A stretch of DNA of 64,000 nucleotides, from NCBI RefSeq assembly GCF_011398355.1, contig NZ_AP021889.1, positions 372,001-436,000 on the forward strand. Direction: 5' to 3'. A program made the translations under genes and the position numbers. Origin of the DNA: Thiosulfatimonas sediminis (GTDB taxonomy: Bacteria; Pseudomonadota; Gammaproteobacteria; Thiomicrospirales; Thiomicrospiraceae). Positions 1 to 64,000 of the stretch are shown here, one piece after another. Positions within the stretch are counted from its first letter, which is position 1. Every line of letters starts with the position of its first letter. Below the pieces are notes generated by a model. It was not told the origin of the DNA. It was given only the letters and a program-made list of their open reading frames with translations, and did not search any database.

Positions 1-16
1 GCTTGAAGGAGTTTGT

Positions 17-490
17 ATGCAGACGAGAGAACAAGTGGATCAAGAACTCGCTTTGTGGGGCAAGATGGTCGCCAAGAGTTATTTTTTGGATGTGCATAAA
101 CGTGCAGATTTTCGATTAAATGTGGAATTGCCTGCAGTGATGAATCTGGGTAGCAAAATTGCCAATATATGGATGGTTAATATTTCTCCGAAAGGTTTTG
201 CTTTTCGTTGTGAACCTAGGCTGCGAAAGTCGATTTTAGAAGAAGGTATCAATCAATTTGAATTTAATCTGGTTTTGCAGAATATAAATCATCCTGCATT
301 TTCCGTCGATTTCAAAGTCTGTAATGTCGTGCAAGAGATTACAGGTGCTGTGCGTTTTTGTTGTGAAATTTTGGAGGAGTCGACTTCTTACAATCAATTT
401 TTTGAAGAGATTTATGCTCAAAAACAGAGCGCACCGCAAGCGATGACGTCTGTCCATGCTGAGGGGTTTGAGCACTTTATGACTGGCTAA
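17..490 (+). CDS. PilZ domain protein (c-di-GMP binding)
   Basis: 157-aa soluble protein. It has both hallmarks of a PilZ domain: R29-A-D-F-R33 (the RxxxR switch) and N55-I-S-P-K-G60 (the [D/N]xSxxG motif), followed by a beta-rich stretch to about residue 125. PilZ domains bind cyclic di-GMP and pass the signal to motility, adhesion or exopolysaccharide machinery; the partner cannot be seen here. The start at 17 has a good Shine-Dalgarno (AAGGAG) 6 bases upstream. No membrane segment. It stands alone on the plus strand and ends before a strong bidirectional terminator. Two more PilZ-type proteins (27.4-28.2 kb) and a GGDEF protein are in the same window. Confidence 0.8.
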   Translation: MQTREQVDQELALWGKMVAKSYFLDVHKRADFRLNVELPAVMNLGSKIANIWMVNISPKGFAFRCEPRLRKSILEEGINQFEFNLVLQNINHPAFSVDFKVCNVVQEITGAVRFCCEILEESTSYNQFFEEIYAQKQSAPQAMTSVHAEGFEHFMTG

Positions 491-534
491 ATATCAGTGT
501 TTTCTCGTGCAGAAATTTAAGCGTGGCCATTAAA

Positions 535-573
535 TAAAAAAGCACCCGTATCTAAGATGCGGGTGCTTTTTTG
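535..573. terminator. Bidirectional rho-independent terminator
   Basis: Stem AGCACCCG/CGGGTGCT (541-548 with 560-567), with an A-tract before and a T-tract after. It lies between the convergent PilZ gene and folE2 and would serve both strands. Confidence 0.85.
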
Positions 574-590
574 TTGGTGAATCGGTCTAT

Positions 591-1547
591 TTATTTCATC
601 GGATCCATTAGGTTCGGTTCATCGCTGTAGCCACCGTTGATGCCTTTGGTGACAATTGCGACGGCATCGTGTGGATGCAAGCTTTCTAGGTGGTTGACGC
701 GTACCCAGAAATCAAGATAGTGAGCATCTTGAGCGCTGAGAGCCGCTTGCAGACGGCGGCTGGCATCTTCGCAGAACATTAGGTTGGCGGCATTGAGGCG
801 CGCAAATTCTTGTTCATCCTCGCGTTTAACGGCTGCTTGTACCGGCGTTTGCAGTGCGGCTTCGATGTCATTGATAAGGTTGGAAATCACCAAACTATCG
901 TTTTGCGTGACTTTTACTTTAACTTGTGCATAAGAACGCTGGCTGTGCGGTGTGGCACAGATGCCTTCCGGTGTACCTAACCATGCCATGACATCATTGT
1001 AGTTAACCGCTTTGCCATCAAAATCTCGCTCAAACGCTTCTTGAATCAATTGACGCGAGAGTGCGGCAGAGCAAGGACAAGTTGATGAGTAAGGGATTTC
1101 AATTGAGATTTCGCAATCAAACTGTCCGCTGCGCATTTCGCCACGTACCGTGCAAGGATAGTGTTTCCAGCCACTGTTATCGCTTTTTAGCGATGATCGG
1201 CGTTCATAGTAGTCAAACTTAAATTCAACAAATGCATTTGAGCTGAGTCCGGTGTGCGATGTAATGAATTTTTCAAGAATGGCTTTGACTTGGTTCGGTG
1301 AAAGCGGTTTTTCAGTCGACATCTGATCGAGAATCAGATACAGACGTGACATATGAATCCCTTTGCTTAAAGGGTCTTCTAAATTGACGTAGGCTTGGGC
1401 AAGTGAGGACATTCGCACGCTGTCAGCTGCGTTTGTTCCTTGTTGAACCAAAACAGGCAGTTCAATGCCGCTCATTCCGACCCAGTTAAGGGTACCTTGT
1501 GGTGTTTGGTGCGGCTGACACGCGATATCGGGCATGTGCTTAGTCAT
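591..1547 (-). CDS. folE2: GTP cyclohydrolase FolE2 (type IB)
   Basis: 318 aa from the chosen start. FolE2 converts GTP to 7,8-dihydroneopterin triphosphate, the first step of folate and queuosine-type pterin synthesis. It is the metal-flexible alternative to zinc-dependent FolE. The metal/active-site cysteine region CPCS is near residues 157-160. An in-frame start lies 45 bases further upstream, but the ATG at 1547 has a good Shine-Dalgarno (GAAGGAAA) and matches usual family length. It follows a COG0523 GTPase on the same strand with a 135-bp gap, so it may have its own promoter. The folE2/COG0523 pairing is a known signature of zinc-limitation backup, but I see no clear Zur operator. Confidence 0.93.
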   Translation of the reverse strand: MTKHMPDIACQPHQTPQGTLNWVGMSGIELPVLVQQGTNAADSVRMSSLAQAYVNLEDPLSKGIHMSRLYLILDQMSTEKPLSPNQVKAILEKFITSHTGLSSNAFVEFKFDYYERRSSLKSDNSGWKHYPCTVRGEMRSGQFDCEISIEIPYSSTCPCSAALSRQLIQEAFERDFDGKAVNYNDVMAWLGTPEGICATPHSQRSYAQVKVKVTQNDSLVISNLINDIEAALQTPVQAAVKREDEQEFARLNAANLMFCEDASRRLQAALSAQDAHYLDFWVRVNHLESLHPHDAVAIVTKGINGGYSDEPNLMDPMK

Positions 1548-1682
1548 GCAATTTCCTTCGGCTGTTATGGACGGTCCCGTTGCAAAAGCCAATCAAGAGC
1601 AATTGGTGACACGTCTCGTGTTGAAAAAATGACTAGCGATTTTAACAAATATTTAAAAGTATGCTCTTTTATTTAGCAAGTA

Positions 1683-2708
1683 TTAGCGATGGCTAATGAC
1701 GCTAAGTAGTTGAGTTTCCATGTTTTTGATGAGGCTTCTATCAATTTTCGCGCTTGGTGTGAATAGGCACTCTAAGCGACTGTCTTGTCGCCAAGCGATG
1801 TCGTTGAGTTGTAAACCGCTATCGCTGTAATTGAGTAACTGCCATTCTTTGCCGGTGCGCAGTAACCCTTTGGCGCGCACAAAATAGGGACTAAATTCGG
1901 CAAACCACTGTTTTAGAGCGCTGCGGTTAAATAGAATTTGTGGACTAAGCTGCCAACCAATCGCTAAGACGGTGTCATCTTGCGGATTGCTTTGTAGTGT
2001 TGCGTTTAGGCAGTTCGGTAAGTTGCTGTGCCATGTGTCTGTTATGGCGGCGTGTGCGGGCTTGTTTTGCAGTGAAAATGTCTTGTTCATTTGTAAGCGA
2101 AAGATTGCACTTGGCTTCGGCTCTTTTGGTGTGCTTAATTGCGTCCAATTTACTTGCCCTTGTTGGCTGCGTTGCTGTGCTTTGGGCGGATAGAGGCTGG
2201 ATAAAATTGCTTCGCTTGCGACCAGCTCATCGGTTTGGCTGAGATCCATTTTATTAAGTAATATTAAGTCGGCAAGATGGACTAAATCCCGCATCACTTG
2301 TGATTTTTGCCAGCGTTCGGCGGTGAGTTGCTGTGGTGTAATCAAGCAAATGATCTTGGCGAGTTGCAGTTGTGGAAATTGTTTTAAAGTGTCGATGATT
2401 TTGGCAGGATGTCCTAGCCCAGTGGGTTCGATAAGCAGCGCATCTAGGTTGGGTTGTTGAATTAAACGGCCTAGCGCCTGGCTAAGACTGAATTGCGCTG
2501 AACAGCAGATGCAACCGCCGCTGACGTTTTCAATGGTGAGATTCGGATGTTGAGACGCCAGCGCGGCCCCGTCAATATCAATTTCGCCAAATTCGTTAAT
2601 TAAAACGGCCCAATTTTGATTGGTGGGTTTTTGTTGAATCAGATGGTGTAAACAGGTGCTTTTGCCGCTGCCGAGCAGTCCGGTAATCAGATAGACCGGC
2701 AGCGTCAT
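1683..2708 (-). CDS. COG0523 (CobW/YeiR-type) metal-chaperone GTPase
   Basis: 341 aa. G3E-family P-loop GTPase: Walker A GLLGSGKS at residues 10-17, the metal-binding GGCICC (CxCC) motif at 64-69, and the guanine-specificity motif NKMD at 152-155. A CobW C-terminal domain follows. COG0523 proteins deliver metal, often zinc, to client enzymes using GTP; CobW itself serves cobalamin synthesis, but no cobalamin genes are near. It starts 4 bp after the mqo stop codon, so it is probably co-transcribed with mqo, and folE2 follows downstream. The placement suggests zinc or iron handling rather than B12; the exact metal is not determined. Confidence 0.85.
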   Translation of the reverse strand: MTLPVYLITGLLGSGKSTCLHHLIQQKPTNQNWAVLINEFGEIDIDGAALASQHPNLTIENVSGGCICCSAQFSLSQALGRLIQQPNLDALLIEPTGLGHPAKIIDTLKQFPQLQLAKIICLITPQQLTAERWQKSQVMRDLVHLADLILLNKMDLSQTDELVASEAILSSLYPPKAQQRSQQGQVNWTQLSTPKEPKPSAIFRLQMNKTFSLQNKPAHAAITDTWHSNLPNCLNATLQSNPQDDTVLAIGWQLSPQILFNRSALKQWFAEFSPYFVRAKGLLRTGKEWQLLNYSDSGLQLNDIAWRQDSRLECLFTPSAKIDRSLIKNMETQLLSVISHR

Positions 2709-2712
2709 AGCT

Positions 2713-4059
2713 TTACTTTGGAATGTCTACGCCGCCCAGCAATTCGTCCACAATTTTTTGCTGGTGGATGTCGATGCTAAGACGTTCGCAGATGATTTTT
2801 GCATCGCGGTAAGCGTTGCCCAAACAGGTGGTTGCTCCTGGTGATGGTGTCATATTGAAAATCAAATTGTCATTTTCTGGAACAATACTCGCTTCACCCA
2901 GTTTAAGCTGCATGGTTGTTTTGTCGATGACTTGCGGACGTAAGCCGCCAATCTCTTTAGCGTATTCAAGATCTTGCGGCTTGATGTCCGGAATGATTTT
3001 CTGCGCGTCCTTGGCGAACAGGCGCTTGCGTACCCAAGGTACTTCAAACATAAAATTACGCAGGATGTAATTGCGGATGGTGCTGTCTTTCATTAAATCC
3101 CAGAAAACGCGAATCACTTTGCGATCCAGTTTGAGCGATTTCCAAAAGTCAAGGTAAGTGCCGCCAGTATAGCGTTCTAGTTTGGGCAGTACTAAAGCCG
3201 TTGGCCCAAGACGGGTTTTACTCAATTCGACAAGGTCTGGATCGCCATGCAGTGCGGCAAACGGCAGTTTATCGTTTTGCATCGTGTAGACTTTACCATT
3301 AAGGATTTTGGGGACGTAGTAGAAGCTACCAGCCATCGGCAGAATCGACATATCTAAACCATGCCCAACTTGATTGGCCAACAGCAAGCTGTGCGCACCG
3401 GCTGATACGACCACGAATTTGGCGTAAAAAGTGCCTTGTGAAGTGTTCACTTCATAGCCGTCTTCGTATTTGCGAATTTTTTCGACTTCGGTACTGAGCG
3501 AAACTTGAATGTCGGTGTTGCTCTTACGTGCTTCACTGATGAGGGCTTTGGACATGTTGCCGTAATTAACCGCAGAATATTCGTCCGTACAGCCAGAGGC
3601 GAGAATTTTTTCTGGACGACGTTTGCCATCTTTCATGGTCACTGCCGGTTCGATTTCAGCGATTTTGTCGGCATCCCAAAGTTCCATATAAGGAAAGTCG
3701 TTGGCAAATTCGATGTGACGTTTTTCCAAGCGTTCGCACTCTTCGTCGCCGACCGCCATAATCATTTTAGGGAACTTATACAGGAAATCGTTTTTCTCGA
3801 CTTGTTTGGCAAAATGCACAATCATATTGGCTTGCTGCTTGACGAGTTTTGCTTTGGCCAAAGTGTAGTTCGTTTCAATATCGCCACAATGCAAAGTCTG
3901 GCTGTTTGCACGCGCGCTGGAGTTGAGCGGCGCAAGGCTGCCGTATTTTTCTAACATTGCCACCGATTTTACGTCAGTGTAACGCGACAGCATGTAGGTT
4001 AGGGCGCAGCCAGAAATGCCGCCGCCCACGATAACTACGTCATAAGACCGAATTTTCAT
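2713..4059 (-). CDS. mqo: Malate:quinone oxidoreductase-type FAD protein
   Basis: 448 aa. The N-terminal dinucleotide fold GGGISG (12-17) starts a FAD-dependent oxidoreductase of the malate:quinone oxidoreductase class (COG0579). This peripheral membrane enzyme oxidises malate to oxaloacetate and passes electrons to quinone. The length is slightly below the roughly 490-550 aa of E. coli-type Mqo but fits the shorter branch found in many autotrophic proteobacteria. No membrane segment, as expected. The Shine-Dalgarno is weak. First gene of a probable operon with the COG0523 GTPase (4-bp gap). A different member of the same FAD family (such as L-2-hydroxyglutarate dehydrogenase) is possible but less likely. 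Confidence 0.75.
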   Translation of the reverse strand: MKIRSYDVVIVGGGISGCALTYMLSRYTDVKSVAMLEKYGSLAPLNSSARANSQTLHCGDIETNYTLAKAKLVKQQANMIVHFAKQVEKNDFLYKFPKMIMAVGDEECERLEKRHIEFANDFPYMELWDADKIAEIEPAVTMKDGKRRPEKILASGCTDEYSAVNYGNMSKALISEARKSNTDIQVSLSTEVEKIRKYEDGYEVNTSQGTFYAKFVVVSAGAHSLLLANQVGHGLDMSILPMAGSFYYVPKILNGKVYTMQNDKLPFAALHGDPDLVELSKTRLGPTALVLPKLERYTGGTYLDFWKSLKLDRKVIRVFWDLMKDSTIRNYILRNFMFEVPWVRKRLFAKDAQKIIPDIKPQDLEYAKEIGGLRPQVIDKTTMQLKLGEASIVPENDNLIFNMTPSPGATTCLGNAYRDAKIICERLSIDIHQQKIVDELLGGVDIPK

Positions 4060-4162
4060 CTTGATAACCGATACTCTTGTAAGGACTCTGAAAAAATTTA
4101 AGCCTGTAATTATAGCCTATTTATATCAAATGATTTGTGCTTAACGCCTTATTATTACAGGA

Positions 4163-5023
4163 TTATTTGTGTAGCAGATGTTGCAAACTGGATGCGGCAT
4201 CGGGATAGTGAAAATGAAATCCCAAATCAATCAAGCGTTGCGGAAAGACACTGGCGCTGTGAGTTAATACTTGCGCGCCTTCCCCAAACATGAGTTTGAG
4301 TTGCCACTCTGGTAAAGGTAAAAATGCTGGACGTTTTAGGGTTTTACCTAGTGTTTGAGCAAACTGTTTTTGCGTTATAGGGTTCGGCGCGGTTAGGTTA
4401 AAAGTACCGTTTAGTTCTGGACGCGCAATAATAAATTGCATTGCCGCACATAAATCGTCAATATCAATCCAACTAAAACATTGCGTGCCTCCGGCAATCG
4501 GTCCGCCCAAACCGAGTTTAAACGGTGGTAACATCTTGGCTAAAGCCCCGCCTTCGGGCGAGAGTACGACGCCAAATCGTGTGATGACCAAATTCTCGGC
4601 ATGGGTAAGTTTGTGCGCTTCGGCTTCCCATGCCACCGATAATTGTGCGAGAAAATCATCGCCGGCCTGCTTGTCTTGTTCGCTGAAAGGTTGTGTGCAA
4701 TTTTGTGTTTGTGGGTAAAAGCCAATCGCGGACGCGCAAATGATTCGCGGAGCTTTGTCGCATTCTGGCAACACTTGTGCCAGAAGGCGGGTGGTGTTGA
4801 TGCGACTGTCCCAAAGAATTTTTTTATAGCCTTTGCGCCAGCGTTCTCCAATATTTGCGCCCGATAGCTGCACCACCAAATCAGCATTTTGAATGGCAGA
4901 GAGCAGGGTGCTGGTGTTTGCAAACACCGCTCGGCCGTGTTGGCTAACTTGATGTTCTTGCTGTAAAGCTGTGTGCAGTGCATTGCCAATAAGGCCAGTG
5001 CCGCCCAGAATAGCAATTTTCAT
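4163..5023 (-). CDS. yfcH: TIGR01777 family NAD(P)-dependent epimerase (YfcH-like)
   Basis: 286 aa. Extended short-chain dehydrogenase fold with the nucleotide-binding GGTGLIG at residues 7-13. The conserved TIGR01777 core includes GANI (about residue 55), GERW and SAIGFYP, plus the C-terminal DUF1731-type segment. The family's substrate is unknown; members are often called SulA/YfcH but are not the SOS cell-division inhibitor. Good Shine-Dalgarno (AAGGGGA). Single gene, divergent from folM across a 274-bp intergenic stretch containing one copy of the dispersed repeat. Confidence 0.85.
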   Translation of the reverse strand: MKIAILGGTGLIGNALHTALQQEHQVSQHGRAVFANTSTLLSAIQNADLVVQLSGANIGERWRKGYKKILWDSRINTTRLLAQVLPECDKAPRIICASAIGFYPQTQNCTQPFSEQDKQAGDDFLAQLSVAWEAEAHKLTHAENLVITRFGVVLSPEGGALAKMLPPFKLGLGGPIAGGTQCFSWIDIDDLCAAMQFIIARPELNGTFNLTAPNPITQKQFAQTLGKTLKRPAFLPLPEWQLKLMFGEGAQVLTHSASVFPQRLIDLGFHFHYPDAASSLQHLLHK

Positions 5024-5159
5024 AACATCCCCTTTATCACTCTGATTATGACTGGATAATAAAATTATACATCTGTATCAAAAACTTATACAAATAGCTT
5101 TTTTAATGTCACGGCGCTCTTTACAATAGCCGCAAGAGGTTTTTAAAGAGACGCAGAGT

Positions 5160-5262
5160 AAATTCACAGATTTTTGTGAGGTGCAAAGAGGTATCGCCAT
5201 GCAGCTATCTTTGTTTAGCCAAATTGTTCTGCTTGAAGTTATTTGGATTTATTCTGTATTTC
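5160..5262 (+). repeat. Dispersed structured repeat, copy R1
   Basis: The best-conserved part is a hairpin, CCAAAT (5219-5224) pairing with ATTTGG (5241-5246), with inner TTC/GAA. It matches the 3' hairpin of copies at 24.06, 27.1, 32.5, 63.68 and 63.96 kb. It lies in the intergenic region upstream of folM. The left boundary is uncertain. Confidence 0.55.
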
Positions 5263-5297
5263 GTTAAATTGACTAAGTGAATAGAAAAGGGGGAGAA

Positions 5298-6017
5298 GTG
5301 GCGCAGTTTCAACAAGCGGTATTAATCACCGGTGCTGGGCAGCGTGTCGGATTGCATTTGGCGCAAGCGTTTTTAGCGCAGGGTAAGTATCCGGTATTAA
5401 TTACCTACCGCAAACCCCGCGCAGAAATTAACGACTTGGTTGCCAAAGGGGCGAAAGCCTATCAAGTGGATTTTAACGATGCGACCCAGCTGCAGCAGTT
5501 TATTGATCAAGTCCAACAAGACGTCGTTAGTTTGCGAGCCTTGATTCATAACGCTTCCATTTGGGTAACCGATGCGCAGATTGCGGCCGACCCTACGCTC
5601 TATGATGCATTGTTTGCGGTGCACGTCAAAGCCCCTTATCAGTTAACGATGGGCTTACAGTCGCTGTTATTCAAGTGTGAGGGTGGAAGCGATGTGATTG
5701 GCTTTTCCGATGCCAGCGCACAGCTTAATCGCAGTGATTACATTGCCTATCTTAGTTCCAAAGCGGCTTTACAGAATCAACTGCGTCAATTTGCTGCCAA
5801 GCTTGCACCGCACTGTAAAGTGAATGATATTGCCCCAGGGTTGTTGATGTTCCATGCTGAGGACACTGCCGCCATGCGAGCCAAGCGTTTGGCGCGCCAG
5901 TTATTGCCGTTTGAGCCAGGGCCAGAAGTGATCTGGCAAAGCGTGCAATTTTTAATGAATAACGCTTATGTTACAGGTGTCAGTCTGCCGGTCGATGGCG
6001 GCGTAGGCATTAAATAA
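5298..6017 (+). CDS. folM: Dihydromonapterin/dihydrofolate reductase FolM
   Basis: 239 aa. Short-chain dehydrogenase of the pteridine reductase type: TGAGQRVG cofactor motif at residues 11-18, NAS motif, and catalytic YLSSK (YxxxK). FolM reduces dihydromonapterin (and weakly dihydrofolate) with NADPH, giving tetrahydropterin cofactor. A GTG at 5277 is also possible, but the GTG at 5298 has the Shine-Dalgarno AAAGGGGGAG at the right spacing and gives the normal N terminus. The next gene starts 21 bp downstream. Functionally linked to folE2 in the same window, though not in one operon. Confidence 0.85.
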   Translation: MAQFQQAVLITGAGQRVGLHLAQAFLAQGKYPVLITYRKPRAEINDLVAKGAKAYQVDFNDATQLQQFIDQVQQDVVSLRALIHNASIWVTDAQIAADPTLYDALFAVHVKAPYQLTMGLQSLLFKCEGGSDVIGFSDASAQLNRSDYIAYLSSKAALQNQLRQFAAKLAPHCKVNDIAPGLLMFHAEDTAAMRAKRLARQLLPFEPGPEVIWQSVQFLMNNAYVTGVSLPVDGGVGIK

Positions 6018-6038
6018 GGCGATTAAGGAACCATTTTT

Positions 6039-7079
6039 ATGCAAACTCAAGACCAACAATCCCTGGCCAAGCCGCATTTCCCTAAACCTAGAATTGCGAT
6101 TTCCGACTGTTTACTGGGTACGGAATGCCGTTATAACGGAGGCCATGCACAATATGATTTTGTGCGTTATAAGTTGGCCGATTATGTTGAATTTAAGCGT
6201 TTTTGTCCTGAAGCTGCGGTGATTGGTACACCAAGGGAAACAGTGCGACTGGTCGCTGTTGAAGGCCAAGTGCGTGTTATTGGCCCCAAGTCTGGCCAGG
6301 ATTATACGGACGGTTTACAAGATTACACGGATAAGAAAATGCATTTTTTTCACAAGCAGAATCTGGATGGGGCGGTGGTTAAATCGCGTTCACCTAGCTG
6401 TGGCCTGGAACGCATTAAAGTGTATCGCCCAAGTGGTGAATGGTTTGGTTCCAAAGACCCTGTGGACATGGGCTTGTTTACTCGAAATTTATGCGAAAAC
6501 TTTCCGCATATTGCGATTGAAGAAGAGGGGCGTTTGCAAGATGCTTGGTTGCGTGAAAACTTTATGTTGCATATCTTTTCTGCCGCACGTTGGCGTGAAT
6601 TTTTTGAAAGCAAGCCAACGGTTGCTGCTTTTCAAGCGTTTCATCGTGACCACAAATATTTGCTGCTTTCTAAAAGTGAAGCTCTCTACCGTAAAATGGG
6701 GCCGATTGTTGCGGCCTGCACCAAAGAAAATTTAGCAGAAAATTTACAGGCTTATGGAGCGCTTTTTTTGGCTGCTATCGGCACCAAAACCACTCGCGGT
6801 AAGATGATTAACACCATTGAGCATATGTATGCGTATTTTAAAGAGGATTTAAGCGCGCCGGAAAAGGCCTTTTATCAGCAAACGCTTAGTGAGTTTCAGC
6901 AAGGTATCGTGCCTTTGGTGAGTTTGATGAAGTTATTGGAGGGGTGGATTCATCGTTACGGTTGTGAGTATTTAGCAACGCAAAAAATTATCCACCCTTA
7001 TCCCGCGGAGCTGGCTTTGCGCTCAACCGTAAATGCGTTTCGTGAAGGTAAGCGCGAGCAAAAAATCGATAAGTCTTAA
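6039..7079 (+). CDS. DUF523 + DUF1722 fusion protein
   Basis: 346 aa. N-terminal DUF523 domain (about 17-165) with three conserved cysteine sites (SDCLLG at C24, FCPE, and SPSCG). This family includes the [4Fe-4S] thiouracil desulfidase TudS. The C-terminal DUF1722 (YbgA-like, about 190-320) is of unknown function. The fused form is common in gammaproteobacteria and often lies near photolyase or pterin genes; here it follows folM by 21 bp and is likely co-transcribed. Shine-Dalgarno AAGGAA before the ATG. It runs convergent to anmK and overlaps its stop by 4 bp. The precise substrate is unknown. Confidence 0.85.
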   Translation: MQTQDQQSLAKPHFPKPRIAISDCLLGTECRYNGGHAQYDFVRYKLADYVEFKRFCPEAAVIGTPRETVRLVAVEGQVRVIGPKSGQDYTDGLQDYTDKKMHFFHKQNLDGAVVKSRSPSCGLERIKVYRPSGEWFGSKDPVDMGLFTRNLCENFPHIAIEEEGRLQDAWLRENFMLHIFSAARWREFFESKPTVAAFQAFHRDHKYLLLSKSEALYRKMGPIVAACTKENLAENLQAYGALFLAAIGTKTTRGKMINTIEHMYAYFKEDLSAPEKAFYQQTLSEFQQGIVPLVSLMKLLEGWIHRYGCEYLATQKIIHPYPAELALRSTVNAFREGKREQKIDKS

Positions 7080-8200
7080 GGGTGCCAGATACCGCCAAGA
7101 ACGGCATCGCGCGTTGCTCCGGTAACGGCGCTCAGCGCGATGGGTTGATCATTAAGGCGTTGATGTGCCAGCCAAGCGAACAGCATCGCTTCAATCGTAG
7201 ATGGGTGATGTCCGGCCGCTTGCGAGGATTGCACTTGGTAGTTAGGTAGATACGTTTGAATGCGCTGAATTAAATACTCGTTCAGTGCACCGCCGCCACA
7301 AATCCAAACCGAGCGGTTGCTTGAATCTTTGGCAGTGGCTTTGCGGATGTCAGTGGCGATACAGATCGCCGTCAATTCGCTCAGGGTGGCGAGCAAATCT
7401 TCAATCGGCAAATCTTCAATGACGCTGCTTGATAGGGCCTTATTTAGCCACGGCCAATTGAAATAGTCTCTTCCTGAGCTTTTCGGTGCGGCTTTAGAAA
7501 AATAGTCGTCTTGGCGTAAACGGGTTAACAGGGCGTGTTGAATTTGCCCTTGGCGCGCTAAGTTGCCGTCTTCATCAAAAGGTTGTCCTAAAAAACGTTG
7601 AGTGGCTTCGTCCATTAAGCCGTTTCCGGGGCCGCAATCCCAGCCAATGTTTTTTTCCTCGCTCTCAGGAGGGGCGATGATGCTGATATTGGCAATGCCT
7701 CCGATATTTACCACGATGGCTTTGTCGTGTTGTGCAAACAGCATTTGATGAAATACCGGCGCAAAGGGTGCGCCTTGTCCACCGAGTGCCATATCGTCTA
7801 TCCGGAAATCACCCACGGTCAGGATGCCGGTTTGCTTGGCGATAAGTGCTGGATGGCCAATCTGCAAGCTCATGCTGACTTCAGGTGCGTGAAAAATCGT
7901 TTGGCCGTGGCTGCCGATAGCTGTAATTTGTGCGCCACTTAGTTGGGTCTCGGTCAGCAGTTGTTTGACACTGGCGGCAAAGGCTTGCCCCAGTTGGCTA
8001 TGTAGCTGGCAAAAATCCAGTAAGGCAATTTGAGGTTGTTGATTGAAGTTGAGTAATTTTTCTTTCAGCGAGGCTTCCAGCGTTGTGCTGGTAAAGTGTT
8101 GCAGTTTGATTTGTTTGCCGCTAATGGCGACCAGTGCGGCATCAATTGCATCCACACTGGTGCCGGACATGAGACCGATATAGAGTGCTGTTTTACTCAA
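7076..8200 (-). CDS. anmK: Anhydro-N-acetylmuramic acid kinase
   Basis: 374 aa. AnmK phosphorylates and hydrolyses 1,6-anhydro-MurNAc to MurNAc-6-phosphate during cell-wall recycling. The conserved N-terminal MSGTSVDAID (about 10-19) and the GGIANIS, DCGPGN and CGGGA segments of the hexokinase-like fold are all present. Its start overlaps the end of the upstream M23 peptidase by 8 bp, so a cell-wall hydrolase and a cell-wall recycling kinase form one transcription unit. This pairing is recurrent in gammaproteobacteria. Confidence 0.95.
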   Translation of the reverse strand: MSKTALYIGLMSGTSVDAIDAALVAISGKQIKLQHFTSTTLEASLKEKLLNFNQQPQIALLDFCQLHSQLGQAFAASVKQLLTETQLSGAQITAIGSHGQTIFHAPEVSMSLQIGHPALIAKQTGILTVGDFRIDDMALGGQGAPFAPVFHQMLFAQHDKAIVVNIGGIANISIIAPPESEEKNIGWDCGPGNGLMDEATQRFLGQPFDEDGNLARQGQIQHALLTRLRQDDYFSKAAPKSSGRDYFNWPWLNKALSSSVIEDLPIEDLLATLSELTAICIATDIRKATAKDSSNRSVWICGGGALNEYLIQRIQTYLPNYQVQSSQAAGHHPSTIEAMLFAWLAHQRLNDQPIALSAVTGATRDAVLGGIWHP

Positions 8201-9509
8201 AGTTATAGGCCAACTGCGTGCTCTGGTCCAAGCGGTTTAGCTGAGATAATAAAAAGTTACTGCGTTGGGTAAACTCTTTGCGATATTTCACGGCAATGGG
8301 GCCAGCGGCCGGAAATTTAATTTTTAACGGATCAACGTGTTCGCCATTGATTCGGAACTCGTAATGCAGATGTGGTCCAGTCGAATTGCCGGTGCTACCG
8401 ACATAGCCAATAATTTCGCCTTGTTTAACCGATTGCCCTTGTTTGTACTTGCCGTATTTTGACATGTGCGCGTATAGGGTCTCGTAGCCGTTGGTGTGAC
8501 GAACCTTGATGACATTGCCGTAGCCGCCCATCCAGCCACGATGTACGATTTTACCGTTACCGGTAACGCGTATTGGTGTGCCGGTTTTTGCGCCATAGTC
8601 GACACCGCGATGCGGACGTTTAGTGCCAAAAATGGGGTGCAAGCGTTTGGGGTTAAAGCGCGAAGTAACGCGTACGGTGTCCATTGGGGCTTTTAAAAAC
8701 GCTTTTTTCAGGTTATTGCCGTTTTCATCATAAAAGCCGATGACTTTGGCTCCGTCGCGCATAATAAAACCGTTGTGAATCTGTTTGCCGCCATCGGTAC
8801 TGACTTGAGCGGCCAGTATGTCGCCATCACCGATGTACTCACCGTCTAGGTAGCGCGCTTCATAGATGACTTTGAAGTAGTCGCCGTCTTGCAATTCGCG
8901 TGCAAAATCGACATCCCAAGCCAGTAAGTCTGCTAGTTCCATAATGCTTTTGGCGCTTAAACCGGCGCGTTCAGCCGCAGGGTAGAAAGCCCCTTTGATT
9001 TCGCCATAGGCAGTACGAGTGCGGATTTCAACCGGTTTTTCATGTTTACTAATGTGATAGCCAGTGTCGGTGGCAATTAGTTCATGACTGATTGTTTGCG
9101 ATGTTGGATAAACGATTTTTTGCAAGTTGCCATCTTGATCGAGCCAAATTTTCAGCTCATCGCCGACTTTAAGATGAGTTAGTAATTCGCTATTTTTGCT
9201 TTGGCTGATGTGATACACCGTACTGGCGCCAATGCCAACACGATCCAGTGCGGTACTCAATGAGTCATTGCGTTCGATTTTTACGGTTTTCACCACGAGT
9301 TCTTGCGCTTGTGGTGCGGCTTTCTCCGATTGTTGCGTCATTGCAGGGGCAATTTTGGCAAGCGTGGCCGGCTGCGGCAGAACAAGCGGTTGCGGTTCAG
9401 TGGTTAAGTTTGCATCGGAAACTGTCGGCAGTGCGCTGAGCGCAACGATGAGTGCTCCGCCCAGCATGGCTAAGCCGGCGACCGGTAAAGTAATAGGCCA
9501 GTTTTTCAT
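8193..9509 (-). CDS. M23 family zinc metallopeptidase, MepM-like
   Basis: 438 aa from ATG 9509, which has Shine-Dalgarno AGGGAG; an upstream in-frame start at 9581 is not supported. One N-terminal membrane anchor (about residues 8-28), a LysM/OapA-like segment (about 75-130), an SH3-like middle part, and a C-terminal LytM domain with zinc ligands in HRGVDYG and HLHYE. It should be a periplasmic, membrane-tethered endopeptidase cutting peptidoglycan cross-links (DD-endopeptidase, as in MepM). It leads directly into anmK. Confidence 0.88.
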   Translation of the reverse strand: MKNWPITLPVAGLAMLGGALIVALSALPTVSDANLTTEPQPLVLPQPATLAKIAPAMTQQSEKAAPQAQELVVKTVKIERNDSLSTALDRVGIGASTVYHISQSKNSELLTHLKVGDELKIWLDQDGNLQKIVYPTSQTISHELIATDTGYHISKHEKPVEIRTRTAYGEIKGAFYPAAERAGLSAKSIMELADLLAWDVDFARELQDGDYFKVIYEARYLDGEYIGDGDILAAQVSTDGGKQIHNGFIMRDGAKVIGFYDENGNNLKKAFLKAPMDTVRVTSRFNPKRLHPIFGTKRPHRGVDYGAKTGTPIRVTGNGKIVHRGWMGGYGNVIKVRHTNGYETLYAHMSKYGKYKQGQSVKQGEIIGYVGSTGNSTGPHLHYEFRINGEHVDPLKIKFPAAGPIAVKYRKEFTQRSNFLLSQLNRLDQSTQLAYNFE

Positions 9510-9670
9510 AATCTCCCTACTTTTGACAGAAACAACCGCTATACATTGGGTATCGTTGTATGGGCTACAAAGAGTTAACACATAACCATAGTAGACTCTG
9601 CCGCTATAGTCAAATAATCACTGTTTATCGCGGCTCGCAAAGCGGCTTAATGGCGCTGATTTAGAATCTC

Positions 9671-9916
9671 TTAAGCCGCGGTTTCTTTTATGCGTAGCGT
9701 AATCAATAGGCCGTAATCTGTTGGGTGTATTTCAGTAATCGAGTGTTTGTTGACGCGCGCCCAGCTGCCAATGTCGTTTTCAGCGCCTTTATCAGTACAA
9801 GCGATCTGAATTTGAGCACCGGCTTGTGCCTTGCGTACGGCTTGTTGGAGCTTGATGACAGGCATTGGGCATTTGAGCCCTTTGGCGTCAATGAATAGAA
9901 CATTTTCTTCTAACAC
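9671..9916 (-). CDS. tusA: TusA-like sulfur carrier protein
   Basis: 81 aa with the SirA/TusA fold and the sulfur-relay motif KCPMPV (CPxP, about residues 15-20); the cysteine carries persulfide. TusA delivers sulfur for tRNA 2-thiouridine, and in sulfur oxidisers TusA homologues also move sulfane sulfur to the Hdr/Dsr pathways. No dsrE or hdr neighbours are present, so the tRNA role is the safer guess. GTG start with Shine-Dalgarno AAGGAAGAAG. Divergent from glyQ. Confidence 0.88.
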   Translation of the reverse strand: MLEENVLFIDAKGLKCPMPVIKLQQAVRKAQAGAQIQIACTDKGAENDIGSWARVNKHSITEIHPTDYGLLITLRIKETAA

Positions 9917-9959
9917 GGGTGACTTCTTCCTTATGGTTAAACCTTGGCAAATTATGCGC

Positions 9960-9965
9960 TATAAT
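9960..9965 (+). promoter_or_regulatory. Probable -10 element upstream of glyQ
   Basis: Perfect TATAAT about 90 bp before glyQ. The -35 is poor (TTAAAC at 9937 with a 17-bp spacer), so this is a tentative sigma-70 promoter. Confidence 0.4.
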
Positions 9966-10056
9966 CAGCCAATTTTCTAAAATTCCTGACCGGTCGTGCG
10001 TGCTGTTTCGTCGCCGACCGGCGTCGCTCTATACAAAATTTTAAAGAGGTTTCACT

Positions 10057-10986
10057 GTGTCGGCAAATGCAGCAACAGATATCAATACCTTCCAAGGTTT
10101 GATTCAAACCCTACAAGCCTTTTGGGCAGAACAAGGTTGTGTGGTTATGCAACCCTATGATAACGAAATGGGGGCGGGCACGTTCCACCCATCGACCTTC
10201 TTACGTTCCATTGGCCCTGAGCCATGGCGCGCTGCCTATGTTCAGCCTTGTCGTCGTCCAACGGATGGCCGCTATGGTGAAAACCCGAACCGTCTACAAC
10301 ACTATTATCAGTTCCAAGTGATGTTGAAGCCGTCGCCGGATAATATCCAAGAGTTGTATTTAGAGTCGTTAAAGCGCATGGGGATTGATCCTTTAGAGCA
10401 CGATATCCGTTTTGTCGAAGACAACTGGGAATCACCGACGCTGGGTGCTTGGGGTCTAGGTTGGGAAGTTTGGATGAACGGTATGGAAGTGACCCAGTTC
10501 ACCTACTTCCAACAAGTTGGTGGCTTGGAGTGTCGTCCGGTAACGGGTGAAATCACTTATGGTTTGGAGCGTATCGCCATGTATCTGCAAGGTGTTAATT
10601 CGGTGTACGATCTGACCTGGGTCGACGGTCCGGGCGGTAAAGTGACTTACGGTGATGTTTTCCACCAAAACGAAGTGGAAATGTCGACTTATAACTTTGA
10701 AAAAGCGGATACCGATATTTTGTTCCGTACCTTTGATGAGTGTGAGCAAATCTTCGCTAAGTTGGTTGCCGATAAATTACCCTTACCGGCTTACGAACAA
10801 GTTCTTAAGGCGTCGCACGCGTTTAATATGCTTGATGCACGGCATGCGATTTCAGTCACCGAACGTGCGCGTTTTATAGGTCGAGTGCGTACTATGGCTC
10901 GTCAGATTGCCGAAGCGTACTACGAGGGACGTGAAGCTTTAGGGTTCCCGCTGGTTAAGGGCACGATGCAAGGGGAGGCAAAATAA
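10057..10986 (+). CDS. glyQ: Glycine-tRNA ligase alpha subunit
   Basis: 309 aa, catalytic class II subunit of the alpha2beta2 bacterial glycyl-tRNA synthetase. It makes glycyl-adenylate and charges tRNA-Gly. The sequence shows the family-typical [25 protein letters not shown] and [13 protein letters not shown] segments. GTG start with AGAGG upstream. Its stop codon shares one base with the glyS ATG, so the two subunits are translationally coupled. Confidence 0.97.
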
Positions 10987-13055
10987 TGCGCAATACTGTC
11001 GATTTTTTAGTTGAAATTGGAACCGAAGAACTGCCACCAAAAGCCCTTAAAAAACTGAGCCAAGCTTTTGCCGATGGGATAGAAGCCGGTTTGCAGGACG
11101 CAAAATTAAGCTATGGTCAGGTGGATTTATATGCTTCGCCACGTCGTTTAGCGGTACGTGTGCAAACGTTGCAAGCCAAACAGCAAGATCAAACGGTGGA
11201 GAAAAAAGGTCCTGCCAAAAAAGCGGCATTTGATGCCGATGGCAATCCAAGCAAAGCGCTGCAAGGTTTTGCGCGTGGTTGTGGCGCGAGCATCGAGCAG
11301 TTGATTGAGGTAGATACCGATAAAGGCGTTTGGATGGCCTTTATGCAAGAGCAAAAAGGCCAAGCTGCCGCGCAACTCTTGCCTGAGATTGTGAATCAGT
11401 CCTTGGCGAAATTACCGATTCCAAAACGGATGCGTTGGGGAGCCTCAGATGTAGAGTTTGTGCGTCCGGTGCATTGGGCGGTCATGCTGATGGACGAGAA
11501 TATCGTTCCGGCAACCATACTTGGTCATGAGACAGGGCGCGCTACGCGCGGTCATCGTTTTCATGCACCGCAGCAGCTTGACATTGCCACGCCGGCGGAT
11601 TACATCAATACGTTGTGCACACAAGGTTATGTGCAAGCGGATTTTGCGGTTCGTGCGGAGATGATTCGCAGTCAAGTTCAAGCGGCTGCACAAGCGGCTG
11701 GTGGTATTGCGCAGATTGATGAAGACTTGCTGGATGAAGTCACCGCGTTAAATGAATGGCCGCAAGCGATTGTTGGTGATTTTGATGAAATTTTCCTAAG
11801 CGTGCCGTCAGAAGCACTGATTTCGGCGATGAAAGGCCATCAAAAATATTTCCATATGCTGGATGCCGATGGCAAGTTGATGGCCAAGTTTATTACCATC
11901 TCGAATATCGAAAGCTCGAATCCGGCTTCGGTAAAATCGGGTAATGAACGCGTGATTCGTCCGCGCTTGTCGGACGCTAAATTTTTCTGGGATCAAGATC
12001 GTAAGCAGCCGTTAGATGATTTCTTGCCGCGCTTAAAAACGGTGGTGTTCCAACAGCAATTAGGCACCTTATTTGACAAGGTGCAGCGTTTAGAAACCTT
12101 GGCCGTGAAGGTCGGAAGATCCTTGGGGGCGGAGCCAGCAATGTTGGAGCGCGCCGCGCGTCTATCAAAATGCGATTTAATGTCGGAAATGGTTGGGGAA
12201 TTTCCTGAACTGCAAGGCATTATGGGTCGCTACTATGCGATGCAACAGAAAGAAGATCAGCAAGTTGCAGATGCGTTGGATGCACAATATCAGCCGCGTT
12301 TTGCCGGTGATGAGCTGCCAAGTTCTGCGGTAGCACAGGCATTGGCGATTGCCGATAAGCTGGATACGATTACCGGTATTTATGGCATTGGACAGGTACC
12401 AAGCGGTGATAAAGATCCGTTCGCACTGCGCCGTTCTGCATTGGGGATGTTGCGTATCATCATCGAAAAAGAGCTGGATTTAGACCTTGAGTTGATGATT
12501 CGTTTCGCATTGGATTTGCATCCGCAGGTGACGTGTAACGATAAGCTAGTTGCGGATATTCACGATTTTGTGATCAGTCGTCTAAAAGCCTATTTTGCCG
12601 ACCAAGGCGTTTCGGCAGAGCAGTTTGAGGCGGTACGTTCTTGTGCGCCAAGTCATCCATTGGATTTTGCTAAGCGTATCGAAGCGGTTAAGGCGTTCGC
12701 GCAAATTGACGGCGCGGAAAGCTTGAGCGCGGCCAATAAGCGTATCGCAAATCTACTGAAGAAAGTGGACGCTGAAATTGCTGAAACAGTGGATACCTCT
12801 CTGTTTGAAAACGCTGCCGAAAGTGCCTTGTTTGCCAAGTTGGACGAATTACGTGAACAAGTGAGCGATTTGATTGCCGACAAAGATTACATTGCTGCCT
12901 TGCAACAATTGGCAACGATTCGCGCCGAAGTGGATGCCTTCTTTGAGGGCGTGATGGTCATGGCTGACGATGAAGCCGTGCGAAATAACCGTTTAGCACT
13001 GTTGCATCAGATTTATCAGTTGTTTACTGATATTGCCGATATTTCACGTTTATAA
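10986..13055 (+). CDS. glyS: Glycine-tRNA ligase beta subunit
   Basis: 689 aa, the normal length. The tRNA-recognition subunit: N-terminal LVEIGTEELPPKAL, an HD-like central region and a C-terminal DALR anticodon-binding domain. Essential partner of GlyQ and overlaps it by one base. Followed by a strong terminator at 13074-13124. Confidence 0.97.
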   Translation: MRNTVDFLVEIGTEELPPKALKKLSQAFADGIEAGLQDAKLSYGQVDLYASPRRLAVRVQTLQAKQQDQTVEKKGPAKKAAFDADGNPSKALQGFARGCGASIEQLIEVDTDKGVWMAFMQEQKGQAAAQLLPEIVNQSLAKLPIPKRMRWGASDVEFVRPVHWAVMLMDENIVPATILGHETGRATRGHRFHAPQQLDIATPADYINTLCTQGYVQADFAVRAEMIRSQVQAAAQAAGGIAQIDEDLLDEVTALNEWPQAIVGDFDEIFLSVPSEALISAMKGHQKYFHMLDADGKLMAKFITISNIESSNPASVKSGNERVIRPRLSDAKFFWDQDRKQPLDDFLPRLKTVVFQQQLGTLFDKVQRLETLAVKVGRSLGAEPAMLERAARLSKCDLMSEMVGEFPELQGIMGRYYAMQQKEDQQVADALDAQYQPRFAGDELPSSAVAQALAIADKLDTITGIYGIGQVPSGDKDPFALRRSALGMLRIIIEKELDLDLELMIRFALDLHPQVTCNDKLVADIHDFVISRLKAYFADQGVSAEQFEAVRSCAPSHPLDFAKRIEAVKAFAQIDGAESLSAANKRIANLLKKVDAEIAETVDTSLFENAAESALFAKLDELREQVSDLIADKDYIAALQQLATIRAEVDAFFEGVMVMADDEAVRNNRLALLHQIYQLFTDIADISRL

Positions 13056-13073
13056 ATTATTGCGTTAAGCCTC

Positions 13074-13124
13074 AAAGCACGAAGATTTGAAGTTCTAAGA
13101 CGGGCTTCGACTTCGTGCTTTTTT
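13074..13124 (+). terminator. Terminator after glyQS
   Basis: Stem AAAGCACGAAG (13074-13084) with CTTCGTGCTTT (13111-13121), a 26-base loop and a closing T-tract. Confidence 0.85.
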
Positions 13125-13152
13125 GTATGGCGAGCGGACACAGGAAATAAAA

Positions 13153-13707
13153 ATGCAGCTAAGCCCTTCCAAGATCATTGTTTTAGATCGCGATGGCGTG
13201 ATTAACCAAGATTCCGATGCCTTTATTAAGTCTGCCGAAGAGTGGCGGCCACTTGATGGTAGTATTGAAGCGATTCAACAACTCAAGGCCGATGGCTGGC
13301 GAGTGGCGATTGCCACCAATCAGTCGGGAATAAAACGCGGTTATTATGACCGCGCAACCTTGAGTGCCATGCATCAAAAAATGCATACTTTACTGGCGCC
13401 TTATAGGATTGATTGGATTAGCTATTCGCCCTATTTGGGCGAGGATAACTCTCCGGCACGCAAGCCAGCAGTGGGGATGTTCCAAGCGATTGAACAAGCG
13501 TTGAACATCTCTCTGCAAGGTGCGCCGATGGTGGGTGACACTTTGGCCGATATGCAAGCTGCTATGGCGATGCAAATGCAACCCTATTTAGTCAAAACCG
13601 GTAAAGGCGAGCGCACCTTAGCCTCGCAACATCCGCTATTGGCGAATATTCCGTTATACGATGATTTAGCGTCTGTTGTGCAGCATTTATTAAAGGAGAA
13701 AAGATGA
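13153..13707 (+). CDS. gmhB: GmhB-like D-glycero-D-manno-heptose bisphosphate phosphatase
   Basis: 184 aa, HAD-superfamily histidinol-phosphatase type. The nucleophile motif is D12-R-D14, followed by ATNQSGIKRGYYD and a C-terminal VGDTLADMQAA acid loop. GmhB removes the 7-phosphate in ADP-heptose synthesis for LPS inner core. The ATG at 13153 has Shine-Dalgarno CAGGAA; a TTG at 13123 lies inside the terminator and is rejected. Odd feature: the zinc-loop cysteines and histidine of E. coli GmhB are replaced (SYSPYLGEDNSPARKP carries none). Overlaps plsC by 4 bp. Confidence 0.85.
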   Translation: MQLSPSKIIVLDRDGVINQDSDAFIKSAEEWRPLDGSIEAIQQLKADGWRVAIATNQSGIKRGYYDRATLSAMHQKMHTLLAPYRIDWISYSPYLGEDNSPARKPAVGMFQAIEQALNISLQGAPMVGDTLADMQAAMAMQMQPYLVKTGKGERTLASQHPLLANIPLYDDLASVVQHLLKEKR

Positions 13708-14459
13708 ATCCGATTTTAATTTTACGTTCGCTGTTGTTCGCTTTAGGGCAGACAATCTCGCTGGTTGTGATATCTGTGTTAGGTCAATTAACTCTGCCGT
13801 TTTCACATAAAGCGCGTTACCGCGTAATGACCCAATGGGCGACGTTTTGTTTGTGGTGGTTACGTCTAACCTGCGGTATTAAAGTGCGTGTTCACGGCGC
13901 AGAGCTGATTCAGCCAGAAAAAGCTGGTCTAATCCTTGCTAGACATGAATCGGCTTGGGAAACCTTGCAGTTGCAACGTATTTTTCCACGGCAAGCATTT
14001 GTTTTGAAGGAAGAGTTATTGCGGATTCCTTTCTTCGGTTGGGGGATGAGATTACTTCACCCGATTGCGATTGACCGCGGTGCCGGACGAAAAGCTTTAA
14101 AGCAGATTTTGCAAGAGGGGCAAGCGCGTCTGGATGACGGTATTTGGGTGGTGATTTTTCCAGAAGGGACGCGGATGCCGCCGAACGAGTTGGGCAAAAT
14201 TAATATTGGCGCAGCCATGTTGGCTAAGCAGGCTCAAGTTCCGGTTTATCTTGTTGCGCATAACGGTGGTCATTTTTGGCCAAAAAACAGTTTTATGAAA
14301 CGCCCAGGCACGGTGGATTTGTACATTAAACGCATTGATGATGTTAGCGCCTTAAGTACGGCAGAAATTAATCAACTCACCGCAGAATGGTATCAACAAC
14401 ATTTTTCCGCTCCTTCGATTGCCGAGTCGTTAGACGCGCAGCCGGGGGGCCACGAATAA
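13704..14459 (+). CDS. plsC: 1-acyl-sn-glycerol-3-phosphate acyltransferase
   Basis: 251 aa. LPLAT family with an N-terminal membrane segment (about 5-30). The catalytic motif is H81-E-S-A-W-E86, the HX4E variant of HX4D that is normal in this proteobacterial branch. The substrate motif FPEGTR is at 152-157. Makes phosphatidic acid at the inner membrane. Translationally coupled to gmhB through a 4-bp overlap, a common gammaproteobacterial arrangement downstream of glyQS. Confidence 0.92.
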   Translation: MNPILILRSLLFALGQTISLVVISVLGQLTLPFSHKARYRVMTQWATFCLWWLRLTCGIKVRVHGAELIQPEKAGLILARHESAWETLQLQRIFPRQAFVLKEELLRIPFFGWGMRLLHPIAIDRGAGRKALKQILQEGQARLDDGIWVVIFPEGTRMPPNELGKINIGAAMLAKQAQVPVYLVAHNGGHFWPKNSFMKRPGTVDLYIKRIDDVSALSTAEINQLTAEWYQQHFSAPSIAESLDAQPGGHE

Positions 14460-14497
14460 AGTCGTTTGGCTTTTTCATTAATTAAGAGGAATTCGAC

Positions 14498-15322
14498 ATG
14501 AGTCGGCTTGCCAGTTTTCTAGGGATTGCATTTGCCATAGTGCTGCTTGCACTGAGTGTGTTCGATTACGATCAGCAACAATTTATTCACGCCTTCTTTA
14601 ACTGGCAAGCACTGTTATTGGTGCTTGGAGGAACCTTAGCTGCGGTATTGATTAACTATCCCCTCAACCAAGTCTGGTCGATTTTCCCCGGCGTTTATAA
14701 AATTTTTGCCAGAGAACCCCGCTCTGATGAAGATTTGATTAATGAAATTTTTGATTTGGCGATGCTCGGTAAGCGTAAAGGGGTTTTGGCCATCGAAAAT
14801 CATCTGGACAATGTGGATGATAAATTCCTGCGTACCGCTTTGAATGAGATGTTGCTTTATCAAGACAAAGACAAATTGCGTGAAGCTTTGCAAACCCGTT
14901 TGATGACAACTCGTCTACAAGAACTCAACTCGCAAGAAGTGTTTATCAATATGGCCTCTTATTCACCGGCTTTCGGCATGATGGGCACGGTAATGGGGTT
15001 GATTATCATGATGACCACCGAAGTGAATGTCGATTTGAACTCACTGGCCACATCGCCAACGAACGATATGCTATCCGGCTTATTGCATGGTATGGGTTTG
15101 GCGTTGGTGACGACCTTCTATGGTGTCTTGTTGGCGAATATGCTGTTTCTACCGATTGCCGGAAAACTGAAGGTGTTGAGCGAGCAGGATTTGCTGAGAA
15201 ACGAGATGATTATCCATGCGGTGGTTGCGATTAAAGGGAATGAACCGGCGCTGTTAATTAAAGAGCAGTTGATGTCATTTGTGCATGAGAAAACTCGGCA
15301 GCGTCTTGGCGAGCTTGTTTAA
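14498..15322 (+). CDS. MotA/TolQ/ExbB-like proton channel protein (stator cluster 1)
   Basis: 274 aa. Four predicted membrane segments: two near the N terminus (about 5-20 and 33-52), then two long ones after a cytoplasmic domain (about 150-172 and 190-220, with FGMMGTVMGLIIMM). This is the MotA topology. It opens a three-gene unit with two OmpA-C-terminal partners (15350 and 16129), so it likely forms the pentameric channel of a proton- or sodium-driven rotary complex. A second, canonical motAB pair is at 32.8-34.4 kb, so this one may serve a different machine. Shine-Dalgarno AGAGGAA. Confidence 0.8.
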   Translation: MSRLASFLGIAFAIVLLALSVFDYDQQQFIHAFFNWQALLLVLGGTLAAVLINYPLNQVWSIFPGVYKIFAREPRSDEDLINEIFDLAMLGKRKGVLAIENHLDNVDDKFLRTALNEMLLYQDKDKLREALQTRLMTTRLQELNSQEVFINMASYSPAFGMMGTVMGLIIMMTTEVNVDLNSLATSPTNDMLSGLLHGMGLALVTTFYGVLLANMLFLPIAGKLKVLSEQDLLRNEMIIHAVVAIKGNEPALLIKEQLMSFVHEKTRQRLGELV

Positions 15323-15349
15323 CCAGCGTCTGCGCTAGGAGGTCGAAGT

Positions 15350-16132
15350 ATGCTCAGCTTAAGCAAGTACTCCAAAGGCGGTTCTCTGCTTTTTAAAGGC
15401 AATCCGGTCGCCGCTGCGCCAACATGGTTGTTGGTGTATATCGGACTGTTCACCTCGTTATTGGCGATTTTTCTGTTTATTCTCAGTGTGATTGAATTGG
15501 AAAGCGTCCCTCCCAAACGGGCATATCAAAATGTTGTTAATGATCTCTACCAGCGTGCTGAAAATTATAAACAAGAGCGTGGCATGGTGTGGTTGCAAGT
15601 TGAAAATACACTCAACAAAGGGGTGCGTTTAAGCTTAGACCCGAATATTTTAGGGGCGCAGAATCTGTTTGAATCGGCGCAAGTGGCGATTAATCCAGAA
15701 TTAACGCCTTATCTATTGCAGATGGCTAAATTGATTGAGAGCTTGAACTTGCCGCAGGCGCCGGAGTATTACCAGCGCTGGCTACGCCATTTGCAAGCGG
15801 TGGATATTGAAGCCCAATTTTTTGTCCGCGTTGAAGGGCATACCGACGCCTATCCGATGTTGCCAAATGCGCGTTTTAAAGACAATGTTGAGCTAAGCAG
15901 TTACCGCGCTTATGCGGTAATGTCATTTTTGCAATTGTATAGCGGCTTGGCACCAGAGTATTTTATGATTGCCGGTTATGGCAGCTTTCATCCCTTGCGG
16001 CAGTATCTGTTTGCCGCGCATAATCGACGGGTTGAGGTTTATCTGTTACCGAAACTTTCACTATTAGAAAATTCCAGTCTTCCCTTGCCGAATTTACGTC
16101 AAGACACGCCAGTTACCGAGGTATTGGAATGA
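15350..16132 (+). CDS. OmpA-like single-pass membrane protein, stator cluster 1, no membrane Asp
   Basis: 260 aa. One N-terminal membrane helix (about 25-47), then a periplasmic linker and a C-terminal OmpA/MotB peptidoglycan-binding domain (VEGHTDAYPM, then NRRVEVYLL). Unlike MotB, the membrane helix has no aspartate (TWLLVYIGLFTSLLAIFLFI), so it probably cannot conduct ions itself. It sits between a MotA-like gene and a MotB-like gene and overlaps the latter by 4 bp. Shine-Dalgarno GGAGG. Likely a structural anchor in a three-component stator; this is inference. Confidence 0.72.
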   Translation: MLSLSKYSKGGSLLFKGNPVAAAPTWLLVYIGLFTSLLAIFLFILSVIELESVPPKRAYQNVVNDLYQRAENYKQERGMVWLQVENTLNKGVRLSLDPNILGAQNLFESAQVAINPELTPYLLQMAKLIESLNLPQAPEYYQRWLRHLQAVDIEAQFFVRVEGHTDAYPMLPNARFKDNVELSSYRAYAVMSFLQLYSGLAPEYFMIAGYGSFHPLRQYLFAAHNRRVEVYLLPKLSLLENSSLPLPNLRQDTPVTEVLE

Positions 16133-16881
16133 TTTCTCGCTGGCTGGTGACATCGCCGGATAAGCGCGCGCGCAGTGGCTGGCTATTGGCGTTTGGTGAT
16201 GTGATTACCTTGTTAATTACGTTTTTTATTATGATGATTGTGCTCAATAAAACCCAAGTTTCCAAGCTACAAGTTTGGGCGGATGAGCAGGTTAATAGCG
16301 CTTATCTGGAGCTAGAACAGCAGATTGATAACCAAGGATTACAAGTGGTGTCGGTGCATCGCACGCCGCAAGGTATTTTGTTCAAGGTGCAAAGTGCGGC
16401 CGCATTCGATCGTGCCGGCTATACCCCGTCCGCACAGCTGCAAGAAGAGCTGCAGTATCTGGGTGTGTTGCTAAAACAGAGTCGCTTGTTTCGCTTGGCC
16501 GATCAAGACTCCCCGCAGACGCGAGTTATTTTAGAGTATGCGGCGCAGCAAGATTTGTATTGGAATGCCGAAATCGTGATAGAAGGGCATACCGACAGTG
16601 ATTCTATTTTGCCTAACTCCCCGCTACAAAATAACTGGTTTTTAAGCGCCATGCGCGCGCAAACTGTTATGGATCAGCTCTTTCAGGCCTCGGAGTTACC
16701 GCCGCAACAATTTTCGATTTCTGGTTTTGCTGAGCACCATCCGGTGCAGAGCAATGAAACGGCTGCGGGCAAAGAGCGTAATCGACGGATTGAGATTTTA
16801 CTTACTGCTGGCTTTGTGACGCGTCTACCGGATGAAGTGGCAACGGTTGTTGCGCCTGTGCCAGAGGCAGCTGCCAATTAA
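16129..16881 (+). CDS. MotB-like stator protein (cluster 1)
   Basis: 250 aa. The single N-terminal membrane helix has the ion-carrying aspartate D24 in GWLLAFGDVITLLITFF, matching the essential MotB Asp. The C-terminal OmpA domain (about 145-230) contains IEGHTDSDSIL and RNRRIEILL. It overlaps the upstream OmpA-like gene by 4 bp, and its last 80 bp overlap the 3' end of ung on the other strand. Expected partner of the MotA-like protein at 14498. Confidence 0.8.
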   Translation: MISRWLVTSPDKRARSGWLLAFGDVITLLITFFIMMIVLNKTQVSKLQVWADEQVNSAYLELEQQIDNQGLQVVSVHRTPQGILFKVQSAAAFDRAGYTPSAQLQEELQYLGVLLKQSRLFRLADQDSPQTRVILEYAAQQDLYWNAEIVIEGHTDSDSILPNSPLQNNWFLSAMRAQTVMDQLFQASELPPQQFSISGFAEHHPVQSNETAAGKERNRRIEILLTAGFVTRLPDEVATVVAPVPEAAAN

Positions 16882-17542
16882 TCGGTGTTTTGCCATGTTG
16901 CTGGAGATATTGGTTGCTTTGCGAAAATGGTTTACTGCCAAAAAAACCACGATACGCCGATAACGGAGAGGGGTGTGCGGTTTTAATCACCAAGTGACGC
17001 TGTGCGTCGATTTTAGCGCCTTTCTTTTGTGCATAATTACCCCATAAAATAAACACACAGTGTTCGCAGTGCTGATTGACGAGCTCGATAATTTTATCGG
17101 TAAAACGCTCCCAGCCTTGTCCTTGATGCGAATTGGCCTTGCCGGCTTGCACGCTTAACACTGAATTCAACAGCAACACGCCCTGTTCAGCCCAAGGTTG
17201 TAAAAAACCGCTGTGGCGATTATCTATGCCCAAATCATCAAGCAGTTCCTGATTGATATTGTTCAGTGATTTCGGCAAGGGTTTTACACTGGGTAAAACC
17301 GAAAAACACAATCCGTGGGCGTGTCCAGGTGTGGGGTAGGGGTCTTGGCCGAGAATCACCACTTTGACTGACTCCAGAGGCGTCGCATTGAGCGCATTAA
17401 AGCGCTGTGATGCTGGCGGCAGTATTGTCTCACCTTGTTCGCTTTGTTGTTGCAGCATTGCGCAAAGCTGCTGCATATAAGCTCGCTCCAATTCGCTTTG
17501 TAAATGGTTTTGCCAGCCGGCGCTTAATTTGATTTCGCTCAT
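16802..17542 (-). CDS. ung: Uracil-DNA glycosylase
   Basis: 246 aa. Family 1 UDG that removes uracil from DNA. The water-activating motif GQDPYP (about residue 61) and the DNA-intercalation motif HPSPLSA near residue 185 are intact. The ATG at 17542 gives the standard N terminus; an upstream in-frame start at 17569 adds 9 residues and is less likely. The C-terminal 27 codons, rich in Gln and Pro, overlap the end of the convergent motB-like gene. Confidence 0.95.
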   Translation of the reverse strand: MSEIKLSAGWQNHLQSELERAYMQQLCAMLQQQSEQGETILPPASQRFNALNATPLESVKVVILGQDPYPTPGHAHGLCFSVLPSVKPLPKSLNNINQELLDDLGIDNRHSGFLQPWAEQGVLLLNSVLSVQAGKANSHQGQGWERFTDKIIELVNQHCEHCVFILWGNYAQKKGAKIDAQRHLVIKTAHPSPLSAYRGFFGSKPFSQSNQYLQQHGKTPINWQLPLAQAQQPLPLHPVDASQSQQ

Positions 17543-17674
17543 TTTGCAATCAATCCTCGGTCTCTGCACATTTCAAGCCGGTCGAGCGGCGGATAAGCGG
17601 GAAAATTATGGTATTATCGGCGCTAAATTGGGCATTATTTTATCACCCCAACTGTCACCTTTAGGAGTTTTGCC

Positions 17675-19579
17675 TTGGCCGAAAACTACAATGCAGCGGA
17701 AATTGAAGTCTTAACTGGTTTAGAACCGGTGCGTAAGCGTCCTGGAATGTATACCGACACCACGCGACCAAATCATTTAGCGCAGGAAGTGATCGATAAC
17801 AGTGTCGATGAAGCGCTGGCTGGACACGCCGATGAGATAACCATTACCCACTTTGCCGACGGCTCGATGAGTGTGGTCGACAATGGTCGCGGTATGCCCG
17901 TCGATATTCATCCGGAAGAAGGCGTTCCGGGGGTGGAAGTGATTATGACCCGATTGCACGCCGGTGGAAAATTTTCCAATAAATCCTACAGTTTTTCCGG
18001 TGGTTTGCATGGTGTCGGGATTTCGGTGGTGAATGCGTTGTCGACCAAAGTGGTGGTCCAGATTCGTCGCGATGCGAAGCTTTATGAGATTGAGTTTGCC
18101 AATGGTGATTTAGCCAAACCGCTTGCAGAAATTGGCAAGGTCGGTAAACGTAATACCGGAACCCTTGTGCATTTTTGGCCGGATGCAAAGTTTTTTGATA
18201 GTGCTAAGTTCTCGATTAGCAAATTGCTGTATCTATTGCGCGCCAAAGCAGTGTTGTGTTCCGGGTTAAAAGTGAATTTTATTGACGAAAAAACCGGCCA
18301 GAAAGAGACATGGCAGTACCAGCAAGGTTTAAAAGATTATCTTAATGACGCGCTTGATGGGCGTGAGCGTCTGCCGCAAGAAGGTTTTGTTGGGCACAGC
18401 ATTGCGGAAAACGAACAGGTGGAATGGGCGATTGCTTGGCTGGAAGAGCCGAGTGAGTTACTCAATGAAAGTTATGTAAACTTGATACCAACACCGCAAG
18501 GCGGTACGCATGTTAATGGGCTTCGAGCCGGCGTTACCGAAGCGGTTCGCGAGTTTTGCGAATTTCGTAATCTGCTGCCCCGTGGCGTTAAAATCACCCC
18601 GGAAGACGCCTGGCTGAACGTCGCTTTTGTGTTGTCGGCAAAATTGCAGGAACCGCAGTTTGCTGGGCAGACCAAAGAGCGTTTGTCGTCGCGTGAGTGT
18701 GTGCCGTTTATTTCCGGAGTGGTCAAAGATGCGCTAAGTTTATGGTTAAACCAACACACTGAAGTGGCCGAGAAAATTGCCGAGTTGGTGATTGCTAATG
18801 CCAACAGTCGTTCGCGCAAAGCCAAAAAAGTGGTGCGTAAGAAAATCACTTCAGGTCCAGCGTTGCCAGGAAAATTAGCCGATTGTGTTGATAATGATTT
18901 AGCGCGGACGGAACTTTTTTTGGTGGAAGGGGATTCGGCAGGCGGCTCGGCTAAACAGGCGCGTGATAAAAATTTCCAGGCGATTATGCCTTTGCGCGGT
19001 AAGATTTTAAACACTTGGGAGGTTGAATCTTCCCAAGTGTTGGCATCACAAGAGATTCACGATATTTCGGTAGCGATAGGCGTCGATCCCGGCTCGGACG
19101 ATTTAAGTGGATTGCGTTATGGAAAAATTTGTATTTTGGCCGATGCGGATTCGGATGGCTTACATATCGCCACGCTCATTTGTGCGCTGTTTGTGAAGCA
19201 TTTTGAAAAACTGGTGGCCGAGGGGCATATTTATGTCGCGATGCCGCCGCTGTATCGAATTGATGTCGGTAAACGCGTGTTTTATGCGCTTGATGAGGCA
19301 GAGCGCCAAGGGGTGCTGGACCGGATTAGCGCTGAAAAACTTGCTGGCAAAATACAGGTTACGCGTTTTAAAGGGTTGGGTGAGATGAACCCTGGACAGT
19401 TGCGCGAAACCACCATGCTGCCGGAAAGTCGACGTTTGGTGCAGTTGCAATTAACGGCCGATGATGCTGAAAACCCAAAACAGAATGTGTCTGAAGTGAT
19501 GGATATGTTATTGGCGAAAAAACGCAGCCCAGATCGTAAATCCTGGTTAGAGCTAAAAGGCGATTTAGCCAGCGTTTAA
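17675..19579 (+). CDS. parE: DNA topoisomerase IV subunit B
   Basis: 634 aa, full length. GHKL ATPase (DNSVDEAL, NGRGMP, GLHGVG), transducer domain and TOPRIM (EGDSAGGSA, DADSDG). Works with ParC (30272) to decatenate chromosomes. The TTG start has Shine-Dalgarno TTTAGGAG. The stop codon overlaps that of the convergent hybrid sensor gene by 4 bp. ParE and ParC are separated by about 10.7 kb. Confidence 0.96.
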   Translation: MAENYNAAEIEVLTGLEPVRKRPGMYTDTTRPNHLAQEVIDNSVDEALAGHADEITITHFADGSMSVVDNGRGMPVDIHPEEGVPGVEVIMTRLHAGGKFSNKSYSFSGGLHGVGISVVNALSTKVVVQIRRDAKLYEIEFANGDLAKPLAEIGKVGKRNTGTLVHFWPDAKFFDSAKFSISKLLYLLRAKAVLCSGLKVNFIDEKTGQKETWQYQQGLKDYLNDALDGRERLPQEGFVGHSIAENEQVEWAIAWLEEPSELLNESYVNLIPTPQGGTHVNGLRAGVTEAVREFCEFRNLLPRGVKITPEDAWLNVAFVLSAKLQEPQFAGQTKERLSSRECVPFISGVVKDALSLWLNQHTEVAEKIAELVIANANSRSRKAKKVVRKKITSGPALPGKLADCVDNDLARTELFLVEGDSAGGSAKQARDKNFQAIMPLRGKILNTWEVESSQVLASQEIHDISVAIGVDPGSDDLSGLRYGKICILADADSDGLHIATLICALFVKHFEKLVAEGHIYVAMPPLYRIDVGKRVFYALDEAERQGVLDRISAEKLAGKIQVTRFKGLGEMNPGQLRETTMLPESRRLVQLQLTADDAENPKQNVSEVMDMLLAKKRSPDRKSWLELKGDLASV

Positions 19580-22500
19580 CCGCCACCATCGATGGGGCCA
19601 AAGATTCGATTGCGGCCAAGTGCTTTGGCGTGATAGAGAAATTTGTCGGTACGTTGCAGTAAGTTGTTAGCGTCTTGTGGCGTTTGGATAAAGGCCGCGC
19701 TGTAACCTAGACTGACGGTGAGTTCGCTGGCAACTTTTGAGTGTTCGTGTGGGATATGCAAATCACGGACGACCTGACAAAATTGTTCAGCGACTTTCTG
19801 GGTGCCGATTAAATCGGTTTCAGGTAGCAGTGCGACAAATTCTTCGCCGGCATAGCGCGCGAGCATATCGGCGGGGCGGCGTAGTATATTGTTCATCGCA
19901 TGCGCCACTTTATGCAAGCACTCATCACCAAGGCCATGTCCATAGTGTTCGTTATAGGCTTTGAAGCTATCCATATCAATCAAAATAATACCGAGCATTT
20001 TTTCACTGCGGGCTAGGCGTTTACTCTCTTTGAATAGAGTTTCCTCAAACTGACGGCGGTTGGGAAGTTTGGTCAGGCTGTCAATGTCAGATAGCTGTTC
20101 GAGCATCTCAGTTTTGATTTTTAGCGCTAAATGATTGCGAATACGCGAATGGACAATCGGCAGTGAATAGGGGCGGAATAGGTAATCTAGCGCGCCGAGT
20201 CGAAGTCCTTTTTCAACGTCAATCGCTTGCTCTGCATCGCACAGTAGGATGATTGAAATGTGCTTGGTCTGCTCGTCTTCTTTGAGTTTTTTGCACAGCG
20301 TCAGCCCGTCGATATTTGGCATGTTGATATCCAGCAACAGTACGTCTGGACGTTTATCTGAGCGGGCAATTTGTAACACTTGTTCGCCAGTTAAGGTGCT
20401 TTCGACAAGGTAGTCGGCTTGCAGAACATCACTCAATAAACTGGCATTACTGGCGAGTGTTTCGGCAATTAAGATGCTCGGTTGTTTCGGTGCATTCAGC
20501 TGTTTTATGGGTACGGCATCAATGGCTGCAGTAACCCGATCAAACAGTAGATATTCACTTAACGTGCTCTTGAGTTGTTCGTCATCAATCGGCTTGGTGA
20601 GATAGGCATTCATCCCGAATTTAAGCGCTTTTTCTTTATCGGCAGGCATGGCTGCGGCGGTGAGCGCGATAATAGGGATCTTAATGTTAAATTCGCGAAT
20701 CCGTTTGGTGGTTTCAAAACCGTTCAGACCAGGCATTTGCAAATCCATAAGCACCAAATCAAAGGTTTCATTTTTTAATAATTCAATCGCCTGCTGTCCG
20801 GTTTCTGCGTGATGGGTATGCAGATTAATGTTTTGCAAAATCTGGCTGATAAATTCCGCATTAAGCTGGTTGTCTTCGACCACCAAAATGTTCTGCTGAT
20901 TGAAACGGATGGTTTTGGTTTGGTTGAGCGGATAAATGTTTTCTTGTTTATTGACCGCAATTTGGTTAAGCGTATTGAACAGCGCCGAGCGGCTGAAAGG
21001 CAATGCCAGATAAGCGACGCCTTTAACCTCTTGAATCGGTTGGCGTAGCATTAGGTTGCTTAAACAAACCAACTTGGGCATTGGCTGGTTAAGTTCGATA
21101 TGCTGTTCAAGGAAGCGCTGTATATCTTTGAGAAGGATATTGGTGCGCTGTTGTTCGCTCAACGACTCCATGAAAATCACGTCGTAGGTTTTATCATCGG
21201 CAAACTTGGTATCTAATTCGCTCATAATTGGACGATTGGCGGTGATTTTTTCGACGATAAATCCCCATGCTTTTAACGTGCGGCTGAGAATATCGCCGCT
21301 GGCTTGGGATTGTTCAATGATTAAGGCTCGACAGGTCGGGTTGAGACATTTAAATAGGGTTTTCTGTTGATTGATGTGCGCCGTTTGAAATTCTAGGCTA
21401 AAGCATACTTCGGTTCCACCGCCGACTTCGGAGCGAATTTGCAAAGCATCGCCACCCATTAATAGTAATAAACGTTCGCTGATGACCAAACCTAAGCCAT
21501 GCGAGTTACGGTAGTTGAATTGATTGTAATGGCCATTTTTTAAGTTTTGCATCAGCGCACTGAGCTTTTGCTGTTCTATGCCGGCACCGCTGTCACGTAC
21601 GCAAAAATTCAGTTTGATTTGGCTTTCGTTACGCTGATGAACCAAATCAATCACCAACTCAATTGTTCCACCGCGAGTGAATTTAATCGAATTAGAGATT
21701 AGATTGGATAAAAGCTGTGTCAGACGCAATGGGTCGCCGATAAGGTAGTTTGGCGCACTGGGGTTGACGTTAAAGAGCAGTTGATTTTTTTTCTCTAGGT
21801 TGCTGCTGGTAAACATAATCGCGAGCTGCTCAATCACCTGATCGAGTTTAAATTGCGTGCGTTCGATGCTGATTGGGTGCTTGCGTGAATATCGATCATC
21901 GAGCACATCGTTGATGAGATTAAGCATCAACAAGCCAGCAAAATGGGTGTGGTAGGTGCGCTCAAGTGCCTGTTCGGTGAGGTGCGAGTCTTGCATTTGA
22001 AGAGCGCTTAAACCAACAACCGAATTGAGCGGTGTGCGTAGTTCTTGGCTTATACGTGATAAAAATTCTTGGGTATCTGTGTTGTCTTGTTCGGCTTGGC
22101 GCGCTTGTTGTCTGATGACTTCAAAGGCTTCTTGGTTGTGGGCGGCCAAGTCATTAAATAGGGTTTGTAGTTTGCTAACAGCATCCAGTTCACTGGCGCT
22201 TTGCAAGGTAATAGGATGAATCTCGTTCCTCTCATTTTTAAGGGTGAGTAGGGCTTCGCTTAGCGCTCGAATCGGCACTAATTGTTGTTTTAACCGCCAG
22301 CGATAGAGCATCATCGCGAAGCTCAAAAAGACCGCCAAGAGAACCAGTAGGTTTAAGAATTGTTGAATCGCCGTTTGCCTTGCCGGTAGATTGTCAATGG
22401 TGAGAATCACCAGCCAAGGAAGGTCTTCTAACTGGTAAGCCGAGTACAATTTTTGATCGTTAAACGCATTGCCTAAGGCTCCGGTAAAGCGGCCGCTAAG

Positions 22501-23208
22501 GATTAGGCTAAGCAGTGGGTTGTCATTTGCGGTCATTGACTGCATAGCCAAGCTTTTTTCGCTGGAGTAGATGACGAGATGATTATCTAAGTCATAAATT
22601 GAGTAGTCGCCGCCATTGCGTAGATTCGGTTTGATATTGCTGACCAGATCACCCTGTAAAGACATAATGCCCAGTAAATAAGCGATGGGTTGCCCGGTTT
22701 TATCGCTAATAGGGGTAATGATGTAGATGACCATTTGGTTTAATTGCTTATCAAAGCTTGGTGGGCTGGTGTAAGTACGCAGAGATTGGTTTAAAACGCG
22801 GAAAAAAGGTTTATTGGCAAAGGACTCACCGACTCTTTCGCTCTGTGCTGGTGAGTGGCGGATAATCTCCCCTTGCTGATTTAGAATCGCAAGACCGCCA
22901 CCAAAGTAATCATGCAAGCGGATTCTGGAATCCAGCGAATTTTGTAATTGCGCGTCGGAAAGTAATTGATTGTCTTGAATTAAATTGCTGGCAAAACGCT
23001 CTAAGGTGTCTTTGCGGTTGTTAATGTTTTGGTTAAGTTGCAGTGCAAAATTTTGGCTGAGCTGATCCAACTGGCGCATTTCATTAGCGGACTGGTTTTG
23101 ATAGCTGAGATAAGCCATCCCAAACGCCGCAAAAATGAGTGCAGACAGTGCGCTAAGAAAGATAAACAACCAGCCTGTGGTTGTCTTGTTGTTGCTCAGA
23201 CCAAACAT
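19576..23208 (-). CDS. Large hybrid sensor: Cache - degenerate HisKA - HATPase - 3 receiver-like - GGDEF
   Basis: 1210 aa. Membrane helix 12-34, periplasmic Cache-like sensor (about 40-280), second helix (about 283-303), histidine kinase region 380-610, a degenerate receiver (about 625-755), a receiver with phosphoacceptor D822 and K872, a third receiver with D960 but Arg at the Lys position (1012), and a C-terminal GGDEF (about 1040-1205) with AGEEF at 1120-1124. The H-box reads ISQELRTPLN: Gln388 replaces the phosphorylated His, so autophosphorylation looks impossible although the N-box (NLISNSIKF, 502-510) is kept. Probably a diguanylate cyclase controlled by ligand or by phosphorelay from elsewhere. 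Shine-Dalgarno AAGGAT. Confidence 0.85.
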   Translation of the reverse strand: MFGLSNNKTTTGWLFIFLSALSALIFAAFGMAYLSYQNQSANEMRQLDQLSQNFALQLNQNINNRKDTLERFASNLIQDNQLLSDAQLQNSLDSRIRLHDYFGGGLAILNQQGEIIRHSPAQSERVGESFANKPFFRVLNQSLRTYTSPPSFDKQLNQMVIYIITPISDKTGQPIAYLLGIMSLQGDLVSNIKPNLRNGGDYSIYDLDNHLVIYSSEKSLAMQSMTANDNPLLSLILSGRFTGALGNAFNDQKLYSAYQLEDLPWLVILTIDNLPARQTAIQQFLNLLVLLAVFLSFAMMLYRWRLKQQLVPIRALSEALLTLKNERNEIHPITLQSASELDAVSKLQTLFNDLAAHNQEAFEVIRQQARQAEQDNTDTQEFLSRISQELRTPLNSVVGLSALQMQDSHLTEQALERTYHTHFAGLLMLNLINDVLDDRYSRKHPISIERTQFKLDQVIEQLAIMFTSSNLEKKNQLLFNVNPSAPNYLIGDPLRLTQLLSNLISNSIKFTRGGTIELVIDLVHQRNESQIKLNFCVRDSGAGIEQQKLSALMQNLKNGHYNQFNYRNSHGLGLVISERLLLLMGGDALQIRSEVGGGTEVCFSLEFQTAHINQQKTLFKCLNPTCRALIIEQSQASGDILSRTLKAWGFIVEKITANRPIMSELDTKFADDKTYDVIFMESLSEQQRTNILLKDIQRFLEQHIELNQPMPKLVCLSNLMLRQPIQEVKGVAYLALPFSRSALFNTLNQIAVNKQENIYPLNQTKTIRFNQQNILVVEDNQLNAEFISQILQNINLHTHHAETGQQAIELLKNETFDLVLMDLQMPGLNGFETTKRIREFNIKIPIIALTAAAMPADKEKALKFGMNAYLTKPIDDEQLKSTLSEYLLFDRVTAAIDAVPIKQLNAPKQPSILIAETLASNASLLSDVLQADYLVESTLTGEQVLQIARSDKRPDVLLLDINMPNIDGLTLCKKLKEDEQTKHISIILLCDAEQAIDVEKGLRLGALDYLFRPYSLPIVHSRIRNHLALKIKTEMLEQLSDIDSLTKLPNRRQFEETLFKESKRLARSEKMLGIILIDMDSFKAYNEHYGHGLGDECLHKVAHAMNNILRRPADMLARYAGEEFVALLPETDLIGTQKVAEQFCQVVRDLHIPHEHSKVASELTVSLGYSAAFIQTPQDANNLLQRTDKFLYHAKALGRNRIFGPIDGGG

Positions 23209-23398
23209 TAAAATCCTTTTATTGGCACTGCGATGTTCGACTTATGTACAGATAATTTGTAAAAATTTTTTTAATATTAAAGGGTTTAGAAAAAAAATCT
23301 AGCCTTTATCGATAGATTTATCAGTAAAATTACGGCCCTTGAGTGGGGGCTGTGCAGAAAGTATAAGAATATTTCTAAAATACTAAAAAAGGGAATTT

Positions 23399-23983
23399 AT
23401 GACTTTTAAATGGCGAAACTTCAGAGCTTCAGCAGTCCTTATTTTAACGACTTTTGGCGTTAGTCATCAGGTATTGGCGCAGCCTGATAAAACCGAGCAA
23501 ATTGGCGCATTTCATTTAAGCTTGTATCACGATGTACAGGGTTCGGTATTGGATTTAGAGGCTTATACCAAAACCCCGGATAAAGCGGTTTTCTTTGGGG
23601 TAACTTGTTCGGCTATGTCGCCTTTTCCGGCAGTACAGGTTTTATTGTTTGAGGATGAGATACTCTCGGAAACCCCTCGACTACTCAATGTAACCTATCA
23701 AATTGACGCAAAGACGGGTGATTTACCTTTGCAAGGCGTTCTAAAGGCGGAACTCAACGCGGAGCACTATCTGAATCAGATTCGTTTTGAAGTGGACGCC
23801 GCAAAAATTGGTAAGAATATGCGCTTGATGCAACAGGCGTATGGGCAATTATTGGACGCTTTGGCGCAGGGGAAGCTGGTCACTTTCGTGATAGAGCATC
23901 GTGCCTTAGGCAAGCATTCCTATCAGTTTACGCTGCAAGGCTTGGCACAGGTTCTACAACCCTATGAACGAATTTGCCGTTAA
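23399..23983 (+). CDS. Secreted hypothetical protein
   Basis: 194 aa. A clear Sec signal peptide: basic start, hydrophobic 11-25, and a cleavage site after VLA (about residue 27). The mature part is about 165 residues, mixed alpha/beta, with two cysteines (C70 in GVTCSAM and near the C terminus in ERICR) that could form a disulfide. I do not recognise the family. Probably periplasmic. Preceded by an AT-rich leader and divergent from the large GGDEF sensor; followed by a dispersed repeat copy and a terminator. Confidence 0.6.
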   Translation: MTFKWRNFRASAVLILTTFGVSHQVLAQPDKTEQIGAFHLSLYHDVQGSVLDLEAYTKTPDKAVFFGVTCSAMSPFPAVQVLLFEDEILSETPRLLNVTYQIDAKTGDLPLQGVLKAELNAEHYLNQIRFEVDAAKIGKNMRLMQQAYGQLLDALAQGKLVTFVIEHRALGKHSYQFTLQGLAQVLQPYERICR

Positions 23984-23987
23984 GCGA

Positions 23988-24108
23988 CCTAAAGAGATGC
24001 AGAACAAGGCATCCGTGACTTGAGTGATGCATTGCAAGCCTCGCGCCGTTTGCTCAGCCAAACTCTTCTGTGCCGAAAGCCGTTTGGATTTGTTCTATGT
24101 CGCTTCAA
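23988..24108 (+). repeat. Dispersed structured repeat, copy R2
   Basis: The 3' hairpin is CCAAAC (24058-24063) with GTTTGG (24082-24087) around CTTCTGTGCCGAAAG. Compared with R1 (CCAAAT/ATTTGG), both sides of one pair changed together, which preserves the stem. Located in the 3' untranslated region between convergent genes. Confidence 0.6.
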
Positions 24109-24120
24109 ATATCGAATATA

Positions 24121-24166
24121 AAAAAAGCCCTTAATGCATAAGTATGAAGACATTAAGGGCTTTTCG
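24121..24166. terminator. Bidirectional terminator
   Basis: 14-bp perfect stem AAAAGCCCTTAATG (24123-24136) with CATTAAGGGCTTTT (24151-24164), between convergent genes. Confidence 0.9.
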
Positions 24167-24196
24167 GACGATGGTTAGCCCACCGTTGTTGGAAAA

Positions 24197-26914
24197 TTAA
24201 AACTCGTCCCAGTCGTCTTGCTTATGATGACTTGATGAGGACGTTTTTGGCGTTTGAATTTTAGCCGGTGGTGCTACCTTACTGATTGGTTTGCTAGAGG
24301 CGGTTGGTTGAAGGTTCGCTGGCGCACTGGCGCTACCTGCACCACCGACTTCATTGCTTATTTCATCTAAATATTGAGTGACTTGTTGTGCCAATTCAGC
24401 AAGGCGTTTTTTCAGTTCAGTAATACTGGTTTCATCTTCAATGGCGTATGCATCGCTGATGCGTCCAATTGTGGCATGAAATTCTTTATGTGCTTCAGTC
24501 AGTTTTTGTACGCTGTTAAAGTGCATTAAACTCTGTGCTTCGCCGTAAATCCACTTACCTAATTGACAGAGGTTGTCACTGCGAGCTGCTTGGAAATCAA
24601 TCTCTTTTTGTTCTATTCCAGACGTTAAGTTTTCAACTAGAATCAACCAAGTGTTATGCGCCATTTTCGCTTCGACAAAACGTCCGCTTAGCGCAGAGTG
24701 TTGGCTGGTGTTGTTGCTTAGTTTAAAGCGTTTGATAAAGTTCGCTTGCTCAAGGCTCTGCTCACTCATATTGTTAGCGGTTGCAGAGAGTTCTTCGACC
24801 AAGGCGGCATTTTGTTGCGTGGCTTGGTCAAGATGGGACACCGCCTGATTAATTTGTTCGATGCCTTTGGCTTGTTCATAGGTCGTTTGTGAGGATTCGG
24901 AGATTAATACTTCGAGTTTTTTGATTTTCTCGACCATGCCTTCAAAAACGGTATTGGTGTTTTCGACATATTCGGTGCCTCTTTCAATTTGCGTTGTGGT
25001 CGCTGAAATTAGGCTTGAAATGTCTTTAGCTGCTTGTGCTGAACGCTGCGCTAAATTACGCACTTCGCTTGCCACTACGGCAAAACCTCGCCCGTGTTCG
25101 CCGGCACGCGCTGCTTCAACCGCCGCATTTAAAGCCAGTAAGTTGGTTTGAAAAGCGATGCTGTCTATCACCGAGGTGATTTCACTGACTTTTTTACTCA
25201 TTTCGGTCACTTCATGCATCGCGGTAATGGTCTGTTTCATCACCTCAATACCTTGTTGCGCGACCTGTGCGGTTTCGTGCGAAATCTGATCGGCAAGCTT
25301 CATATTTTCAGCAGTGTGTTTGGTGGTAGAGGTGATTTCTTCCATGCTGGCAGCAGTTTCTTCCAAGCTGGCGGCTTGTTGTTGAGTGCGTTCTGAAAGA
25401 TCTTCACTGGCCACAGCGACTTCATGTGACATGGTGCCGATTTCGTTGGCACCTGTGCGGATGCTATGCAGCGTCATATCCAGATTGGCTAAGGAGTTGT
25501 TAATCGCCATTTGCATGGCGTTAAGTTGGCCATAATAAATGCCGTTAATACGGTGGGTTAAATCACCAGTGCTCATTTTAGAGAGTACGCGAGAAAGATT
25601 TAATAGTGTGTCGGAGAAGCTGCTAAGCAGCGTATTGACTGAATTAGAAACCTCTTTTTCAAATTCTTTGAGATGAGATGTATCAATTCGGTTACTGAGC
25701 TGTCCTTTCGCCGCATCGGAGATAATGCGTTCAATATTGTGCTCGATTTCCAATTGATTGGTCATGTTTTTCCATTCAGTGATAAAACCGATGCGTTTGC
25801 CTTTGGCGTCATAAATAGGGTCGACTCTTAAATCAATAATCACAGAGCCTACGGTAATTCGTGCATCATAGGTGCTGGTTAAGTTGTCTAGTATGTCGAT
25901 TTGATGCTGTGGATTGAGGTGGAAAATATCAATGTTTTGGCGAATTAAATTCTTGCTATCGAATTTTGGTAAGGTTTTTTTCAGTTCAGGTTCGACCTCT
26001 TCCAGCATTTTTTGCAGCGAGTCGTTAACAAAAATAATACTGCGGAAACGATCCGCGACCATGATGTTGGTACTGGCTGATTTAAGCGCTTGTTCGAGGC
26101 GCACCGCATTACGCAAATCTTCATGTGCCTGGTCTAAATCCGTGCCGATGCGGATTTGCATGGAGTGCATCCGTCCAAGGATTCGCTGCATTTGATTACT
26201 TCCAAAGCTATCGATGTGCGAGTCGAATTTACCGCCAGAGATGGCGGTTAGGGTGTCTTCGATCAAGGTCAGTTTTTGACCATGTTTGTAGAGCACAAAA
26301 ATAATTATTGCGACCAAGGTGATTTGTAAGATTTCAAATACCGCTATTGGAAGCGTGTTAAGAATGCTTGGCAAAAGGTTTGGAATAAGTCCGATAATCA
26401 TTTCCAAAGCCGCAAATACAATGAGCATAGTGGCGGTGTTGATATGGCGCAAAGGGTTATAGCGCGTTTCTGCGTTTTGGATGACCCCGTTTTTAATCGT
26501 CATTCGTCCGGCGGAAATTTCTTGATAGGCGCGAGCCGCCGCTTGTTTTTCTGCTTCGGTGGCAGCCATTCGCAATGACATATAACCAACGATTTTACCG
26601 TTCTCAAATACAGGGGTTGCATTGGCGTTTACCCAGTAATGGTCGCCGTTTTTGCATCGGTTTTTGACGATTTGTGACCATGGTCGACCGGCTTGGATTG
26701 TCTCCCAGAAATCTTTAAAGACTTCTGGCGGTACATCCGGATGGCGCAAAATATTGTGCGGTTGGCCAACTAATTCACGCCATTCATAGCCACTTGCTTC
26801 AATAAAGGCTTCATTCGCGCTGATGATATTGCCGAATAAGTCGGTGTTGGAGACGATTTTAGTGCCCGGAGCAAGCACGTGCTCTCTTTGTGTAACCTTA
26901 CCGCTATCGCGCAT
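24197..26914 (-). CDS. Methyl-accepting chemotaxis protein, PAS-TM-HAMP-PAS-MA-CZB
   Basis: 905 aa from ATG 26914 (Shine-Dalgarno GAGGAAA); an in-frame start at 27049 is not supported. Order: Aer-like N-terminal PAS (about 20-125), hydrophobic region with two membrane helices (about 165-225), HAMP, second PAS (about 280-390), HAMP-like repeats (about 395-500), MA signalling domain with the highly conserved hairpin tip near [20 protein letters not shown], and a C-terminal CZB domain (about 775-850). The CZB motif is intact ([18 protein letters not shown]); CZB binds zinc and in other bacteria senses hypochlorous acid. Likely a redox/energy taxis receptor. No NWETF tail. Confidence 0.88.
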
Positions 26915-27049
26915 GAATATTTCCTCTTTTGAACTGTTCTTCGTTCTCACTATGCTTGAACAGATTAGCCATTTTGTGACGATGCAGAATCCGTTACCAT
27001 TGACTTCAGCGAGAGATTGCAAGCTTCGTTGATAGGAACTTTGAAACAT

Positions 27050-27165
27050 TTAACTGGGCGGTGTTGCTTGTGTTTGTCAAGTTTCGACATCGCGGTCGCT
27101 TGGTTGAGCTAAATTTTTCTGTGCCTGAAGTCATGTGGATTTACTTTTGCACCGTCTTAACTTTT
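27050..27165 (+). repeat. Dispersed structured repeat, copy R3
   Basis: Both halves are present. The 5' half (GGTGTTGCTTG...GTCAAGTTTCGACAT) closely matches R6 at 63.9 kb. The 3' half contains CTGTGCCTGAAGTCATGTGGA. The 3' stem is weaker here. It lies directly upstream of the chemoreceptor gene; the rest of 27166-27426 shows no gene. Confidence 0.6.
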
Positions 27166-27426
27166 TTAGTTATCTTATGGTGTGTTGCACTGCATGAAAT
27201 TATTTAAACGCAAGAATTTACGGTGTTTGCTTGGACCTTTTTTTATGGCTTGGAGGTTCTTAATGCGTTGATTTACCAGTAAATTTTTTAGAGTGGTTCA
27301 AGGTGTCGCTTTTTTTATCATTAACGCATTGATTGACTGTCGTTTTCAGTGATGGGGAATTGTGCTGCTTGTTGGTTGTTATCAGCCGTATATTTGTTCT
27401 GTTTTTTAGAAGAAATCGGTTTCTTG

Positions 27427-27777
27427 TTAAAAATGGCTTTGGCGTTTTTGGCTCATTTGTGACAAGCGCTGTTTGTATTCGATAAATTCCAAAATGTATT
27501 GGCGCTGTATGGGCGTGATGTTTTGAAAATGCAGTTTTAGGTAGACCCCTTGATCGTTATTGTGACGATGGGTCACTTTGCCAAGAATTTTAAGCGAACG
27601 GAAATATTCGGAGGTGGGGATTTCAAACGCCAGTTCCAGTTCGGTTCCAACTCGAGCGCCACGCGGCGATTGTACGCCAGCATTCTCAATCGATAAATCG
27701 GCCAACACGCCACTGGCTTGACCATTTTTTCCGATTAAGGTGACGGTTCGATTGGTTTTAACACTGATTGAATCCAT
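27427..27777 (-). CDS. PilZ-like domain protein, divergent
   Basis: 116 aa. Beta-rich single domain with a relaxed [D/N]xSxxG region (ADLSIENAG, about 26-34) and the typical late segment KVTHRHNNDQGVYLKLHF. The N-terminal RxxxR is not intact (only KTNRT), so c-di-GMP binding is doubtful. It lies 41 bp after the next PilZ gene, same strand, probably one operon. C-terminal Gln/Lys-rich tail. Confidence 0.6.
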   Translation of the reverse strand: MDSISVKTNRTVTLIGKNGQASGVLADLSIENAGVQSPRGARVGTELELAFEIPTSEYFRSLKILGKVTHRHNNDQGVYLKLHFQNITPIQRQYILEFIEYKQRLSQMSQKRQSHF

Positions 27778-27818
27778 AGTTGGGTTCTTCCTGAAACGAC
27801 GCTTCCGATAAGGCTAAA

Positions 27819-28184
27819 TTATGCACTAAAGCGGCGGTGGTAATGAAAAAATGCATTGATTTCGTATGATTGATGAGGCTTTAGCTCATCAAACGATAAA
27901 CCTGTTAAATACTGGTTTCGTATTTTGTTGCAGCGTGCAACCGAGCATTTTAATGCAATTTGGGTAAAGCCGTCTTCACTTGGTAAGGATAGATGCACAG
28001 TTAGAAGGCTATTTGGACTCAAAGGCTCGCTCATTAAAATGCCGCACCCGCAGAGTGAGAGGTCAATTAATTTGCCATCTAATAAAAGGGGTTCGAGCAC
28101 TTTAATCGGCAAGTTTATGCTGACTCTTGGCCCGCAACGTCGATCAGCGGTTGTGGCAACGATTGAACTACTTTGCATTTGCAT
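27819..28184 (-). CDS. PilZ domain protein (c-di-GMP binding)
   Basis: 121 aa. Both ligand motifs are present: R16-C-G-P-R20 (RxxxR; the start is R15-R16) and D42-L-S-L-C-G47 ([D/N]xSxxG). Single-domain PilZ protein, likely an adaptor that binds c-di-GMP. First gene of a pair with the divergent PilZ protein downstream. With the GGDEF sensor and a third PilZ protein at the window start, c-di-GMP signalling is a recurring theme here. Confidence 0.75.
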   Translation of the reverse strand: MQMQSSSIVATTADRRCGPRVSINLPIKVLEPLLLDGKLIDLSLCGCGILMSEPLSPNSLLTVHLSLPSEDGFTQIALKCSVARCNKIRNQYLTGLSFDELKPHQSYEINAFFHYHRRFSA

Positions 28185-28273
28185 TGATATAAGTACTCCA
28201 TAGCAAGTCGGTTATAAATTGGCAAACTGTTCGTAGATTAGCGAAAAGTGCGCCAATTGGAGGTTTTATCGGC

Positions 28274-29716
28274 TTAAGAGGAGCAGCTTAGTGCGATTCC
28301 TTTCTGTGTTGCCGTTGGCGCCTGTAAAAAATGCGCGTAGTTTTCCGCCAATTCCGGCGCAGGCTGGTGTGGTGTTTGCAGCCATTGCATCGCTTGGCTT
28401 AATAGTTCGGCGTTCCCTTTTTCACACTGCTGAATAATCTCTTGTGCAATATGATTACGCAGAACAAAGTCTGCGGTGTGCTGTTGGATTTGCTGCTGTC
28501 TTTGTATGCGTTCTTGGCTGGCGGTGCGTGCTAAGTATTGGGTTTGCCAATCGCGCCACGCTTTGCTGTCACCGATGAACTGCTGCCATTGCGCTTCTTG
28601 ATCGCTTTCTAAGAGTGCTAATTTTTTGAAAAAATGGTGGAAGTCGAGTTGGCTTTTATCCATCAAAATGAGGCTTTGTGCAATAAAATCACGATCATCC
28701 GTGTGCACGGTTTGTAGCCCAAATTTAGCGCCCATCAGCGCCAAGTAGTGTTGGTTATAGGTCGTGACAAAATGATCTAGGCCTTGCTGAACTTGTGTGC
28801 TATCGAGTAATAGCAAGAAGGCTTGCCCAAGCACTTGGCAGTTCCATAAACCGATATTTGGCTGTTGGCTGTATGCGTAACGCCCTTCGCTGTCGGATTG
28901 ATTACAGATATAGTGAATTTTGAAATCATCGAGGAATGCATAGGGGCCAAAATCAAAGGTTTCGCCGGCAATCGACATGTTGTCCGTATTCATTACACCA
29001 TGACAAAAACCGACTGCTTGCCATTTGGCAATCATCTGCGCGGTTTTGCCGCAGATTTCTTGGAATAGTTGTGCGTAGCGTTGCGCTTCATGGTGTTCGC
29101 TTAAATGCGGATAAATTTGTGCAATAACATAGTCGGCCAGTTGACGAAAACTATCACGGTCGTTGATTTCTGCAAGCCATTCAAAGTGCCCGAAGCGTAT
29201 GTGTGTTTTCGCTACACGGATATAACTGGCGCGGGTTTCGATTTTTTCACGATACACGGTTTCTGGACAATGGCTAAGGCTTAAACAGCGAGTAGACGGT
29301 ACGTTTAAGTAATGCAATGCTTCGCCAATTAAATATTCACGTACTGCGGAGCGTAAGACTGCCCGCCCATCGCCGCGCCGAGAAAAAGGGGTTTGTCCAG
29401 CGCCTTTTAAATGCAAGTCCCACGATTGGTTCTGATGGAGTACCTGGCCAAGTAATAAGCCGCGCCCATCGCCTAAATCTGGATTGTAGTAGCCAAATTG
29501 GTGTCCAGTGTATTTTTGAGCCAGTGGAGCAAACTCTGCCGGAAGGGCTTGGCCGCTGGTGAGCTGAGCAACTTCTTCGCTGGTGAGGGCAATCCCAATT
29601 TCTTGCGCCAAAGTTTGGTTGTAATGCAGCAAGTGCGCATCCCATAGCGGCTCTGGATCGACGTTTCGGTACAGGTGGTTAGGAAGCTGCAAGTAATGGT
29701 TCGTAAATTGGTTCAT
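28274..29716 (-). CDS. selO: Protein adenylyltransferase SelO (YdiU)
   Basis: 480 aa from ATG 29716; a longer in-frame start at 29851 adds 45 residues that run through a repeat and are not family-like. SelO is a pseudokinase-fold enzyme that transfers AMP to Ser/Thr/Tyr of redox proteins. Recognisable blocks: GHQFGYYNPDLGDGRG, LKGAGQTPFSRRGDGRA, RFGHFEW, GVMNTDNMSI and DFGPYAFLD. It lacks the C-terminal selenocysteine found in eukaryotes, as in bacteria generally. Single gene. Confidence 0.93.
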   Translation of the reverse strand: MNQFTNHYLQLPNHLYRNVDPEPLWDAHLLHYNQTLAQEIGIALTSEEVAQLTSGQALPAEFAPLAQKYTGHQFGYYNPDLGDGRGLLLGQVLHQNQSWDLHLKGAGQTPFSRRGDGRAVLRSAVREYLIGEALHYLNVPSTRCLSLSHCPETVYREKIETRASYIRVAKTHIRFGHFEWLAEINDRDSFRQLADYVIAQIYPHLSEHHEAQRYAQLFQEICGKTAQMIAKWQAVGFCHGVMNTDNMSIAGETFDFGPYAFLDDFKIHYICNQSDSEGRYAYSQQPNIGLWNCQVLGQAFLLLLDSTQVQQGLDHFVTTYNQHYLALMGAKFGLQTVHTDDRDFIAQSLILMDKSQLDFHHFFKKLALLESDQEAQWQQFIGDSKAWRDWQTQYLARTASQERIQRQQQIQQHTADFVLRNHIAQEIIQQCEKGNAELLSQAMQWLQTPHQPAPELAENYAHFLQAPTATQKGIALSCSS

Positions 29717-29781
29717 GTTGCACAATCGAATAAGAGGTTGATAGGGGCTTATTCTAGCAGTATTGACCTGGCTAAGGAGAC

Positions 29782-29816
29782 CCAGAATAAGTTCAAATGG
29801 CTTCAGGTAATGCAGA
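29782..29816 (-). repeat. Dispersed structured repeat, partial copy R7
   Basis: Minus-strand 3' end only: CTGAAGCCATTTGAACTTATTCTG, as in R6 at 63.98 kb. The 5' half is not recognisable. It is in the leader of selO. Confidence 0.5.
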
Positions 29817-29957
29817 CTGGTTCGGCGTTTTCCTAAATGTTTGGGTTGCAAGGTTGCCTAAGTTAAAATACGGTGTTGATATCTAAGAAGCCACAGAATA
29901 TGACCCGATTGGTTGTTGCGCGCTTCTGCATTTCCCTTAATCGTAAAGGAGCAAGAC

Positions 29958-30248
29958 ATGGAATATCACATTCACGTGGAAAACATTAAGTGCGGCGGCT
30001 GTGTCGCGTCGATTAGTAAAAATCTCAGTGCATTGGCTGGGGTAGACGCTGTGCAGGTGAATGTTGAAAAAGGTGAAGTACGTTTTGAGAGCAGTGCGCC
30101 AGCCGAGGTGATTTTGGCGCAAGTCAAAACCGCGTTATTAAAAATGGGGTATCCTGAGCGCGGCTCGCTTGAAGGTATGCAAGCAGTTGGTGTTAAGGCT
30201 AAATCGTTTGTATCTTGTGCGATTGGTAAAATGGCTAAATCGGAATAA
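29958..30248 (+). CDS. Heavy-metal-associated (HMA) domain protein
   Basis: 96 aa. N-terminal ferredoxin-like HMA domain (1-65) with the metal-binding KCGGC (CxxC, about residues 10-13), as in copper chaperones CopZ/Atx1. A short C-terminal extension carries one extra cysteine. ATG 29958 has Shine-Dalgarno AAAGGAGC; an upstream in-frame start at 29913 is not supported. No copper ATPase or efflux gene is near. Directly upstream of parC (23 bp), possibly co-transcribed. Confidence 0.8.
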   Translation: MEYHIHVENIKCGGCVASISKNLSALAGVDAVQVNVEKGEVRFESSAPAEVILAQVKTALLKMGYPERGSLEGMQAVGVKAKSFVSCAIGKMAKSE

Positions 30249-30271
30249 AGCGTTAATTAAAGGGGCAGTGT

Positions 30272-32503
30272 GTGGATCAACCCACGATGAACTATGAAGG
30301 TGTCGAACAGCGCGGTGTGGCGGAATTTGCTGAACGTGCCTATCTCGATTATGCGATGTACGTCATTCTCGATCGAGCGCTACCGCACATCGGCGATGGG
30401 CTTAAACCGGTGCAGCGCCGTATTTTGTACGCCATGTCGGAATTGGGCTTAAAAGCCACGGCAAAATTTAAAAAGTCGGCGCGTACTGTGGGCGATGTGC
30501 TCGGTAAATTCCATCCGCATGGTGACTCTGCGTGTTATGAAGCGATGGTGTTGATGGCGCAGGATTTCTCTTATCGCTATCCGTTGGTTGATGGACAGGG
30601 TAACTGGGGGTCGTTGGATGACCCCAAATCATTTGCTGCAATGCGTTATACCGAAGCCCGTCTCTCTAAATTTAGCCAGCTGTTATTGCAGGAAATAGAT
30701 CAAGGAACCGTCGATTGGACCGCTAACTTTGATGGCACCATGGATGAACCTACGACCTTGCCAGCACGTGTGCCACATGTGCTGTTGAACGGGACTTCGG
30801 GGATTGCGGTGGGCATGGCGACCGATATTCCACCGCATAATTTACGCGAATTGATTGCTGCCTGTGTGGCGTTGTTGGATCAGCCAGATTTGAGTTTGGA
30901 TGCACTGCTGGAGTATCTTCCCGCACCGGATTACCCGAATAAGGCGCAAATCATTAGTAGTTCTGAAGATTTGCGCGCGATGTACCAGACGGGACATGGA
31001 TCGATAAAACAGCGCGCCGGTTATCTTCTTGAGGACGGCGTGAACGTGGTGATTGATGCTCTGCCGTATCAAGTCTCTGGTGCGAAGGTGTTAGAGCAAA
31101 TTGCTAATCAGATGCGCGCCAAAAAATTGCCGATGGTTGTTGATTTGCGTGACGAATCAGATCATGAAAACCCCGTGCGCTTAGTCATTGAGTTACGTTC
31201 TAAGCGAGTTGATGCCGAAACCACTATGCTGCACTTGTTTGCCACCACCGATTTAGAAAAAAGCTATCGCGCGAATTTTAATGTCATTGGCTTAAACGGT
31301 CGCCCACAGGTGAAAAACCTGCATACCCTGCTGAGTGAATGGTTGGAATACCGTAAAGAGACGGTGCGTCGACGTTTGCAATATCGTCTCGACAAGGTCT
31401 TGGCGCGACTGCATATTTTGGATGGCTTGCTGATTGCCTTTTTGAATATTGATGAAGTGATTGCCATTATCCGTGAAGAAGATAAACCCAAACCGGTTTT
31501 GATGGCGCGTTTTGCCCTAAGCGATACACAAGCCGAAGCGGTATTGGAGTTGAAGCTTCGACATCTGGCGAAACTTGAGGAGATGAAAATTCGCGCTGAG
31601 CAAGACGAGTTGGCGCAAGAGCGTGACCGTTTAGAGAAAATTTTGGGCTCAGCAGCACGCTTAAAAACCTTGGTGAAAAAAGAGTTATTGGCGGATGCTG
31701 AAGCTTACGGAGATGAGCGTAATTCTCCATTGATTGTAGCCAAAAGCGCGCAGGCGATGAGCGAGCAAGACCTATTGCCTTCCGAGGCCGTGACGGTGGT
31801 TTTGTCTGAAACTGGTTGGGTGCGAGCAGCCAAAGGGCTGGATATTGATGGGCTGAATTTGGGTTATAAATCGGGTGATGCGTTTTTGGCGCAATGCAGT
31901 GGCCAAAGTCGTCAAGTGGCGGTGTTTTTGGACAGTGCTGGACGCAGTTATTCACTTGCCGCGCACAGTTTGCCATCAGCGCGTTCTCATGGTGAACCCT
32001 TAACTGGACGTCTCAATCTGGCGGCCGGTAGCCAGTTTACGCAAGTATTACTGGCGAATCCTAAAGATAAATTTGTGCTGGCGAGTAGTGCAGGCTATGG
32101 TTTTGTGACCGAGTTCGAAAATTTGTACTCTAAAAACAAAGCGGGTAAGGCGATGTTGACTTTGCCGAAAGGGGCCAAAGTTTTGACGCCTACGAATGTG
32201 GTTGAAGACACCCTGTTGGCGGTGGTCACCAGTGAGCCAAGAATGCTTGTGTTTGCGCTGCATGAACTCCCAGAGTTGGCTAAAGGGAAAGGGATTAAGC
32301 TGATTCAATTGCCTAAGGGGGAGGAGGTTAATGCGATTTGTGCGTTTGGTGAAAACGATAAATTGAATCTCAAGACGGATAAGTACGAGAAGCTTTTTGG
32401 GCCTAGTGCGTGGCAAGAAGCTTTGGCCGGTCGTGCTAAACGCGGCATAGTACTCCCGCGAACGTTGAAGAAAGTTATATCGATCGAAAAAATAAAGAGC
32501 TAG
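30272..32503 (+). CDS. parC: DNA topoisomerase IV subunit A
   Basis: 743 aa, full length. Active-site Tyr126 in AMRYTEAR. The quinolone-resistance region reads HGDSACYEA with Ser86 and Glu90, corresponding to the wild-type Ser80/Glu84 of E. coli ParC, so no resistance mutation is visible. C-terminal beta-pinwheel present. GTG start with AAAGGGG upstream. Works with ParE encoded at 17.7 kb. Confidence 0.96.
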
Positions 32504-32509
32504 GAACTG

Positions 32510-32640
32510 ACAGAACACGTCCAAATGACTTAAGGCTCAGAAGCATTTAACTGCGCAATGCGGGTGTTTGGCTTCTGTTTGCCTCCTGTATGAACCTGAC
32601 AAAAACAGGCAAGCCAGTGCGGAAGACAATCGGGACTTGT
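32510..32640 (-). repeat. Dispersed structured repeat, copy R4
   Basis: Minus-strand copy with both halves. The 5' half has GCTTGCCTGTTTTTGTCAGG followed by GGCAAAC (able to pair TTGCC/GGCAA). The 3' half has TTAAAT/ATTTGG around CTTCTGAGCCTTAAG. Fills most of the parC-motA gap; I see nothing else in 32641-32827. Confidence 0.65.
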
Positions 32641-32827
32641 TCTGTGTGTCCTTAGTACGTTCTTGCTAAACCGGAGTCTTTTCTTAAGGTTTTCAAGAGG
32701 GAGCCGTTAAAGGTTACAGTCACTTTAGCGTATTGTGGCTTGTTATGTGCTTGCACTAAATCTCTATTTCATTTTGTTCATTTCAGCAGGCGAGAAGTTG
32801 TCTTCTTTGCCTGTAATTAGGTCTTTT

Positions 32828-33670
32828 ATGATAGCTAAGCCGATTGCCTTATTTATTATTATCGCCAGTTTTCTTGGCGGTTTTGTGTTGATGGGCGGTA
32901 ACCTGTCTGCTTTGTGGCATCCTTCGGAATTGGTGGTTATTCTGGGCATTGCGTTGGGCGCATTTATGGCATCTACGCCGGTTAATGTTTGGATGCGTAC
33001 CCTGCATTTTGTCGGCCGTTTTTTTGCAGGAGAGCGAGTCTCAAAACAGCTTTATGCAGAAACCTTAGGGTTATTGGAGGAGTTGTCGCGTCTGTCGCGT
33101 GGTGCAGGTGTTTTGGCATTAGAAAAGCATCTAATTGCGCCGGAAGACAGTCCAATTTTTACGCAGTATCCACGCGTGTTAAAGCACCCTGACTTAAAGA
33201 AATTTATCACCGAGAATTTCAGTTATTTGCTGCTCAATCCTCCCGCATCACAAAGTTTTCATGAGCATTTGGCGAAACAGATCAGCACCATGACCAACTC
33301 AATGATGGAGGTGCCGCGTGCAGCGGGTAAGGTGGCGGATTGGTTGCCTGGTTTTGGTATCGTTGCGGCGGTCATGGGGGTGATTTTGACTATGGATATG
33401 CTGGGTGGCGATATGGATGTCGCCGTTATTGGCGGGGCGATTGGCGCGGCTTTGGTTGGGACTTTAACCGGCGTGTTTTTGGCTTTTGCGATTTTGGCGC
33501 CCTTTGTGCATTCGGTTGAAATTATGGTACGCCAAGATCGCACTCTGTTTGAAATGGCGGCCTCGTTTATGGTGGCTTATGCAAATGGCGTGTCGCCCAG
33601 TTTGTCGGTCGAAATTGGTCGGCAAATTGTGCCGCCAGAATTTGCGGTGCCTAGAGAAGAAGAGGCGTAA
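32828..33670 (+). CDS. motA: Flagellar motor stator protein MotA/PomA
   Basis: 280 aa from ATG 32828. Four membrane helices in canonical order: two at the N terminus (about 3-22 and 32-50), a cytoplasmic domain (55-165), and two after it (about 170-190 and 200-225, with LPGFGIVAAVMGVILTM). The family prolines of the third helix are present. Upstream in-frame starts at 32735 would add a non-family hydrophobic stretch. It forms the ion channel that drives flagellar rotation together with MotB. The downstream gene starts 3 bp after the stop. Confidence 0.88.
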   Translation: MIAKPIALFIIIASFLGGFVLMGGNLSALWHPSELVVILGIALGAFMASTPVNVWMRTLHFVGRFFAGERVSKQLYAETLGLLEELSRLSRGAGVLALEKHLIAPEDSPIFTQYPRVLKHPDLKKFITENFSYLLLNPPASQSFHEHLAKQISTMTNSMMEVPRAAGKVADWLPGFGIVAAVMGVILTMDMLGGDMDVAVIGGAIGAALVGTLTGVFLAFAILAPFVHSVEIMVRQDRTLFEMAASFMVAYANGVSPSLSVEIGRQIVPPEFAVPREEEA

Positions 33671-33673
33671 TCC

Positions 33674-34420
33674 ATGTCGGATATTGATGAAGGAGGCGCA
33701 CACGGCGGTGCTTGGAAAATCGCTTTAGCCGATTTGATGACGGTCTTAATGGTGCTGTTTTTAGTGCTTTGGTTGATTTCGATTGTCGATCCCAAAGATC
33801 GCCAAGCTTTCGTCAATGCAATGCAAGGACAGCCGCCGATTGGGGCAGAAATTGAAGATGAAAAATTGTTTACTCCGCAAGTTGATTTAATTGATTTACA
33901 GATGAAACCGCCCGTTTCACGGGAGGAATTGCAAAAAGCCTTGCAAGAGGTGAATCCAAAAGATGTGCAAATCGAAGAAACAGATGATTACGTGAAAATT
34001 ACCCTGTTTTCCGATAGTTTTTTTGAAAGCGGTCGGGCCACGATTAACGATGCAACGCGTGAACAGCTCGAGAAGCTTGGTGAAACTTTGGCTGGACGAG
34101 ATCAAACAATCACCATTACCGGTTATACCGATACGCTTCCGATTAATAATCTGATTTTTCCATCCAACTGGGAATTGTCTGCTGCGCGTGCCGCAACGGT
34201 CGCGCGTACATTTATTGACATGGGGTTGACGGCCTCACAAGTGACCATTGCCGGTAAGGCGGACAACGACCCTGTTGCCGAGAATGATACCCCTTACGGT
34301 CGTTCTTTAAACCGTCGAGTGATTATTTATGTGGATAAACGCCCAGAAAAGTCTGCGAACAGCGCAGTTCCCAATGGCGTGCCAACGGGTAATCCTTTTA
34401 AAGCGGGTCGCGTTCCGTAA
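33674..34420 (+). CDS. motB: Flagellar motor stator protein MotB/PomB
   Basis: 248 aa. Short cytoplasmic start, then one membrane helix carrying the ion-binding D20 (WKIALADLMTVLMVLFLVLWLI), a plug/linker region, and an OmpA-type peptidoglycan-binding domain (about 110-225, with ITGYTDTLPINN and SLNRRVIIYV). Partner of MotA. Its last 23 bp overlap the end of the convergent moeB-like gene. The coupling ion (H+ or Na+) cannot be read from sequence alone. Confidence 0.9.
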   Translation: MSDIDEGGAHGGAWKIALADLMTVLMVLFLVLWLISIVDPKDRQAFVNAMQGQPPIGAEIEDEKLFTPQVDLIDLQMKPPVSREELQKALQEVNPKDVQIEETDDYVKITLFSDSFFESGRATINDATREQLEKLGETLAGRDQTITITGYTDTLPINNLIFPSNWELSAARAATVARTFIDMGLTASQVTIAGKADNDPVAENDTPYGRSLNRRVIIYVDKRPEKSANSAVPNGVPTGNPFKAGRVP

Positions 34421-35183
34421 GTGCGGATGAACAGTGCGCGCACTCTGGGTCTTTTTTGAGATTCAAGGTGCGAATCATCATGCTATAAGCATCAATCAAC
34501 ATGAGTTTACCGGTTAAGGTTGGCAGGCCGAGCAAGGCTTTAATGGCCTCTATCGCTTGCATGGAGCCAATCATGCCGACCACTGGAGAAAGTACTCCGT
34601 TTTGCGAACAGGTGAGTTCTTGGCCGCTGTCTTGCGGATACAGGCATTGGTAGCAAGGGCTGTCTGGATTACGAAAGTCGTAGGTACTGAGCTGGCCTTC
34701 CCAGCGAATTGCTGCGCCGGAAATCAGTGTTTTTTGCGCTGCACGACACGCACGATTTAATGCAAAGCGTGTGGCAAAGTTGTCGCTACAGTCTAAGACG
34801 ACATCGGCTTCTGCAATCAGGGGTTCCAGTGCCTCTGGGCTGAGCTTCTGTTCGATGCAGTTAATCTCAATTAAACGATTCAATTGCGTTAGATTGCTTT
34901 TGGCGGAAGCCACTTTGGCTTGCCCAATATTCGCTTCGCGATGCACGATTTGGCGTTGCAGATTGGAGTCGTCTACCGTGTCAAAATCCACCAGGGTTAA
35001 TTTTCCGATGCCGGCGGCGGCGAGATAGAGCGATGCGGGGGAACCTAAACCGCCTAATCCAAAAATAACGGCATGGGATTGCGCCAAGGTCAGTTGGCCG
35101 GCGTAGTCGATTTCGGACAGCAGGATTTGCCGACTATAGCGAGAAAGCTCGGCGTCATTGAGTTCGGTTTTGCTTAAGTTCAT
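34398..35183 (-). CDS. moeB: MoeB/ThiF family adenylyltransferase
   Basis: 261 aa. E1-like enzyme: nucleotide motif GLGGLGS (about 42-48), Arg finger region SRYSRQI, metal-site cysteines CYQC and CAHC, and the crossover segment ELTCSQNGVLSP. It adenylates the C terminus of MoaD (molybdopterin synthase) or ThiS. Fourth gene of the hemA-prfA-prmC unit, an arrangement often seen for moeB in gammaproteobacteria. MoeB versus ThiF cannot be settled without the carrier gene. Confidence 0.85.
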   Translation of the reverse strand: MNLSKTELNDAELSRYSRQILLSEIDYAGQLTLAQSHAVIFGLGGLGSPASLYLAAAGIGKLTLVDFDTVDDSNLQRQIVHREANIGQAKVASAKSNLTQLNRLIEINCIEQKLSPEALEPLIAEADVVLDCSDNFATRFALNRACRAAQKTLISGAAIRWEGQLSTYDFRNPDSPCYQCLYPQDSGQELTCSQNGVLSPVVGMIGSMQAIEAIKALLGLPTLTGKLMLIDAYSMMIRTLNLKKDPECAHCSSALTERDPL

Positions 35184-35192
35184 ACGCTTTTC

Positions 35193-36050
35193 CTATGCGC
35201 TCGGTTTTTGCCCGTAAGTCACTCGGTCGTTACCGGCGTAATCTTGCCGGCTGTTAATTTCCACAAAGCCGTGCTGTTGTAAGATGGCTTGCACTGCCGA
35301 GGCTTGATTATAGCCGTGTTCAAAGGCAAGCCAGCCCGCTGGATTTAAGTGCGCTGGCGCTTGCGCGCTGATTGCGCGAATGTCATCCAAACCATCGTTG
35401 CCCGAAGTCAGTGCGCTTCTCGGTTCAAAGCGTACATCGCCTTGTTGCAGGTGTGGGTCTTGTTCTTCGATATAGGGCGGATTGCTGACAATCAAATCAA
35501 ATTGTTGATCGCCAAGGGGTTGGCACCAAGAGCCTTGCAGCAAGGTTACCGGCAGTTGCAAGGTGTCACTGTTGTGTTTGGCGATAGCTAAGGCGGCGGC
35601 AGAAAAATCCACCGCGGTTAAGCTGGCTTGTGGCTGTTCGAATTTAAGCGCCAAAGCGATGGCGCCGGTTCCAGTGCCCAAATCGACAATCGCCGCTTGC
35701 GGTTGTTCTGCTATTAAGCTTAAGGCGACTTCCACTAAGGTTTCGGTGTCGGGGCGTGGAATTAAGGTGTCTTGGCTTACTTTGAGTTTGAGTCCCCAAA
35801 ATTCGCGCTCGCCAGTCAGATAGGCTATGGGGGTGCCAAGCAGGCGTGCGCGGCATAGTTCGCGGAACTCGACAATCATCTCGTCATCGACGATTTTTTC
35901 CGGCCAAGTAAACAGATAGGTTCGGTCTTTTTGCAGCAGGTGTGCGAGCAGAATTTCGGCTTCCAGTTTGGGTGAGTCGACAAACGCACAGTGGGTAAAA
36001 CTTTGAGTCGCTTGCGTAATGACCTGTTCAATCGAGTAGCCGATTTGCAT
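35193..36050 (-). CDS. prmC: Peptide chain release factor N5-glutamine methyltransferase
   Basis: 285 aa. Rossmann methyltransferase with the SAM motif DLGTGTGAIAL and the catalytic NPPY. It methylates the Gln of the GGQ motif in release factors, including its neighbour PrfA. N-terminal helical PrmC domain present (about 1-75). Starts 4 bp after prfA ends. Confidence 0.94.
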   Translation of the reverse strand: MQIGYSIEQVITQATQSFTHCAFVDSPKLEAEILLAHLLQKDRTYLFTWPEKIVDDEMIVEFRELCRARLLGTPIAYLTGEREFWGLKLKVSQDTLIPRPDTETLVEVALSLIAEQPQAAIVDLGTGTGAIALALKFEQPQASLTAVDFSAAALAIAKHNSDTLQLPVTLLQGSWCQPLGDQQFDLIVSNPPYIEEQDPHLQQGDVRFEPRSALTSGNDGLDDIRAISAQAPAHLNPAGWLAFEHGYNQASAVQAILQQHGFVEINSRQDYAGNDRVTYGQKPSA

Positions 36051-36053
36051 CGT

Positions 36054-37145
36054 TTAGTTGCCTTCGGAGTTTAGGCTGGCAAGCTGTTCTGCTTGATGCT
36101 CTTGAATTAATGGTGTTATGACGTTATCTAAACCGCCGTTCATCACATCGTCTAATTTGTATAGGGTCAGGTTGATGCGGTGGTCAGTTACGCGGCCTTG
36201 TGGGTAGTTGTAAGTGCGGATTCGTTCTGAACGGTCGCCACTGCCGACCAAGCTTTTACGTTCTTGTGCAATCGCAGCATCGTGTTTTTGCTGTTTGGCA
36301 TCCATAATCCGCGCAGCCAAGAGGGACATGGCGCGGGCGCGGTTTTTATGTTGCGAGCGTTCGTCTTGGCATTCGACCACTGTTCCGCTGGGAATATGGG
36401 TAATGCGGATGGCTGAATCCGTTTTGTTGACGTGCTGTCCACCCGCACCGGAAGCGCGAAAAGTGTCTACTTTCAAGTCGGCAGGGTTGAGTTCAACCTG
36501 TTCGACATCCGGCGCTTCGGCCATGATGACGACGGTGGCCGCAGAGGTGTGTACTCGGCCTTGGGTTTCAGTCGCCGGAACGCGTTGTACACGATGTGCG
36601 CCGGATTCAAATTTTAGGCGCGAGTAGGCGCCGTGGCCGATAATGCGTGCGATGATTTCTTTGTAACCACCGTGTTCACCTTCATTGGAGTTGATGACTT
36701 CAACTTGCCAACGCATCGTTTCAGCAAAGCGTGAATACATTTTAAATAAGTCGCCGGCGAAAATGGCCGCTTCGTCACCGCCGGTTCCGGCGCGGATTTC
36801 TAAGAAAATGTTGGCGTCGTCGCGTGGGTCTTTTGGCAATAACATGGTTTGTAAATCACGCTCAAAACCTTCTAATGCGGCTTTTAATTGTGGAATTTCT
36901 TCTTTGGCCATCTCCGCCATTTCGGCATCGCCAGAGCGCAATAGTTCGTTGGCGTCGGCTAAATCGGTTTCGGCACCGCTATAGGCGTTGAATGTTTCGA
37001 CCACCGGTGAAAGTTGGGCGTGTTCACGGGTCAGCGCGGTAAATTTTTGTTGATCGCTCATAATGCCCGGATCGGAAATCAGATGGTTGAGCTCTTCTAA
37101 ACGCTCCACAAGGGTTTCAAGTTTTAGACGAATCGACTGTTTCAC
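36054..37145 (-). CDS. prfA: Peptide chain release factor 1
   Basis: 363 aa. Decodes UAA and UAG. The GGQ catalytic motif is at 235-237 ([14 protein letters not shown]), and the anticodon-like tripeptide region lies around residues 185-195 (PATETQGR). Middle gene of hemA-prfA-prmC. Confidence 0.96.
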
Positions 37146-37216
37146 GGCGGTAATCTCTTAAAAATCGGTTAAATGGGCTTAGGCGGTTTGGTGCTAGGGC
37201 GCACAATTGCGCTGCG

Positions 37217-38494
37217 CTATTTGTTGCAGACTGGGTCGTTGCGACAAATGAGCAGTTCCGATGCACTCTCAATGAGGGCTTGGTTGCCTTCTATTCCGGC
37301 TTGGTTGAGCTTGGCGGTTGGGGTGTGCAGCAGGCGATTGGTTAATTGGTTAGCAAGGCGTTTAATCACGGTTTCGGCATCATTACCTTGTTCGATTTGA
37401 TGGAGTGCGTGCTCTAAAGCCTGGGTTTTGATTTGCATCGCTTGCTGACGATATTCTTGAATAATGGGTTTTACACGAGCGATTGCGTTCTGTTGGGCCA
37501 TGAAGTTGAGCGCTTGCAGCTCAATGATTTCCTCAGCTTGCAGCGCGGCAGTTTGCCGAGATTGCTTGTTGCTTTCAATGATTTCTTGCAAGTCGTCTAC
37601 CGTATACAAATAGACATTATCAAGATTGCCTATGCTGCTTTCAATGTCGCGCGGAACGGCAATGTCAACCATAAACATCGGACGATTTTTGCGTTTTTTG
37701 AGCGCAGTTCTAACTTGGTCGCGTTTCAGAATTGCATAAGGACTGCCAGTTGAACCGATGACAATATCGGCTTCATGCAAGTGGTCATCTAATTCGTCCA
37801 GTTGAATGCCATAACCTGCAACGCTTTCAGCTAAACGATGAGCGCGTTCAAAGGTACGATTGGCAATAATCAGTTTGCCAATATTCGCTTCTTTTAAATG
37901 ACGGGCGACAAGCTCAATGGTTTCCCCTGCGCCGAGAAGTACGGCCGTTTGTTCGCTTAAGTCGCCAAAAAATTGTTTGGATAGCGATACCGCAGAAAAG
38001 GCGACTGAGACCGGACTGGTTCCGATAGCGGTGTCGGTACGGACTTGTTTGACGGTCTTAAAAATGTGCTGAAACAGGGTATCCATGGTTTGATGAATAC
38101 TGTCGTTTTTGTGCGCTGTGTTATAAGCGTCTTTGATTTGTCCGAAAATTTGCGGCTCGCCCAAAACCAGAGAGTTAAGCCCTGAAGCAACGCGCATAAT
38201 GTGTTTAACTGCATCGATATCTTGATATTGGTAAAGATAAGGTTCAATGCTGTGCGCGGGTAAGCCAAAAAATTCGTGCAGCCATTGTTTGACTTTTTCG
38301 GCATCGACAGCGTCTTTTTGGGTGCTATAAATCTCGGTACGGTTGCAGGTTGAGAGAATGATGCACTCGGCAACGAGGGATTCGTTTTTTAATTCTTGGA
38401 AAGCTTTTCTTGCCAAATCCGCGGTAAATGAGACAGTTTCACGGATATCAACAGGAGCCGTTTCGTGATTGACACCGAGTGTAATTAGCTTCAT
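37217..38494 (-). CDS. hemA: Glutamyl-tRNA reductase
   Basis: 425 aa. First committed step of haem synthesis by the C5 pathway. Nucleophile C50 in LSTCNRTEIY; NADPH-binding domain with LLGAGETIEL near 185-195; C-terminal dimerisation helices. First gene of the hemA-prfA-prmC-moeB unit, with 71 bp between hemA and prfA. Confidence 0.96.
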   Translation of the reverse strand: MKLITLGVNHETAPVDIRETVSFTADLARKAFQELKNESLVAECIILSTCNRTEIYSTQKDAVDAEKVKQWLHEFFGLPAHSIEPYLYQYQDIDAVKHIMRVASGLNSLVLGEPQIFGQIKDAYNTAHKNDSIHQTMDTLFQHIFKTVKQVRTDTAIGTSPVSVAFSAVSLSKQFFGDLSEQTAVLLGAGETIELVARHLKEANIGKLIIANRTFERAHRLAESVAGYGIQLDELDDHLHEADIVIGSTGSPYAILKRDQVRTALKKRKNRPMFMVDIAVPRDIESSIGNLDNVYLYTVDDLQEIIESNKQSRQTAALQAEEIIELQALNFMAQQNAIARVKPIIQEYRQQAMQIKTQALEHALHQIEQGNDAETVIKRLANQLTNRLLHTPTAKLNQAGIEGNQALIESASELLICRNDPVCNK

Positions 38495-38920
38495 ATTAAC
38501 TGTTTACCGTAGACCCAAAAGCGCACAAAGACGCATCCAAAGAGGCGTAATTCTGCTAAATTATTGGGCTAATTGCAAGTTTTTGTCGGCGTGTAGGCTT
38601 GCCTTGGGGTGAAGGTTACGTCAGTCGTAATGAGGTGTTGCCGATAAATCAAATGTGCGAGGGGCGCTTTCCTTTCGGTAAAGGTTTGAGAACTCGTTAC
38701 AATCATCAGGATTTTATCAATCTTAGTTACGTCTTTAGGTGAAATTCATTAGACTAATTTATTCTTTTAAATAGATAAGATTCTATTCATTGAAGCCAAT
38801 GGCGTGTGGCTTTAATGTGCGCTTGAACACTTGAGTTTGCTCCGTCGCAGTTAACGCTTAGTCGCTGATTGGGTATTTATCTCTATTACATAACACCGCT
38901 GCCAAAAAATTTGAGACGTT
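38495..38920. other. Intergenic region between divergent hemA and TPR lipoprotein genes
   Basis: About 425 bp without a convincing gene. It must hold promoters for both flanking genes. I see no clear operator, riboswitch or copy of the dispersed repeat. Confidence 0.5.
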
Positions 38921-40771
38921 ATGAAAACAATATTGCCAAAGTTTATGTTTGCTTCTTTTTCGAGAGCCCATACCGTGCCCTTGAAGCGCACGGCCTTACG
39001 CTCATTATTATTGGGTACTGGCTTGTTAGCCATGCAGGGCTGTGCCTCGGTGGATGCCGGCACGCCGGTGGCGGATGGCTCTCAACTTAGCCAGCCAGCG
39101 GCGCTTAGTGACAGCGCAAATTCGGCTGTGCCGGCGGATAAGGTGGTGAGTAACTTTATCGTGCAGAAGCGCTTGTCCGCTGACCAGATGTTTATGTTGT
39201 TGCAGGCAGAGATGCGTTTAAAACGAGGCTTGCCAGAGCAGGCTTATCAAATTTATCATCAACTTGCGCAAGAGACGCAAGACCCAGAAATTGCACAGCA
39301 CGCTTTTAATGTGTCGATGACGACGTTTCAGCCGCAAAACATCAGTGAAGCGGTAAAACTGTGGCGTACGATTGATCCGAATGTTGAAGGGGCTTGGCGC
39401 GCCAGTTTTGTGTTGAGTCTGCGTGCGGGCGATGTATCGGCGGCGTTTACGGAATGGCAAAAATACGCGGATTTGACGGCCGCTGGGATTGATCAGGATA
39501 TCTTAGTTGCCGCTAAGCGCGCCAGTTCGGCAATGGTCGGTGATTTGACTTTTGCGCAACAATTTATGCAGCGTATTGTGGATGAGTATCCCCAGCAGTG
39601 GGCGAGTTATCTTGGGTTAGGAATGATTGCGGCATCGCAGAAGGATTTTGCACTGGCGTTGCAGTCGTTAAAAAAGACGCTGACTTTTACCGAGTTTGGC
39701 GAGAAAAGCCAAGTGTATTCGCTCTTAGCCCAGATTTATCTGCAGATGGGCGAGTATCAAGAGGGCGTGACACAATTACGCAGCTATGCACAACAGTATC
39801 CGGATGATACTGAATTGCAAGAGCGTTTGGCGCGTTTGGAAGTTCAGGCTGGTATGAATCAAGCTGCACAGGCGCGTTATCAGCAAATTGTCGAGCAGAA
39901 TCCTCAGCAGCATTCGGCGAAATTCGCATTGGCGCTGTTGCTCTTAGACAGTAAAGATTTTGAAACCGCGAAAACACTCTTTAACCAACTTATGGAAATC
40001 AGTGCTTATCAAGAAGTGGCTAATTACTATTTGGGCTATGCTTTGCAAGAGCAGGGGCAAAATAAAGAGGCCTTAGCGTATTTTTCCAAGGTGGAATCTG
40101 CGGTTTACAAAACGGATGCGTTGTTGCATCAGGCAGAAATCTATTTTTCGCAAAATGACAAAGCACAAGCGTATGAGCGTTTGCAGCAGGTAGATGTTAG
40201 TGTGCAAGCAAATCAGATAAAAATGTTGCTTGCGAAAGCCATTTTTTTACGTTTAGAGGATCAGTATCAGCAGTCAGTTGATACGCTGACGGAGTTGTTA
40301 GAAATTCAACCCGATCATCAACGTGCTTTATTGGAACAAGCGAACTTGTTTTATTTTTTAGAACGCTTTGCTGAGTATGAAAGCAATATGCAGCAGTTGT
40401 TGCATCTCGATCAAAACAATGTCGACGCCTTGAACGGGTTAGGTTATTACTATGCGGAAAATGGCATTAATCTAGCGCAAGCGAAAACCTTAATCGAACG
40501 TGCTATCCAGATTGAACCGGATAATTTCTTTATCCTGGATAGTATGGGGTGGGTGTTGTTTCAGCAAAAAGAGTACAATCAGGCGGTGCAGTATTTGGAA
40601 AAAGCGTACGCTGTAGAGAAAGATGAAGTGGTTGCTGAACATTTAATTCGTGCATATTGGATGGCAGGTATGAAAGAGAAAGCACAGGGAATCTGGATTG
40701 AGTACCTTGAGCGTTTTAAACAAAATCAAGCACTTATCGATTTACAAGAATGGATTCAGCAAGGTAAATAA
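38921..40771 (+). CDS. TPR-repeat lipoprotein
   Basis: 616 aa. A hydrophobic segment (about 26-38) ends in a lipoprotein-type Cys41 (MQGC), so it is probably an outer-membrane lipoprotein; the lipobox is imperfect (Gln at -2). The rest is a long array of tetratricopeptide repeats (from about 85 to the end), with clear units such as ALNGLGYYYAENG and DSMGWVLFQQKEYNQAVQYL. A protein of this kind often lies next to lolB and ispE in related genomes, where it may act in envelope assembly; here those two are absent and tRNA-Gln follows 110 bp later. Confidence 0.8.
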   Translation: MKTILPKFMFASFSRAHTVPLKRTALRSLLLGTGLLAMQGCASVDAGTPVADGSQLSQPAALSDSANSAVPADKVVSNFIVQKRLSADQMFMLLQAEMRLKRGLPEQAYQIYHQLAQETQDPEIAQHAFNVSMTTFQPQNISEAVKLWRTIDPNVEGAWRASFVLSLRAGDVSAAFTEWQKYADLTAAGIDQDILVAAKRASSAMVGDLTFAQQFMQRIVDEYPQQWASYLGLGMIAASQKDFALALQSLKKTLTFTEFGEKSQVYSLLAQIYLQMGEYQEGVTQLRSYAQQYPDDTELQERLARLEVQAGMNQAAQARYQQIVEQNPQQHSAKFALALLLLDSKDFETAKTLFNQLMEISAYQEVANYYLGYALQEQGQNKEALAYFSKVESAVYKTDALLHQAEIYFSQNDKAQAYERLQQVDVSVQANQIKMLLAKAIFLRLEDQYQQSVDTLTELLEIQPDHQRALLEQANLFYFLERFAEYESNMQQLLHLDQNNVDALNGLGYYYAENGINLAQAKTLIERAIQIEPDNFFILDSMGWVLFQQKEYNQAVQYLEKAYAVEKDEVVAEHLIRAYWMAGMKEKAQGIWIEYLERFKQNQALIDLQEWIQQGK

Positions 40772-40822
40772 TTGACGGGATGCGTAATGGTCAAAAAGTT
40801 TAGTTTTTTTGTAAAAAAAGAG

Positions 40823-40850
40823 TTGAACTTTAATTTAATGGCTGTATCAT
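40823..40850 (+). promoter_or_regulatory. Sigma-70 promoter of tRNA-Gln
   Basis: TTGAAC (40823-40828), 16-bp spacer, TATCAT (40845-40850), 31 bp before the tRNA 5' end. Confidence 0.65.
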
Positions 40851-40881
40851 ACGCACCTGTCTCGAATGACACAGATACAAC

Positions 40882-40956
40882 AGGGATGTGGCCAAGTGGT
40901 AAGGCATCTGGTTTTGATCCAGTGTACCGCAGGTTCGAATCCTGCCATCCCTGCCA
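40882..40956 (+). tRNA. glnQ tRNA: tRNA-Gln (anticodon TTG)
   Basis: 75 nt with encoded CCA. Acceptor AGGGATG/CATCCCT, discriminator G, anticodon stem CTGG/CCAG with loop TTTTGAT (anticodon TTG), and a perfect T-stem GCAGG/CCTGC around TTCGAAT. Confidence 0.95.
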
Positions 40957-41013
40957 TTATCTGCCTTCCGAATTCCCCAAATCATTTTTTTCCTCTCAAC
41001 AGGAGCGCCTTAA

Positions 41014-41970
41014 ATGGCTACTAAAAATGTCATGATTTTTGCGGGAAACGCAAATGTCAGTCTCGCAGAAAAGATTTCTGAATACTTAGATATCCCTCTC
41101 GGCAAAGCAGACGTTGGTCGTTTCAGTGACGGCGAAATCATGGTCGAAATCAAAGAATCTGTTCGTGGTCAAGATGTTTACGTCTTACAACCAACTTGTA
41201 CTCCAGAGCCTGCTGTAAATCTGATGGAAATGTTAGTGATGATTGATGCGCTTAAACGTGCTTCAGCTGGTCGTATCACTGCCGTTATTCCTTATTACGG
41301 TTTTGCGCGCCAAGATCGTCGCCCTTATTCTGCCCGTGTACCAATTACCGCTCGACTTGCTGCAGATATGATTACTGCCGCTGGTGCGAATCGTGTTGTG
41401 ACCGTTGACTTGCACTCTGATCAAATTCAAGGTTTCTTTGATGTTCCAGTGGATAACATTTATGGTTCTCCGTTGTTGGTTGAAGATATGAATAAGACCC
41501 AAGACTTAGCAAATGTCACGATTGTATCACCCGATATGGGTGGGGTTGTGCGTGCTCGCGCTGTGGCAAAAGCGATTAATGCGGATATGGCAATTATCGA
41601 TAAACGCCGTCCAAAAGCCAACGTAGCGCAAGTGATGAATATCATCGGTGAGATAGAGGGTCGTGACTGCATTATTATTGATGATATGGTCGATACAGCA
41701 GGCACGCTATGTAAAGCGGCCAGCGCGCTGATGGAGCGAGGAGCAAAAAGTGTTTCCGCTTATGTGGTGCATGCGGTACTTTCTGGTCCAGCGGTTGAGA
41801 ATATTCAAAACTCAGTGCTTAAAGAGTTGGTTGTGACCGATTCGATTCCTGAAAGCGACGCGGCACGTAAGTGTGAAAAAATACGCCGAGTTTCCGTTGC
41901 TAATTTATTGGGTGAAACCATTCGCCGAATTAACCAAGAAGAGTCGGTTACTGCGCTCATGGCACACTAA
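41014..41970 (+). CDS. prs: Ribose-phosphate pyrophosphokinase
   Basis: 318 aa. Makes PRPP from ribose-5-phosphate and ATP for nucleotide, His, Trp and NAD synthesis. Characteristic blocks: [27 protein letters not shown], and the PRPP-binding loop [14 protein letters not shown]. Shine-Dalgarno AACAGGAG. Standard neighbour of tRNA-Gln and rplY in gammaproteobacteria. Confidence 0.97.
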
Positions 41971-41992
41971 GCGGTCTAGTCGGTTTTTATTG

Positions 41993-42019
41993 AAAAAGCG
42001 CCTTTTTAGGCGCTTTTTG
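41993..42019 (+). terminator. Terminator after prs
   Basis: Stem AAAAGCGCC/GGCGCTTTT with a short T-rich loop and a T-tract. Confidence 0.9.
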
Positions 42020-42129
42020 CTTTTTAGGTTTGGCCTGTTGTGCGCTGCTTTTAAGTCCGCGGGTGTGGGTGTTTAGCGCAGTTCCGAGCTATTGGCCTGT
42101 CGGTCTTGGCTAAGGTATTGAAAAAGCGG

Positions 42130-42157
42130 TGGAAATTTTTGGTTTTTTTAGTATAAT
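42130..42157 (+). promoter_or_regulatory. Probable promoter of rplY
   Basis: TGGAAA (42130-42135), 16-bp spacer, perfect TATAAT at 42152-42157, about 85 bp before the rplY start. Confidence 0.6.
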
Positions 42158-42241
42158 CCGCGCTTTGCTTGTGTTTGGTCGCGAACATGAGTTGTATTTA
42201 ATTTGATAAACCATGAAGTTTATCTACTTTGGAGAAAAACA

Positions 42242-42829
42242 ATGAGCCAAAATTGGACAGCAGTAACCCGTTCTCAGGAAGGGAAAGGTGCGAGCCGCCG
42301 CCTTCGTAACTCGGGTAAAGTACCTGCAATCATTTATGGTGGCGATAAGCCAGCCGTTTCTGTTGCATTTGAAGGCAACTTTGTTGCACACGTCTTTGAT
42401 AACAAGGATATGTACAACACCGTGGTAACCGTTGACGTTCAAGGCGGCGACGCAGAACAAGTTATCGTTAAAGATATTCAGCGTCACCCTGCAACCAACA
42501 TGATTTCTCATATGGATTTACAACGCGCTTCTGGCGATTCTGTTGTGACTAAAAAGATTCCATTGAACTTCGTTGGTAAAGCAGTTGCTCCAGGTGTGAA
42601 GATGGGTGGACTTATGTCTTTCCTACAACCTTCTGTTGAAGTACGTTGTACTGCGAAAGACTTACCAAGCTCAATTACCGTTGATGTTTCTAAAATGGAA
42701 GCTGGCGACAGCTTGCGTCTATCTGAGTTAACTATGCCAGAAGGTGTCATCCTGACTGCATTGACTCACGGTAATACCGATTATGACCAATCGGTTGTAA
42801 ATATCAGTAAGCCTAAGCGTAAAGGGTAA
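42242..42829 (+). CDS. rplY: 50S ribosomal protein L25/general stress protein Ctc
   Basis: 195 aa: an N-terminal L25 domain that binds 5S rRNA (about 1-90) and a C-terminal TL5-type beta domain, so the long Ctc form rather than the short E. coli one. ATG 42242 has Shine-Dalgarno GGAG; an in-frame start at 42203 lies in the leader. Followed by pth at 36 bp, the usual order. Confidence 0.95.
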   Translation: MSQNWTAVTRSQEGKGASRRLRNSGKVPAIIYGGDKPAVSVAFEGNFVAHVFDNKDMYNTVVTVDVQGGDAEQVIVKDIQRHPATNMISHMDLQRASGDSVVTKKIPLNFVGKAVAPGVKMGGLMSFLQPSVEVRCTAKDLPSSITVDVSKMEAGDSLRLSELTMPEGVILTALTHGNTDYDQSVVNISKPKRKG

Positions 42830-42865
42830 TTTCCCCTTATCGCTTAACACTGAGAGCCAGCGTTT

Positions 42866-43441
42866 ATGTCACAGATTAAATTGATTGTCGGTCTAGGTAA
42901 CCCAGGCGATAAATATGATTTAACACGGCATAATGCTGGTTTTTGGTTTGTGGATGAAGTAGCGCGACAATACGGCGCGGTATTTCGCCCAGAGACCAAA
43001 TTCTTAGGGCATGCGGCACGTGTGCAGAGCAACGGACTTGATTTTTGGCTATTAAAACCGGCGGCCTTTATGAATCGCAGTGGCCAATCGATTGTCGCTT
43101 TAGCCAATTTTTACAAAATTCCGGTCGAATCCATTCTTGTCGTACACGATGAATTGGATCTGCCGCCTGGCAGTGCTAAGTTAAAAAAAGCCGGTGGGCA
43201 TGGCGGGCATAATGGCTTGCGAGACACGATTGCTTCGATGGGGCAAGATTTTATACGCTTGCGCCTGGGTATCGGGCATCCAGGGCATCGCGATCAAGTT
43301 GTGGACTACGTTCTGAAAGCACCCGCAAAAGCCGAGCGTCAGATGATTGATGATGCCAGCTACCTCGCCAGTAAAGTCATTCCAGAACTGATTTCTGGGC
43401 AGCTTGATAAAGCAATGATGACATTGCACACCAAGTCTTAA
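42866..43441 (+). CDS. pth: Peptidyl-tRNA hydrolase
   Basis: 191 aa. Releases peptides from stalled peptidyl-tRNAs. Conserved GLGNPG, TRHNAGFW (catalytic His), FMNRSGQS, HDELDLPPG and GHNGLRD motifs are all present. Confidence 0.96.
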   Translation: MSQIKLIVGLGNPGDKYDLTRHNAGFWFVDEVARQYGAVFRPETKFLGHAARVQSNGLDFWLLKPAAFMNRSGQSIVALANFYKIPVESILVVHDELDLPPGSAKLKKAGGHGGHNGLRDTIASMGQDFIRLRLGIGHPGHRDQVVDYVLKAPAKAERQMIDDASYLASKVIPELISGQLDKAMMTLHTKS

Positions 43442-43490
43442 ATAAACCTTCTTTTCTTACCTACCTGCAACGCAAGCGAGGATATCTCTA

Positions 43491-44582
43491 ATGGCAATTA
43501 AATGCGGTATTGTTGGTCTACCAAATGTTGGTAAATCAACCCTTTTCAACGCCTTAACCAACGCCGGAATCGAATCAGCAAACTATCCGTTTTGTACCAT
43601 TGATCCAAATATTGGCGTTGTTGCTGTTCCTGATCCTCGCGAGCAAAAACTTGCGCAAATCGTCAATCCAGAGCGCATTATGTCGGCCACCGTCGATTTT
43701 ATGGATATTGCTGGACTGGTTGAGGGTGCATCGAAAGGTGAGGGGCTAGGAAACAAGTTCTTACAAAATATTCGCGAAACTGACGCTATCGTGCAGGTTG
43801 TTCGCTGCTTTGAAAATGACGACATTGTGCACGTCGCTGGTAAAGTTGATCCGATCTCAGACATTGAAATCATAAATATGGAGTTAGTGTTAGCGGATTC
43901 TGAATCATTAGAAAAAAATGCAGTGAAACAGCAGAAACTGGCGAAAAGCGGCAATAAAGAAGCACAAGCGCGTCAAGCATTGTATGAGCGTGTTTTAGAA
44001 GAGATTAAAGACGGTAAGTTGATTCGTTTGGTTGAACTCAATGACGATGAAAAATTGCTGTTACGTGATCTGCAATTGCTGACAATCAAACCGATGATGT
44101 ACATTGCCAACGTTAATGAAGACGGCTTTGAGAACAATCCGCTACTTGATAAAGTTCGTGAAATTGCCGAGACGCAAGGTGCGGTCGTGGTTCCGGTTTG
44201 TGCCGCTATCGAAGCAGAAATCGCCGAGTTAGATGACGAAGATAAAATTGAATTTCTAGAAGAAATGGGTCAAGAAGAGCCCGGACTTAACCGTGTTATT
44301 CGCGCGGCTTATGAATTATTGGGTCTGCAAACCTACTTTACGGCAGGCGTAAAAGAAGTGCGTGCATGGACGATTAAAAAGGGTGCCACCGCACCCCAAG
44401 CCGCTGGCGTAATTCATACCGATTTTGAAAAAGGCTTTATTCGTGCAGAAGTGACCGCTTATAACGATTTTGTCGAATTTAAAGGCGATAACGGCGCAAA
44501 AGCCGCGGGCAAACAACGTTTGGAAGGTAAAGAATATATCGTTCAAGACGGTGACGTCATGCATTTTAGATTTAATGTATAA
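43491..44582 (+). CDS. ychF: Redox-regulated ATPase YchF (OLA1 family)
   Basis: 363 aa. Obg-related P-loop protein that prefers ATP: G1 GLPNVGKST at 8-16, and NVNE at the G4 position instead of NKxD (the hallmark of YchF). C-terminal TGS domain. Binds the ribosome and takes part in stress responses. Shine-Dalgarno GAGGA. Last chromosomal gene before tRNA-Met and the integrated elements. Confidence 0.96.
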
Positions 44583-44598
44583 AAAAAATCGAAATAGG

Positions 44599-44626
44599 GT
44601 TGACGATAATTATATTTTCCATATAA
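44599..44626 (+). promoter_or_regulatory. Sigma-70 promoter of tRNA-Met
   Basis: TTGACG (44599-44604), 16-bp spacer, perfect TATAAT (44621-44626); the tRNA starts 16 bp downstream. Confidence 0.8.
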
Positions 44627-44641
44627 TACGCACCACATTTA

Positions 44642-44718
44642 GGCTACATAGCTCAGCTGGTTAGAGCACATCACTCATAATGATGGGGTCCCAAGTTCGA
44701 ATCTCGGTGTAGCCACCA
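44642..44718 (+). tRNA. metT: tRNA-Met (elongator, anticodon CAT)
   Basis: 77 nt with encoded CCA. Acceptor GGCTACA/TGTAGCC, anticodon stem CATCA/TGATG with loop CTCATAA. The T-stem CCAAG/CTCGG has an A-C mismatch at its centre pair (51-63). The last 14 bases are the att core of two integrated elements, which may explain the mismatch. Confidence 0.93.
44705..44718 (+). other. attL of element A (tRNA-Met 3' end)
   Basis: The 14-bp core CGGTGTAGCCACCA is repeated exactly at 60113-60126 and 61784-61797. It covers the tRNA 3' end, the classic target of tyrosine integrases. Confidence 0.9.
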
Positions 44719-44726
44719 TATACCTA

Positions 44727-44756
44727 AAGACCCGCGTCCAAAGCGGGTTTTTTTAT
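44727..44756 (+). terminator. Terminator after tRNA-Met, inside element A
   Basis: Stem ACCCGC/GCGGGT (44730-44735 with 44743-44748) plus a run of T. The native tRNA terminator was displaced to beyond attR. Confidence 0.8.
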
Positions 44757-44832
44757 GCCTTCAATAACGTAAAATCAATAACTTAGCGTCTATTGCACTC
44801 TAACGCGGTCCATTCTGACTCATGCAAGCCAC

Positions 44833-44910
44833 GAAAAAAGCGGGTAATATTGAGGGTAACGTTTTGAGTGTTACCCGCACCCCCTAAAACGTTACCCGCT
44901 TTTTTTTGCT
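44833..44910. repeat. Probable integrase arm-type sites, left end of element A
   Basis: A 27-bp segment at 44833-44859 containing GCGGGTAA and GAGGGTAA recurs exactly at 60036-60062 near the right end. Next to it, inverted copies TTACCCGC appear at 44871 and 44892, with AACGTT nearby. The whole block lies between attL and the integrase start and may also autoregulate it. Confidence 0.65.
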
Positions 44911-44941
44911 GAAACCGTGATAGGTTCAAAGGTGCCCCGCC

Positions 44942-46191
44942 ATGCTAACCGATACAAAATTGAGAAAACTCAAGGCCGCTGATAAGGTCTATAAAGAGAC
45001 CGATTCAAACGGTCTGTATGTTGAAGTACGCCAAACCGGTAAGAAGTTCTTTCGCTTTCGTTACCGCCACCCCCAAACCAGAAAAGAACAGGTTTTAACC
45101 CTTGGTGAATATCCGGCCCTAGGGTTAGCGCAAGCGCGCACCCTGAGAGATCAAGCAAAAGAGGCGCTCGCTATTGGCCAAGACCCAAGCGAGCAGAAAC
45201 AGCAAACCAAGGCAGAACAAAAAAACATCGAGCAAGAGAGCACGCGCCTAGCCAATCGTATGACGTTTGCACAGCTTTACGATGAATGGTTAAACCACAT
45301 GGCCGAAAGTTGGCAATATTCCACCTTGAAAAAGAACAGGGGGCGAATTGAGGGGCATTTAATCCCGCGCCTTGGTGATTTTACCCCCTAGAAGAAATTA
45401 CGCCCGAGATTGCAAGGGATGCGCTCAAGGGGGTTGAGGCCACCGGCAAACTGGAAACCCTGAGAAAGGTAAAACAGTTCGCAACTAACATTTTTCAGTA
45501 CGGGGTCGGGATGGGCCATTGTTTACGCAATCCGGTTAGAGACCTGCCGAACAATATCTTTAAAAAGGTGAAGCGGGAAAACTTCCATAATTTGACCGAT
45601 AGCAAAAGCCTTAACCGATTATTGAATGATGTAGCCGAATACAACGGAGATATAAGCACCCGAGTAGCCCTAGAGGTGCAAGCCTATATCTTTTTACGGC
45701 CCACGGAGTTAGCGGAACTCGAATGGCAGTTTGTTGAACTGGATAAGGGGCAAATCATCATACCGGCCGAATCTATGAAAATGGACCGCCCCCATGTGGT
45801 GCCGATCAGTAAGCAGGTGAAACGCTTATTAGAGCAACAACAGCAATACAGCGGGCACGGCCGGTATGTTTTCCCAAGCCCGCACAATATGGGCAAGCCG
45901 TTAAGTAGCCAAACCTTAAACGCGGCTTTGCATCGGATGGGCTACCGTGGCAAGCATACCGCCCACGGCTTTAGAGGTACGGCTAGCACGCTGTTAAATG
46001 AAATGGGCTTTAATTCTGACTGGATAGAGAAACAGCTAGCCCATGAAGAGGGCAACAAGGTAAGGGCAAGCTACAACAAGGCCGAATATTTACCGGAACG
46101 CGCCAAGATGCTACAAGTGTGGGCCGATTACCTAGACAGTATTAAAGCCGGTGCCGATGTGGTGCCGTTGCATGGTCGCTTAAAAGGTTAA
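44942..46191 (+). pseudogene. int: Tyrosine integrase, frameshifted
   Basis: P4-type site-specific recombinase. N-terminal arm-binding DUF4102 (1-85), core-binding domain, and catalytic domain with all key residues: Arg in FLRPTEL, HGFRG (HxxR), LAHEE and the nucleophile Tyr in SYNK. The reading frame breaks at a run of five C (45384-45388): frame 1 ends at TAG 45389-45391, while the continuation (EEITPEIARD...) is one base off. Adding one C restores an uninterrupted 416-aa protein (LGDFTP-LEEITPE). The deletion should inactivate the enzyme unless it is a sequencing error or slippage rescues it. ATG 44942; second part readable to 46191. Confidence 0.88.
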
Positions 46192-46265
46192 ATAGCAGTT
46201 TGTTATAAGTAACCTTTATCAAAATGGGGGCGGGTTAAGCCCCTTTTTTGTGTCTGTGTGTATCT

Positions 46266-46380
46266 GCATTGATGTTTTCGCGTGGGAACTGTGGGAACCG
46301 TGGGAACCAAACGCAGTGGCGGGGCTTGTAGCGGTTCCCACACAAAAAACCTGAGTGGGAACCGTGGGAACTTTTCGGGT
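46266..46380 (+). repeat. Iteron block, left copy of 115-bp inverted repeat
   Basis: Six copies of GTGGGAAC (46282, 46291, 46300, 46355, 46364 direct; 46334 inverted). The block is an imperfect inverted copy of 58931-59045. It lies between the integrase and the first cargo gene. Candidate replication origin or partner site; see findings. The rest of 46192-46595 holds no gene. Confidence 0.85.
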
Positions 46381-46417
46381 TTTTTGCTAAGAATACAGCG
46401 CGTTTTTTAAACGGTAA

Positions 46418-46433
46418 TACGTTATGTTAAATT
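46418..46433 (+). repeat. 16-bp direct repeat flanking the ART module, left
   Basis: TACGTTATGTTAAATT, identical to 47469-47484. Confidence 0.7.
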
Positions 46434-46595
46434 CACGGCCGCCCCCTCCAAGGAAAAACAGGGTAAAACGCGGGGCAGTTTAAGTATAAGTAGAGTTTAT
46501 TAGAATGGGCTTTGTTATGCCGTGCAACTTGTGTATAGAGTTCTCTTGCGGTGTAATATAGTATATTAAAGCGATTAGTCACTAAGGGGGCGTGT

Positions 46596-46796
46596 ATGCT
46601 ATCTATTGCAGAATTAACCAAACGAGTTCAAGAGCAGGCAAAGCCGCGTACTCATGAGGAGCGTGTTCGCCTTTTGAAAAAGTCGCGTATCTTGAATGAG
46701 GATGGGACTGTAAATAAGTTCTTTACCACGATTCAGCCAATCGAAGGCCACCGCCGTTCTGTTCAAACCCGATTGACTGGATGCACTGAGAATTAA
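46596..46796 (+). CDS. Small protein, partner of ADP-ribosyltransferase-like gene
   Basis: 66 aa, basic and helix-rich (KRVQEQAKPRTHEERVRLLKK), ending with a short FFTTIQP segment. Strong Shine-Dalgarno (AAGGGGGCG) before ATG. It ends 2 bp before the GTG of the ADP-ribosyltransferase-like gene, so the two are surely co-transcribed and probably co-translated. Position and size fit an antitoxin or a regulatory partner, but I do not recognise the family and the function is inferred from context. Confidence 0.7.
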   Translation: MLSIAELTKRVQEQAKPRTHEERVRLLKKSRILNEDGTVNKFFTTIQPIEGHRRSVQTRLTGCTEN

Positions 46797-46798
46797 GC

Positions 46799-47428
46799 GT
46801 GCAACCAAGTTTATACAATTCTAAACCCTCCATTATTTACGGCTTCCACGGTACAGATAAGGAAGCCGGCCTAAAAATCCTAAATCAAGAAGCTCAATTC
46901 TTACATAGCAATAATTCTTATGATTGGCTAGGCCAAGGCGTTTATTTCTGGGAGAACAACCTAGAACGAGCGCGGCAATATGCCGAGCAGGACAGCAAGC
47001 GCGAAAATTCAAGAATCAAAGAGCCGTTTGTTTTGGGGGCGGTAATCGAGTTAGGGAACTGCCTAGACCTGCTAGATCAGCAATATATCGACTTCATTAG
47101 ATTAGCCTATAATCGTTTAAAAGACATAATGAAGGCAGAGTGTGAAACCATGCCGACTAATGGCCAGTTCGGGCCAAATGATTTTGATTTTAGAAAGCGT
47201 GAATTAGATTGCGCGGTAATTCGTTATGCCTGTACTCTCGCTGAGGAAGCAGGACAACCATTTGATTCTGTAAGGGCGGCTTTTATTGAAGGTGATGAAG
47301 TGTATGAAGGGGCCAAGTTCTCCACCGGTAATCATATTCAAATAGCGGTTATTAATCCCGATTGCATAAAAGGGATATTCTTACCAAGGGAAGCGGGGCA
47401 ACAGCCAGTATTTGCAGAAGAAAAATAA
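46799..47428 (+). CDS. PARP-like ADP-ribosyltransferase fold protein
   Basis: 209 aa. The N-terminal pattern resembles the PARP/diphtheria-toxin ADP-ribosyltransferase core: FH17GT, then after about 30 residues DWLGQGVYFW (G45-x-G-V-Y49-F), comparable to the WHGS...GKGIYF motifs of PARPs, followed by a helix with ERARQYAE. The C-terminal half has FIEGDEVYEGAKF and HIQIAVINPDCIKGIF; the third catalytic residue (Glu in the H-Y-E triad) cannot be assigned surely. GTG start, 2 bp after the small partner gene. Located in the satellite's cargo zone, flanked by a 16-bp direct repeat. Likely toxin or anti-phage effector (inference). Confidence 0.65.
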   Translation: MQPSLYNSKPSIIYGFHGTDKEAGLKILNQEAQFLHSNNSYDWLGQGVYFWENNLERARQYAEQDSKRENSRIKEPFVLGAVIELGNCLDLLDQQYIDFIRLAYNRLKDIMKAECETMPTNGQFGPNDFDFRKRELDCAVIRYACTLAEEAGQPFDSVRAAFIEGDEVYEGAKFSTGNHIQIAVINPDCIKGIFLPREAGQQPVFAEEK

Positions 47429-47468
47429 CCAGATCACCGGCCCGAGGTGGTCGGTTCTAATAAGGTGT

Positions 47469-47484
47469 TACGTTATGTTAAATT
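47469..47484 (+). repeat. 16-bp direct repeat flanking the ART module, right
   Basis: Identical to 46418-46433. Confidence 0.7.
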
Positions 47485-47518
47485 GAGCCGAATTTGCCCG
47501 CCTTGCCTTATGGATTTT

Positions 47519-47543
47519 GCGCCCCCGATTGTGGGGCGTTTGT
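47519..47543 (+). terminator. Element A terminator hairpin, copy 1
   Basis: CGCCCC/GGGGCG stem with loop CGATTGT, then TTTG. The same hairpin recurs at 48416 and, with a changed loop, at 56131. Confidence 0.7.
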
Positions 47544-47573
47544 GTTTCTAGCTATTGCTTTTCTTCTTATTTG

Positions 47574-47603
47574 CTATCAAAATGATAGCTATCAAATTGA
47601 TAG
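47574..47603 (+). promoter_or_regulatory. Tandem palindromic operators of the toxin-antitoxin pair
   Basis: Two abutting 15-bp palindromes: CTATCAAAATGATAG (47574-47588) and CTATCAAATTGATAG (47589-47603), 10 bp before the toxin start. Typical of autorepression by the antitoxin or toxin-antitoxin complex. Confidence 0.8.
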
Positions 47604-47612
47604 GCGTAAACC

Positions 47613-47954
47613 GTGACCGAAAAGAAAACCGTTATAGAGTTCCCGCTTTCTGTGAAATCGGCTAAGACGATTATTCAAGACTTGGCTGAGCACCATAGCA
47701 GTAGCATTAAATTAAGTAGCCATTGCCGCCAACGAATGCGGGAACGCGGGGTAACTATCAGGCAGATATTTCAAGTGCTCAAATGCCCACATAGCCAAAT
47801 GACAGAGTAACCGCACCAAACGGCCGCGGGGAGTTGGAAATTTAATTTAAAAGGCTTTGCTAGTGGTGACAGGGTAGAGGTAGTTATAGACCTGAAAAAC
47901 AGCGAATACGACCCAAGCGCCTATCTGGTAACCGTCATTATTAAGGAGTTTTAA
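47613..47954 (+). pseudogene. DUF4258-type toxin, interrupted by a nonsense codon
   Basis: The first 65 codons (GTG 47613 to TAA 47808-47810) encode HCRQRMRERGVTIRQIFQVL, the typical DUF4258 helix. In the same frame, right after the stop, coding resumes with AAGSWKFNLKGFASGDRVEVVIDL and ends at 47954 with a VTVIIKEF strand, which is the C-terminal beta sheet of the family. One base change at TAA would restore a 113-aa protein. DUF4258 proteins often pair with HTH antitoxins and are RelE/BrnT-like. The intact downstream antitoxin begins 2 bp later. Confidence 0.78.
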
Positions 47955-47956
47955 CC

Positions 47957-48403
47957 ATGTACCACTATACAGACAGCGGCCTAGATAACATCTACTTGGA
48001 GAATGGTTATCAGCTTGAAAACATGGATGATGAAGAGTATTTAAGCATTCACCATATGGATGAATTGCACGCGGCGATTGGCGGGCTATTGGTTGAAAAA
48101 AGCGCCCCCTTAACCGCTAATGAGTTCCGTTACCTAAGAACGGAGTTAAACCTTTCTCAAAAGGCGCTTGGGGGTGTATTGGGTGTCGATAGCCAAACCG
48201 TGGCCCGTTGGGAAAAAGCAGAAACACAAATCCCGCGCACTAGCGATGTCGTGCTAAGGGCGTATTTCTTGGAGTCGCAGAACCAAACAAGTTCGATTGC
48301 TTATCTTTTAAAGATGCTTTCGGAAAGTGAAGCCATGCAAGAGGCCGAACAGATCACCCTAGAAGAAATTAACGACCATTGGCAAGCCAAGCGAACCGCC
48401 TAA
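47957..48403 (+). CDS. HTH (XRE-type) antitoxin/regulator
   Basis: 148 aa. N-terminal MYHYTDSGLDNIYLENGY segment, as in the antitoxin partners of DUF4258 toxins, then a Cro/CI-type helix-turn-helix (about 58-105; LNLSQKALGGVLGVDSQTVARWEK). Probably represses its own operon at the two palindromes at 47574-47603. Shine-Dalgarno AAGGAG lies inside the end of the toxin gene. It stays intact although the toxin is broken. Confidence 0.8.
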   Translation: MYHYTDSGLDNIYLENGYQLENMDDEEYLSIHHMDELHAAIGGLLVEKSAPLTANEFRYLRTELNLSQKALGGVLGVDSQTVARWEKAETQIPRTSDVVLRAYFLESQNQTSSIAYLLKMLSESEAMQEAEQITLEEINDHWQAKRTA

Positions 48404-48415
48404 CCGAGTAGATCA

Positions 48416-48442
48416 GCGCCCCCGATTGTGGGGCGTTGTTGT
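48416..48442 (+). terminator. Element A terminator hairpin, copy 2
   Basis: Same CGCCCC-CGATTGT-GGGGCG hairpin as at 47519. The following stretch to 48685 holds no gene I can support. Confidence 0.7.
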
Positions 48443-48685
48443 TTCTGGGGGTGGGGTTTATGTTTTGGCCACGGTTCCCGAAAAGCGGCCGCCTGTAATC
48501 GCCACCACGCCACGAACTGGAACCGGTTAGGGTATTATTGGCCAAGGTCGGCCGGTTCGCCCCCTCTCAAGTAAAGCCCGCTGTAATTTCCCGCTATCTC
48601 TATCGAAGTGATAACATTCCTATAGAGCGCAATAGACGCGATAACACAAGAAACCCGCCACCAATAGGCGGGGCATGGCTTAAAT

Positions 48686-49621
48686 TTGATAAAACCGACT
48701 AAAGCTAAACAGGCGCTTTTATTGGCGGAGTTTTGGTTTTGGTGGTTGGAGGCTTCAATTTTGATTGAACTAAATCAAAAAAGTAGTTGCGAAAGAAGAC
48801 GTGAGGAAGCGGATAGAGAGTTCCAGTTGTATGAAAAACTTGGAGCATGTAATACGTTTTCTGAGTTGGTTGGTGCAATTGGGTTTGATCTGGATAAATA
48901 TAAAAATTTAGAATTAACACCAAAAGATTTAGCAGAAAACTTAGAGTTAAGAGGGTGGCTTTTAAATAGATTACATCATGAAGATGCCGGTTATATGATT
49001 CCGTTTAACGATCAATCAGAACAAAGAAAAGCTGAAATGATTGTTTGCCACTTTGAAAGCCCCATTACTTTTGATAGCCGGTCACATTGGCAAAGCTCTA
49101 CTCCCGTTTTAAAACTTAATACCAGTTTTTCTGAAATATCACCAACACCTAATGGAAAGGTTTTTAAAGTCTCATCAGATAGTAATGATTACTCCGTGCC
49201 TGAAAGACTTTTTCTTGGTATTAATCCTTATGCATCTAAGTCATTGATAATAGAGCAAATAGAGTTGTTCATTGAGAAGCAAAGGGAAGAGTTGAGAAGT
49301 AAATTCCCAAAATTTGAAAATAGGCAAAATAGGTCAATGGATGACCAATCCAAAGCTACCAGTGAGGTTTTATCAAAGAAGGTATTACAGGCTTTGGATT
49401 TGTGGATTTTGTGGGCTTATGCTGATTTGTTTTCTTTTGAAGTGGCATATCATCAAGGATACATAAGGCCAAGCGACCAAGTTTTTCATAACCGTTTAGA
49501 AATTTTAGAAATCTTGTTTGAAGACTTTGAAGAACTCCCGAGTAGGCCAAAAAATTGGGAGGTTTTTTTTCAAGATTGCTTAAACATTGAATTTATCAAA
49601 TGGTTAAGGGCTAATGAATAA
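48686..49621 (+). CDS. Uncharacterised 311-aa cargo protein (DUF6387-like)
   Basis: 311 aa, TTG start without a good Shine-Dalgarno, so the true start is uncertain. Soluble, helix-rich. The segment LGINPYASKSLIIEQIELFIEKQREELR followed later by LDLWILWAYADLF resembles the layout of DUF6387 proteins found on integrative elements and satellites; this is a weak resemblance by eye. The gene is visibly more AT-rich than its element neighbours, which suggests separate acquisition. It lies between the toxin-antitoxin module and AlpA, in the cargo zone. Function unknown; possibly defence-related. Confidence 0.6.
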   Translation: MIKPTKAKQALLLAEFWFWWLEASILIELNQKSSCERRREEADREFQLYEKLGACNTFSELVGAIGFDLDKYKNLELTPKDLAENLELRGWLLNRLHHEDAGYMIPFNDQSEQRKAEMIVCHFESPITFDSRSHWQSSTPVLKLNTSFSEISPTPNGKVFKVSSDSNDYSVPERLFLGINPYASKSLIIEQIELFIEKQREELRSKFPKFENRQNRSMDDQSKATSEVLSKKVLQALDLWILWAYADLFSFEVAYHQGYIRPSDQVFHNRLEILEILFEDFEELPSRPKNWEVFFQDCLNIEFIKWLRANE

Positions 49622-49633
49622 ATACAGAACTGA

Positions 49634-49744
49634 GTTGTTGCAATGCAACCGACATAAAAAACATTTTTTGTGTCATTCCGTTTAACCTGATTAATTTTTA
49701 ACAATACCCCTCAAGAGCCGCGCATACACAAGTTGCACGGCTCT
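49634..49744 (+). promoter_or_regulatory. alpA leader with palindrome and hairpin
   Basis: A 13-bp palindrome GTTGCAATGCAAC at about 49635 and a later hairpin AGAGCCG (49714-49720) / CGGCTCT (49738-49744) precede alpA. Candidate operator and leader RNA structure controlling the replication operon; P4 uses a leader RNA for immunity, but similarity to it is only positional. Confidence 0.4.
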
Positions 49745-49778
49745 ACTTTCGATAACCCCGAAATAGAGAGGTATTGCT

Positions 49779-50063
49779 ATGAATGCAACCCCACGAACTC
49801 AAGCGGCTAATGTGGTGCCGATTACCGGCCCAAGCCCTGAGAACCATCAACCCGCCCCCGAGTTGCCACCGTTTGGCAAGCTTATCCGAATTACTGAGGT
49901 GAGCCAGATCACCACGCTAAGTAAGTCGCAAATCTATAAGCTAGTCCGTTCCGGCAAATTCCCACCGCCTATTAAGCTATCTGAAAACACCAGTGTTTGG
50001 GATAGTACAGCCGTTTACCAGTTTATTGATGACCGCAAGAAAGCGGCACAAGGGGGCGAATAA
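49779..50063 (+). CDS. alpA: AlpA family phage/satellite regulator
   Basis: 94 aa. Proline-rich start, then the AlpA/Vis winged HTH (about 34-90; IRITEVSQITTLSKSQIYKLVRSGKFPPPIKL, WDSTAVYQFID). P4 Vis and AlpA activate or repress integrase and late genes. First gene of a chain in which each gene overlaps or abuts the next up to the DUF927 gene. The stop TAA overlaps the next ATG by one base. Confidence 0.88.
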   Translation: MNATPRTQAANVVPITGPSPENHQPAPELPPFGKLIRITEVSQITTLSKSQIYKLVRSGKFPPPIKLSENTSVWDSTAVYQFIDDRKKAAQGGE

Positions 50064-50659
50064 TGGCCACCTATCTACTGGAAAGCTTGCACCCGCGCCC
50101 GAAAGCCGCTAGCATTACAAGCCTAACTAAAAACAGTAACACGCAATGCCATGCGTCTAACTTGGCTTTTTTTGTGCCCAAAATCCGCGCTATTCTCAGT
50201 GCTATGGGTATGGAAAACCGTAACCGTATTTCAAAATATGGTCGGGTTAAAGGACGAATAAAAGACCTTTTCGAAGGGAATAAGTCCAGTCGTGTTACTG
50301 CGATTAGTGATACCCGACCGCCTGCAACTAAAACAGGCGGAAACACTAAAACAGTAACGGAGGCCTATCACATGGCTAATTCATCTTTTACCCGCGAAAC
50401 CGTGGGGCAATTCTCGTTTTCTATTAATCTGCCTGAAAACAGCTTTATTAAGCGGTTTATTGCCGTGTCGTTGGCCGGTGCTTGGTCCTTGTCTATTGAG
50501 ACCGAAAGCGGGCAAATTGCCACGATTCAAAACCATGCCACCAAATCCCCGCGCTACTTTGAAACACTGGATAGCCTAGCCATTTGGTTAGCTTCTCAAG
50601 GTGTGCCACAAATGCAGGTCATGCTACCGAATGCGGTAACGGTAGGAGGGGCTGAGTAA
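50063..50659 (+). CDS. Satellite protein with nested start (Ash/Icd-like position)
   Basis: 198 aa. The N-terminal half (to about 100) is basic, with CHASNLAFFVPKIRAILSAMG; genes here in P4-like satellites are often annotated as Ash or Icd-like. A second in-frame ATG at 50372 has a strong Shine-Dalgarno (GGAGG) and would give a 95-aa protein starting MANSSF with a compact beta-rich fold. Two products from one frame are plausible. I do not recognise the C-terminal part. Overlaps both neighbours by one base. Confidence 0.6.
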   Translation: MATYLLESLHPRPKAASITSLTKNSNTQCHASNLAFFVPKIRAILSAMGMENRNRISKYGRVKGRIKDLFEGNKSSRVTAISDTRPPATKTGGNTKTVTEAYHMANSSFTRETVGQFSFSINLPENSFIKRFIAVSLAGAWSLSIETESGQIATIQNHATKSPRYFETLDSLAIWLASQGVPQMQVMLPNAVTVGGAE

Positions 50660-51015
50660 TGAAAACAGTAATTACACAACTTAGCGCCCTTGGCTTTAAT
50701 CAAGCCTGCCAGAAGATCAGAGAGGGTAAAGCGACCATTGAAGAAGTGGACCAACTCGACAATCTTACAGCTACGTTATTCGATGAAGTCGAAAACGCTT
50801 TAATTAGTATGCAATCCCATGCAAGCGCCTTTCAGTCTGCTTGTGAAGAGAATGAAGGCGGATTGTTTAACCCTGCCCGTGATGGTTTGAATTTTGGTAT
50901 CTGGCTAGAGAATCAAGCCGCCACGATGCAAGAAATGCTCTTTATGGCGAACGAGGCGCGCGCTTTGGTTGATCGCTTTAATTTGGAGTTTAAAGAAAGC
51001 GGGGGTGTTAAGTAA
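50659..51015 (+). CDS. Hypothetical satellite protein
   Basis: 118 aa, acidic, all-alpha (KIREGKATIEEVDQLDNLTATLFDEVENAL...). No recognised family. Stop and start codons overlap by one base on both sides, so it is translated as part of the alpA-primase chain. Confidence 0.65.
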   Translation: MKTVITQLSALGFNQACQKIREGKATIEEVDQLDNLTATLFDEVENALISMQSHASAFQSACEENEGGLFNPARDGLNFGIWLENQAATMQEMLFMANEARALVDRFNLEFKESGGVK

Positions 51016-51296
51016 TGGATAAGCAAACCAAGATTTTGAATCACCTGCAACAGTTCTTTTTCAACAGCCGCGACCCGTTAAAAGGGTTCTTTACCTTGTC
51101 GGATAAAGGTACAACATACCGCGCTTGGGATTTTGTTTGCACGCCTGATAAGTCAGTCGCTAAAAACCGAGCTACCCGAGAAAAAGTTGAGTTTACGAGT
51201 CTTAATGCGGTGGCTGAATGGGCGGCCGGAATGGATTTTGAAGGGGCGTTTATTTCCTTTGATAAGCAAAGAAAGGAGGGCGCAACCGATGAATAA
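51015..51296 (+). CDS. Hypothetical satellite protein
   Basis: 93 aa, mixed alpha/beta, with YRAWDFVCTPDKSVAKNRATRE in the middle. Unknown family. Overlaps the next gene by 8 bp (ATG at 51289), whose Shine-Dalgarno AAAGGAGG lies inside this gene. Confidence 0.6.
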   Translation: MDKQTKILNHLQQFFFNSRDPLKGFFTLSDKGTTYRAWDFVCTPDKSVAKNRATREKVEFTSLNAVAEWAAGMDFEGAFISFDKQRKEGATDE

Positions 51297-51549
51297 CGCG
51301 ATTAAGTTCAATATGCGCCAAGTGCTATTACGCGAGTTTGGCGGCTATGAAATCAAGCGTATGCCTCCGATTGTATTTGATAACCGGTGGCGTTCGTTTA
51401 ATGCGGTCCGCGATGGTCAAACCGCGCGCTTTATTGTGCTAATGGATGCTGAGAGAAAAGTTTGTGTTATCCAACAGGCCAAGGGCGGCAAGGTGCATAA
51501 GTTTTCTTATGCCAATATGAGCGATAAGCAGGGGGTGATTAATGGGTAA
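51289..51549 (+). CDS. Hypothetical satellite protein
   Basis: 86 aa, basic, beta-rich (FNMRQVLLREFGGYEIKRMPP...). The ATG at 51289 has a strong Shine-Dalgarno (AAAGGAGG); the longer frame from 51133 lies inside the previous gene and is rejected. Unknown function. Overlaps the next gene by 8 bp. Confidence 0.6.
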   Translation: MNNAIKFNMRQVLLREFGGYEIKRMPPIVFDNRWRSFNAVRDGQTARFIVLMDAERKVCVIQQAKGGKVHKFSYANMSDKQGVING

Positions 51550-51925
51550 GCAAGCCGAAATGAAACCAAATTTAGCAACGATGACTGCGGCATTTATTGG
51601 AACGGAATTGGCTCCTAGTGATGACCAGTTAAATACTTGTTATCGTGCCCATAAACAAGCCTTAGAGAGTGTTATTAAGGCGAATGCTATTCGCGGTTTT
51701 GTAGCTCCACAGCTATTGGAAACCTACCGAGATTTATTCTTTTATTCTGATACTGGAAATCACCTGACCTTTAACCAGAATCGACGTGATTTGATGCAAA
51801 ATGCCGTGAATATTCTAGGGCACTTTGAGAAGCCACCATTTAAACCGAATAACGGAATGACTACTGCAAATCTTGAACGCTTAGCCGCGTCTGGGTTTGC
51901 TTTGGTTATGCTGTTGAATGGGTAA
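51542..51925 (+). CDS. Hypothetical satellite protein
   Basis: 127 aa, helical, with a conserved-looking YRAHKQALESVIKANAIRGFVAPQLLETYRDLF segment. I do not recognise the family. Directly precedes the primase (10-bp gap). Confidence 0.6.
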   Translation: MGKQAEMKPNLATMTAAFIGTELAPSDDQLNTCYRAHKQALESVIKANAIRGFVAPQLLETYRDLFFYSDTGNHLTFNQNRRDLMQNAVNILGHFEKPPFKPNNGMTTANLERLAASGFALVMLLNG

Positions 51926-51935
51926 AGGGGGGAGT

Positions 51936-53027
51936 ATGAGAGTAGATCACGAACCTTTAGACCTTGTTACCGTGGTTTTCATGTTGACGTATATCAGTGC
52001 GAACTGTGACCGTGAAACATGGACCCGCGTTCTCATGGCGATTAAATCCGAGTTTGGCGAAGAAGGTAAACAAGTGGCCCACGATTGGAGCGCCACAGCT
52101 GAGAGTTTTAAACAGGATGCTTTTAACGCGACTTGGAAAAGCATTAAAGCCGGTGGCGGTGTCACGATTGCTACGTTGGTGAGTATGGCCAAGGATAACG
52201 GCTTTCAATTCGCCCCCATTAGCAAAGAGGATAAGGCCCGCTTTAAGGCTGAGGAAAAACAGCGCAAGGAACAGCGTAAGCGAGAAGAAGCGGAACAGGC
52301 TAAGCAAACGGCATTGAATCAACAGGCGGCAAAATTAAATGCTTTAGAGGTGTTAAGCCGTGCGATTAGATGCAATCCTGAGCACCCATATTTGATAAAA
52401 AAAGGGGTTGCCGGAGCACCCCTAGAAAATATCTATCAAATTGGCTTAAATTTGATTATCCCAGTATATCAGTTCACCGGTGAATATCGCCAAATTAAAC
52501 ACCTCTATGAGCCAAATCAAGCCGCCCCCTTGTATGAGCCGTGGAACTTGCAACAGATCAGCGCCACCGGCTTTAAGTGGTTTTTAAAAGGTGGGCGCGT
52601 TAAGGGTGGCTTTTATCCGGTCCGCTTGAATGATGACTCTAACGAGTTCATTTTGTGCGAGGGTTTGGCCACGGGTTTAGCGATTGCGGGGTTTTATGAA
52701 CGCTCTAGCAATGTGATTTGCGCGTTTAATGCCGGTAATCTCAAGAGCGTGGCCCTTGCCTTTAAGCGTGCTTACCCTGCCGGTGTGTTTACCATTGCGG
52801 CCGATAATGACCGCGACACGGAACGCGCCAAGGGGGTGAATGTCGGGATTGAGAAAGCTAAGTGCGCGGCCGGTGCGATTGATTGCGCTTATAACTATCC
52901 TGAGTTTGCCGAAGGTGAAGCGGGTAGCGATTGGAACGACCGCTTTTTGTTAGATCACCCGCAAGGTTTGCCAGTGCCAGAAATCGGCCGCGGGGTTGAT
53001 GTTCGCACTAATGGGGGCGGCTTATGA
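51936..53027 (+). CDS. Phage/plasmid primase: PriCT_2 + TOPRIM
   Basis: 363 aa from ATG 51936 (Shine-Dalgarno AAAGGGGGGAG); an earlier ATG at 51918 sits in the previous gene's end. N-terminal PriCT_2 region (about 8-85; ISANCDRETWTRVLMAIKSEFG), a Lys/Glu-rich coiled linker (about 95-125), and a TOPRIM catalytic domain (about 225-330) with EFILCEGLATGLAI (catalytic Glu) and TIAADNDRD (DxD). The last 4 bp overlap the DUF927 gene. Primase for autonomous replication of the element. Confidence 0.88.
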   Translation: MRVDHEPLDLVTVVFMLTYISANCDRETWTRVLMAIKSEFGEEGKQVAHDWSATAESFKQDAFNATWKSIKAGGGVTIATLVSMAKDNGFQFAPISKEDKARFKAEEKQRKEQRKREEAEQAKQTALNQQAAKLNALEVLSRAIRCNPEHPYLIKKGVAGAPLENIYQIGLNLIIPVYQFTGEYRQIKHLYEPNQAAPLYEPWNLQQISATGFKWFLKGGRVKGGFYPVRLNDDSNEFILCEGLATGLAIAGFYERSSNVICAFNAGNLKSVALAFKRAYPAGVFTIAADNDRDTERAKGVNVGIEKAKCAAGAIDCAYNYPEFAEGEAGSDWNDRFLLDHPQGLPVPEIGRGVDVRTNGGGL

Positions 53028-53326
53028 GTGAATCGAATCTAGTGGACGGTAAGGCCAAGTTTCAGAAAGCCCAAAGCGATACGTTTTATAAGGGCGTGAA
53101 TCTGGTTGAAGGTTTTGAGATTGGCGTTAATGGCCTGTTTTATAAGGACCCGAACAACGAGAACGCGGCACCGGTGCCGATATGTTCGGATTTGAAAGTA
53201 TCTGCGATTACCTGCGACACGGAGGCCAATAACTGGGGCTATGTGTTGGAATTTAAGGACCGCTTAGGCCGCTTGAAAAAATGGGTAATGCCTGCGGAGT
53301 TATTGGGCGGGCGTGGTGATACCTTG

Positions 53327-53329
53327 CAC
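53327..53329 (+). repeat. 3-bp target duplication of IS3 copy 1 (left)
   Basis: CAC at 53327-53329 is repeated at 54568-54570, flanking the element. Confidence 0.85.
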
Positions 53330-53396
53330 TGAACTGGTCTAATAGCAGTGGACACTTTTATAAGAGACAATAGATGTTGTCGAACTAGGAGTGATC

Positions 53397-53687
53397 ATGA
53401 GTCAAAAGAGAACTTATAAAACTTACACCGATGAGTTTAAAAAAGAAGCCGTCGCGTTGGTAACGGATCAAGGTTACAGTGTGGCAGAGGCGGCTGAATC
53501 CTTAGGTGTCAGAACGAATTTGATTTACAAGTGGAAAGAGAAGTTTGAAGCCCAAGCCAATGGGTCAGCACTGAGTCAGGATGAACGCGCTGAGTTGAAA
53601 CAGTTGCGCGCTGAAAACAAGCGCTTAAAACTCGAAAAAGAGATCTTAAAAAAAGCTTCAGCCCTTCTGGCGCAAGACATCCGATAA
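53397..53687 (+). CDS. IS3 OrfA (HTH)
   Basis: 96 aa. HTH_Tnp_1 DNA-binding domain (about 5-55) and a leucine-zipper-like coil (about 60-85). ATG 53397 has Shine-Dalgarno AGGAG. A run of seven A at 53648-53654, in phase A-AAA-AAA, is a classic -1 slip site; the -1 frame is open from there into OrfB, so an OrfAB transposase fusion is expected. Confidence 0.92.
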   Translation: MSQKRTYKTYTDEFKKEAVALVTDQGYSVAEAAESLGVRTNLIYKWKEKFEAQANGSALSQDERAELKQLRAENKRLKLEKEILKKASALLAQDIR

Positions 53688-53698
53688 CGTTTTCATTC

Positions 53699-54559
53699 AT
53701 GGATGAATTGATTCAGGAGGGCTTGCCAGTTAAGCCTGTGAGCCAAGTGTTGAAACTCAGTCGTTCAGGCTATTACGCATGGAAAAAACGACCTAAAAAG
53801 GCAATCAAGACAGAACAACTTGAACTCTATCGTACAGCCAAACAGCTCTTCAAAGAGAGCCGTGACAGTTTGGGCTCTCGTGAACTCGCCAAAGCCCTTC
53901 GTAAGGCTGGGTTTCTCGTCAGCCGAGAGAAAGCACGTCGGCTCATGAAAACACTGGGATTAGTCGTCAAACAGCGTCGAGCTTATAAAATAACGACTAA
54001 GCGTAACCTGACACATCGAGTGGCGGATAACTTGGTTAAGATGAAGTTCAATCCAAGCGCGATGAATCAAGTTTGGGCAGGCGATATTACCTACTTGAAA
54101 ACACCTGAAGGTTGGCTGTATTTGAGTGTCGTAATGGACCTGTATTCTCGCCGCATTATCGGTTGGGCCGTGAGTGAACGAATGACGGTCGAACTCGTCA
54201 TGCAATCCTTACAGCAAGCGTATTGGCTACGAGGGCATCCCAAAGGCGTGATTTTTCACAGTGATCGTGGTTCTCAGTACACGAGCAAACGGTTTGCCAC
54301 ACTACTGGCTAAGCAAAATATGACAGCCTCTATGGGCGATGTCGGAGCCTGTTGGGATAATGCCGTTGTTGAACGATTTTTTGGCAGCTTAAAACATGAC
54401 TGGCTGTTTAAAGCCTATCATCCAACACGCGAGAGCATGAAAAAAGACGTAGCAGATTACATGCGTTACTACAACTTAAAAAGGCTTCATACTGCGAACG
54501 GTGATTTGACGCCGATTGAGTATGAAAATTGTAAAAACCAAGTGTCCAAAAAAGCTTGA
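53699..54559 (+). CDS. IS3 OrfB transposase (DDE)
   Basis: 286 aa. HTH_21 region, then the rve integrase core with DDE: D in WAGDITYL, D in FHSDRGSQYTS and E in AVVERFFGSLK. The frame is -1 relative to OrfA and also open upstream of its own ATG, which supports translation as an OrfAB fusion by programmed frameshift. Appears intact. Confidence 0.95.
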   Translation: MDELIQEGLPVKPVSQVLKLSRSGYYAWKKRPKKAIKTEQLELYRTAKQLFKESRDSLGSRELAKALRKAGFLVSREKARRLMKTLGLVVKQRRAYKITTKRNLTHRVADNLVKMKFNPSAMNQVWAGDITYLKTPEGWLYLSVVMDLYSRRIIGWAVSERMTVELVMQSLQQAYWLRGHPKGVIFHSDRGSQYTSKRFATLLAKQNMTASMGDVGACWDNAVVERFFGSLKHDWLFKAYHPTRESMKKDVADYMRYYNLKRLHTANGDLTPIEYENCKNQVSKKA

Positions 54560-56130
54560 CCAGAACACACAGTACGCTTTTGAATATGGGGGTGCGTGGT
54601 CTGAATACGCCACGGGCTAAAAATCTATTCAATCAGTATGTGCAGTTTAACCCTGTGCAAGAGGTGATTACCTGTACCAACAAAACAGGGTGGAACCTAG
54701 AGAACAGCGTTTATGTATTGCCTGATCGGACCATTAGCCCGCCCGATGCAAAAGAGGTGGTTTATCAAAGTGAGATACCGGCAAACCTAGGCTATGAGCA
54801 AAAAGGCACCTTGCAGGAGTGGAAAGATAATGTAAGCGCGTTTGCGGTAGGTAATAGCCGTATCTGTTTGGCGATATGTTCGGCCTTTGCCGCGCCTCTA
54901 CTTACCCTTACGGGCGACGAAGGGGGAGGATTTCATTTTCGTGGTGATAGTTCACAAGGTAAAACGCGGGCTTTATATGCGGCCGGTTCAGTTTGGGGAA
55001 GTCATCAGCGTAAACAGACGTGGCGGGCTACCAGTAACGGCCTAGAACTTACCGCTTATCAGCATAACGATAACTTGTTATTGCTTGATGAAATGAAGGA
55101 GATGCAAGCCAAAGAAATTGGGGCTACGGTTTATATGTTGGCTAATGGTGTGGCGAAAAAGCGGATGAATGAAGCAGTTCCGAGAACGTGGCGAACGTTG
55201 TTTCTCTCTACAGGAGAGCTCGATATAAATACGGCTTTAGCGTCTATAGGTGAGAAGGCCTATGCAGGCCACCATGTACGCCTAGTAGATATTGAAGCCA
55301 GATGCGGTGAGCATGGAATTTTTAATGTTTTGTTGGATGGGTTCAGCAATTCTGGAGAACAGGCAGAGGCATTGCTTCAAAACACAAATACTTATTATGG
55401 TGTTGCAGGTATTCAATTTATCGAACGGCTAATTCTCGAAAAAGAGGCTGTGCTACAGGCGATTAAAATTGCTCGAAAAGAGTTTATTGAGCGGTATTTG
55501 CCAAAGGATGCGAATAACCAGATTGGGCGCGTAATTAACCGCTTTGCTTTAGTAGCGGGTGTAGGTGAAGTGGCTACCCTTTGGGGGCTTACCGGTTGGC
55601 AACAGAACACCGCCTTTGAGTTGGTCGGAGAGTGTTTTAAGAACTGGATGTACAATCAGCCAAGTATTAGCGATTCAATCGAAGAACAGCAGGCCATAGA
55701 GCGTGTAAAAGCCTTTATTGAGAAGTTTAACGAGAGTGCTTTTTCAAGAGAGGATAACCACGAGAACCACCGGCCGAAAGTGATTAACAAATATGGTTAC
55801 ATCATTGACGACTTTGAGGCGAAAACAAACCTGTTTTGTTTTCAGTCGGGTTCGTTTGCTGAGGTGATACAGGGCCTTGACCGTAAAACGGTGATTAATG
55901 CGCTAACCAAGCACGGCTATATCAAGAAAGATAAACCGTACTTTTCTAAGAAACAACAGCGCACCATTAGCCCGAACACTTACACCATCAAGCGCCCTGA
56001 CCTTGATAATGGTAACGCTAAAGTTTACGCGATTTACGGCACGATTCTGAATCACGGTCACCATGAGGAAGAACCCGAGCCAGAACCAACGGCCTTGCCT
56101 GCTTAATCATTCCCGTTTCATTCACCCATT

Positions 56131-56155
56131 GCGCCCCCATTGCGGGGCGTTTGCT
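56131..56155 (+). terminator. Element A terminator hairpin, copy 3
   Basis: CGCCCC-CATTGC-GGGGCG, then TTTG; closely related to the copies at 47519 and 48416. It ends the replication operon after the DUF927 gene. Confidence 0.7.
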
Positions 56156-56273
56156 TATCTTCCGTCACATAGTCTTAGCCTTGTCTATTCGTAAGCGTCA
56201 ATTTACCCACATCTAAAATTCCTGAATAAAGTTCGTTATTCTTCTATGTGTTTTCAATCACAGGAGAATTTTG

Positions 56274-56573
56274 ATGAGCAAACACGAACTTTGGGTGCAG
56301 CGCATTGCCGATTGGCAAGCCAGTGGTCTTTCACAACGAGCATTTTGCCAGCAGGAAGGCTTGGCGATTTCAACCTTTTATACCTGGCTGCGTAAGCTCC
56401 AGTCCTTAAGCAAAGAACTCGTAAAAGAACCTTCTGCCTTTTTGCCGATGGTGATTCACGATAAACCTGAACCTTCCTCAACCACCATTACCGTCAAAGC
56501 TGAAGGATTGGCATTTGAGTGTTCCGTGGTGCAACTAGCGCAATTGATTACCGAGTTGAATCGTCATGCTTAG
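56274..56573 (+). CDS. tnpA: IS66 TnpA
   Basis: 99 aa. HTH protein (WVQRIADWQASGLSQRAFCQQEG...TFYTWLRKL). ATG 56274 with Shine-Dalgarno CAGGAGAA; overlaps tnpB by 8 bp. Confidence 0.9.
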   Translation: MSKHELWVQRIADWQASGLSQRAFCQQEGLAISTFYTWLRKLQSLSKELVKEPSAFLPMVIHDKPEPSSTTITVKAEGLAFECSVVQLAQLITELNRHA

Positions 56574-56922
56574 ACCCTGTCATGATGCACTCGTCTTTGT
56601 CTATCGTGATCCGGTGGATATGCGTAAATCCATTAATGGACTGGCGGCCATTGTGGAAGCTGAGCTGGGACATTCTCCCATGAATGGTGCACTGTTTGTG
56701 TTTTGCAACCGTTCTCGCGATAAGGTCAAACTCCTCTACTGGGAACGCAATGGCTTTGTACTGTGGTACAAGCGATTAGAGAAACACAAGTTCAAATGGT
56801 TAGCGCCAGTCGTCGATCAAGAGGCGGTGTCGGTCACAGGCAAACAGCTCAATCAGTTACTCGATGGCTTGGATATTTTTCAACAACCGCATGAGTCACT
56901 TTTCTATGACAACGTGAGCTAA
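56566..56922 (+). CDS. tnpB: IS66 TnpB (Orf2)
   Basis: 118 aa. IS66 Orf2-like accessory protein with the family core VDMRKSINGLAAIVE, NRSRDKVKLLYWERNGFVLWYKRLEK. Required with TnpA and TnpC for transposition. Confidence 0.95.
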   Translation: MLRPCHDALVFVYRDPVDMRKSINGLAAIVEAELGHSPMNGALFVFCNRSRDKVKLLYWERNGFVLWYKRLEKHKFKWLAPVVDQEAVSVTGKQLNQLLDGLDIFQQPHESLFYDNVS

Positions 56923-56942
56923 TTCGGGTATCTTACCCGCCC

Positions 56943-58508
56943 ATGAAAACACCTCTGACTGCTCACGATTTACCCGATGATATCGAGGCCTTAAAGGCGT
57001 TGGTCGTGCAGTCTCAATCAGATATCCTTCATCAAGCAAGTCAACTTGCTCAAAAAGACCAGCACATAGATACGCTTGCCAAAGAAGTCAGTCGCCTGTC
57101 TGAATTAGTCATGTTCTTTAAGGTTCGTCAATTCTATAAAAGCAGTGAAAAACATCCGGACCAAGCCGAACTGTTTAATGAGCCTGAAGTCGAGGACAAT
57201 TCGTCTTTGAGAGCGTCGAGTGATGAATCTTCGAGTGCCTCACCCAAAGCAAAATCCAACGCCGGTCGTAAACCCTTACCAAAGAATCTACCCCGTCAAC
57301 GTGTTGAACATCGCTTACCGGCCGGTGAGAAATGTGACTGTGGCTCAGAGTTCAAAGAAATCGGTGAAGAAGTCTCTGAGCAATTAGAAATTATTCCTGC
57401 CAAAATCATTGTTCGTCAGCTGGTGCGTAAAAAATACGCCTGCCCATGTTGTGAGGGTTCGCTTAAGTTAGCGTCCATGCCCAAACAGCCGATTCCCAAA
57501 AGCATCGCCGGTCCTGGGTTACTTGCCTACATTGCCACCGCGAAATACCAAGATGGCGTACCGCTGTATCGTCAAGAAAAAGCCTTTGAACGTTTAGAGG
57601 TCGAACTGTCACGCCAAACAATGGCCAACTGGATGATTAAGGGTGCCCAACTCTGCCAGCCGCTGTACAACCTGATGCAAGATTCTCTGCTGGACAGTGG
57701 CTATGTGCACATGGATGAAACGCGTGTGCAAGTGTTGAATGAGGTGGGGAAAACCGCAGAGAGCCACAGTTACATGTGGGTACGCAAGACGGGTGATCAA
57801 AAACATCCAGTGGTGTTATTCGACTATGCACCGGATCGCACCACACAAACCGCCATGAATTTATTGCCTGAGTTTAAAGGCTTCCTACAAACCGATGACT
57901 ATGCGGGTTATCACAAAATCGGTGCAACGGAACAGATTACCCATCTAGGTTGTTGGGCCCATGCCCGACGCAAGTTTATGGATGCCAAAAAAGTACTGCC
58001 TAAGAATAAAACCGGCAAGGCGGACATCGCACTCAATCTCATTCAAAAGCTCTATCAAATTGAACAACACATCAAAGACCAACCACCAAATAAACGACTC
58101 GAGATCCGGCAAACCGAAAGCCGGCGGGTTTTAGAACAGCTCAAAACGTGGTTGGATAAAAGCCTCAACAGCACCGTGCCCAAAAGCAAACTCGGTGAGG
58201 CCTTGAGCTATCTGGCAAAAAACTGGGAAAAACTCAACGTCTACACGACGGATGGACGACTGAATATCGACAACAACCCGGTTGAGAATGCGATTCGCCC
58301 CTTCGCGATCGGACGCAAGAACTGGCTCTTTAGCCAATCGGTTAAAGGCGCCAAAGCCAGTGCGATGCTGTACAGCTTGATTGAAACCGCCAAAGCCAAC
58401 GGACTCGAACCCCAAGCCTATCTCACCGATCTTTTCCGAAACCTCCCCAACTGCGACACCCTCGAGCAGTTCGAAGCACTTCTGCCGTGGAATCACACCG
58501 CATACTAG
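56943..58508 (+). CDS. tnpC: IS66 TnpC transposase
   Basis: 521 aa. N-terminal coiled coil, zinc-finger cysteines (CDCGSEF, CPCCEG), then the DDE domain with MDETRVQVL, QTDDYAGYHKI and NNPVENAIRPFAIGRKNWLF. Full length; likely active. Confidence 0.95.
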   Translation: MKTPLTAHDLPDDIEALKALVVQSQSDILHQASQLAQKDQHIDTLAKEVSRLSELVMFFKVRQFYKSSEKHPDQAELFNEPEVEDNSSLRASSDESSSASPKAKSNAGRKPLPKNLPRQRVEHRLPAGEKCDCGSEFKEIGEEVSEQLEIIPAKIIVRQLVRKKYACPCCEGSLKLASMPKQPIPKSIAGPGLLAYIATAKYQDGVPLYRQEKAFERLEVELSRQTMANWMIKGAQLCQPLYNLMQDSLLDSGYVHMDETRVQVLNEVGKTAESHSYMWVRKTGDQKHPVVLFDYAPDRTTQTAMNLLPEFKGFLQTDDYAGYHKIGATEQITHLGCWAHARRKFMDAKKVLPKNKTGKADIALNLIQKLYQIEQHIKDQPPNKRLEIRQTESRRVLEQLKTWLDKSLNSTVPKSKLGEALSYLAKNWEKLNVYTTDGRLNIDNNPVENAIRPFAIGRKNWLFSQSVKGAKASAMLYSLIETAKANGLEPQAYLTDLFRNLPNCDTLEQFEALLPWNHTAY

Positions 58509-58547
58509 AAAACTAGGGTGTGGGTAAATTGCCGCTTACGTCTATTC

Positions 58548-58930
58548 AACACGTCACACGGCCGCTACAGTGCGCCCGCCTTGCTGTGCTCCGTAAAAAC
58601 CCCGCTTGGCCTTTTGGCCATAAAGAAACACCCCGCGCGATTTTTAGAGGGTCCCTGCAACAAATTACCCTATGCGGGTGCGTAGAGGCGCGGAAAAGCG
58701 CTAGGTAGGCTATAAAAAACATAGGCAACCGCAACAGCTTCACCGGATTGGTGCAGGCGTGCCGGTGCTTTGCCCAAGTGTGGGCCGTTATCCTTTGGTG
58801 ATAGGTAAAATTTATCAAAGGGGGCGCGGTGGCCGGTGCGGTGGTTGGGTTGCCAGTGATTGAGTAATAACGGTTACATGATTCAAAAAACAGTAAACGT
58901 GTAGTTAATGCACTTTAATTTTTCGGTTTA
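58548..58930. other. Gene-free stretch in element A, right part
   Basis: No supported coding region. Several short GC-rich inverted repeats and many CCGG sites. Part of a 1.56-kb non-coding tail between the IS66 insertion and attR. Confidence 0.5.
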
Positions 58931-59045
58931 CCCCGAAAAGTTCCCACGGTTCCCACTAAGGTTTTTAGAGTGGGAACGGCTAAAGGCCGCGCCACTGCGT
59001 TTGGTTCCCACGGTTCCCACTGTTCCCACGCAAAAACATCAATGC
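58931..59045 (-). repeat. Iteron block, right copy of 115-bp inverted repeat
   Basis: Mirror of 46266-46380: five GTTCCCAC and one GTGGGAAC, about 90% alike by eye. Six iterons per copy, in the same spacing. Confidence 0.85.
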
Positions 59046-60035
59046 AAATACGCACGGCACCAAATCGGTGAACCGTTCGGCTAGTTCATGATAAGTGTTA
59101 TCTATTGCTAAGCGGGTTGGGTGAGAACGGTTATCGCCTATACCTTTTTTCTTTTAAATAGAAAAATTAATAAATAAAGGGAATTGGGTAACTGTGCGGA
59201 CCATTCGCCAAGCGTGCAGATCACCGGCAAAAGTTGAACCCGAACCGATAACCGGCCCGCCTTTTGTTTGGTGGGTTTGGCGTGGTGGCCGGTATCGGAT
59301 TTGTCGAAAATGTTTTTTGAATCTGGGAAACTTCGCCAAGCCATACCCGAGGGCCGGCTTCAAAGTCTGGAGCCGTTCGGACCTAGACCGTAGCCCTAGT
59401 CTTGCGTACACTCCGGCCAAATTTTTAGGGGGGGGTTACCGTAAAAGTGCTTATGAAAAATTACCCCAAGCTATATTTTTTAAGGGGGGGCTTTGGTTCA
59501 ATGGGTCCTTGTTAGTGATTCATCATGTACGGGCAACAAGGGCGCGGTTTTTATGTAGATATGATTTTTAGTAAGGGGTCATAATTTCATATTTACCCAG
59601 TTCCCTTTATTTATTAATTTTTACTATTAAAAAATAAAAGGTATAACTGAGAATCTTTCTTGTTTGTCGTGGTGCTTAGTTGTCTGATCTTGCGGGTAGT
59701 CGGTAGCAACGATAAGCGGCACCGGCCCAAATCCGCGCGCGGGTATATCCCTTTTGGCAAAAAGCCAAGCCGGTTTTTTATTTAGTATCTAGTTAGACCA
59801 AAGTAAACAGGCGGCCGGTGTGAGCAATTAACCGGATTGCACCGGTAAAGGTTCGGCTTATCGGTGTTCGTTGCTTGATGGCGATATTTCACCCCCGTGG
59901 TTTGCATGGTTGGATTAATGTCCGGTGTTTAAGATGGGGTCCTGAATTGAGACCCGAACAACAAGGCGAAAACGTAACCATTACCCACGCTGTGGGCTAA
60001 AACCGCAAAAATGATAAAAAATAGGGGGTCACTTT
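59046..60035. other. Gene-free right end of element A
   Basis: About 1 kb. The only longer frame (59194-59571) has no Shine-Dalgarno and unlikely composition, so I do not call it. Rich in ACCGG/CCGGT motifs, with G-runs and C-runs. Could contain structured RNA or a replication region. Confidence 0.45.
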
Positions 60036-60062
60036 GAAAAAAGCGGGTAATATTGAGGGTAA
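60036..60062 (+). repeat. Probable integrase arm site, right end of element A
   Basis: 27-bp exact copy of 44833-44859 (contains GCGGGTAA and GAGGGTAA), 50 bp before attR. Confidence 0.75.
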
Positions 60063-60112
60063 TAAATGTTGATGTCTTTGTAAGTTATTGAAAATACAGT
60101 AAGTGGTTAGTA

Positions 60113-60126
60113 CGGTGTAGCCACCA
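60113..60126 (+). other. att core between elements A and B
   Basis: CGGTGTAGCCACCA; right end of element A and left end of element B. Identity with the copy at 61784 continues through the terminator for about 50 bp. Confidence 0.85.
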
Positions 60127-60131
60127 CTTTT

Positions 60132-60170
60132 TAAAAAAGCCCGGAACGTTGTTTCGGGTTTTTTTTTGTC
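60132..60170 (+). terminator. tRNA-type terminator, copy after inner att
   Basis: Stem CCCGGAAC/GTTTCGGG (60140-60147 with 60151-60158) and a T-run. Same as at 61803. Confidence 0.8.
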
Positions 60171-60281
60171 AAAATTCTTTCAACCCGTGATTTTAAAAGG
60201 CTTTTCTTTGTGGATTAATGAATCCATTTAAAGAAACCATATCTTATGTAATGTCATAACTCTCATACTTTCGCATAACAC

Positions 60282-60319
60282 GACGGGGTGATTGACGGGG
60301 TGATTTTTATATCACCCCA
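60282..60319. repeat. Arm-type repeats, left end of element B
   Basis: Exact tandem 12-bp repeats GACGGGGTGATT at 60282-60293 and 60294-60305, then an inverted ATCACCCC at about 60311. Confidence 0.75.
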
Positions 60320-60349
60320 TTTGATAATTATTCTTAATTAGGTGGTTGT

Positions 60350-60478
60350 ATGGGAATTCTTTCCGACGTCAAGATTAGAACAGTTAAGGCAACTGAGAAC
60401 AGAGCTGATGAAGGTTTGTTTAAGTTTGAGTTAATACTTCCTGAGTTGAATACCTGGTTTAATCGAATCATTTTTTGA
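60350..60478 (+). pseudogene. Integrase N-terminal fragment (element B)
   Basis: 42 codons: ILSDVKIRTVKATENRADEGLFKF matches the start of tyrosine integrases with DUF4102 arm-binding domains (compare L-[TS]-D-x-K-[IL]-x-x-[LV]-K). It then runs into an unrelated tail and stops at 60478. Core and catalytic domains are missing. Evidence that element B once had its own integrase. Confidence 0.68.
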
Positions 60479-60510
60479 TATGATTATAAGGTGTTATTAA
60501 ATCAGGCTGG

Positions 60511-61626
60511 ATGGGTAAGATGGAAGGCAAATGGGTGTGGCAGGGCGATAGATGGGCTAAGTTCGTTGTTGATAATGAGCAGGTTATGCCCTATTTGTTA
60601 AGGGCTGTTCGCAACGTCGTCCCCTTGGTTGCACTTTCTAAAGAGTTGTCGGTGGATAAATTAGCGGAATTTGAGAGTCAGATACTGCTTGATGAAACGC
60701 TCTCGACATCAAGCATCGAAAAAGAGTATTTGGATCGTGATTCCGTTCGTTCAAGTATTGCCCGTCATTTAGGTTTACCTAATGCGAAGCAGGGGGATAA
60801 GCGATATGAATCCTTTACCGAAGTCTATTTTGAATCCATTCGGACGGCAAATCAGCCTTTAACAGAAAGGCAATTGAAAAAGTGGCATGAAATGCTCTTT
60901 ATTGAAAAGCCTGTGCTAAAGCCGATCACGATAGGTGATTACCGAAGTGATGAGATGGCGGTTGTTTCCGGGCATTTTGGGCGTAATGAAATTGTTCACT
61001 TTAAGGCTCCGTGTTGTCATCATGAATGTGTGATCGAATACATGAATCAGTTTTTCGAGTGGTTGAATAATGGTAAAGATTTTTCAGATTACATTCGAGC
61101 GGCCATTGCAAAGTTTTGGTTTGTTACGATTCACCCCTTTGACGATGGCAATGGTAGGTTGTCACGTATTATCGCGGAGCGATGTTTGGCAGAGGCTGAT
61201 CAGACCGATATTCGTCTCTACTCCATTTCCACTGAAATCGAGCAGAGAAAGTCGGAATACTACGATATTCTGGAAGCCAGTCAAAAAGGGAGTGGCGACC
61301 TAACCGTATGGGTTGTCTGGTTTTTAAAGTGCATAGAAGCGGCGGCGAGACGAAGTCAAGTACGCCTCGAAAAGATTAAGTTTGCCACTTTGTTTTGGGA
61401 CGAACATCGCCAGAAGGTATTCAATGAACGTCAGCGCAAGTTGTTGATCAGGTTATTGGAGACCAGTGATTTTGATGATGGTATTGCCAAGCGTAAATAT
61501 AAGAATCTCGTTTCGACGTCAGATGCGACCGCAGCGCGTGATCTCATTGAACTAGTCGAAATGGGGGTGTTGTATTCTGAAGGCAAAGGCCGTTCGGTCA
61601 AATACTATTTGTCAGAAAAAGAATAA
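60511..61626 (+). CDS. Fic family protein (DUF4172-Fic-wHTH)
   Basis: 371 aa. N-terminal DUF4172-like region (WVWQGDRWAKF), inhibitory motif T66-S-S-I-E70-K71 (class II [S/T]xxxE[G/N], with Lys instead of Gly/Asn), Fic core with HPFDDGNGRLSR at 208-219 (catalytic His208), and a C-terminal winged helix (about 310-365). Fic enzymes transfer AMP or related groups to proteins; class II members are self-inhibited. It starts 32 bp after the integrase fragment, in another frame. Likely cargo of element B. An alternative ATG is 9 bases downstream. Confidence 0.9.
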   Translation: MGKMEGKWVWQGDRWAKFVVDNEQVMPYLLRAVRNVVPLVALSKELSVDKLAEFESQILLDETLSTSSIEKEYLDRDSVRSSIARHLGLPNAKQGDKRYESFTEVYFESIRTANQPLTERQLKKWHEMLFIEKPVLKPITIGDYRSDEMAVVSGHFGRNEIVHFKAPCCHHECVIEYMNQFFEWLNNGKDFSDYIRAAIAKFWFVTIHPFDDGNGRLSRIIAERCLAEADQTDIRLYSISTEIEQRKSEYYDILEASQKGSGDLTVWVVWFLKCIEAAARRSQVRLEKIKFATLFWDEHRQKVFNERQRKLLIRLLETSDFDDGIAKRKYKNLVSTSDATAARDLIELVEMGVLYSEGKGRSVKYYLSEKE

Positions 61627-61712
61627 ACTGGCATTTGTTAACCTATTTATAGGTAAAATCGAAGTAGAGTAAAATCTGTGCGTTAGTTAAAAGATTTTGC
61701 ATTACAGAAGAA

Positions 61713-61736
61713 AATGGGGTGAATAATGGGGTGATT
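61713..61736 (+). repeat. Arm-type repeats, right end of element B
   Basis: AATGGGGTGAAT (61713-61724) and AATGGGGTGATT (61725-61736), 47 bp before the outer att; they share GGGGTGA[AT]T with the left-end repeats. Confidence 0.75.
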
Positions 61737-61783
61737 TAGTTTGATAGCCCTACAAGTCTTGATCCATGCGGTTGTTGAGTTTC

Positions 61784-61797
61784 CGGTGTAGCCACCA
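61784..61797 (+). other. Outer attR
   Basis: Third copy of CGGTGTAGCCACCA. The chromosome resumes after it, beginning with the probable native tRNA-Met terminator. Confidence 0.85.
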
Positions 61798-61802
61798 CTT
61801 TT

Positions 61803-61840
61803 TAAAAAAGCCCGGAACGTTGTTTCGGGTTTTTTTTGCC
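61803..61840 (+). terminator. Probable native tRNA-Met terminator
   Basis: Stem CCCGGAAC/GTTTCGGG and eight T; duplicate of 60132-60170. The 61841-61983 stretch holds no gene. Confidence 0.8.
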
Positions 61841-61991
61841 TGAATTCCGTGCAGCCCCCTGTAAATAAGGGGTTCAGAGCGATTGCTTTCCTATTCTGTT
61901 CAAAACGCTAAATTTCATTCTGTGTCATTAATCTCATTCTGTTGCAGGTCAAAGTGGGGTCACGTTTTTTATTTTGGTCGCTTTGTTCTGG

Positions 61992-62852
61992 TCAAGCTTT
62001 TTTGGACACTGTTTTTTTACAATTTTCATACTCAATCGGCGTTAAATCACCGTTCGCAGTATGAAGCCTTTTTAAGTTGTAGTAACGCATGTAATCCGCT
62101 ACGTCTTGTTTCATGCTCTCGCGTGTTGGATGATAGGCTTTAAACAGCCAGTCATGTTTTAAGCTGCCAAAAAATCGTTCAACAACGGCATTATCCCAAC
62201 AGGCTCCGACATCGCCCATAGAGGCTGTCATATTTTGCTTAGCGAGTAGCGTGGCAAACCGTTTGCTCGTGTACTGAGAACCACGATCACTGTGAAAAAT
62301 CACGCCTTTGGGATGCCCTCGTAGCCAATACGCTTGCTGTAAGGATTGCATGACGAGTTCGACCGTCATTCTTTCACTCACGGCCCAACCGATAATGCGG
62401 CGAGAATACAGGTCCATTACGACACTCAAATACAGCCAACCTTCAGGTGTTTTCAAGTAGGTAATATCGCCTGCCCAAACTTGATTCATCGCGCTTGGAT
62501 TGAACTTCATCTTGACCAAGTTATCCGCCACTCGATGTGTCAGGTTACGCTTAGTCGTTATTTTATAAGCTCGACGCTGCTTGACGACTAATCCCAGTGT
62601 TTTCATGAGCCGACGTGCTTTCTCTCGGCTGACGGGAAACCCAGCCTTACGAAGGGCTTTGGCGAGTTCACGAGAGCCCAAACTGTCACGGCTCTCTTTG
62701 AAGAGCTGTTTGGCTGTACGATAGAGTTCAAGTTGTTCTGTCTTGATTGCCTTTTTAGGTCGTTTTTTCCATGCGTAATAGCCTGAACGACTGAGTTTCA
62801 ACACTTGGCTCACAGGCTTAACTGGCAAGCCCTCCTGAATCAATTCATCCAT
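61992..62852 (-). CDS. IS3 OrfB transposase (copy 2)
   Basis: 286 aa; differs from copy 1 at a handful of positions (GFPVSREKA for GFLVSREKA, MKQDV for MKKDV, and NCKKTV for NCKNQV at the end). The DDE triad is intact. Confidence 0.95.
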   Translation of the reverse strand: MDELIQEGLPVKPVSQVLKLSRSGYYAWKKRPKKAIKTEQLELYRTAKQLFKESRDSLGSRELAKALRKAGFPVSREKARRLMKTLGLVVKQRRAYKITTKRNLTHRVADNLVKMKFNPSAMNQVWAGDITYLKTPEGWLYLSVVMDLYSRRIIGWAVSERMTVELVMQSLQQAYWLRGHPKGVIFHSDRGSQYTSKRFATLLAKQNMTASMGDVGACWDNAVVERFFGSLKHDWLFKAYHPTRESMKQDVADYMRYYNLKRLHTANGDLTPIEYENCKKTVSKKA

Positions 62853-62863
62853 GAATGAAAACG

Positions 62864-63154
62864 TTATCGGATGTCTTGCGCCAGAAGGGCTGAAGCTTTT
62901 TTTAAGATCTCTTTTTCGAGTTTTAAGCGCTTGTTTTCAGCGCGCAACTGTTTCAACTCAGCGCGTTCATCCTGACTCAGTGCTGACCCATTGGCTTGGG
63001 CTTCAAACTTCTCTTTCCACTTGTAAATCAAATTCGTTCTGACACCTAAGGATTCAGCCGCCTCAGCCACACTGTAACCTTGATCCGTTACCAACGCGAC
63101 GGCTTCTTTTTTAAACTCATCGGTGTAAGTTTTATAAGTTCTCTTTTGACTCAT
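62864..63154 (-). CDS. IS3 OrfA (copy 2)
   Basis: 96 aa, identical in sequence to OrfA of copy 1, with the same A7 slip site near its end. ATG at 63154. Confidence 0.92.
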   Translation of the reverse strand: MSQKRTYKTYTDEFKKEAVALVTDQGYSVAEAAESLGVRTNLIYKWKEKFEAQANGSALSQDERAELKQLRAENKRLKLEKEILKKASALLAQDIR

Positions 63155-63294
63155 GATCACTCCTAGTTCGACAACATCTATTGTCTCTTATAAAAGTGTC
63201 CACTGCTATTAGACCAGTTCACTTCAAAACTCTTCCTTGATCACTCCTCTTCATGTATCCAAAATGGATTTAAAAGCAATTTGCATAGCATGCG

Positions 63295-63495
63295 TTGGGT
63301 ATTAAGTCGGATGATGTGTGTTATAAACAGGTGCATGGTCAAAGGCTATTAATCCAAAATGGACAATTGAATGCAGAGGTGATTGCTCCTATTGTTGCGG
63401 CCTTGGGTGCCGATCTGAATGCGGCAACGGAACAGAGCGGCACCAAAAAAAACCTGTATGCAAAGGTTGGCAGTTTAGTTATTGCGGATAAATAA
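63295..63495 (+). CDS. Small hypothetical protein or gene fragment
   Basis: 66 codons from a TTG start; an in-frame stop lies 9 bases upstream. No Shine-Dalgarno. The sequence (QNGQLNAEVIAPIVAALGADLNAATEQ) reads like real protein, so it may be the C-terminal remnant of a gene lost when the region was rearranged. Function unknown. Confidence 0.4.
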   Translation: MGIKSDDVCYKQVHGQRLLIQNGQLNAEVIAPIVAALGADLNAATEQSGTKKNLYAKVGSLVIADK

Positions 63496-63614
63496 CAAAT
63501 AATGGTTGCGAGTACTAATCGGATTTTTTTTGTACGGTGACAGTCGGGAAACATTGAATTTTGAATGCCTTCAGTTGTCCTTGTAAGTCATTCCGGTAGG
63601 GGTTTTGAAAAACT

Positions 63615-63722
63615 CAATGGCGCTGCGCTGCTTGTTTGTGACAGGTTAATGTGAAGGCAAACAATCGCCTTGTACAATCAAATTCTTCTATGCCTGATGC
63701 CATTTGGACGTGTCTTGTGTTT
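63615..63722 (+). repeat. Dispersed structured repeat, copy R5
   Basis: Has GCTTGTTTGTGACAGG, GGCAAACA, then TCAAAT/ATTTGG around CTTCTATGCCTGATG. Same orientation as R6, 265 bp away. Confidence 0.6.
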
Positions 63723-63879
63723 CCCCAACGCAAATCAAGAATAGAATTTTCGTGATTAGGCGATCGAATCCCTTTGTATCAGATTGTTTGATATAAGTTA
63801 AAAATAAGGCAATTATTTACTATGAAGTTGTGTGGTAAATTATGCTATTGGTTGCGTAATTGTGCTAGTTGGTTGGCGG

Positions 63880-64000
63880 AGCAAGTCCCTATTGATTTCA
63901 GTACGGTGTTGCCTGTTTTTGTCAGGTCTCGACATGATGGCAAACACCTGCCTTGCTCGGTCAAATTTTCTGAGCCTAAAGCCATTTGAACTTGCTCTGT
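63880..64000 (+). repeat. Dispersed structured repeat, copy R6 (runs to window end)
   Basis: The most complete copy. First hairpin GGTGTTGCC (63905-63913) with GGCAAACACC (63939-63948), one bulge. Second hairpin TCAAAT (63961-63966) with ATTTGA (63984-63989). The TCAAAT/ATTTGA pair co-varies with CCAAAT/ATTTGG and CCAAAC/GTTTGG in other copies. Confidence 0.68.

Follow-up and report, generated by a model that had tools for sequence, protein, structure and literature searches.

The window, that is, the whole 64,000-nucleotide stretch of DNA analyzed here, belongs to a sulfur-oxidizing bacterium with a genome of 2.72 Mb in one contig. It carries a triad of stator-type genes, designated A1, B1, and B2, with the following features in and around it.

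13704-14459, + strand: plsC-type acyltransferase gene, directly upstream of A1 (named by eye, no family search)
14498-15322, + strand: A1, 274 aa, MotA/PomA-type stator A subunit (Pfam MotA_ExbB; model with a pLDDT of 78)
15350-16132, + strand: B1, 260 aa, MotB paralogue in which Gly replaces the ion-binding Asp (Pfam OmpA, alignments, and model)
16129-16881, + strand: B2, 250 aa, MotB type, with Asp24, a MotB plug, and an OmpA domain (Pfam)
16802-17569, - strand: ORF for an ung-type uracil-DNA glycosylase, convergent with B2 and overlapping its 3' end (named by eye; the start is that of the longest ORF, and the real one is possibly further in)
32735-34420, + strand: ordinary motA-motB pair, outside the triad and used for comparison only

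A sequence-only reading had described a MotA-like gene followed by two OmpA-type genes, and the ORF list and Pfam matches agree with it in both the ORFs and their coordinates. The standard motAB pair that it placed near 32.8 kb is also real, with 32735-33670 matching the TIGR03818 MotA model at 248 bits, under the cut-off of 303.8, and 33674-34420 encoding a MotB that keeps the Asp. Three more MotAB-type pairs (L002, L005, and L007) are present in the genome. The B1 stop and the B2 start share 4 bases (ATGA), and a purine-rich stretch precedes each of A1, B1, and B2. The plsC-type gene lies directly upstream of A1 in 20 of the 21 named triad loci and is perhaps in the same operon as the triad, while the ung-type neighbor recurs in many relatives and bounds the cluster. 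A conserved partner gene between B2 and ung was rejected. Five of the eight loci inspected have a chemoreceptor-like gene (named by eye) on the other strand, convergent to B2 (L041:7391-9223, L045:7309-9093, L047:7227-9005, L049:7295-9139, and L059:8009-9673, all - strand), and this gene is not general since only those five have it. Elsewhere in the window, a 1210-aa ORF beside parE (19576-23208, - strand) resembles, by eye, a hybrid histidine kinase that has receiver and GGDEF-type regions.

The two B proteins share 27% identity across residues 22 to 233. B2 has the features of the MotB family, namely, a single transmembrane (TM) helix with an Asp, a plug (Pfam MotB_plug, 37.5 bits), and an OmpA-type domain (Pfam OmpA, 47 bits). 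B1 matches OmpA at 32 bits, with no match to MotB_plug, and its model (pLDDT of 86) matches the folds of the periplasmic domains of MotB, MotS, and PomB. The claim that the membrane Asp is confined to B2 holds: Asp24 lies within FGDVITLL, and the aligned B1 residue is the Gly within YIGLFTSLL. Because the TM Asp is absent, as it is in 32 of 33 distinct B1 orthologues, B1 is a MotB paralogue and not a standard MotB. Calling B1 an "OmpA protein" was correct about that domain but fell short in that B1 is a paralogue of MotB from the TM helix to the OmpA domain. B1 of the window lineage also has what is expected of an OmpA-type peptidoglycan-binding domain, retaining the GHTD Asp in 30 of 31 sequences and the Arg in 31 of 31, which we take to be the residues that bind peptidoglycan. 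These residues suit an accessory role for B1, in which A1 and B2 form a conventional 5:2 motor that has two ion sites and B1 binds peptidoglycan and, from outside, the A1 ring or another load protein. The window-lineage B2, which has the Asp, the plug, and the peptidoglycan motif, looks like a complete MotB by itself, so that a B2 homodimer could work without B1. Accessory stator proteins are also known, such as MotK and MotE in Cereibacter, as described in the accessible part of one paper (PMC10954123). We consider such an accessory anchor unlikely, and evidence that bears against it is given below with the conservation of B1 and the second lineage of triads.

A1 matches Pfam MotA_ExbB at 73 bits and shares 92% identity with its counterpart in the closely related Thiomicrorhabdus marina. 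The single-chain model of A1 (pLDDT of 78) matches flagellar MotA and PomA structures with Z scores of 19.6 to 25.3 (top, PomA 8brd, 25.3), ExbB/TolQ at no more than 11, and Zorya ZorA at no more than 7.4, among the families in the match list; families absent from that list may match as well. Flagellar-type A subunits are characterized, in the accessible part of a study of the family, by a four-helix membrane fold, an unbroken TM3, and a cytoplasmic domain with at least four short helices (PMC12505986). The A1 model has this fold, with helices at 62-71, 77-94, 97-105, and 109-120 and an unbroken helix at 124-176, the count being read by eye off DSSP. The FliG-facing charged residues are R90/E98 in Escherichia coli MotA and R88/E96 in Aquifex MotA. 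The torque-interface Glu (the E96 position) is present in all 32 window-lineage A1 proteins, and position 88 is basic (Lys or Arg) in 22 of the 32, with Gln, His, Tyr, or Phe in the rest. The TM3-TM4 loop is longer in A1 (22 of 32 window-lineage proteins parsed; 10 misparsed) than in the other MotA proteins compared, and it is likewise long in Marinimicrobia relatives. In one genome, G007 (L017:2461-3147 = L055:5001-5687), the A1 frame stops at 228 aa, 156 bases before B1, and may be a damaged gene, an error, or a short form.

The survey of co-occurrence that the sequence-only reading had proposed found A1, B1, and B2 together in 21 of 58 related genomes and never as a partial set (orthologues at >=236 bits for A1 and >=124 bits for B1, with a second MotB-type match beside B1 in each). 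The window's own family, represented by 37 genomes, accounts for all 21, and the triad was found in none of the other 21 genomes searched. Since each of the 21 genomes with an A1 or B1 orthologue has all three genes, the triad is not a product of chance. Homologues in which the first OmpA gene normally stands apart from the MotA-like gene, which would have spoken against a joint system, did not turn up: B1 adjoins B2 in 21 of 21 genomes and adjoins A1 in each of them save G032, where a contig break parts the two. A scan of named genomes yielded 29 loci, 21 of them with the triad, from Thiomicrorhabdus, Thiomicrospira, Hydrogenovibrio, Sulfurivirga, and relatives; three of these 21 loci have B2 cut by a contig end. 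With longest-ORF starts, all 31 triads measured have overlapping B1 and B2 genes, and in 22 of them the overlap is 4 bases long. The triad is a real, conserved variant.

It is hardly credible that B1 is a duplicate in decay that travels with the operon and has no role. In favor of decay, B1 is interrupted between an open A1 and B2 in G019 (L028:1342-2210), a genome that is 99% complete, through either a sequencing error or a real loss. Against it, the B1 match is free of internal stops in 20 of the 21 related genomes, the OmpA core of B1 is nearly as conserved as that of B2 (mean pairwise identities of 0.53 and 0.57), and the one-sided loss of the Asp is repeated in other lineages.

In the alignment, the Asp position of the 33 distinct B1 proteins is occupied by Ser (12), Ala (12), Gly (7), Thr (1), and Asp (1), whereas Asp is kept in all 33 distinct B2 partners. 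It is also kept in all 47 B proteins that could be read from two-gene loci, which were reached by similarity searches and are not a random sample (48 rows, with one, L074, left out as misread in the wrong frame). Therefore, in this sample, the Asp has been lost only beside an Asp-bearing twin. The single B1 with Asp, from Thiomicrospira sp. Kmv17 (L045), is nested among Asp-less B1 proteins in the tree and by that position looks like a reversal or gene conversion. The 33 B1 proteins comprise 32 from the overlapping genome and named-locus sets plus L029. L028 was left out of the B1 statistics and the trees, its B1 being interrupted (its true B2 has the Asp); L029, with A1 on another contig, was left out of the conservation and overlap statistics; and the B2 proteins of L046 and L053, cut by contig ends, were left out of the B2 conservation statistics, although their Asp is visible in the alignment. 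An argument about helix packing from a bulky residue before the B1 Asp position was dropped because 13 of the 47 two-gene-locus B proteins share such a residue. These 13 (L071, L079, L080, L083, L084, and L086-L093) have Leu, Val, Ile, or Met at the residue preceding the Asp, a site that is Ala in most of the proteins and is given as a core position of the MotB coiled coil in the accessible text of PMC10659934.

The TM helix is the best-kept part of B1, with a mean pairwise identity of 0.60, compared with 0.40 for the plug/linker and 0.53 for the OmpA core, and is less conserved than the TM helix of B2 (0.77). Homology with MotB that includes this best-kept helix argues against B1 as an accessory anchor. 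The conservation of B1 also bears on a third possibility, that B1 regulates dosage. B1 and B2 would then mix freely, with B1:B1 dead, B1:B2 slow, and B2:B2 fully active, and B1 would set the output. The ion-binding Asp is indeed absent from B1, and B1 comes first and overlaps B2, so the two proteins are probably made together. Yet a blocker could tolerate much change, while B1 is conserved from the helix to the OmpA domain and is present wherever A1 and B2 are, save for the interrupted copy in G019. We regard dosage regulation as quite improbable.

A class-wide search with A1 covered 369 genomes, of which 30 matched at 1e-30, and revealed a divergent triad in G156. The genes in the surrounding 14 kb, named by eye on the pattern of flagellar operons, are presumably fliI, fliJ, a MotE-like gene, fliK, flgD, flgE, motA, motB1, motB2, fliL, fliM, fliN, and fliP. 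A single gammaproteobacterium outside the window lineage shows the triad anatomy, with Ser at the B1 Asp position. Among three genomes of G156's order, only G156 matched at 1e-12, and its B1, used as the query, had matches at 1e-10 in 83 of 398 genomes from the phylum. The 30 loci fetched with this query comprise 25 with the order motA-motB1-motB2-fliL, four with a single MotB, and one (L106) with B1 and B2 of this second lineage on a contig that begins before A, which was not counted. Of the 25 loci, 24 are in family f207 and one is in f227, of another proteobacterial class; flgE is visible in 5. A B1 orthologue (>=174 bits) occurs in 54 of 78 genomes of the second lineage's class, the Asp position being read in the fetched loci only. 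There, B1 has Glu (22) or Gln (3) and B2 has Asp in 25 of 25, so the second-lineage B1 is Asp-less and not surely ion-blind, because Glu itself can be protonated. The FliG-facing charged positions of the second-lineage A proteins and L082 are Arg, Lys, and Glu in 26 of 26. Since its genes sit with fliL, and with flgE where that is in view, the second-lineage triad is most likely a flagellar stator.

The peptidoglycan motif in the second lineage is distributed differently between the two B proteins. B1 keeps the GHTD Asp, the Asn, and the Arg in 25 of 25 loci, while at the GHTD Asp position B2 has Asp in 14, Asn in 8, and Ser in 3. In the 11 triads where B2 has lost it, B1 is without the ion Asp and B2 without the wall-motif Asp, and therefore neither looks complete alone. 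B2 may thus not be self-sufficient, which counts against B1 as an accessory anchor to an ordinary A1-B2 motor. Judged from the residues, such a pattern would be expected of two proteins that are obligate halves of a single complex. The split of ion and wall roles is not general, because the window lineage keeps the motif in both proteins and, in L082 and L098, the motif is degenerate in B1 and not in B2, opposite to the second lineage.

The trees were quick searches without bootstrap, with groups defined by anatomy, and took in 21 window-lineage B pairs, 20 A1 proteins, 11 of the 25 second-lineage triads, and L082 (left out, L064, L074, L085, L091, L097, L114, and L127). In the A tree, the window A1 group and the second-lineage A group lie apart, and a joint clade was rejected (AU test, p=0.006). 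A common B1 clade was not rejected (p=0.26), so a single origin of the triad is rejected for A but not for B1. The fewest changes of Asp state needed on the B tree, in which the deep forks are unresolved, are three. Window B1, B2, and the single B of Marinimicrobia fall on one side of a branch with SH-aLRT 99, in no settled order.

We lean slightly toward the reading that A1, B1, and B2 together make up a single rotary motor that is driven by ions and built like MotA5:MotB2, with the two axle positions filled by B1 and B2. B1 and B2 would heterodimerize inside an A1 pentamer (5:1:1), and both OmpA domains would anchor the axle to peptidoglycan. In the model for MotA5MotB2, as given in the accessible parts of two papers, the pentamer turns round the dimer in 36-degree steps, with one ion per step and the two Asp residues alternating (PMC10659934, PMC9389320). 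If B1 and B2 formed the axle, ions could drive only one step in two, and because of this, about 5 ions rather than 10 would be expected per turn, carried by B2 only, perhaps in elementary steps of 72 degrees rather than 36. The suggestion of an asymmetric motor, already made from the sequence, is strengthened by the one-sided loss of the Asp in B1 and by a like anatomy in distant flagellar operons, whereas the assembly itself is deduced. Counted in favor of the B1:B2 motor are the strict co-occurrence, the one-sided loss, the overlap of B1 and B2, the TM helix as the best-kept part of B1, the recurrence in other lineages, and the rejection of a joint A clade. Counted against it are the apparent completeness of the window-lineage B2 by itself, the protonatable Glu of the second-lineage B1, the lower conservation of the B1 TM helix relative to that of B2, the degenerate B1 motif of L082 and L098, the Asp in L045, the interrupted B1 of G019, the short A1 of G007, and the common B1 origin that was not rejected.

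A broader proposal, which we hold tentatively and at somewhat less than an even chance, is that a symmetric MotA5MotB2 turned, perhaps more than once, into MotA5:MotB1:MotB2, in which just one ion-binding Asp is left, and that in one lineage this happened inside a flagellar operon. Such a motor would use about 5 ions for each turn, and its B subunits would partly share out ion carriage and wall anchoring between them. The triad recurs beyond the family and may represent versions of a rotary motor that run on one site where two are believed necessary. If this is true, nature would have a one-site rotary motor, at odds with the model of two alternating sites, and a natural motor with one site missing would allow a direct test of two-Asp alternation (10 ions per turn). 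The asymmetry of B1 and B2 would let each axle chain be labeled and mutated separately, and the triad is more interesting because it is recurrent in flagellar operons.

The load of the window-lineage motor was considered separately. Of the 37 family genomes, 19 of the 21 with the triad and 15 of the 16 without it have FliM, and hence there is no association of the triad with flagella, and a simple extra stator tied to them was rejected. The triad is also missing from many flagellated relatives in the family. In G007 and G010, the triad is present and neither FliM nor a strong FliG match was found; these drafts are 88% and 86% complete, and the absence is weakened by FliG and FliM lying close together and by the short A1 (228 aa) of G007. 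The motor in the window lineage is probably auxiliary, with flagellar use only putative, and the plsC/gmhB neighborhood would fit a role in the envelope as well. At L137:2829-3769 (G000:C1:2298328-2299268), two 154-aa ORFs lie in tandem, each with a weak match to FliG_C (26 and 21 bits), and such pairs occur in most family genomes, with or without the triad.

Marinimicrobia were searched with the A1-like protein of L060, and 73 of 100 genomes of this phylum matched at an E value of 1e-30 or better, many with multiple copies and some evidently of another type. No triad turned up in this phylum among the 20 loci fetched: 10 have one B gene, each with the Asp, and 10 have no B recognized by BLAST, with no B among the downstream ORFs in the five of these inspected. 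FliM is absent from four of four Marinimicrobia genomes, and each has a FliG-like protein. One of the phylum, G403, has a row (L138:5368-9910, - strand) of a MotA-like protein, a MotB-like protein, a 614-aa coiled-coil membrane protein that by eye resembles FliF, and a 311-aa protein that matches FliG_C, and the genome has no FliM match; this row may encode a stripped-down rotor-stator motor that is not flagellar. Contigs of casp150, UBP8, and Margulisiibacteriota have, immediately upstream of MotA-MotB, an ORF that is FliG-like by eye (L065:3440-4915, L066:56-769, and L067:1626-3053, with 491, 237, and 475 aa in view), and in the two longer ones (491 and 475 aa), the FliG-like part is joined to a membrane part.

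Several known systems resemble the triad in part. No Asp-less MotB paralogue in such a triad was found in the literature searched, which lay mostly outside subscription journals. TolQ-TolR-TolA and ExbB-ExbD-TonB each consist of a 5:2 motor plus a further single-pass partner, and TolQRA and TonB-ExbBD structures are among the fold matches of A1. The triad is like them in its extra single-pass protein and unlike them in that A1 is nearer to flagellar MotA; to our knowledge, TolA and TonB are not MotB paralogues. Zorya consists of ZorA with a long tail, ZorB, and the effectors ZorC/D or ZorE. ZorA and ZorB are MotAB homologues, B1 and B2 match ZorB models (42 and 72 bits), and ZorAB chains are among the fold matches of B1. 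In contrast, the 274-aa A1 has no PADLOC match and reaches a Z score of at most 7.4 with ZorA, and the flanking genes read as housekeeping. Zorya defense was rejected on the lack of a PADLOC match for A1 and the adjoining ORFs, which in the immediate flanks read as plsC and ung.

The gliding motor AglR/AglQ/AglS of Myxococcus also combines one A with two B homologues, and in the accessible parts of the papers, AglQ and AglS are suggested in one place to be two coupled subunits of one motor, while elsewhere it is stated that homo- versus heterodimerization is not known (PMC9389320, PMC9120999, PMC3169522). Unlike the OmpA-type B proteins of the triad, AglQ and AglS are of the ExbD/TolR type (162 and 194 aa); B1 and B2 match OmpA/MotB models, with no ExbD match at an E value of 0.1, and the triad was not assigned to AglRQS. 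The gene order of the triad is that of the Aquifex aeolicus motA/motB1/motB2 operon, where a single motA precedes two motB genes (PMC4525482, PMC4987623). According to the accessible text, the N-terminal and TM regions of the Aquifex MotB1 and MotB2 are 97% identical, with one Gly/Ser difference at residue 20 (PMC4525482), and a chimera with either TM was functional in E. coli (PMC4525482, PMC4987623). Unlike in the triad, both Aquifex MotB proteins would keep the Asp, judging from the 97% identity. The MotA5MotB2/PomA5PomB2 stator is matched by the fold of A1 (Z score of up to 25.3 to PomA 8brd) and by the plug, Asp, and OmpA domain of B2. The triad differs from this stator in having two B genes, one of them Asp-less, a longer TM3-TM4 loop in A1, and a position behind plsC.
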